This document shows, one piece after another, positions 1 to 26,465 of a stretch of 26,465 nucleotides of DNA. The DNA is from a virus, in IMG/VR virus record IMGVR_UViG_3300042091_000951, positions 1-26,465 of that record; one strand, 5' to 3'. Numbering within the stretch: position 1 is the first letter of the stretch; each line of letters starts with the position of its first letter. The notes below the pieces were generated by a model, which worked only from the letters and a program-made list of their open reading frames with translations, did no database searches and had not been told where the DNA came from. A program made the position numbers and the translations under genes.

Positions 1-156
1 TTAAGACTGGTATTTGCCAACGCCTAAGCAAACGCCAACGCATACTAACGCCAATCGCTTTCAGGGACTTGTTACTGGAGCTCGCACTATGAGTACATAT
101 GCAAGTTCTGTTCGGAATTCAAGTGAGCAGGATGCGAACGCTATCCCGACACGTCC
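1..156. other. No gene recognised; short GCC-rich direct repeats
   Basis: No open frame with a start and ribosome binding site could be supported here on either strand. The only structure is a cluster of short repeats at 16-53: the octamer GCCAACGC occurs twice (16-23 and 34-41) and CGCCAA three times. The phasing of GCC every six bases loosely recalls the large hexanucleotide arrays at the other end of the window, but this copy is short and degenerate. It lies downstream of the last gene of the early operon. Confidence 0.4.
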
Positions 157-453
157 CTATTCTGGATATTCCAAATTCAAATAAAGATCCGACAAGTGCT
201 GCCATTTACTGGCACGCTTGGTATTTTCATAGATCGTCTGGGGTAACTCATTGATATGAGTCACTACTGGCTCGTATTCGACCATAATGCCCATTTGCGC
301 GACGATCTTCTGCCGGTCAGGGTGTAAAGCCCAAAGTTTGTCAATCGCCTCCTTAGGATCACATAGCTCTTGAAATGGGACCCAGCCATTTTCAAATACC
401 ATGATGCAGGTAACCATCGGAGATTTGCCTTGATGAACAAAGTAGACCTTCAT
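157..453 (-). CDS. Hypothetical phage protein, 98 aa
   Basis: I do not recognise this protein. It is soluble, with no signal peptide or membrane segment, and has an acidic, aromatic-rich C-terminus. The chosen start is the ATG at 451-453, whose ATGA overlaps the TGA stop of the ERF gene at 450-452. This implies translational coupling. A longer frame opens 14 codons earlier, but it would lie deeper inside the ERF gene. A GGGAG about 9 bases upstream may serve as ribosome binding site. It is the last gene of the leftward early operon. A role next to the annealing protein, such as a recombination accessory, is guilt by association only. Confidence 0.6.
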   Translation of the reverse strand: MKVYFVHQGKSPMVTCIMVFENGWVPFQELCDPKEAIDKLWALHPDRQKIVAQMGIMVEYEPVVTHINELPQTIYENTKRASKWQHLSDLYLNLEYPE

Positions 454-1157
454 GGTCCAAAAGCTCCCATCGGATTTTGAGAAATATGCTGACAAACAGT
501 GTCGTATTGAGATCGACTCAACATAGAGCTACTTTGAACTCCGAGTTTAATTAAATAGTCTTTCACTGCTGCGTCCGACCAATGCGAAGACTTAGAAATT
601 GCATAAAGGCGTTTCAATTGTGCCTCGCTGGGCTTCCAGCCACCGTCGGTATCTTTCTCTTCGGTTCGGCTAAAATTACCGCCCGATTTGAATCCCGGAT
701 CCCAGAAGTCTCGAGGTTTCTGTTTGGGTTGAATCTCATGAGAGTCATATTCGGTATCTTTCTCTTCTTCAGTCGGGACGCAAAAAATCTGTAAACAACA
801 AATTTTCATTGCCGCACTCATGGCTTTATTAGATGATTTATCTCCAGTATCCATGGCTTCGCCCGGAATAACGGCCTCAAATGAAGACCCATCCTGAGCG
901 TAGAACGTATATTGAACCGTAAGACGAGTATAAATAAGAGTTCCGCCGTTTTTTGATTCCCGTTCTTCGCGGCATGTTTCAAGGACTTTTGGGACGAGAT
1001 AGACCCCGTATTTTACGAAGAGAGGCTGAAGTGCGGCGTACACGTCATCAATCCCTCGAAAGAGATACCCCTTACCTTGCTCGTTTTTTCTGGTTTTCTC
1101 AATTGCTCCGACATCACCCATGATTTTAGTAATGGCAGAATAGATGCCTTTTTCCAT
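450..1157 (-). CDS. erf: ERF-family single-strand annealing recombinase
   Basis: This 235-residue protein matches the ERF superfamily of phage single-strand DNA annealing proteins (P22 Erf type), which pair complementary strands during phage recombination and genome circularisation. Residues about 1-135 carry the family pattern: a helical start, GYLFRGIDDVYAAL (the typical Y.FR..DDV.. stretch), then a beta-rich part ending in GEAMDTGDKSSNKAMSAAMK. Residues about 136-185 form a low-complexity linker, and a small helical C-terminal domain follows. The start is preceded by GAAAGGA. The linker is odd: it contains a segment closely matching the endolysin gene of this same window (see 661-701), and a 17-bp direct repeat (646-662 and 751-767) that encodes EEKDT twice. 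Family call is by motif recognition. Confidence 0.85.
   Translation of the reverse strand: MEKGIYSAITKIMGDVGAIEKTRKNEQGKGYLFRGIDDVYAALQPLFVKYGVYLVPKVLETCREERESKNGGTLIYTRLTVQYTFYAQDGSSFEAVIPGEAMDTGDKSSNKAMSAAMKICCLQIFCVPTEEEKDTEYDSHEIQPKQKPRDFWDPGFKSGGNFSRTEEKDTDGGWKPSEAQLKRLYAISKSSHWSDAAVKDYLIKLGVQSSSMLSRSQYDTVCQHISQNPMGAFGP
661..701 (-). repeat. Endolysin-like segment inside ERF linker
   Basis: This 41-bp stretch of the ERF linker matches 3529-3569 in the endolysin gene at 37 of 41 positions, on the same strand and in the same reading frame. It encodes GFKSGGNFSRT, against GFKWGGNFSRT next to the catalytic histidine of the peptidase. It directly abuts one copy of a 17-bp direct repeat (646-662, second copy 751-767). 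It reads as a fragment copied into the linker. Confidence 0.75.
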
Positions 1158-1170
1158 GTGAGTTTCCTTT

Positions 1171-1266
1171 CTAATTCATCTGGATCAATTGAAAAATTGT
1201 CCAAACCATGAGGCCAGCCAAAAATAGTATCCAACCCACCATGATCATTTTAGCTGTGACGATCAT
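1171..1266 (-). CDS. Small single-span membrane protein, 31 aa
   Basis: A 31-residue frame encodes a protein that is almost entirely one hydrophobic helix (about residues 8-27, with WILFLAGLMVWTIF), preceded by MIVTAK. The ATG overlaps the stop of the upstream 51-aa gene as ATGA. An AAAGGA lies 7 bases upstream, so translation looks coupled and well primed. The ERF gene starts 13 bases after its stop, with its own GAAAGGA. Function unknown. Small phage membrane peptides in early operons can be toxins, inhibitors of host enzymes or exclusion proteins, but nothing here chooses among these. Confidence 0.6.
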   Translation of the reverse strand: MIVTAKMIMVGWILFLAGLMVWTIFQLIQMN

Positions 1267-1418
1267 ATTAAATCCTTTCGATCAATCAATTTTCTCAGAA
1301 GCTCAAAGTATTCAAACCAAGTAATCTTTTTTTGTTCTAAAGCGCGAAGCAGATTCAAAGCCTCAACGTCTTTCGACAGGGATGCTCTTAGATCTTTCGA
1401 TATCTTTTGAGTCTTCAT
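1263..1418 (-). CDS. Hypothetical helical protein, 51 aa
   Basis: This frame encodes 51 residues, mostly charged and helical, with a central KKITWFEYFELL. It is preceded by a perfect AAGGAG seven bases before the ATG, and its stop overlaps the next gene by ATGA. These two signals make it a convincing gene despite its size. It overlaps the 3' end of the upstream 91-aa gene in another frame by 56 bases, which is compact but usual in phage early operons. No signal peptide or membrane segment. Function not recognised. Confidence 0.6.
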   Translation of the reverse strand: MKTQKISKDLRASLSKDVEALNLLRALEQKKITWFEYFELLRKLIDRKDLI

Positions 1419-1638
1419 ACTCTATCTCCTTTGTAATGCCGAGCATTTCTTTCAAGATATGAATCTTCATTTCGCATTCAATAATAATTTTTCTAACCTG
1501 ATTTAATTCTTTTTCATTTCGATCTAACTCACTCTGAATGAGTTCAATTGGTTTTTCCCCTTGAAAGGCCACCACCGCAGCTTTCAGAGCTTCAGTCGGT
1601 CCTAGTATTCTTCTATAAGTTTCATTGAAATCACTCAC
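1363..1638 (-). CDS. Hypothetical coiled-coil protein, 91 aa
   Basis: This protein of about 91 residues is predicted from composition to be a coiled coil: residues 28-70 are rich in E, K, I and L with heptad-like spacing (LIQSELDRNEKELNQVRK and onward). I chose the GTG start at 1636-1638. It overlaps the end of the HTH gene by 8 bases and has AAGGG about 8 bases upstream. An upstream ATG at 1690-1692 would extend it by 18 residues, deep inside the HTH gene, and is less likely. It is the second gene of the early operon. Function unknown. Confidence 0.55.
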   Translation of the reverse strand: MSDFNETYRRILGPTEALKAAVVAFQGEKPIELIQSELDRNEKELNQVRKIIIECEMKIHILKEMLGITKEIEYEDSKDIERSKSIPVERR

Positions 1639-1858
1639 GACGATTTCCCTTTTTAAATGCAAATTCAGAAGCGTCTGACTTCGACATTCCACAAGCCATT
1701 GCTAATTTATAAATGGTCTTTCTGTTCGGTTGATGACTTCCTTTAAGAAGATTGGAAATCGTTGAAATACTCACGCTTGAGGAGACAGAAAGTTTGGCCA
1801 CGGCATTATCACCCGCGCGCATCAACCAGTCATTAATCAGATCCAGTAATTTCTTCAT
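1631..1858 (-). CDS. Small HTH (XRE/Cro-CI-like) regulator
   Basis: This 75-residue protein is little more than a helix-turn-helix domain. Residues about 17-60 fit the Cro/CI-type fold: AVAKLSVSSSVSISTISNLLKGSHQPNRKTI gives the turn and recognition helix (SISTISNLLKG), followed by the supporting helix LAMACGMSKSDASEF. It is the first gene of the early operon and faces a control region with a 22-bp palindrome and a 10-bp tandem repeat, so it is the natural candidate to bind one of them. No clear Shine-Dalgarno precedes its ATG; the leader is AT-rich with TTACGTTAA repeats. It may be a Cro-like or CII-like switch protein, and the sequence does not tell which. Confidence 0.7.
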   Translation of the reverse strand: MKKLLDLINDWLMRAGDNAVAKLSVSSSVSISTISNLLKGSHQPNRKTIYKLAMACGMSKSDASEFAFKKGNRRE

Positions 1859-1867
1859 AAAACAACT

Positions 1868-1890
1868 TTAACGTAAATTAACGTAAATTA
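1868..1890. repeat. 10-bp tandem repeat in regulator leader
   Basis: The unit ACGTAAATTA occurs twice exactly, with part of a third (TTA before and after). It covers the leader just upstream of the HTH start codon. Each unit contains TTAACGTAA, nearly an inverted repeat around ACGT. Two helically phased sites ten bases apart suit cooperative binding by a repressor acting on its own gene. Confidence 0.55.
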
Positions 1891-1908
1891 CAACAAAGTT
1901 AGCATTAG

Positions 1909-1930
1909 AATGTGTCAATATTGACACATT
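1909..1930. promoter_or_regulatory. Perfect 22-bp palindromic operator candidate
   Basis: AATGTGTCAATATTGACACATT is a perfect inverted repeat of 22 bp in the divergent region between the HTH gene and the plus-strand lipoprotein gene; outward the symmetry stops at 1908/1931. It carries TTGACA on both strands, and its right edge touches the -35 box (1929-1934) proposed for the lipoprotein promoter. A dimeric regulator bound here would occlude that promoter and could also act on leftward transcription. The HTH protein encoded next door is the obvious partner, by inference. Confidence 0.65.
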
Positions 1931-1956
1931 GCATTATTAAATGACCAGCGTATAAT
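1929..1956 (+). promoter_or_regulatory. Candidate sigma70 promoter for lipoprotein gene
   Basis: TTGCAT at 1929-1934 and a consensus TATAAT at 1951-1956 are separated by 16 bases. Transcription would start near 1963 and give a leader of about 28 bases containing AAGGAG, 7 bases before the lipoprotein ATG. The 22-bp palindrome overlaps the -35 box, so repression by the neighbouring HTH protein is plausible. Confidence 0.5.
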
Positions 1957-1990
1957 TTTAAGTATAGATACTCAACTACAAGGAGTCAGT

Positions 1991-2473
1991 ATGAAAAACG
2001 CACTTATCTCGATTTTGCTTTTGGTGTTCCTTTCGGGTTGCGGTCAAGCGAGAATTACATTCTCGAATGGTACGACGATCTCGTTTAATACGAGTGCTGA
2101 AAGCCAAGCGCTTGCAGATATCGCTACATGTCCATCGGGAATGACTTTGATCCCATCTGGGACGGGTGTGGCGGCTTTCTGTATTGATAATACGGCATCT
2201 GCGACCACGACAACCATCTCGCATAATGCTGCTTCTAATAGTTGTACATCCCAATTCAAATCACTCTGTTCATCAACTCAATTGAAAACGGCTTGTGATT
2301 CAAATGCACTCAATCAATCCTATTCCTATTGGACGACAGACATGAGCGGTGGAAACTCCTATGCTGTTAATATTGCGTTCGATGCAGCGAATTGTGGGAA
2401 TTATGGTGGGTCTAATCAATCCATAGATTTAAGTACTAGTGTGACTGAATCGTATTATTGCTGTTCACGGTGA
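1991..2473 (+). CDS. Secreted lipoprotein, cysteine-rich, candidate moron
   Basis: This 160-residue protein starts with MKNALISILLLVFLSGCGQ, a type II signal peptide with lipobox LSGC, so it should be lipidated and membrane anchored. Mature residues are rich in Ser, Thr, Asn and Cys, ending in YYCCSR. The stretch CPSGMTLIPSG...FCID resembles the start of formylglycine-enzyme/sulfatase-modifying-like domains seen in secreted bacterial proteins, but the rest is too short for that domain. It has a strong AAGGAG and its own promoter. It stands alone on the plus strand between the early and lysis operons, its 3' end overlapping the convergent lysis gene by 9 bases. That placement is typical of a lysogenic-conversion gene; surface exclusion is one possibility, unproven. 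Confidence 0.75.
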   Translation: MKNALISILLLVFLSGCGQARITFSNGTTISFNTSAESQALADIATCPSGMTLIPSGTGVAAFCIDNTASATTTTISHNAASNSCTSQFKSLCSSTQLKTACDSNALNQSYSYWTTDMSGGNSYAVNIAFDAANCGNYGGSNQSIDLSTSVTESYYCCSR

Positions 2474-2812
2474 TGGGACAGATCCCTTTTGACAATTCTG
2501 GAGATCATTGTGACATTTCTCAGAATCTGCCTTGAGTATGTACCAGTCAGAAGTCATGACGATACTACAGGGCATCTCATTTCCTTCAGGTTGCCCAGGG
2601 CTAGGTGATGGAGCTGGCTTACAGGTATCCCCTGGGAGATCCGGCCAACCTCCAGTGCCGAGCTTCCCTAGAAGCTTAGCTTGGTCAAAACAGTCCGTAG
2701 GTTGATCCAATGCATAGTTTCTATAAGGGAATACCCATGTCGATGCGCATCCAAATGCAGTTAGAACTCCAATGACAAATCCTGGAAAGAATCCAGCTGT
2801 ATAATGCTTCAT
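2465..2812 (-). CDS. Membrane-anchored protein of lysis cassette, possible spanin
   Basis: This 115-residue protein begins with a short basic stretch and a hydrophobic segment (FFPGFVIGVLTAFGC), where AFGC may be a loose lipobox. The rest is periplasmic in type: it has five further cysteines and a proline-rich part (PAPSPSPGQP). Those traits and its position at the end of the lysis cassette suggest an outer-membrane (Rz1-like) or unimolecular spanin. The length is greater than a typical Rz1 and no clear family match is visible. The start is coupled by ATGA to the preceding gene. The stop overlaps the convergent lipoprotein gene by 9 bases. Confidence 0.5.
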   Translation of the reverse strand: MKHYTAGFFPGFVIGVLTAFGCASTWVFPYRNYALDQPTDCFDQAKLLGKLGTGGWPDLPGDTCKPAPSPSPGQPEGNEMPCSIVMTSDWYILKADSEKCHNDLQNCQKGSVPSP

Positions 2813-2991
2813 TGTGGACGTCCAGTTTCTTCCGCTTTTTGTTCGTTTTCTTCTTCCGTGGTAGTAATTTGAGCGTCAGTCTGGTCAGGCGTAGGCTTAC
2901 CCAACCAGATACCGACTTTAAAGAAATACACGATGCCGCCTACGATGGTCGCAATCCCTGCTACGAGTGCTGATATGCCTGCAAAGGTCAT
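2809..2991 (-). CDS. Small membrane protein, holin-like, 60 aa
   Basis: One hydrophobic helix (about residues 4-30, ISALVAGIATIVGGIVYFF and following) is followed by a hydrophilic, acidic tail of 30 residues rich in Thr, Glu and Gln. The start overlaps the stop of the upstream gene by ATGA, and its own stop overlaps the next start the same way. Size, topology and location in the lysis cassette fit a holin, an antiholin or an inner-membrane spanin subunit. No catalytic or family motif is visible. Confidence 0.55.
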   Translation of the reverse strand: MTFAGISALVAGIATIVGGIVYFFKVGIWLGKPTPDQTDAQITTTEEENEQKAEETGRPQ

Positions 2992-3329
2992 GATTGAACG
3001 GCGGCGACCAAAGCAGCGATGTTCGTTGCTGAACTCAAAAGGAGAGTCGCACTTGCGGCAATCACTTTCTGAGCTTTTGCACTATCGCCCGAAACCAAAG
3101 CCGTCACATCCGCCAAAAGATCAGCATCGGCAGCGGGATTGGAAACCAAAGCCTGGAGTTCAGATCGAAGTTCGGCGGAGCTCGCTACAGCAAGAATCGC
3201 TGGGATGTCTTCACCGGCAACCAAAAGATCCGAGAGAATCTTTGGAAGTCCGGCTTTACTAGCCAAGTCCACGCCAGCGGCAACAAGATCAGATACTTCC
3301 TTTAAAACTGCTTTCAATAACGTATTCAT
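2988..3329 (-). CDS. Alanine/leucine-rich helical protein of lysis cassette
   Basis: This 113-residue protein is dominated by Ala, Leu, Val and Ser, with Asp and Lys interspersed, consistent with an all-helical bundle and not a classical transmembrane protein, although its last third (VIAASATLLLSSATNIAALVAAV) is quite hydrophobic. A strong AAAGGAG precedes the ATG. The start overlaps the upstream small gene by ATGA, and the end overlaps the downstream small membrane gene. I do not recognise the family. A role in membrane association during lysis is inferred from context only. Confidence 0.55.
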   Translation of the reverse strand: MNTLLKAVLKEVSDLVAAGVDLASKAGLPKILSDLLVAGEDIPAILAVASSAELRSELQALVSNPAADADLLADVTALVSGDSAKAQKVIAASATLLLSSATNIAALVAAVQS

Positions 3330-3496
3330 TTTATCTCCTTTTTTGAGGTCAATAATTTAAAGATACCGGCAATGGAACTAAATACAAGTCCTAAGACACT
3401 CCCGAATCGGGTCTTGCCCATTCCGTGTTCCAACATCAAAAGTAAAAAGAGATCTTTATGTTTCAGAATAAAGACGATCGTCTGCAAGTCTTCCAT
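3326..3496 (-). CDS. Small membrane protein downstream of endolysin, 56 aa
   Basis: This 56-residue frame starts one base after the endolysin stop, with AGGA about 7 bases before its ATG (lying within the endolysin end), and ends with an ATGA overlap on the next gene. The protein has an N-terminal amphipathic stretch (TIVFILKHKDLFLLLML) and one hydrophobic helix at about residues 31-49 (FGSVLGLVFSSIAGIFKLL), then a basic tail KKEIK. Topology and position suit a holin-type or pinholin-type lysis protein. It is too short for many gene callers but is well supported by its signals. Confidence 0.55.
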   Translation of the reverse strand: MEDLQTIVFILKHKDLFLLLMLEHGMGKTRFGSVLGLVFSSIAGIFKLLTSKKEIK

Positions 3497-3497
3497 A

Positions 3498-3953
3498 TCA
3501 GAATCCTGTCAAAGAAAAATGCATCGGATCGGTTCGGCTAAAGTTCCCGCCCCATTTGAATCCCGCATCTGTAAAGCATTTCACGAAGATATCAGTCCAA
3601 AGAGACTTAGAACCCAAAGGCATGAGAGATGCGTTCAGATCGATCGCCATTCCCCACGAGTGAGCACTTTGAATGCCAGGAGATCCTCGAATGTCTCGTA
3701 CCATGAGACAACCATCGAAGGAATGCAATTCAAGCACGCATCCGCGAACGATAATATTTTGTAGAGCTTCCGTAAGAGGTGCAATCATGTCATGGTTCAC
3801 ATAAGCATGCGTCCAAGAAAGGCCGCTTGCTGTATTTATAACCCATTCAGAAATTTGAGCCGGAATTTCAAACATCTCACAATGAAGACTCTCATCCGGC
3901 CACGTGGTCCCAACGATTTCTCCGTATTTTTCGATGACTTGTTGTTGGGTCAT
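3498..3953 (-). CDS. M15-family peptidase endolysin
   Basis: This 151-residue protein is a zinc D-Ala-D-Ala carboxypeptidase/L-alanyl-D-glutamate peptidase-type endolysin (M15, VanY-like), which cleaves peptidoglycan cross-bridges at lysis. The zinc ligands are visible: SAHSWGMAID gives the HxxxxxxD motif (about residues 97-106), and DPMHF near residue 144 gives the second histidine. GFKWGGNFSRTDP lies just before it, where related enzymes have a W-GG-W stretch. There is no signal peptide, so export needs a holin. The start overlaps the upstream coiled-coil membrane gene by ATGA. A 41-bp piece of its 3' part recurs in the ERF gene. Confidence 0.85.
   Translation of the reverse strand: MTQQQVIEKYGEIVGTTWPDESLHCEMFEIPAQISEWVINTASGLSWTHAYVNHDMIAPLTEALQNIIVRGCVLELHSFDGCLMVRDIRGSPGIQSAHSWGMAIDLNASLMPLGSKSLWTDIFVKCFTDAGFKWGGNFSRTDPMHFSLTGF
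3529..3569 (-). repeat. Source copy of ERF-linker segment
   Basis: This is the endolysin copy of the 41-bp segment that recurs at 661-701 in the ERF gene with four substitutions. Here it encodes part of the catalytic C-terminal region, immediately before the zinc-binding histidine, so it is the functionally constrained and presumably ancestral copy. Confidence 0.7.
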
Positions 3954-4150
3954 TTCCTTTGCTCTACTGCGTTCAATCGGTCTTCGTGGTTTTCGATTTT
4001 AAATACAATCATCGCCATTTTTTCGTTCAGTACTGAGACATTATGACTCAAATCTTTGAGCGTTTTCGAAACCTCATTTGCGATAAGCGCAATAAAGATT
4101 CCAATGATTCCCAACGTACCTCCCAACAAAGCGATGAGTAGTTCATCCAT
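3950..4150 (-). CDS. Membrane protein with coiled coil, probable holin
   Basis: This 66-residue protein has one N-terminal membrane helix (about residues 4-25, LLIALLGGTLGIIGIFIALIA) followed by a coiled coil (about 28-62, with regularly spaced L, V, I). This shape recalls phage holin/hemolysin XhlA-type and related holin accessory proteins, though there the helix is often at the other end. Its stop overlaps the endolysin start by ATGA, giving holin-then-endolysin order. No strong Shine-Dalgarno is seen; it starts 21 bases after the tail fibre stop. Confidence 0.6.
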   Translation of the reverse strand: MDELLIALLGGTLGIIGIFIALIANEVSKTLKDLSHNVSVLNEKMAMIVFKIENHEDRLNAVEQRK

Positions 4151-4171
4151 GCTTTTATTCTAACTGGAAAG

Positions 4172-4753
4172 TTAATTTATTCTAATAAATTTATTTACCG
4201 TTACCACCGTAGGCCGGGTTTCATCTCCTCCAACCTCACTCATAAATAGATTACCACTCGCCACGTCATTTGTATTACTGTACGTGCCTCCCACGTTTGG
4301 TCCAAATCCACCTCCAAATCGAAGAGTGATTGCATAATCAGAACCGTTCCCAGATCCAGTCCAAAGAGGATGGTTGTGTGCGCCAAATTGTTGGGATTGC
4401 AGAGTACCGAGTGCCAGATCTCCATCGGGATTCTGATATCCATCAGAACGTCCATTATTTTTGCCCCGCGTAAAGATCCCACGTAAATCCGGGACATTTG
4501 TATTGGAGGTCAGCGTTTGATAAGCACTGCCCGCGACATTGCTACCGTCCGCCAAAATCCAATTCGTTCCGGTCTGAGATTGAAAGGCCGCTAAAGTCAA
4601 CATAGAATCGATAACCGTTCCGACTGGCATCGTATTGAATAAGCAAAAATTAATTGCCGCTCCCATCGATGCGAAAAGAGATTCTGAAGTCGGATTTCCA
4701 GTCTCAACGGATTCAATCTGAACTGGCACATTACTTGCTGCTATGTTAGCCAT
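4172..4753 (-). CDS. Tail fibre/collar-domain protein
   Basis: This 193-residue protein carries a phage tail collar domain: residues about 42-60 read MPVGTVIDSML, followed by WILADGS, VPDLRGIFTRG, then GAHNHP, and the end TRPTVVTVNKFIRIN. These are hallmark stretches of the collar family, which usually forms the tip of trimeric short fibres. Upstream residues 1-35 would be the attachment part. AAGGAG precedes the ATG. It is the last tail gene before lysis and follows the hub-like protein, so it likely acts in host recognition at the tail tip. Confidence 0.85.
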   Translation of the reverse strand: MANIAASNVPVQIESVETGNPTSESLFASMGAAINFCLFNTMPVGTVIDSMLTLAAFQSQTGTNWILADGSNVAGSAYQTLTSNTNVPDLRGIFTRGKNNGRSDGYQNPDGDLALGTLQSQQFGAHNHPLWTGSGNGSDYAITLRFGGGFGPNVGGTYSNTNDVASGNLFMSEVGGDETRPTVVTVNKFIRIN

Positions 4754-4762
4754 AAAAGCTCC

Positions 4763-7744
4763 TTACAAAATAAGATACGGACCACCTGTTTGTGATCCAG
4801 TACTCGAGTAATCTTTAAATCCAACGTATTCAATCAACATACCTGCAGATGGAATAAATCCAAGATCCGATTTAACGGTTACAAGTCCAGTGCTCAGATT
4901 CACGGCGGTCACGTTCACTTGATTTGAAACGTCGTTATAGAACTGATCATGAATCATGACTGGAAGTCCGATATTGAGAACGATAGAATCCGAAAGACTG
5001 ACATAGAACTGGGTCTGACTGACGCCCGAGATAACGGTAAGTGTTGGATCGATATGGGCAAACAAAGTCTTGTAAAGTGCATTGGTCTCTGGATTCATTC
5101 CGGTTCCGTAGTTCACAACGTCCACGATGTACCCCGCTGGCGGAACAAACGGCAGATTCGGTGAAACCATCATGCGATAAGGATCTGCAGGCGAGAATCC
5201 ATTCAGTATTGCCGTTGCAGACATTGTCCAGAGTTGATCATGCACGATAATTGGAAGTCCTACGAGCTGAGTCCATTTCTTCTGCTCGTTGCCTGGATAA
5301 AGAGGACCATAGCTGTCTTGAATCTCAATGGAGTTATTCGTGCTCCCGGTTGTCACGATGCTGGATGGTGAGATCGTTCCGTACCGTTGTCCGATCTGAT
5401 AACCAGTGTTGGATAAAAGTGTGAGCTCCGCATATCCGCCTTTGATATTTAACGATCGATTGATCACTTCAAAAAGCTGAGTTCCTAAATTTCTTACTCC
5501 CGTTTCAAGATTGCTGATTTGAAGCTGACCATTATCGACAAGTGCAATAATATCTCCGCACTCAATCATCGAAGCCACAGACCACTGGACTTGAACGGTA
5601 ACTTCGAATGCTGCTTTCTTATAGCGATTCAAAATAGCCAAACCCCGGATCTGGATCATGACATTTCCGCCTAAAGATGTTTTCACTCCGTCAGCATTAA
5701 TCGGCAAAATGGACTCAAGATCAATCGGATTTGCAGATGTTTCATCTAAAAAAATATTTTGGCTATCATAATTCCCTTGGTCGTCTAAATCGTAATTATA
5801 TTGAATCACGTTGTAAAATCGACGTTTATTCGTTGCTCGTGTGATTTGGATCTTGTCTGGATTTATGACTGTTGTCCAATCTACATAGATCATACTTTGT
5901 CCAGCTATCGGCGGAAGAGTGACTGCAACAGAGACTCGACCATACCGAGTGATGGTGTAAAGACCAGCTGGTAACCAAAGCGTTCCTTCAATAAGATCTT
6001 TTGCGACTTGTCCGTTTTGAGTATCAGAAATATAAATTTGTTCTGTGTAAATATCAGATGTGAATAAAAGCTGCCTTAAATATTGGTGAGTCGTAATGTC
6101 AATGTCTTGAGGGGTATTGAGTACTCCGCAAGTCAGTGGGAAAGTATCGTACTGAGATCGAAATGCCACATTTACGGTGTTGGCTGGATTTTCGATGTTT
6201 GGAAAATTAGGAGTCACAGTCACAAGTCGATTCGTGTCGCCGAGATCGTTTTGAATCCCATTGATAACGTAGGTCCCATCATTTCCCATGACGCTATCGG
6301 TGATGTAAACGTAATCTCCGATTGTCAAGCCATAATCGTCTACGGCATCTACTCCTGGAGGGAGGAGAATGCCACCTGGTTGAGGATTGCTTGGATCTAA
6401 AGAGGTCCCGAGTGCCGTGATTGCAACACCACTAATCCATGGTCCTCCCCAACCCGACAGCATGATCTTTAAAGCGAGATCAATGAGATTTCCTTGGAAC
6501 TGAACAGGATTAGTGACCGCTGCACCTTGATCATGCCCTTGCGCAGTAGTTCCTCTTGAATTATTTCCGCCGCGAGGAAATACGAATACCGAAGGATAGA
6601 AATTTGCATTCGTTAAAGTCGCTTGATTCGTTGTTGCGACTGCCGACAGAATGATATTATTTCCTGAAATCCCAGTGACAATCGTATTCGATGGCCATCC
6701 CACAACTCCTGCAAAAAACGACATCCCGTAAACAATACCAACCGCACTGGTCACTGTGATGTAATTTTGATTTAAAACCCATGTTCCAGTCGTTAAAACA
6801 GGAATTGCATTCACGACTGAAAGAGGTGGAAAGAATGTGGTCTGAGTTCCACCAGAGCTGCCCGCCGTAATCGTTTGATTTAAATAAATGTTATTTCCAA
6901 TGATATTGGTGACAACGCTCGCCTCGGGCAATCCAACCGCTGAAATATAGTCTCCGATTACAATTCCAAGTGCCGATGAAACAGTGACATAATTATTCGT
7001 ATTCACCCATGATGCAATTATAAATACCGGACTACCCGCGACGATCGTACTCGGAGAATATGTCATGACTTCGCTATCAACTAAAAGATAAGTTGTAACA
7101 GACGGATCATAGCTCCCATTAGGTCCTAGAATCGGTTCAATGATAGCAGAAGTATTTATCACTGGAATAATGGTGGTTATAGGATCAATCGCACCGCCCA
7201 AAGCAGTCGTTGCTCCAAAGAAGATCGTCTGTCGGCGTTTTACATTCGCATCTGAAAGTTCAAGCGTTACCATGCCGCATTTACTTGTGATGTTGGTGAT
7301 GTATCCTCGGAAGACTTTATAATAATCATCGGGGAAAGAACTATTAACGAACCCCAACGAAACGGTGACCAAAATATTAATCAGGGGTTCTGGAACCAAA
7401 CTATTTTCAGCAATAAGTTGAGTCATGATCCCGTCTTTATCGACGAAGGTTAGACTTATTGTTGCGACGCTTCCGCGACCCTGCTCGGGTTCGATTTGTT
7501 GAGAGATATTGAGTCCACTATCGACCATCAGAATCGGTTCGACATCAGAGATCGCAATTAACCCGCCATAAACTATTCCAGGATCTCCGTAGTGGATTCT
7601 AGGATCTCCATATCGAATCTTTTCATAAACCTGAACCATAGAAAAAAGTGTGGATATGCCTGCAAACTGCACCACAACATTGAGTTGTTTCGTGCTTTGT
7701 TGATTTAAGACCTGATAGGCTAATGGATAATTCGTCGTTCCCAT
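4763..7744 (-). CDS. Large tail tip/hub-like protein with internal duplications
   Basis: This 993-residue protein, the largest in the window, sits between the fibre genes where siphoviruses encode tail tip or hub proteins, and its N-terminal 180 residues look like a phage hub (SVATISLTFVDKDGI, FRGYITNI, LELSDANVKRRQ). Two internal duplications are visible. Residues about 245-310 and 321-386 are homologous (both have W-x(5)-NY-[VI]-TV-[ST]-SA and GNNI). Residues about 828-878 and 925-975 also match (VGLPIIVHDQ against IGLPVMIHDQ, PPAGYIVD against PSAGMLIE). A short YGDP motif repeats near residues 45-58. No obvious peptidase motif was seen. The exact structural role is inferred from position and size. 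Confidence 0.7.
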   Translation of the reverse strand: MGTTNYPLAYQVLNQQSTKQLNVVVQFAGISTLFSMVQVYEKIRYGDPRIHYGDPGIVYGGLIAISDVEPILMVDSGLNISQQIEPEQGRGSVATISLTFVDKDGIMTQLIAENSLVPEPLINILVTVSLGFVNSSFPDDYYKVFRGYITNITSKCGMVTLELSDANVKRRQTIFFGATTALGGAIDPITTIIPVINTSAIIEPILGPNGSYDPSVTTYLLVDSEVMTYSPSTIVAGSPVFIIASWVNTNNYVTVSSALGIVIGDYISAVGLPEASVVTNIIGNNIYLNQTITAGSSGGTQTTFFPPLSVVNAIPVLTTGTWVLNQNYITVTSAVGIVYGMSFFAGVVGWPSNTIVTGISGNNIILSAVATTNQATLTNANFYPSVFVFPRGGNNSRGTTAQGHDQGAAVTNPVQFQGNLIDLALKIMLSGWGGPWISGVAITALGTSLDPSNPQPGGILLPPGVDAVDDYGLTIGDYVYITDSVMGNDGTYVINGIQNDLGDTNRLVTVTPNFPNIENPANTVNVAFRSQYDTFPLTCGVLNTPQDIDITTHQYLRQLLFTSDIYTEQIYISDTQNGQVAKDLIEGTLWLPAGLYTITRYGRVSVAVTLPPIAGQSMIYVDWTTVINPDKIQITRATNKRRFYNVIQYNYDLDDQGNYDSQNIFLDETSANPIDLESILPINADGVKTSLGGNVMIQIRGLAILNRYKKAAFEVTVQVQWSVASMIECGDIIALVDNGQLQISNLETGVRNLGTQLFEVINRSLNIKGGYAELTLLSNTGYQIGQRYGTISPSSIVTTGSTNNSIEIQDSYGPLYPGNEQKKWTQLVGLPIIVHDQLWTMSATAILNGFSPADPYRMMVSPNLPFVPPAGYIVDVVNYGTGMNPETNALYKTLFAHIDPTLTVISGVSQTQFYVSLSDSIVLNIGLPVMIHDQFYNDVSNQVNVTAVNLSTGLVTVKSDLGFIPSAGMLIEYVGFKDYSSTGSQTGGPYLIL

Positions 7745-7747
7745 TTT

Positions 7748-9016
7748 TTATTGATAATGCTCTTCTACAATAATATATCCCGATCCACCATTTCCACCAC
7801 CGCTAGCGCCGGTTCCACCTGAACCAACCGAATAGGCATAAGTTGAAGCTGGGCTATTAATAATCGCTTCTACATAACCTCCTGCGCCACCTCCAGAGCC
7901 GGGATACGCCGATGCACCACCTCCATAATAACCAGATCCACCTCCACCTCCACCCGTATTTGCGCTTGCATTACTTCCCGATCCTTCTGGATATCCACCT
8001 GCGCCTCCGCCGCCCATGGGATTTGATCCCCCATCACCGCCAGCTATTCCAACAGCACCAGAAGCTGAAATATAAGCAGGAGTAGGACTACCCTGACCTC
8101 CCTGTACATTTGTTAGAACTAATGGTCCGGCAGAAATTGTATTAGTCCCGCCAGTACCACCGGCAGCTCCTGCACCCCCACTATAATTTCCGGTTCCAGG
8201 ATTTCCAGCGCCACAAGAAATAGGACCGAAACTAGTTCCACTTCCTACAGTTCCTGCACTTCCACTAGGCCCTTCAGAACCTCCACCTCCACCATCACCG
8301 ACTACAGTGACTTTGAGATAAAGAGGGGATGGACTCGTTGGAGTCGTATAAGTTCCCGCTGAAGGGCCAAAAGTTTGAATCGTCGGAGCTTTATATCCAC
8401 CACTTGCCGACGCAGAGATCGTGATCAAATCTCCAGATTGAGATAATCCGATCCCAGTCCCTGCTTCAAAGATGATGTTGCCCGTCGCAGCAGGATATCC
8501 CGTAACTGCGATGCTTTCAACGGTTCCGCTCCCACTCGCAGTAATCGTGATGATCTGTCCAGAAACTGCAAATGAAACTCCCGTACCCGGTGAAAGCTGA
8601 ACATTCCCAACCAAACTAGGAAATCCTGCAGGGGTGATTGTGTTGACAATATTTCCGGTGATATTTGAACCGTTCAGAATAGGTCCATCACCATCCACAC
8701 CGGTATGCATGTGGCCCGTGATACCATTGAACTTAGCTGTCATTAAATTCACTCGCGTGAAAAGAGGATCAGTCGATAATCCGATATCATTGTGAGTCCA
8801 AGGTGGTGTTGCGGTTGCAGCAATGTTTTGGGTTTTTCCGATAAAGGAATCAATCGAATTGACCTCTTGCTGCGTCCAGGTGATTGCCGGACCCTGATCA
8901 GGAGCGGCACTTCCAAGTCCTAAACGGCTCGGCGTGGTATCATCTGCATTTTTAATAATGAATGCCGGATTAGTTACCGCGGCATCAACTGGTTGACCAT
9001 CTAAAACACCTGCCAT
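7748..9016 (-). CDS. Glycine-rich tail fibre/adhesin
   Basis: This 422-residue protein has three parts. Residues 1-125 look like an attachment region. Residues 130-210 contain two beta repeats (GNVQLSPGTGVSF... and GNIIFEAGTGIGL..., each ending I-[ST]-[IA]SA-type). Residues about 235-410 are strongly glycine-rich with GGGGG runs and end in GGSGYIIVEEHYQ. Such glycine-rich C-termini occur in phage adhesins, where polyglycine helices pack into a sandwich that displays variable loops (S16/T2 gp38 type). I infer a receptor-binding fibre. A GAGGTG precedes the ATG. No separate gp38-like chaperone gene follows. Confidence 0.75.
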   Translation of the reverse strand: MAGVLDGQPVDAAVTNPAFIIKNADDTTPSRLGLGSAAPDQGPAITWTQQEVNSIDSFIGKTQNIAATATPPWTHNDIGLSTDPLFTRVNLMTAKFNGITGHMHTGVDGDGPILNGSNITGNIVNTITPAGFPSLVGNVQLSPGTGVSFAVSGQIITITASGSGTVESIAVTGYPAATGNIIFEAGTGIGLSQSGDLITISASASGGYKAPTIQTFGPSAGTYTTPTSPSPLYLKVTVVGDGGGGGSEGPSGSAGTVGSGTSFGPISCGAGNPGTGNYSGGAGAAGGTGGTNTISAGPLVLTNVQGGQGSPTPAYISASGAVGIAGGDGGSNPMGGGGAGGYPEGSGSNASANTGGGGGGSGYYGGGASAYPGSGGGAGGYVEAIINSPASTYAYSVGSGGTGASGGGNGGSGYIIVEEHYQ

Positions 9017-9024
9017 AAATCACC

Positions 9025-9816
9025 TCACGCAACCGGATTAATGAACGTTGGCGGAATCAAAATGATTCTAAATTTCAACTTTCCCGTCTGATATAAAAAT
9101 GGATACTCAGGAAGCATTTCACTCATCATCCATCCAAGTCCAGTGTCATCGGACTCTGTGGATTCCAAAGTGCAATTATAAAAAGTCTCAGGTTGAGTAA
9201 TGTCTGGAGTGAACTCTAAATCAAATTGTTGAGCTGCCCAATCCATAAAGGGTTGCCAAATCGCATCTACTCTGGACTCTGTCTCGTATCTGAATTCGAC
9301 TTCAAAAAATTGTTGGAGCTGAAAAACGATCGCTTGTTTCACGCCCGCTGCCGAGACATTCACTGCTCCAAAGAGCTTTCGATTCCTTGTCGGAGCAACC
9401 CAGTTATAACCCGTGTAAGTCGGTTGAATCGAGATTCCGCTCGTCATTGCTCCTGTGTAAGTGGTATGACCCGAATAATCTGATTCAAGAAATCCGATAG
9501 TCGAAGCAACAGAAGCCGCGGCATTCGGTCCGCTTCCGAAAAGTATTTTGAGATAGATTCCATTAGTTGAAATCGTGACTCTATTTTGAGTTCCGCCTGC
9601 AATCGTGCGATCGGCAGTCACGGTATAGGTATTGACCGCGTCTTGGACTCCCAAAGCTGAAACGATGTTAGAAATAAGATCGCTTAAAGAAAAATTCCCT
9701 TGCTCTAAGACAGCAGTCAGAATCGGACCCCCAGATGAGTTCTGAAAGTCAATGTATTGATTGCTGACATCGATATTGTATCCGTAAAGAATTAAAGATG
9801 GATTTTTTAATGCCAT
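9025..9816 (-). CDS. Phage tail protein between tape measure and fibre
   Basis: This 263-residue protein is rich in beta-type segments and aromatic residues and has no signal peptide. Its position, directly after the tape measure and before the fibres, is where distal tail or tail tip assembly proteins lie. I recognise no specific domain: the central part has VRFEY-like stretches (EVEFRYETESRVDAIWQPF), and the C-terminus ends in a hydrophobic KFRIILIPPTF. AGGAGG lies about 10 bases before the ATG. It is separated from the tape measure stop by only 3 bases, so it is part of the same transcript. Confidence 0.55.
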   Translation of the reverse strand: MALKNPSLILYGYNIDVSNQYIDFQNSSGGPILTAVLEQGNFSLSDLISNIVSALGVQDAVNTYTVTADRTIAGGTQNRVTISTNGIYLKILFGSGPNAAASVASTIGFLESDYSGHTTYTGAMTSGISIQPTYTGYNWVAPTRNRKLFGAVNVSAAGVKQAIVFQLQQFFEVEFRYETESRVDAIWQPFMDWAAQQFDLEFTPDITQPETFYNCTLESTESDDTGLGWMMSEMLPEYPFLYQTGKLKFRIILIPPTFINPVA

Positions 9817-9819
9817 GGA

Positions 9820-11829
9820 TTAGGTTCCTCCAACCTTGAAGTAATTAAAATCTGAGGCATCTGTGCTTTGTCTGATCATATCCATCATTGCTTGTTGAGC
9901 TTCATTCGTGTCGTAGTAATTGCCCTGAATCGTCAGACTCACGGTTTGCTGAGGAGTTTGCTGCAGATTGCTTGGCGCTTGAACTGCTCCGACATTTGGA
10001 GCTTCCGTATTGGTTCCGAATCCGTAATTGGAAGAGTTCGTAGATCCGCCGCCTGCAGAAACACCACTGCTCGTTGTTGATCCGCCTGAAATAGATTTTA
10101 GATACCCAGCTAAAACAAGAAGTGCAGCACCGCCCGCAAGCCCTGCCGGATTTGGCGGGAAAATACTCGATAAGAGTAAAAACGTTCCGTATTGCTCAGC
10201 GATATCTCCTATAACGCCTAAGAACATATTCTTCATCGCATCGCCAGCAGATTGAGATCCAGCACCGATGGATTCAAAAGCGCTTTGTGCGTTTTTACCG
10301 AATGAATCAAAGACATGCTGACCCAATGCTCCGAAATCTTCTAAGTTCTGTTTGTTCTTGGCAGATCCTAAAGCAAAAGCACGAGTTACACCTTCAGCAA
10401 CCGTTTCAGATTGATCCAAATAGTTTTGAAGAGCATTCAAACGATCTTGTTTGAGCTGTTCATTCATCTTATCGAGCTGCAGTTCTGTTCTTTTATTAAT
10501 CTGAACAATTTCGGCTTGTTTCTGCTTTTCGGTGAGTCCGTCTTGCTTACGGATCTTGTCGATTTCAGATTGGGTTTGTTTTTTTAAAATGATGACTTGT
10601 TGTTCGTGGATCTTATCGACTTCAGCAACTGTCGTTGCGGCTTTCAATTCGTTTGCAAGATTCTGAGATCTGAGCTTATCGATCTCGTCTTGGAACTTCT
10701 TGAGATCTGCTTCGCGTTTGGCGGTATTAACATCATTATTTTTTTGAACTTTATTATCGGTTGCGATCTGTTTGGTTGCAGATTGTTCTTTCAAGGCATT
10801 CAATTGAGATTCCGTTGCGGCGATATCAGCGGTGATCTTTTTGATCTTTTCTTCCTTAGACGGACCAAACCACTTATCAAGGATGCCTTCTTTGCCGGTA
10901 TTGAATTCAAGATCAACTAGTTTGCCTTTAAGAGATTGAAGACTCGCTTCAAGGGTCTTAGTTTTGGCAGCGGTTTGTTCAACCCCAGTTCCAAAATTAG
11001 CGCTTAAATAGGTTTTAGCTTCCGATGTCCAACCACGAAGATTATTGAAAAAGTTCGTGAGTGTAGGTCCTGCAACCTTTTCAAAAGCGACAACGATGAT
11101 GTCCTTGAGATCCGTTATAGTTGCTTTGAATGCCTGAAAAGCATTCGTGGCTTCTTTCATGTTTGGATCAATCCCAGCAAATGCTGTTTTGGATTGTTCC
11201 AGGACCGCATTTAAGATTGCGTGTTGTTGACCTTCTTTGGAAAGCTCGTTCGTTGCGACTCCGATGGACTTCGCAAAGTCTGAATAAGCTTTTTGTTGGT
11301 CAATGATAATCCCCATGCTTCGGAGCTGGCGAGTGGATCCAGATGCAATAGCTTGAGTAATTTGTTCGAAGTTCTGACTGATATCTCCGCCTGAAACAGC
11401 GCTGGCTTGCCGCGCGACCGTCATGACCTGATCAAGTTGTTGAGCATTTGATCCTAGTTCGACAATCGCCTTATTAGCGTCTTTCATGAGAGTCGTATCA
11501 TCAATCAGACCGCCGGACGCCTCTTGCAGTCCCGATTTAAGCGCATCACCTGCAATCCCGGCTTTTTCAGTCAAAATATCAAACTGAGCATTGATAGCTT
11601 CAATTTGTTCACCGTCGAAGGTGAGATCCATTGCTTCTTTAACGGCGTATACGGCACCCGCAACAACACCTAGAGCGATCCCGGCTGATGTGAAAGCGGT
11701 CATTAAGCTTTCGAGACCCTCGCCGTTTGTGGCCGCTGTTAGCCCATCCGAGAATGTAGATAACGATTCAAGCGCATCTGTGACGTCGAGATTTAAAACC
11801 CAATTGGTTTCTTCATCACCGCCTGCCAT
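9820..11829 (-). CDS. Tail tape measure protein
   Basis: This 669-residue protein fits the tape measure family, which sets tail length and is ejected with the DNA. It starts with a variable region, then a hydrophobic segment (about residues 50-65, GIALGVVAGAVYAV). The classic pattern QITQAIASGSTRQLRSMGI follows, near residue 160. A long coiled coil (about 290-480, repeated DKI/DKL/EKQKQ units) comes next, with a hydrophobic C-terminal stretch at about 540-585. At the rule-of-thumb 0.15 nm per residue the tail would be near 100 nm. The start, with AGGAG about 8 bases upstream, overlaps the chaperone frame by 14 bases. Confidence 0.85.
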   Translation of the reverse strand: MAGGDEETNWVLNLDVTDALESLSTFSDGLTAATNGEGLESLMTAFTSAGIALGVVAGAVYAVKEAMDLTFDGEQIEAINAQFDILTEKAGIAGDALKSGLQEASGGLIDDTTLMKDANKAIVELGSNAQQLDQVMTVARQASAVSGGDISQNFEQITQAIASGSTRQLRSMGIIIDQQKAYSDFAKSIGVATNELSKEGQQHAILNAVLEQSKTAFAGIDPNMKEATNAFQAFKATITDLKDIIVVAFEKVAGPTLTNFFNNLRGWTSEAKTYLSANFGTGVEQTAAKTKTLEASLQSLKGKLVDLEFNTGKEGILDKWFGPSKEEKIKKITADIAATESQLNALKEQSATKQIATDNKVQKNNDVNTAKREADLKKFQDEIDKLRSQNLANELKAATTVAEVDKIHEQQVIILKKQTQSEIDKIRKQDGLTEKQKQAEIVQINKRTELQLDKMNEQLKQDRLNALQNYLDQSETVAEGVTRAFALGSAKNKQNLEDFGALGQHVFDSFGKNAQSAFESIGAGSQSAGDAMKNMFLGVIGDIAEQYGTFLLLSSIFPPNPAGLAGGAALLVLAGYLKSISGGSTTSSGVSAGGGSTNSSNYGFGTNTEAPNVGAVQAPSNLQQTPQQTVSLTIQGNYYDTNEAQQAMMDMIRQSTDASDFNYFKVGGT

Positions 11830-12585
11830 GATTTACGCTCCTGTGTCTGCTCTTGAAAAACTCAAAACAAGCAACTGGCGGTGTGTACTTTATCTCCGCT
11901 TTCGCTTTCTCTTCGAGTTTCCGTCTAAATTCATTTCTGGCATCCATATCATCTTGGCTGAGTGAACTATCGTAAAGGTACTGACCGTATTCTTCTTTGG
12001 ACTCCTTCGTCATCGTCGGATACATCGCAACTCGACAAAGCTCGTAAAAATCTCGAAATTTTCTTCGACGTTCTAACAATCGGCCCTTGATCAGCATGTG
12101 GAAAAAGAGAGCCGCTCGCATCTGAAGAATCTGGTTGGGAGTCCATGAATAGATCAAACACGCTTCAGCAATTAGCTCCGTAAAGCGGAAATTGATTCGA
12201 GGTGATTCGGAATTGCCCAGTTTTTTTTTTGAGCCGCTTCAAAGATCGTTTTGTTTCCTACGATTTTCCCCACTAGACTTTCAATCAATACGGACTTTTG
12301 AAGCAAAGTCATTTGCTCGACGTCTTTCAAAGTAATCGTGTCGCACAAAGTTTTAATAGTTCCGAAGTACGCTTTATTTTGGAGTTCACCCGTATCGAGT
12401 TTGATCTTTTTAAATTCGATGCATTTTTCCCAAAACGCTAAGAATGCATCTACCGTTACAGGGAGTAGGACGTGAGTCTTTCCGTGGAGGACAAAAGACA
12501 GTTTCTTTTGAGTAATGACATCGAGATCGCATAGAATTTCATCCTCATCGGATTGTGCTTCTGTTCTTGCCGGTTTAAAATTCAC
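11816..12585 (-). CDS. Tail assembly chaperone long form by -1 frameshift (G-T type)
   Basis: The second chaperone frame continues, without a stop, from the -1 frame at the A AAA AAC site in the first chaperone gene. The fusion would be about 256 residues: 122 from the first frame, 21 across the junction (starting LGNSESPRINF), then LIYSWTPNQILQMRAAL onward. The downstream frame has no good start of its own; its first usable codon is a TTG without Shine-Dalgarno at 12155-12157. Its content (helical, arginine-rich) and location just before the tape measure fit the lambda gpG/gpGT pair, whose long form recruits tail tube subunits to the tape measure. Confidence 0.75.
12172..12585 (-). CDS. Tail assembly chaperone, short form (gpG-like)
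   Basis: This 137-residue protein starts at a GTG with AAGGAG 7 bases upstream and lies between the tail tube and the tape measure gene, the standard position of the siphovirus tail chaperone. It is acidic at the start, with a helical middle (VEQMTLLQKSVLIESLVGKIVG). The last 15 residues differ between the two products, because a -1 shift at residue 122 leads into the next frame. In lambda the short form is made in large excess over the fusion. Family assignment is by position and architecture rather than by motif. Confidence 0.7.
   Translation of the reverse strand: MNFKPARTEAQSDEDEILCDLDVITQKKLSFVLHGKTHVLLPVTVDAFLAFWEKCIEFKKIKLDTGELQNKAYFGTIKTLCDTITLKDVEQMTLLQKSVLIESLVGKIVGNKTIFEAAQKKNWAIPNHLESISALRS
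12220..12230 (-). promoter_or_regulatory. Slippery site for -1 frameshift (A10-C tract)
   Basis: On the minus strand ten A are followed by C, giving CAA AAA AAA AAC TGG in the zero frame. The last seven bases are the classic A AAA AAC heptamer, with the last two codons in the correct phase. The -1 frame opened by slippage stays free of stops to 11816. No strong pseudoknot was found downstream. The run could also cause polymerase slippage or sequencing error. Confidence 0.75.
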
Positions 12586-12598
12586 GTCCTACTCCTTT

Positions 12599-13465
12599 TT
12601 AAGTGTAGTTTGCGCCTGATGTCGGGAACGTAAACGTATCGCCGTACGCAAATTGAGTTCCTAACTGAGTTAATGTGAAGGTCACAACCGGATTCAACGC
12701 CGCCACAAAGTGAGCCGAACTTCCGCTTGCTGCAAGAATATGGAGGTCTCCCAAAGGTCCTGATTGAGATCCTGAAACGGCAAAGTCATTACCGGAAGTC
12801 TGACCTACACAGAGTGCCGTAATAGTTTCGGTCTTCGTAAATTGATTGCTCACCCCAATTTGAGTGAGCGTTCCATTACCGACATTGCCGCCGCCAGCGG
12901 TGACTGCACCAAAGCTTGCGTTGATTGTTCCAATGGTCGGATCTCCGAAAGTCATGAATCGGAAAGGAATCACTGAAGTATCTGGCAAAATTGTCATTTC
13001 AACCTGAAGTCCGGTCTGTTTATCGGGCCCATACTTAATTTCAGAAGCCGACATCGCAACCGCTTTGTAGAACGTCAGATCTTGAGAGTAGTCTCCCGGC
13101 ACGCTCGATAACGGATGCAATGTTAAGAGCTGAGCATGAAGCGATAGCTTGTCACCGATTTGAAGATTGAATAGAACGCTCTGATTTGCACCATTCGTAA
13201 TCAACTGAGCATGCGGGAAAGCAACGAGCCAGTTTGATTTCGCCTTGGTTTCAGCCAGAGTGAATTTCACCGTGAAACCTTCACCGGAAACAACCCCGTC
13301 TAGGATCGTATCACCGGCCTGATCTTCTTTAATGTCTGCGATTTTGTACTTAGGAGAAACGGTAACACCGCCCTCAGTTCCGCCAAGATCAATCCCACCA
13401 AACACGACTTGCATCGGACTTAGCTGAATATTACCTGGGGTTAAATTTGCATTACTCGCGCTCAT
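12599..13465 (-). CDS. Major tail tube protein
   Basis: This 288-residue, beta-rich protein lies directly upstream of the tail chaperones, where the major tail (tube) protein is encoded. Residues about 20-175 contain patterns common in siphovirus tube proteins: an early GIDLGGTEGGVTVSP stretch, then TILDGVVSGEG and a long beta region ending in EMTILPDTSVIPFRF. Residues about 185-288 look like an added glycine/threonine-rich beta domain, possibly displayed on the tail surface. The ATG is preceded by GGAGGT, a near-perfect ribosome binding site as expected for an abundant product. The following chaperone begins 14 bases later. Confidence 0.75.
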   Translation of the reverse strand: MSASNANLTPGNIQLSPMQVVFGGIDLGGTEGGVTVSPKYKIADIKEDQAGDTILDGVVSGEGFTVKFTLAETKAKSNWLVAFPHAQLITNGANQSVLFNLQIGDKLSLHAQLLTLHPLSSVPGDYSQDLTFYKAVAMSASEIKYGPDKQTGLQVEMTILPDTSVIPFRFMTFGDPTIGTINASFGAVTAGGGNVGNGTLTQIGVSNQFTKTETITALCVGQTSGNDFAVSGSQSGPLGDLHILAASGSSAHFVAALNPVVTFTLTQLGTQFAYGDTFTFPTSGANYT

Positions 13466-13509
13466 GGCGAAACCTCCGTGTTTTGTCTGAATCCTTGAGA
13501 CTCAGGTTA

Positions 13510-13537
13510 AGGGATTTTAACAATGTTCACAATCCCT
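13510..13537. other. Short hairpin ahead of tail tube gene
   Basis: AGGGATT at 13510-13516 pairs with AATCCCT at 13531-13537 around a 14-base loop, in the 77-base gap between the tail completion stop and the tail tube start. On the minus strand no U tract follows, so it is not a normal terminator. It could stabilise or separate the tail tube message, the most abundant product downstream. Weak by itself. Confidence 0.35.
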
Positions 13538-13542
13538 AGTTT

Positions 13543-14058
13543 TTAAAAATTCTCAATGTGCTCTACTTCGCATTCCAAAACGATTTCCTTTCGAAACTTA
13601 CCGCCGTCTCCCGAACCTTCCTCTCGGGTGAAAATAGGAGAAAACGTCACGCGATACACCACAATGATGATATTCAGGCTTCCATCCATTGAAAGAATCT
13701 GAGTCTCATCGAGTGTTTGGTGCATCGCTGAAAGATAACGGTCAACTTTATAAGTCAGATTCTCTTCGTCTTGATCCTCGACAAGAACGCAGACTTTGAA
13801 TTTGGCGCTTGCGTTAACGAAATTAGATTTCTTGTCTTGAATTCTGAAATCAAAATTATCGCAGATGACAAATACAGCTGGAAGCTCGTATCCATGTGGT
13901 TTTTCAAAAATGAAATAGGATTGAGGGACTTCCAAAGTCACTTGAGGCGGTCCGACCGCTGCTGCAACTATCGTTAGATTCGCTGCAATATTAGTCTGGA
14001 TATAGTCAATGATCAATGCCCGCGCGCCTTCGACAAGTTTGCGATAGTCCGCACTCAT
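13543..14058 (-). CDS. Tail completion/terminator-like protein
   Basis: This 171-residue protein is encoded just upstream of the tail tube gene, after the gp10-like connector protein, matching the tail terminator position (lambda gpU/HK97 gp10-gp11 region). It has an N-terminal helix (LVEGARALIIDYIQTNI) followed by beta strands (AVFVICDNFDFRI, SAKFKVCVLVED, IIIVVYRVTFSPIF), an alpha/beta layout typical of tail terminators. Its ATG overlaps the upstream stop by ATGA. The name rests mostly on position and fold pattern. Confidence 0.6.
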   Translation of the reverse strand: MSADYRKLVEGARALIIDYIQTNIAANLTIVAAAVGPPQVTLEVPQSYFIFEKPHGYELPAVFVICDNFDFRIQDKKSNFVNASAKFKVCVLVEDQDEENLTYKVDRYLSAMHQTLDETQILSMDGSLNIIIVVYRVTFSPIFTREEGSGDGGKFRKEIVLECEVEHIENF

Positions 14059-14525
14059 TCGAGTTTACCCATTATAATGTACTGCGCTATTCCGTCAGTT
14101 ATATTTGAAATGGTTTGGTCGCTGAATTCCATGAAAGGACGCATGACTCCGGGGTACTGAGCATAAGGAAGTGCTCCAAGATCCACTCCGACTGTCATTC
14201 CTTCATTGGTGACTAGCTTCAGAGATCCGGGACCGCGTCCTTGAGCAGCGGCAGCTAATCGACCGGTCGCAACCATCGTCGCGTTACCTGCACCTGGATA
14301 TGCTGCGAATTTCTTTTTTTTCTGCTTAAGATAAGCAGGCGTGAGAGATGCCCAGGTATCGCCTTCACTTGCATTCTCAGTCTGCCATCGGACAATCTGA
14401 GCTTGCTGATATTTAGGATATGCATAACGGTTTAAATAAGAAGAAATGGCTTTCCCGCGCGTCGCAATAGCTTTAATTGAAAGACTGATGCCATCTTTAG
14501 TCTTAGTTAACGACGCGGTTGCCAT
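14055..14525 (-). CDS. Head-tail connector protein, virion morphogenesis/gp10-like
   Basis: I start this at the ATG at 14523-14525 (MATASLTKTKDG...), giving 156 residues, because AAGGTG lies 6 bases upstream and the upstream gene stops 4 bases before. A longer frame of 206 residues would run back through that gene without a good signal. Residues about 48-90 hold the pattern W-x(n)-L-TP-AY-x-KQKKKKF ... ATGRLAAAAQGRG, which resembles phage virion morphogenesis/gp10 proteins (often tail completion or neck subunits with a W...TG.L core). The C-terminus has FMEFSDQTISNITDGI. It likely joins head and tail. Confidence 0.65.
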   Translation of the reverse strand: MATASLTKTKDGISLSIKAIATRGKAISSYLNRYAYPKYQQAQIVRWQTENASEGDTWASLTPAYLKQKKKKFAAYPGAGNATMVATGRLAAAAQGRGPGSLKLVTNEGMTVGVDLGALPYAQYPGVMRPFMEFSDQTISNITDGIAQYIIMGKLE

Positions 14526-14529
14526 GACG

Positions 14530-15207
14530 TCACCTTCTCGGTGTCGGATCTGTGACCCGACCCAAAGCAAAGCCAAATAAAGGCGCAAGCGGTTGGCCTT
14601 GACGTTTATAAAAATCATCTCGCATCGTTTCAGCTTTCTCCAAAAAGCCTTCCGACATTTCTTTGAATGCCTCAATTGATTTCATAATATCTTCGGTCGG
14701 AGCATCTTCAAGCTGAAAGACTTGAGAGGCGCGAGTAGAATATTTTGCAGCAGCTTTTTCATAAGCTTCTTGAGCTGCGAATCGAAGTGCAGCGGCATTC
14801 AATCCATCATCAAGATTAACATAGCTCGTTCCATACCCGAGCCACGAAGAAGCGTTTTGAAGAAACTGATCCAGTTCTGAATCATCAAACCATTTGTAGT
14901 AGTACGTTCCAGTCAATTTACTAGTATTCGATGGAAGAGACGGAGCTTGGAGCTGGAAAGTTCCAGACTCCAAATCATCTTGAATGATGTTACCCAGTGG
15001 GATCGCCGTCCCGTTCAAATAAAGACCTAGTGGGAATGTCGCTGTGGTAAAATTAGTCACTCGACGATATTCAAATGTTTTAAAAATCGTATTAATGCCA
15101 TCAACCACACCTAAGATCTTTTTCATCGAACAGATCTTATCGGTCGGTCCGTCAAACAAGATCGTTCGAAGTGCCAGAATTGCGGTAGATGAGTCAGGCC
15201 ACGCCAC
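14530..15207 (-). CDS. Head-tail connector/adaptor-like protein
   Basis: This 225-residue protein starts at a GTG (GTG GCG TGG) with GGAAG about 9 bases upstream, and overlaps the preceding gene by 14 bases. The middle carries a beta-rich unit (VTNFTTATFPLGLYLNGTAIP) and the rest is helical (GLNAAALRFAAQEAYEKAAAKYST). Position between the capsid-proximal small gene and the gp10-like protein fits a head completion or adaptor protein. I do not recognise a family. Confidence 0.55.
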   Translation of the reverse strand: MAWPDSSTAILALRTILFDGPTDKICSMKKILGVVDGINTIFKTFEYRRVTNFTTATFPLGLYLNGTAIPLGNIIQDDLESGTFQLQAPSLPSNTSKLTGTYYYKWFDDSELDQFLQNASSWLGYGTSYVNLDDGLNAAALRFAAQEAYEKAAAKYSTRASQVFQLEDAPTEDIMKSIEAFKEMSEGFLEKAETMRDDFYKRQGQPLAPLFGFALGRVTDPTPRR

Positions 15208-15610
15208 GATGATCTTCTTCCAATTGTTTCAATATATCTTCTAAAGTCATCTCAGGCGCGATGTATGCGTATCTGAGTTTCTCAAGCTTCATGGCAGCGG
15301 CTTTACGTTTACAATCAGCAATCTCTCGTTTAGAAACCGGTTCATCAATATAAAGCGGTCCATCAACGGCTTGTGGAAAGAACTTATCGACCGTTCGCAT
15401 TAAAGGTTCAACTGGGAAATGCAGATACCCATTTGGGAATCGAGTATTACGAACATAGACAACATCTTGAGCGACATCGCCTGCAAGTCCTAAATACTTT
15501 CTGCCGTCCATTGGTTCTTTATTGGGAAGATCTGCTTCGGGATTCAAACACGATCCTGCCGGTCCGATTTGTTTTGCTGCCACTCTTTCGTTCCTTTTAT
15601 ACCTTGCCAT
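15194..15610 (-). CDS. Small basic phage protein downstream of capsid
   Basis: This 138-residue protein is best started at the ATG at 15608-15610 (MARYKRNERVAAKQ), 6 bases after AAAGGTG. A frame starting at 15688 would add 26 residues that run through a strong hairpin and are unlikely to be translated. It is basic at the N-terminus and helical at the end (DILKQLEEDHRG), with a glycine- and proline-rich middle. It follows the major capsid gene and is probably a head or neck component. Family not recognised. Confidence 0.6.
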   Translation of the reverse strand: MARYKRNERVAAKQIGPAGSCLNPEADLPNKEPMDGRKYLGLAGDVAQDVVYVRNTRFPNGYLHFPVEPLMRTVDKFFPQAVDGPLYIDEPVSKREIADCKRKAAAMKLEKLRYAYIAPEMTLEDILKQLEEDHRGVA

Positions 15611-15628
15611 TCGTGCACCTTTTTTAGA

Positions 15629-15662
15629 GCGGGGCCACGGCTCTTCACTTTCGTGGCCCCGC
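15629..15662. other. Strong perfect hairpin between capsid and next gene
   Basis: GCGGGGCCACG at 15629-15639 pairs perfectly with CGTGGCCCCGC at 15652-15662 around a 12-base loop: an 11-bp stem with 9 G:C pairs, in the 90-base gap after the capsid gene. On the transcribed (minus) strand it is followed by CTCTAAAAAAGG rather than a U tract, so it is not a textbook terminator. It more likely protects the capsid message 3' end from exonucleases or partly attenuates. Its extreme GC stands out in this AT-leaning region. Confidence 0.65.
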
Positions 15663-15700
15663 CATTGGATGACTCTCGTGGAATTCATCCAAAGTTGATT

Positions 15701-16909
15701 TTAGACAGATCCATCAGAACCCTGGTAAGCGAAACGAGGATCAATGAAATCCGCATTTCCACGTACTGTCAGCTTCCAACGATAAATGTCTCGTTCGAAT
15801 CCTGCACCGGTTTCAGGATTTTCCTGAGTGATCTTTGCAGCTTCGCGCATTTGAACGATGAACCAAGGCTTGCTTGAATCCATGACATACCATGCCGAAG
15901 AGTTCGAGTTCGTCGAACCTGAATTATTGAACATGAAACGACTGATCACTGGATTTGCAATTCCCTGCAATACGTTGATTGCCAAAGATCCACCGACCTG
16001 ACCTGCAGATGCAGCGCCCGACGGATAGAAATTGGAATTCAACAAAGTTGCAAGCGTCCAGCGATAGAATGGACTCACTGCGATGCTATCAGGAGAGACC
16101 GCCATTTTAAGCCCTTGGAGATTCAATTGGTTTTCAAGAGCTGTGAATGCCGATTGCACGTTTCCCTGAGTCAGAGTTCCGAAAGAAGCGGGTTTCGTTG
16201 CGCCGCCGCCTTTTAAACTCGTGCTCCATGGATACACGCTTTCATAACTAGGTTTAGTTTCCGAAGACGGAACTGTCAATTTCGCGTAAGTTGCCCCAGT
16301 AGAAATCGAAGCCAATTTTCCGTAAGCGTACACTTCCCAGAGCTGCGCAGCGTAGTCGGCCATGTCGCCGACTTTCTGAGCAAACTGACCGGTTTGATCA
16401 TCATCAATCAATTCAAAAGACACCGGAAAAAGTTCACCAAACTTTTTATTACGAAGTTTGATGTCCAATCCGATGACCGATGCTTCTGCGTACTTCTCGC
16501 CTTCGCCGACTTCTTCTAAGAAGGTCAACGCATTGAGAGGAGCGTAAAGCTCGGTATCTCGACTTGAAGGGATTACGTGGGTCCATTGTTCGTACGTAGT
16601 CTTCACCGCTGGATAGAGGTTATTGACTGCAGTCTGAACACCGGCACGCAAGAGCTGGGGGTTCGCTGAAGCTGAATTCGATTCTCGCATCAGCTTCTTC
16701 TTGAATTTCGCCCAGCTAAAGTTTGAGTCGATTCCCATGGGCATCGCTTTCGCGTCGCGCATGTCAACCCCAAAACGGCCTTTAATGGATTCCCGAAACT
16801 CTTTCATTTCAGGATTATTCCAGACGGCCCTTTCTTTCATCTTTTGGTTGACCTCAACGCTATTGCGTCGAGACAACTGAGTTCTTCCATTTGTGGCTAC
16901 ATCACTCAT
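15701..16909 (-). CDS. Major capsid protein (Mu gpT-like/HK97 fold)
   Basis: This 402-residue protein is the likely major capsid protein. Residues about 95-200 match the gpT-like pattern: LLRAGVQTAVNNLYPAV, then an aromatic strand with DTELYAPL, EGEKYAEASV, and KKFGELFPVSFELI. That run is typical of Mu-like gpT/HK97-fold subunits. An N-terminal charged region of about 80 residues may be cleaved by the protease as a scaffold-like delta domain, but no cleavage site is evident. It is encoded after protease and decoration protein, and before the connector genes. GAAAG precedes the ATG. A strong hairpin follows its stop. Confidence 0.85.
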   Translation of the reverse strand: MSDVATNGRTQLSRRNSVEVNQKMKERAVWNNPEMKEFRESIKGRFGVDMRDAKAMPMGIDSNFSWAKFKKKLMRESNSASANPQLLRAGVQTAVNNLYPAVKTTYEQWTHVIPSSRDTELYAPLNALTFLEEVGEGEKYAEASVIGLDIKLRNKKFGELFPVSFELIDDDQTGQFAQKVGDMADYAAQLWEVYAYGKLASISTGATYAKLTVPSSETKPSYESVYPWSTSLKGGGATKPASFGTLTQGNVQSAFTALENQLNLQGLKMAVSPDSIAVSPFYRWTLATLLNSNFYPSGAASAGQVGGSLAINVLQGIANPVISRFMFNNSGSTNSNSSAWYVMDSSKPWFIVQMREAAKITQENPETGAGFERDIYRWKLTVRGNADFIDPRFAYQGSDGSV

Positions 16910-16927
16910 ATTTCTTTCATCCCTTCC

Positions 16928-17473
16928 TTAGAAAATGACCTGAGCACCGGTTCCAAACGGATATCTTGCTCCGATTAGAATATCTCCTGTTTGACCTGCA
17001 ACCGCCGAAGTAACGGGAACAAGACCTACAAAGATACCGACATAATTGTGGTCGCCTGGATCTGTCACGGTGACCGTTTGGGTATTGTCGCCATTCGAAA
17101 GATAGACTTTCGCTCCGATCGTAAAAGAATCGCCCACATGCAGGAGCAATCGAGCAGTGACCCCATATTTCGGTCCAACGAATCCCGGACCTTTCTGAGA
17201 TGCATCCACTGGAGTTAGACCCTGATAAGGACTATTTAATTGACCATTAGTCACGGCATTATCCGCAACGCCCACAAAGGTCACGCCATCACCCGTCGCA
17301 CTGACTGGACGAAGAGTTAAAGCTCCTGTATCAAAGCACATAAGATCGCCTTGATTCCAAGTCGCAGCGGTTGAGCCCACAACTACGGCAGCACGACCGT
17401 CTTCAAAAAGAGATTCTCCTGGCCCACCTCGAACAATGAGGTCATTATTGCCAGATGAAGCTGAAATAGACAT
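16928..17473 (-). CDS. Capsid decoration-like protein
   Basis: This 181-residue beta-rich protein with glycine, threonine and valine lies between the protease/scaffold and the capsid gene, the usual position for a head decoration protein (lambda gpD or DUF2190-like). The stretch LRPVSATGDGVTFVGVADNAV and the ends LLLHVGDSFTIGAKVYLSNGDN and VGIFVGLVPV are typical of small beta-tulip or OB-like decoration proteins that bind capsid threefolds. AAGGAAGG precedes the ATG. The name is by position and composition. Confidence 0.7.
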   Translation of the reverse strand: MSISASSGNNDLIVRGGPGESLFEDGRAAVVVGSTAATWNQGDLMCFDTGALTLRPVSATGDGVTFVGVADNAVTNGQLNSPYQGLTPVDASQKGPGFVGPKYGVTARLLLHVGDSFTIGAKVYLSNGDNTQTVTVTDPGDHNYVGIFVGLVPVTSAVAGQTGDILIGARYPFGTGAQVIF

Positions 17474-17500
17474 ATTTCAATTTCCTTCCTTGTTTAGAAA

Positions 17501-18313
17501 TTAATCGCCATCAATACAATCACCAAAACCGCGGCTTACCCCGGATTCTAGCATTGCACCGTTTGGCTCAACACCAAGTACGAAACCTTCACCTTCAGAC
17601 TCACTTCCAAGTGTGTAGGCTTCTTTAAATCGTCGTAATTCACGTTCCAGTTGTTGGACCGTGCGAATGGCAGGCAAACAACTTTCACGAAATTTTTTAG
17701 TCGCCTTCATTGGGAGACCGGACTCACGAAGCACTTTGTCCGTGTGCTTTTCGAGCTGAAGTCTTTCCAATTCGCTTTCTAATTTTGCCATCTTGGCAAC
17801 AAGTGCGGTCACGCCATTTCCCCTTCCAGCCGACTGTTTGTGGCTTTGTTGGATTTGATCTTGTGGTTTCATTCCGTTCTTCGATCCCGCAGGCGGTACG
17901 GTTGGAGATCCGTGGACCCCGAGTGCCGTCTTATCGCCATCAGCATCAGACTCAGCTTCGCCTTCAGCTTCTACTTCGCCACCTTCAGCTTGATGCATGG
18001 CAGCTTGTTTCTGTTTGGCTTGCATGTGCTTGGACATTTTCATGGCATGTCCAGCAGTATCTTCGGCTTCTTTGCCTTCGAGACCCATTTCAAGCGCGTT
18101 TTGATAAGCTTCAGCCATCATCTGCTTGTCTTCATCACTGAAACCATCACCAAGATACTTTGAAAGCATATTGCTAATCAAAGCCACGTCTTGAGCAGCA
18201 TCAGGATGCGATCCAGTTTGTCCATCTGCAGATCCATCAGCAGAAGCTGCACCTGCGTTACCGATTCCATCTTCTGCTTCACCTTCAGCCTGTTTGTGCT
18301 GTTTCATTTTCAT
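17501..18313 (-). CDS. Nested scaffold protein from internal start
   Basis: An in-frame ATG at codon 356 of the protease gene is preceded by AAGGAGG with a 4-base spacer, among the best ribosome binding sites in the window, although it lies inside a coding region. The product would be 270 residues: acidic and alanine-rich, then residues about 165-240 forming a coiled coil (MAKLESELERLQLEKH and onward). No other reason for a full Shine-Dalgarno at that place is apparent. By analogy with Nu3 within lambda C and Z within Mu I, it would be the free scaffold that guides capsid assembly and is later degraded. Confidence 0.65.
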   Translation of the reverse strand: MKMKQHKQAEGEAEDGIGNAGAASADGSADGQTGSHPDAAQDVALISNMLSKYLGDGFSDEDKQMMAEAYQNALEMGLEGKEAEDTAGHAMKMSKHMQAKQKQAAMHQAEGGEVEAEGEAESDADGDKTALGVHGSPTVPPAGSKNGMKPQDQIQQSHKQSAGRGNGVTALVAKMAKLESELERLQLEKHTDKVLRESGLPMKATKKFRESCLPAIRTVQQLERELRRFKEAYTLGSESEGEGFVLGVEPNGAMLESGVSRGFGDCIDGD

Positions 18314-19378
18314 TTTGCCTCCTTCGAGGATTTGGTTAACTTTTCCGCCCGCTCCTGCCGTCGTTACGAGGTCACATGAGAATGCGGACTTCATTTCTCG
18401 AACAGGGCGGATCACATCGACCCCTTCCTGTGTGGCCTCCAAAAGTTTCGATTTGCACGAATCAGGAATGCTTTCCATTTCCAAGAACTGCTGGATCGGT
18501 ACTGTATCAAAATCACCGCCCGCGTTAATGGAGAGACCCACGAGATCTTCACCGGGATGTTTAGTTGAATAATTGAGAGACTCAATCATCTGAGTCCGAA
18601 AAAGATTGAGAGATGGATCGGCAAGGAAAACTAAGTCTGCTGTGAGTCCGAGATTGTCTTGTCCTTGAATGGGTTCCGCACGGACCTCTTCGAAATATCC
18701 GCCGAGATCTCTGACGGATCTTTCGGGGCGAATGACTTCTTCTTCTTCTGATGGATGATCAATGTAAAATTGTGCGCCTTCAAAAAGTGGAACGGCGGAT
18801 TCAATCGCTGACGCCGTGTAATAATAAGCGTCATGGAGATTGCCCATGCCTTCTTGTAAAAGAGTTACGCGGAATCTGCGACCGACTTGCCCGTCCACGG
18901 CCGTTGAAGCTTCTTTGATTCGACCGATGAAATTAAATTTGCCTCGGCTTTGTTTTACCGTGCTCTTTGCGAGCTTCTGTTTGACTTTGTCATTGTAATC
19001 TGAAATGGCTTTGTCGACCGTCGATCCACTGCCCTTAGGTCCACTTCCAGGTCCGCCTTGTTTGGCCTGCTTCGATGGACCGAGTTGAGCCGTGCAAACC
19101 GCATAGGCATTATCTGCTGAACCCTTTTTCATGACATCAGCAACGCAATCGTCCCATTTCTTTGTATGAGTCCCGGCACCCGGCTCTTGGCATTGCATCC
19201 CAGGTAACACTAGCCTTGATTGTTGGGCTACCCCTGCACGAGTCACTTGTGGTGCAACGCTTGCTCCAGCGGTCTCTTTTTTCTCAGCCGCACGTCGTAA
19301 AGCAATCCTAGGATCTTTTGCGCCTGGCTGAAGATAAAGACTAGGAACGATTCCTGCTCCATGCTGTTTCACGCCCAT
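17501..19378 (-). CDS. Prohead protease fused to scaffold region
   Basis: This 625-residue protein combines a head maturation protease with a C-terminal scaffold. Residues about 61-120 carry a motif common in phage head proteins (KWDDCVADVMKKG...AYAVCTAQLG, then GGPGSGPKGSG). Residues about 147-345 are the protease, with a conserved-looking YIDHPSEEE histidine at about 208 and VGLSINAGG with serine at about 283, consistent with a His/Ser catalytic centre. Residues 356 on are acidic, rich in Ala, Glu and Gly, ending in a coiled coil, as in scaffolds. An internal start makes the scaffold separately (17501-18313). The arrangement mirrors Mu I/Z and lambda C/Nu3. Confidence 0.8.
   Translation of the reverse strand: MGVKQHGAGIVPSLYLQPGAKDPRIALRRAAEKKETAGASVAPQVTRAGVAQQSRLVLPGMQCQEPGAGTHTKKWDDCVADVMKKGSADNAYAVCTAQLGPSKQAKQGGPGSGPKGSGSTVDKAISDYNDKVKQKLAKSTVKQSRGKFNFIGRIKEASTAVDGQVGRRFRVTLLQEGMGNLHDAYYYTASAIESAVPLFEGAQFYIDHPSEEEEVIRPERSVRDLGGYFEEVRAEPIQGQDNLGLTADLVFLADPSLNLFRTQMIESLNYSTKHPGEDLVGLSINAGGDFDTVPIQQFLEMESIPDSCKSKLLEATQEGVDVIRPVREMKSAFSCDLVTTAGAGGKVNQILEGGKMKMKQHKQAEGEAEDGIGNAGAASADGSADGQTGSHPDAAQDVALISNMLSKYLGDGFSDEDKQMMAEAYQNALEMGLEGKEAEDTAGHAMKMSKHMQAKQKQAAMHQAEGGEVEAEGEAESDADGDKTALGVHGSPTVPPAGSKNGMKPQDQIQQSHKQSAGRGNGVTALVAKMAKLESELERLQLEKHTDKVLRESGLPMKATKKFRESCLPAIRTVQQLERELRRFKEAYTLGSESEGEGFVLGVEPNGAMLESGVSRGFGDCIDGD
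18318..18324 (-). promoter_or_regulatory. Internal Shine-Dalgarno for nested scaffold
   Basis: AAGGAGG on the minus strand, four bases before an in-frame ATG (18311-18313); a second ATG follows at 18305-18307 in the same frame. It encodes EGG within the protease gene. Confidence 0.7.
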
Positions 19379-19752
19379 CTTTTCCGCCTTTCGACAGATC
19401 GTTTTGAACGGAAAGTCACTTCGTTATAAAAACTGCCCCGATGATTGTTTCTGAGCTGAGGATCAACGACGAAGTCGCGATGCAGACTCAAGCCCATATC
19501 TTGTGCAATTCTTTCAGCTTGTTCCAAAGACTCGAGCCGATAGCGCGACCCCACGTCTTGGATGTAGTATGATTGAGTGCAACCTAACATCGGGTCGCCC
19601 TTGTCAATCGCTGTAACCTCATCATCTTCACGGCCGAACATTTGGTCGCGTTTATTGTAATAAGGTCGGTCGACTTCTTCAAACGTTGGCACTCCATACT
19701 TTCCCGCATTCTGTGCAAAGTCTTGCAATGTGTCTGGAATCATGAAGCTCAT
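19369..19752 (-). CDS. Hypothetical protein between portal and protease
   Basis: This 127-residue protein starts 3 bases after the portal stop and overlaps the protease start by 10 bases, so it belongs to the same head transcript. It is polar, with no membrane segment, and ends in a basic RSKRSVERRKRW tail. I recognise no domain. By position it may be a minor head component or a small assembly factor. A GTGGAG precedes the ATG at a slightly long distance. Confidence 0.55.
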   Translation of the reverse strand: MSFMIPDTLQDFAQNAGKYGVPTFEEVDRPYYNKRDQMFGREDDEVTAIDKGDPMLGCTQSYYIQDVGSRYRLESLEQAERIAQDMGLSLHRDFVVDPQLRNNHRGSFYNEVTFRSKRSVERRKRWA

Positions 19753-19755
19753 AGT

Positions 19756-21600
19756 TTAACTTGCTCCACTTCTGTATTGAGAGGCGACTGCTGTTTTGTC
19801 GGACTTCGTAACCGCCGACGAACTCCCACTATCTGGAGAAGGAGACATAGGACTGGCAGGAGGTTTCGCAGCAGCGGTCGGTGCAGTAAGAGGAGAGATC
19901 AGAACCGGTGAAATCGGTTGTTGGCTTTCCTGATCAATCAAATCCTTTTCGGTTGAGTAATCATACTCATCGATTCCGCCGACTTCCTTCGCCGCAAGAG
20001 GCGCTGCCGTTTGACGAGAGATATATCCGCAATCTTCAGTGAACTTGATATCCTTAAGCTTGGCAGACGAATCTTGACTAATAATCTCAGGAAAGCTGAT
20101 CTTGCACTTCGCACCGGGTACACCCCAGCCGCCGTTATGGAACTTGTCCCAAAGTGCCTGAAGGATTCGACCGATCTCAAGCTGACGTCGCTCGAACTTC
20201 TTAGCAACCGGTTCAGTCCCAACAATAGCAGATGCCTTCGTCTGACCCGCTGATTTCTCAAGCCCGAAGTAAGAAGTCGGGATCTGACTGCCAGCGGCTA
20301 CCATAGAAACGCCCCAGCTCAATGTCTCATCATCGCCATTGCTACGACCTTGATTTGAAAGATATTGACGTGTAATGGCTTTCGTATGAATAAATCGAGA
20401 TCCGGCTGGCTCAAATTCACCTAGGCCTTCTAAAGACGCGGTCAAATTATCGACATCAGTCTGCGATCCTTCAACAGTGATATCCTCAGTCCATGCAGAT
20501 TGTTTTTTAAGCGCAATCAGTTTGTAATTGATGCAATCCCGAATCCATTTGAGGTATCCTAAGACCGGGAATAGATCCGAGCGCCCGCGCTTCTCATTGG
20601 AGACACAGTTGTATTTGAAGTGCATGACGTCACTGGCCGGCAATTGCTGCATGACAAACTTAGAAGTCGGCACCGCTTTGCCGGCCGAGGTCCCTGTGTA
20701 GATTTGGTACTGGGTTGGAAAGACAAGCTGGTAATACAAGACTCTTTTAATATCTTCCGGGAATGTGACAATCTCCCAGACGGTTGAGGGATCTAAGAGC
20801 CGAATCCGGGGAATCAAGCCCTTGGCGGGTTCTTGACCCGGCAGATCCTGATAACCAATAAAAACTTCGTTGTCAGGCAACCACCAGATGAGATTCTCGC
20901 CGTAGATCGATCCCTCGCGGCAGATATCTTCCATCATCTCTTCGAGGCTATTCACCTTTACGAAGGCTTTCCATAGGGCTAGGGCTCGTGGATCTTCACA
21001 ATCAATGCGATAACCGCGGCCAAGCACGAAATCTCTAGTAATGTGTACCACGGCACGAGCAAGAGGATGGTGATGGTACTCATGAAAACAATAAGCATGC
21101 GCACGTAAATAGTCATAGAGATACGGTTGCTTGTTGAATGGCCCCCCGAGAAGAGGCACGAAATCATCGCCGACTAATCCGGCATTACTCCCTGGAATCG
21201 ATCCGGCGAATCCGTCTGATGCGAATGCGTCGCCTTCTTTGATATTGGCTTCACGAAACTTTCTGATGCGACTATTGGACTTCCAGGCTTCTTGGATCGC
21301 ATTCTTATTTCTGAGTTTCTTGTAGCGATAGACGCCGTCCGAGTTCGCCTCTAGGAAGATCCCTTCGGCTTCTATGTCCTTATTTTGCTCAAGGCATTCC
21401 ATGAGCTCTGCCATGGTGTGAACGGATCGAAACTTGGACGGATCGCCCGGTTTAAAGCTGTCATCGTAAAGGTAATCGTCTTCTTTGAAGGTCGCCTCAC
21501 TGGCGATCATTCTGAGCGCTAGCTTGCGTTCATCGAGACCCTGTTCGATTGGAGTAGGGACAACCGGCTTAGTTTTAGCCATTGATTGTGAGTAATCCAC
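19756..21600 (-). CDS. Portal protein
   Basis: This 614-residue protein is the portal: the dodecameric head vertex for DNA entry and tail attachment. Evidence: the conserved region SMVAAGSQIPTSYFGLEK (about residues 435-455) with AGQTKASAIVGTEPVAKKFERR, the crown-to-stem layout, the helix-rich C-terminus with a proline- and alanine-rich disordered tail, and a length within the usual 450-650 range. The first in-frame codon is GTG at 21598-21600, with an ATG six codons later (21580-21582); neither has a strong Shine-Dalgarno. A promoter lies immediately upstream, so a short leader is expected. It starts the main head transcript. Confidence 0.85.
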   Translation of the reverse strand: MDYSQSMAKTKPVVPTPIEQGLDERKLALRMIASEATFKEDDYLYDDSFKPGDPSKFRSVHTMAELMECLEQNKDIEAEGIFLEANSDGVYRYKKLRNKNAIQEAWKSNSRIRKFREANIKEGDAFASDGFAGSIPGSNAGLVGDDFVPLLGGPFNKQPYLYDYLRAHAYCFHEYHHHPLARAVVHITRDFVLGRGYRIDCEDPRALALWKAFVKVNSLEEMMEDICREGSIYGENLIWWLPDNEVFIGYQDLPGQEPAKGLIPRIRLLDPSTVWEIVTFPEDIKRVLYYQLVFPTQYQIYTGTSAGKAVPTSKFVMQQLPASDVMHFKYNCVSNEKRGRSDLFPVLGYLKWIRDCINYKLIALKKQSAWTEDITVEGSQTDVDNLTASLEGLGEFEPAGSRFIHTKAITRQYLSNQGRSNGDDETLSWGVSMVAAGSQIPTSYFGLEKSAGQTKASAIVGTEPVAKKFERRQLEIGRILQALWDKFHNGGWGVPGAKCKISFPEIISQDSSAKLKDIKFTEDCGYISRQTAAPLAAKEVGGIDEYDYSTEKDLIDQESQQPISPVLISPLTAPTAAAKPPASPMSPSPDSGSSSAVTKSDKTAVASQYRSGAS

Positions 21601-21630
21601 AACTCAGTTCAGAAATCATCATCTATTTTG

Positions 21631-21659
21631 ATAATAGTGTGGATTTTTTAACAGTGCAA
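21631..21659 (-). promoter_or_regulatory. Sigma70-like promoter for head operon
   Basis: On the minus strand TTGCAC (21654-21659) and TATTAT (21631-21636) are separated by exactly 17 bases, matching 5 of 6 and 5 of 6 bases or close to it. A start near 21624 would leave about 23 bases before the portal GTG. It lies in the gap after the glycosyltransferase gene and suggests that the portal and all genes to its left are transcribed separately from the MuF/glycosyltransferase pair. Confidence 0.6.
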
Positions 21660-21673
21660 AGATATTTTCTCAC

Positions 21674-21717
21674 GAGGGCTTGAGCGGTTTAAACGTGCGT
21701 TTTTCCTCTCAAGCCTC
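21674..21717. other. Nested inverted repeat at glycosyltransferase stop
   Basis: GGCTTGAG (21677-21684) pairs with CTCAAGCC (21708-21715), and GAG/CTC further out pair with one bulge. An inner AAACG/CGTTT (21691-21702) can form within the loop. The stem covers the glycosyltransferase stop codon and lies just upstream of the head promoter. No U tract follows on the minus strand, so intrinsic termination is doubtful; an RNA stability element or regulator site is equally possible. Confidence 0.45.
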
Positions 21718-22435
21718 AATTCGGATTCAGATTGATTCTCAACCATTCATCAAAATTACCATTAAACGTCCGATTCAAATGAGATTGTTTCCATTTCGAA
21801 TAACTTTCGGGATGCGGGAGCGGACAATGCTTTTCTTTGAAGTCTGCCAAATAGGCGTTCCGCATTCGAAGTCCTTGAGCCTTTCGGAATGCCGGAGCTT
21901 CGATCTGGCCGTACCACCGGTATTCAGCAGCAACGCCGCCTTTGCCGATAAATGACGCACGCCACATAGTGATACTGAACATTTCGGCATGGGGATACGT
22001 TCGGACTTTATGTCCTGCGATTGTAAATTCATTCCAATCCTTCCCACCAATGTTTTCGGGCCATAAAGACAGCGTCGCAATATTCCCATCGACATCCATA
22101 ACGTCTTTCATAGCTTTCAACCAACCTTGAGTAATGGGATAACTATCGGGATCGTACCAAAGAATCAGATCCTGGAGATCAGCATTGAGTTGATGAAAAG
22201 CAAAATTAAATCCACCATGGCCTCCCAGATTCTTCGGAACTGAGATGACTGAGCCATCGACCATGCGAGCTATAGACTTGATGCATTGCGCCGCATTATC
22301 GTGTTCAATCGGCCAAACATTATCGAGCAGTATCCATGTCTTGATCTCAACTTGTCCCATAGTACGGAGAGCTTGCGCAAGACTCATCGCAAGTGTTGCT
22401 GGCTCACAATGGCACACTGTAATGACATGAATCAT
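21716..22435 (-). CDS. Glycosyltransferase-like protein (GT-A fold)
   Basis: This 239-residue protein resembles family 2-type glycosyltransferases: an N-terminal Rossmann-like start (MIHVITVCHCE), NLGGHGGFNFAF (the N-x-G-...-G pattern that holds the nucleotide sugar) near residue 69, and LILWYDPDSYPI around residue 91-100, where DPDS stands in for the DxD metal-binding motif. The C-terminal part has WY..IEAPAF, a common acceptor-side feature. Its ATG overlaps the MuF stop by ATGA, so it is coupled to a head gene. Likely it adds sugar to a virion or host surface component. It is not a standard head gene, so it looks acquired or specialised. Confidence 0.7.
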   Translation of the reverse strand: MIHVITVCHCEPATLAMSLAQALRTMGQVEIKTWILLDNVWPIEHDNAAQCIKSIARMVDGSVISVPKNLGGHGGFNFAFHQLNADLQDLILWYDPDSYPITQGWLKAMKDVMDVDGNIATLSLWPENIGGKDWNEFTIAGHKVRTYPHAEMFSITMWRASFIGKGGVAAEYRWYGQIEAPAFRKAQGLRMRNAYLADFKEKHCPLPHPESYSKWKQSHLNRTFNGNFDEWLRINLNPN

Positions 22436-23556
22436 TCCATATTCCCTTTTTGTTGAAGCCAGTTATCGAATCCTTCGAAGTCAATTTCGGGTTTCTCGCT
22501 AATCATATCCTCGGTCATTGGAGCAGTTCGACAACGACAATGAAAATGGGCAGGCGGGACTTCAGCATCACAATCGCCCATGTCTTCACCATTATCGAGT
22601 TTCTTTCGAATCTCCGTCGAGTTAAGGCCATCTCGAACCATGCAACAATTGTCAGTTTTCGAATCAATGATAGCAATCCATTGATAATCCATGATCCCAT
22701 TCTCTTCAGCCGAGTCCGATTCCCCTTCTCGAACCGATTGAACAAAATCGTCCATCATCTCTTGTTCGAGTTCCCAAGAATAACCTTGGATATAATCGGT
22801 TTGATCATCTTTAGACCAATCCACTGGATAGAAGATCTTATCGTTCGGAGATCTTCCGAATGGCAAATATGCCTGTGTGTAGTCCTCTACAGCCTGATCC
22901 CAAACGTCTGGCTCAATGATTCCGAATGACATCGAAATGCCAGGTTCTTCGTCTTTGGGCTTAGCGGCCTCTTTAATTTGGGCCATTTTGATGCGTTTCG
23001 GGATTCGTGCTTTAGAGGGGAATGCCCGGTCAATCCGATCCATGGTTTCTTGAGCTGGGCTTTCCAAGACTTGAGAAAGTTGAAAGGCATCTACAATGTC
23101 TCGAAGAAGTCGATGGAATGCGAGCTCAACTCGCGCAGCAGTATTTCCACCGCTCGGAGTTTCTCGTTCCATCTCTTCATTGACATCGGATTTCGAAAGA
23201 TTGCCGCGCGTATTCTTGTCTAAAGCCCGTCCAATTGCTTCAGCTTGTCCGGCATAGCTCAAAGTGTAGGTTGTAGTTCGAAGCTGCTTAAAAAGCGAAT
23301 GCGCCTGTTCTATGGCCATTTGAAAGTACGGTTCTAATCGTCTCTGAAAACTATCGCGGTTGAGTTTGGCAAATTGTCGACCATGTTGTTTCGTGCTCAT
23401 ATGAGCCGCGATCTCTTCGGCTCGTTCTTGCAGAACAGTGACAATCTGCGCTAATGCAATTTGATACTTCGCATGAATGGAGTCGAGTGCTATATCGCGG
23501 TCATGAATGAATGCGGAATAAGCTTTAGACTGAGTCAGTGGTTTCTTTTCTGCCAT
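22432..23556 (-). CDS. MuF-like minor head protein
   Basis: This protein of about 374 residues matches the Mu gpF/SPP1 gp7 family of minor head proteins. It is helical through residue about 290. Near the C-terminus it has DSKTDNCCMVRDG (about 298-310) and PPAHFHCRC (about 334-342), the D..t...C...dG...PP.H.nCRC core of the MuF fold. I start at the ATG at 23554-23556; a TTG two codons upstream is also in frame. No clear Shine-Dalgarno is visible, so a leaderless or weak start is possible. It usually follows the portal but here lies upstream of it, divergent from a secreted-protein gene. Confidence 0.8.
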   Translation of the reverse strand: MAEKKPLTQSKAYSAFIHDRDIALDSIHAKYQIALAQIVTVLQERAEEIAAHMSTKQHGRQFAKLNRDSFQRRLEPYFQMAIEQAHSLFKQLRTTTYTLSYAGQAEAIGRALDKNTRGNLSKSDVNEEMERETPSGGNTAARVELAFHRLLRDIVDAFQLSQVLESPAQETMDRIDRAFPSKARIPKRIKMAQIKEAAKPKDEEPGISMSFGIIEPDVWDQAVEDYTQAYLPFGRSPNDKIFYPVDWSKDDQTDYIQGYSWELEQEMMDDFVQSVREGESDSAEENGIMDYQWIAIIDSKTDNCCMVRDGLNSTEIRKKLDNGEDMGDCDAEVPPAHFHCRCRTAPMTEDMISEKPEIDFEGFDNWLQQKGNME

Positions 23557-23576
23557 TTCCAATTCATAGTAGAGTC

Positions 23577-24695
23577 ATGCATTTAATAAAATCAATTCTT
23601 CTTTTGGGTCTCTTTTTTAATCCGAGCTTATCATGGACTCAGACTCAGATCATCTCCCACGATACAAATTATCCGCAATGGTATGACTACGAAGCTTTCG
23701 GTGGGACACCTGCGATTTATCCTAAGTTCAAGATCGTCTGGGGTGTGGATGGCTCAACCGTCGATGCGACCGCTGCGAATCCCTTTCCGATTACCTGCAT
23801 CTCGGGATGCTCTGGCAGCGGTGGTGGGACCGTTAATCAAGGAACTCAAGGAAGCTCGGCATCACCTTGGTTCGTTGTAGATCAATCGGTCTTGGCTGAA
23901 CTTGAAGTTATTAATACAATTTTGGGATCGCCATTCCAAGCAGGCGGAACGATTGGGAATACGGCATTCGGTGCAACTCAATCGGGAGTATGGACGGTAA
24001 CGGCCGTTCAACCTACCGCATCTCTCTTTAATGGAACGGTTGTAACGACGAGCGGCGCAACGATTGCCAAAGATTCAAGTCTATCGACCATTAATTCAAC
24101 TTTGGGTTCACCGATGCAAACAACTGGCGGAATAGTTACCGCTAATCAGGGAACTCCAGGACCCTTAGCGAGTCCATGGCCAGTGACTTTAGTTGATGGT
24201 CAGAAAAATACCTACATCGCATCTTACGAAGACTTGGTCCCGGGAACGCTCGCTACAGACATTGCTATCTTAAATGGAAGCGCCACAAAAATAGTTCGTG
24301 TCATTAATGTCACAATTTCTGGTACGCGCACTACGTCTGGATCGATACCTATGGCTTTAGTCAAACGATCGACCCCAGATTCAGGCGGGACTTGTATTCA
24401 TATGGTCACAATGGCTAATGATGGATTAGATCCAGCCGCTACAGCCGTTGCTCAAGGATGCAGTTCTAATCCGACTTTAGGAGTGCTCGTTGGATATCCT
24501 AAGATCTGGGACTTAACATTGAATCCTGGGACGACAACAGATAATGTGGCACTTTACAGTTTCAATTTTGGAGCGCTTCCGGGTGAGCAATCGATTGTGC
24601 TTCGGGGTGTAAACGATGGTCTATCAATTTATATGTGGGGATTTACAGTCGCAGGTGCTGCTTTCAATGTCTCTTATTCTTGGACGGAAGAATAA
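23577..24695 (+). CDS. Secreted protein with phage virion-type repeats
   Basis: Starting at the ATG at 23577-23579, this 372-residue protein has a Sec signal peptide (MHLIKSILLLGLFFNPSLSW; cleavage probably just after). The mature part contains two related units, with LGSPFQAGG and LGSPMQTTGG, and two copies of NQGT-G-[SP]-x-ASPW-[FP]-V (VNQGTQGSSASPWFVV and ANQGTPGPLASPWPV). This motif is common in phage virion and tail-fibre-like proteins, where it forms short beta repeats. A signal peptide on such a protein is unusual. It is divergent from the MuF gene with 20 bases between start codons. The second gene starts one base after its stop. Confidence 0.7.
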   Translation: MHLIKSILLLGLFFNPSLSWTQTQIISHDTNYPQWYDYEAFGGTPAIYPKFKIVWGVDGSTVDATAANPFPITCISGCSGSGGGTVNQGTQGSSASPWFVVDQSVLAELEVINTILGSPFQAGGTIGNTAFGATQSGVWTVTAVQPTASLFNGTVVTTSGATIAKDSSLSTINSTLGSPMQTTGGIVTANQGTPGPLASPWPVTLVDGQKNTYIASYEDLVPGTLATDIAILNGSATKIVRVINVTISGTRTTSGSIPMALVKRSTPDSGGTCIHMVTMANDGLDPAATAVAQGCSSNPTLGVLVGYPKIWDLTLNPGTTTDNVALYSFNFGALPGEQSIVLRGVNDGLSIYMWGFTVAGAAFNVSYSWTEE

Positions 24696-24696
24696 T

Positions 24697-25110
24697 ATGA
24701 AACTTTTAGCCGGTTTTTTGATTTTATTGTGTACGAACGCTTTGGCAATTCCAGGAATCCCTATTTCTAATGGTCCCATTACGAATCCTGGAACGAATGC
24801 CGTTATGGCAACGATGGTTCTTCCTGCTTCGGGAAGTATTGCAAGTCCGCCAAGCGCGAATTATTTTATTACTGGATATTGGACATGTACTGTAGCCGCT
24901 CTTTATGAGTATCAAACCTTGAACGCATCAGCCGTTGTTCAAACCGCAATTCTTTTACCTTGTGTGGCTAACGCGTCGAATCCTCAATTGACGACTAATC
25001 CGATCTCGTTTTCAGTTCAGGATGGATACACGATTCGAGTGATCAATCTAAATAGCTATACCGGAACTGGACAAGTGACCCTTTTTTACGGAATTGAGAC
25101 CTTGAATTAG
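24697..25110 (+). CDS. Small secreted protein, 137 aa
   Basis: I start at the ATG at 24697-24699 (MKLLAGFLILLCTNALA), which gives a classic Sec signal peptide with cleavage after ALA. GGAAG lies 9 bases upstream, one base separates it from the upstream stop. The mature part of about 120 residues is beta-rich, with two cysteines (WTCTVA and LPCVA) that could form a disulfide. No known family is recognised. It is clearly co-transcribed with the preceding secreted protein, suggesting a joint role at the cell surface or periplasm. Its stop overlaps the start of a hexanucleotide array by a few bases. Confidence 0.65.
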   Translation: MKLLAGFLILLCTNALAIPGIPISNGPITNPGTNAVMATMVLPASGSIASPPSANYFITGYWTCTVAALYEYQTLNASAVVQTAILLPCVANASNPQLTTNPISFSVQDGYTIRVINLNSYTGTGQVTLFYGIETLN

Positions 25111-25403
25111 CCAGATCCATAGCCAGAGCCACAGCCATCGCCAGAGCCAAGGCCATCGCCTTTTCCATCGCCATCGCCAGAGCCAGCGCAATAGCCAGCG
25201 CCATAGCCATAGCCACAGCCACAGCCACCGCCACCGCCAGAGCCATCGCCTTTTCCATCGCCATCGCCAGAGCCAAGGCCATCGCCTTTTCCATAGGCAT
25301 CGCCAGAGCCATCGCCATAGCCAGAGCCATAGCCAGAGCCATAGCCATCGCCATCGCCATAGCCATCGCCATCGCCAGAGCCATAGCCTTTTCCATCAAT
25401 CAT
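25107..25403 (-). CDS. Poly(Gly-X) repeat protein encoded by hexamer array
   Basis: Read on the minus strand, the array gives 98 residues in a strict Gly-X pattern, where X is mainly D, Y or S and sometimes K, A, L or C (for example GKGYGSGDGDGYGDGDGY). The ATG at 25401-25403 overlaps the upstream gene stop by ATGA. The frame ends with TAA (25107-25109) exactly at the array edge, opposite the end of the plus-strand secreted-protein gene. Weak Shine-Dalgarno. The other two minus frames are open too, so the translated frame is uncertain. A disordered or glycine-helix protein is possible, or the repeat may be untranslated. Confidence 0.4.
   Translation of the reverse strand: MIDGKGYGSGDGDGYGDGDGYGSGYGSGYGDGSGDAYGKGDGLGSGDGDGKGDGSGGGGGCGCGYGYGAGYCAGSGDGDGKGDGLGSGDGCGSGYGSG
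25111..25396. repeat. Hexanucleotide repeat array, copy 1
   Basis: About 47 imperfect hexamers of the form GCC-ATC, GCC-ATA or GCC-AGA, with interspersed GCC-TTT-TCC units, lie between the 137-aa gene stop and the 146-aa gene stop. A longer block of about 34 bases (GCCATCGCCTTTTCCATCGC and onward) recurs within it near 25150 and 25245, showing slippage and larger duplications. A second array lies at 26331-26465. Confidence 0.8.
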
Positions 25404-25840
25404 TCCCATTCAAGAATAGCAATTAGTTTCGCCCCCCACTCAGGAAAATATTTCTTGATTTTATCGACTGACATTGGAGATCCATCGAGGCCAGCTCTTT
25501 TTAAAGCAATTTCGCATCCAGTCTTACATGCGCCCGTCAAAGTACGAAATTCTTGAAGAGTAATTTTTCTACTTTCCCCGGCGTTTTGAATCTCTTGTTT
25601 AACTGCGTCTAAAGAAGGCCTACGCTTTTCATCCTTCCAAATAGCATCAGCAATTGCTTCGGCCAACGTGTTCCCATGAGCACAGTAATGACTCCCTGCG
25701 AGGGTAACAAAAAAACGTTTTTTGTTACCCTCAACTTTGTAAGATTCAACTCGATGTCCTTCTCTAGTTGAAGAAACAATTACAGGACCGTCTGTTACTT
25801 CTTCAAGTCCATCTCTGTAGATAACTTGACTCATAATCAT
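25400..25840 (-). CDS. Hypothetical protein, 146 aa
   Basis: This soluble protein of 144-146 residues starts at ATG 25838-25840 or at the second ATG two codons on (MSQVIYRDG). AAGGA lies 3 or 9 bases upstream respectively. Residues 25-75 form a small alpha/beta unit (VESYKVEGNKKRFFVTLAGSHYCAHGNTLAEAIADAI). A C-terminal region (FRTLTGACKTGCEIALKRAG) has two cysteines, with charged helices. Function not recognised. The gene holds a perfect 14-bp inverted repeat (25701-25731). Its stop overlaps the start of the Gly-X frame. Confidence 0.6.
   Translation of the reverse strand: MIMSQVIYRDGLEEVTDGPVIVSSTREGHRVESYKVEGNKKRFFVTLAGSHYCAHGNTLAEAIADAIWKDEKRRPSLDAVKQEIQNAGESRKITLQEFRTLTGACKTGCEIALKRAGLDGSPMSVDKIKKYFPEWGAKLIAILEWE
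25701..25731. repeat. Perfect 14-bp inverted repeat inside a gene
   Basis: AGGGTAACAAAAAA (25701-25714) and its exact complement (25718-25731) flank a 3-base centre ACG. This hairpin-like element, with A and T tracts, resembles an intrinsic terminator on either strand, yet it lies in the coding part of the 146-aa gene (encoding EGNKKRFFVTLAG). Confidence 0.7.
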
Positions 25841-25890
25841 TTTTCCTTAGAGCATACCTCTTCAAGCGACGCGTAAGCATCATTTGTCAT
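25837..25890 (-). CDS. Possible 17-aa peptide or readthrough tail
   Basis: ATG at 25888-25890 opens a frame of 17 residues (MTNDAYASLEEVCSKEK) that ends with a TGA overlapping the next gene's start. It lies in the same frame as the upstream 77-aa gene, so readthrough of that gene's TAA would add 25 residues (NPSGLEIAEMTND...). No good Shine-Dalgarno is seen. It may be a small coupling peptide, a decayed C-terminus or noncoding. Confidence 0.3.
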   Translation of the reverse strand: MTNDAYASLEEVCSKEK

Positions 25891-25917
25891 TTCTGCGATC
25901 TCAAGGCCACTTGGATT

Positions 25918-26151
25918 TTAAATCGCTACAGATTTAAGTTTAGCTCCAATTTGGTGATCTGCTTTTGGCTTTAAACCATTCGCCGCTACATCACTGATAG
26001 ATCCCGATTTATCGCGCGTGAAAACGCGCCAAAGTCGGAATGCATCCCTGAGTTCAATTGCCGAAACACCAGGCGTATGGGCTGTTACAATACCCGCATG
26101 AACTCCTGCTACATTCGCGCGAACGATTACCTTCTTACCAATCATACTCAT
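25918..26151 (-). CDS. DUF6948-like small phage protein, 77 aa
   Basis: Starting at the ATG at 26149-26151 (preceded by AAAGGAG), this protein reads MSMIGKKVIVRANVAGVHAG, then ELRDAFRLWRVFT, SISDVAANGLKP. The sequence of VIVR-x-AGVHAG, an R-L-W core and a final A-x-x-G motif resembles the small phage DUF6948 family, whose role is unknown. A frame starting 13 residues earlier lacks a ribosome binding site. It is followed by a possible 17-aa peptide. Confidence 0.65.
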   Translation of the reverse strand: MSMIGKKVIVRANVAGVHAGIVTAHTPGVSAIELRDAFRLWRVFTRDKSGSISDVAANGLKPKADHQIGAKLKSVAI

Positions 26152-26170
26152 TTTACTCTCCTTTTTTTCA

Positions 26171-26257
26171 TTATTGTTTCTTACAACCAAATCCGTCTTT
26201 GCAGAAGATCAGGGTTGCATCATAATAAACCTGCACATTTTTAAATTCTTCGCCCAT
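26171..26257 (-). CDS. Possible 28-aa peptide
   Basis: A 28-residue frame (MGEEFKNVQVYYDATLIFCKDGFGCKKQ) lies 19 bases upstream of the DUF6948-like gene. It has two cysteines, six residues apart. An AAG-CGAAG stretch lies before the ATG, not a strong ribosome binding site. Upstream in-frame TAA closes the frame. Could be a real small gene, but size and weak signals keep confidence low. Confidence 0.35.
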   Translation of the reverse strand: MGEEFKNVQVYYDATLIFCKDGFGCKKQ

Positions 26258-26306
26258 CTTCGCTTACGACAATACAAACAATAAAATAGCGATCGATTGG
26301 AGTTCT

Positions 26307-26465
<159 letters not shown>

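What the first reader, a model, noticed from the sequence alone, without database searches (positions are those of the whole stretch)
21716..22435. Glycosyltransferase coupled to a MuF head gene
A GT-A-type glycosyltransferase (GG..N..F and DPDS motifs) shares an ATGA junction with the MuF-like minor head gene and lies just upstream of the portal promoter. Co-translation with a virion gene suggests it modifies a virion protein, as glycosyltransferases do in some phages, rather than the host surface. It is not among the standard head genes.
Basis: partly seen in the sequence, partly recalled or inferred. Interest (0 to 1): 0.65.

Follow-up and report, generated by a model that had tools for sequence, protein, structure and literature searches.

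The report
Phage glycosyltransferase in head-gene operon
An uncultivated bacterial virus carries a real sugar-transfer enzyme inside its head-building genes, with a second sugar-transfer enzyme elsewhere in the same genome, most likely to decorate its own particles with sugars, as some mycobacterium viruses do; the sugar target itself is not proven.

Summary
Window 21716-22435 (-) encodes a 239-aa protein whose start codon overlaps the MuF-like gene's stop (ATGA). It matches Pfam GT2 only below the cut-off, but a six-sequence AlphaFold model (pLDDT 89, pTM 0.88) is a clear soluble GT-A glycosyltransferase, nearest to polypeptide GalNAc-transferases and a GT2 mannosyltransferase. Asp38, the DxD pair Asp95/Asp97 and Glu179 are invariant in all six sequences. 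The "portal promoter" is at chance level.

The inference needs changing. ATGA overlaps are routine in this virus, and related phages have MuF and portal adjacent with no such gene, so coupling to MuF specifically is not supported. The family is mobile, mostly within the packaging/head region: upstream of terminase, between terminase and portal, or between portal and MuF inside a glycan-gene cassette. An overlapping record of the same virus shows a second glycosyltransferase (GT4, phrog_7162) and a PhyH dioxygenase upstream of terminase. All four contigs found with the GT-A query also carry that GT4.

Best reading: a two-enzyme glycan system expressed with late genes, probably modifying virion proteins, analogous to (not homologous with) Corndog-cluster phages. 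DNA or host-surface glycosylation is less likely but not excluded.

The parts
21716..22435 (-). GT-A-fold glycosyltransferase, 239 aa, soluble; no PHROG and no Pfam match above cut-off
22432..23562 (-). MuF/SPP1 gp7-like minor head protein gene, immediately upstream, 4-bp ATGA overlap
19756..21582 (-). portal protein gene; likely start is the ATG at 21582 (the listed GTG at 21600 is upstream of it)
   Evidence: start judged by comparison with L004
21583..21715 (-). 133-nt intergenic region between the glycosyltransferase and the portal; holds an 8-bp inverted repeat GGCTTGAG...CTCAAGCC; no promoter signal above chance
15701..16909 (-). major capsid protein (Mu gpT-like), downstream in the same late gene run; a candidate acceptor
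16928..17473 (-). head decoration-like protein, a candidate acceptor

Best explanation
The gene encodes a soluble, probably metal-dependent GT-A glycosyltransferase. It is one of at least two glycosyltransferases of this virus; the second is a GT4-type enzyme (phrog_7162) encoded next to a PhyH dioxygenase upstream of the terminase genes. Both lie in runs with the packaging/head genes, so they probably act late. They most likely transfer sugars from host nucleotide-sugar pools, one after the other, onto one or more of the virus's own structural proteins, giving glycosylated virions. Shown: gene position, predicted fold, conserved candidate catalytic residues, co-occurrence with GT4. Inferred: late expression, two-step order, virion protein as acceptor. 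Unknown: the sugar, the residue and the acceptor. MuF is not singled out as the acceptor.
For: GT-A fold, pLDDT 89, VIA Z 18.5 to GalNAc-T2 and 18.4 to PcManGT. D38, DxD and E179 invariant in six relatives. No transmembrane segment. GT4 and PhyH in the same virus: record G001 overlaps the window at both ends at 99.9%. All four contigs recovered by the GT-A query carry the GT4, against 1 of 37 arbitrary viral contigs. GT4 lies within 4 kb of TerL in 8 of 15 records of at least 15 kb, 3.4 expected, p about 0.007. L038 has portal-GT4-methyltransferase-GT2-unknown-GT-A-epimerase-MuF. Firecracker and Catdawg have portal-OMT-three glycosyltransferases-protease-capsid with 4-bp overlaps; for such cluster O phages capsid and tail-tube modification is reported (PMC11600133). 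No Tet_JBP or thymidylate-synthase-type homologue in the records.
Against: No acceptor, sugar or virion is known. Some GT4 relatives lie beside replication genes (Phapecoctavirus) where DNA could be the target. In L048 the GT-A is about 6 kb from GT4, on the other strand, next to small early-type genes and not in the head module. The Corndog-cluster glycosyltransferases are not detectable sequence relatives. The terminase linkage is only moderately above chance. Co-occurrence rests on four contigs, two of them from related phages, and the GT4 profile was built from three of those four.
Confidence: 0.55

Rival explanations
1. DNA glycosylation: the two glycosyltransferases put sugars on modified bases of the phage genome to resist restriction, as in T4-like or TET-associated phages.
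For: GT4 relatives in Phapecoctavirus sit next to primase and DNA polymerase genes. Viral glycosyltransferases are known to hypermodify DNA (Pyle 2024, cited in PMC12619734). A PhyH-type 2OG-Fe(II) dioxygenase accompanies GT4 here, and 2OG oxygenases and DNA methylases occur near some GT4 genes.
Against: No Tet_JBP and no thymidylate-synthase-type base hydroxymethylase in the virus or the five relatives. The GT-A matched no Pfam family other than Glycos_transf_2, so no DNA glucosyltransferase family. The only DNA methylase match in the virus is a 106-aa fragment.
Confidence: 0.17
2. Host surface modification: the enzyme alters LPS or wall polysaccharide to exclude superinfection or convert serotype.
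For: Nearest folds include TarP/TarS and other bacterial wall or capsule glycosyltransferases, and serotype-converting phages are well known (own knowledge).
Against: No transmembrane segment in either glycosyltransferase. No Gtr flippase-type partner and no integrase matched in the gene inventory. Location inside the packaging/head genes.
Confidence: 0.13
3. A passenger gene ('moron') with no important role for the phage particle; its place after MuF is only where it landed.
For: Absent between MuF and portal in relatives; variable position among phages; rare (no match in 50,697 phage records).
Against: Candidate catalytic residues are kept in six divergent relatives; the partner GT4 is maintained with it; open frame with G+C equal to the rest of the phage.
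Confidence: 0.1

Closest known systems
Corndog-cluster (cluster O) mycobacteriophage virion-modification genes (O-methyltransferase and three glycosyltransferases between portal and capsid protease)
   Same: Glycosyltransferases in the head operon beside the portal gene, chained by 4-bp overlaps, next to other modifying enzymes
   Different: No detectable sequence relation between the glycosyltransferases. Here one GT-A lies between MuF and portal, while the second glycosyltransferase (GT4) and a PhyH dioxygenase lie upstream of terminase; modification is not shown here
Polypeptide GalNAc-transferases (GT27) and GT2-like enzymes such as PcManGT, WrtF, TarP and SpsA
   Same: GT-A fold over about residues 1-225, Z 16-18.5, DxD motif
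   Different: 10-14% identity; short single domain; sequence family not in PHROGs and below the Pfam GT2 cut-off
Streptomyces phage Zuko glycosyltransferase gene 5 (with an annotated UDP-glucose dehydrogenase next to it)
   Same: Relative of the partner GT4, just upstream of terminase and portal
   Different: No GT-A of the present family found in annotated phages; only 25% identity to the GT4

Membership tests
GT-A fold glycosyltransferases | Rossmann-like GT-A fold with nucleotide-sugar site | tested here: met
   AlphaFold model pLDDT 89; VIA Z 18.5/18.4 to GalNAc-T2 and PcManGT; the pocket itself was not docked
GT-A fold glycosyltransferases | DxD metal motif and a conserved acidic catalytic-base candidate | tested here: met
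   D38, D95, D97 and E179 invariant in six sequences
Pfam Glycos_transf_2 (PF00535) | score over the curated cut-off | tested here: not met
   19.2 bits against a cut-off of 23.3, E 0.0012
Corndog-type virion glycosylation systems | glycosyltransferase gene inside the head operon next to the portal | tested here: met
Corndog-type virion glycosylation systems | glycosyltransferases homologous to the Corndog-cluster ones | tested here: not met
   hmmsearch, blastp and hhalign without significant match to Firecracker/Catdawg gp34-36
Corndog-type virion glycosylation systems | glycan on capsid or tail protein | not testable with these tools
   needs purified virions
DNA-hypermodifying glycosyltransferase systems | base-hydroxylating partner (Tet_JBP or dCMP/dUMP hydroxymethylase) | tested here: not met
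   no match in the window record, the overlapping record or five relatives; the relatives are partial records
Serotype-conversion GtrAB-type systems | membrane-anchored glycosyltransferase with flippase partner | tested here: not met
   no hydrophobic segment (maximum 19-residue hydropathy 1.25) and no such partner in the Pfam inventory

The most novel reading that the evidence does not exclude
The PhyH dioxygenase, GT4 and GT-A form one pathway in which a virion protein side chain is first hydroxylated and then glycosylated in two steps: a phage counterpart of hydroxylation-dependent glycosylation known from giant viruses (own knowledge).
Probability: 0.07. Interest if true: 0.65.

Novelty: new member of a known kind. 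Interest (0 to 1): 0.4.

Why it matters
Glycosylated phage particles are reported mainly for mycobacteriophages, and recently. A separate glycosyltransferase family, paired with a GT4 and placed in packaging/head modules of uncultivated phages with quite different portals, suggests that virion glycosylation arose several times and may be commoner than thought. It also gives named gene pairs for testing.

Tried and rejected
Searches of annotated phage genomes with GT-A family members found nothing, and two scans of bacterial genomes with the GT-A query gave none. PDB sequence searches gave only chance matches. The first structure job with two sequences failed (pLDDT 44). PHROGs has no family for the GT-A. 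Rejected: MuF as specific acceptor, because MuF relatives occur without the glycosyltransferase and the glycosyltransferase occurs away from MuF. Rejected: the portal promoter, because sites are at chance level. L025:3919-4695 joined only after iteration (E 3e-6), looks like a general GT2 and was left out. The primary virion-glycosylation paper (Freeman 2023) is not held; it is known here only through PMC11600133, PMC11256854 and PMC12619734. A search for phage PhyH plus glycosyltransferase plus terminase found no phage paper. Corndog's own record was not found in the collection, so Firecracker and Catdawg were used.

Full report
Observation. The 239-aa ORF at 21716-22435 (-) starts inside the stop codon of the 376-aa ORF at 22432-23562 (-) (ATGA). 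The larger ORF is a MuF/SPP1 gp7-like minor head protein and the next gene downstream is a portal. Further downstream are a protease-like protein, a decoration-like protein and a Mu gpT-like capsid protein. The glycosyltransferase scores 19.2 bits against Pfam GT2 (cut-off 23.3) and hits no PHROG.

Fold. With two sequences the model failed. With six relatives (A5) it reached pLDDT 89.4 and pTM 0.88. Foldseek and VIA place it among GT-A enzymes: GalNAc-T2 Z 18.5, PcManGT Z 18.4, also WrtF, TarP, TarS and SpsA. D38, D95, D97, Y175, G176 and E179 are invariant in all six; assigning D38 to nucleotide binding, D95/D97 to metal and E179 to the catalytic base follows from general GT-A knowledge and is inferred. 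There is no membrane segment.

The rest of the virus. The record IMGVR_UViG_3300014162_000016 (G001) matches the window at 99.98% across 5.7 kb at one end (as far as that record was fetched) and at 99.93% across 1.4 kb at the other. The two records therefore probably represent one circular or circularly permuted genome of about 35.4 kb, and about 9 kb missing from the window can be read in G001. That stretch encodes a DnaB-like helicase, RusA, a PhyH dioxygenase (Pfam E 1.5e-14), a 336-aa GT4 overlapping it by ATGA (phrog_7162 E 1e-28), then small and large terminase. ERF lies in the overlap. No integrase, base hydroxymethylase or Tet_JBP was found.

Relatives of the head genes. Portal relatives (62-73% identical) occur in L004-L009. 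Where the junction is readable, MuF and portal are adjacent without a glycosyltransferase: L005 gap 9 bp, L007 and L008 overlapping, L006 a 0.27-kb stretch without a long ORF. L007's 39-kb record holds neither GT-A nor GT4. L006's record begins inside a GT4 gene. So the glycosyltransferase is an accessory gene at this point.

Relatives of the glycosyltransferase. L005: GT-A and GT4 overlap by 4 bp directly upstream of the terminase genes, in a phage with related portal, capsid and terminase. L012: GT4, terminases, then GT-A between large terminase and a Mu-type portal. L045: GT4, GT-A, phosphoesterase, terminase, portal-like protein. L038: SPP1-type portal, GT4 (4-bp overlap), methyltransferase, GT2, unknown protein, GT-A, epimerase, MuF with an ADP-ribosyltransferase-like match, then a capsid E protein. 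L048: GT-A and GT4 about 6 kb apart on opposite strands. L038 and L045 are distant members (20-22% identity; HMM E 1e-14 and 1e-24) and were found in loci chosen for GT4, so they do not count toward co-occurrence.

Co-occurrence and linkage. The four contigs found by a GT-A scan all have GT4; 1 of 37 arbitrary viral contigs does (Fisher p 5e-5). Contigs are of unequal length, two of the four are related phages, and the GT4 profile was built from three of the four, so the value is indicative only. Among 40 GT4 records, 25 have a detectable large terminase. In the 15 of at least 15 kb, 8 have GT4 within 4 kb of it, 3.4 expected, p 0.007. Genes close to GT4 include methyltransferases, other glycosyltransferases, epimerases and 2OG oxygenases.

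Interpretation. The pattern resembles the Corndog cluster, where an O-methyltransferase and three glycosyltransferases lie between portal and protease (PMC4351075), and where capsid and tail-tube modification is reported (PMC11600133). The enzymes are not detectable sequence relatives, so this is similarity of arrangement. DNA as target is the main rival: some GT4 relatives lie by replication genes, but the base-modifying enzymes needed for the known routes were not found.

Noticed in passing
window 1-1372 and 20795-26465: Both ends of the window overlap another IMG/VR record (G001) at 99.9% or more, so the virus is probably circular or circularly permuted, about 35.4 kb.
   Followed up: partly
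window 25108-25388 and 26334-26465: Degenerate 6/12/18-bp tandem repeats (AGCCAG/GCCATA type); a similar-looking low-complexity stretch lies near the GT-A of L059.
   Followed up: no
window 23538-24695 and 24616-25110 (+): Two ORFs on the opposite strand to the head genes with signal-peptide-like starts; the first shares short segments with an 880-aa ORF upstream of MuF in L007.
   Followed up: no
L014:7971-8291: 106-aa N6/N4 DNA methylase fragment upstream of the small terminase gene, lacking most of the domain.
   Followed up: no
L038:7213-9042: MuF-type head protein that also matches a PHROG annotated as Bxa ADP-ribosyl transferase, downstream of the glycan cassette.
   Followed up: no
window 21583-21715: Long gap before the portal with an inverted repeat and predicted hairpins; most other gaps in this late gene run are under 30 bp.
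   Followed up: no
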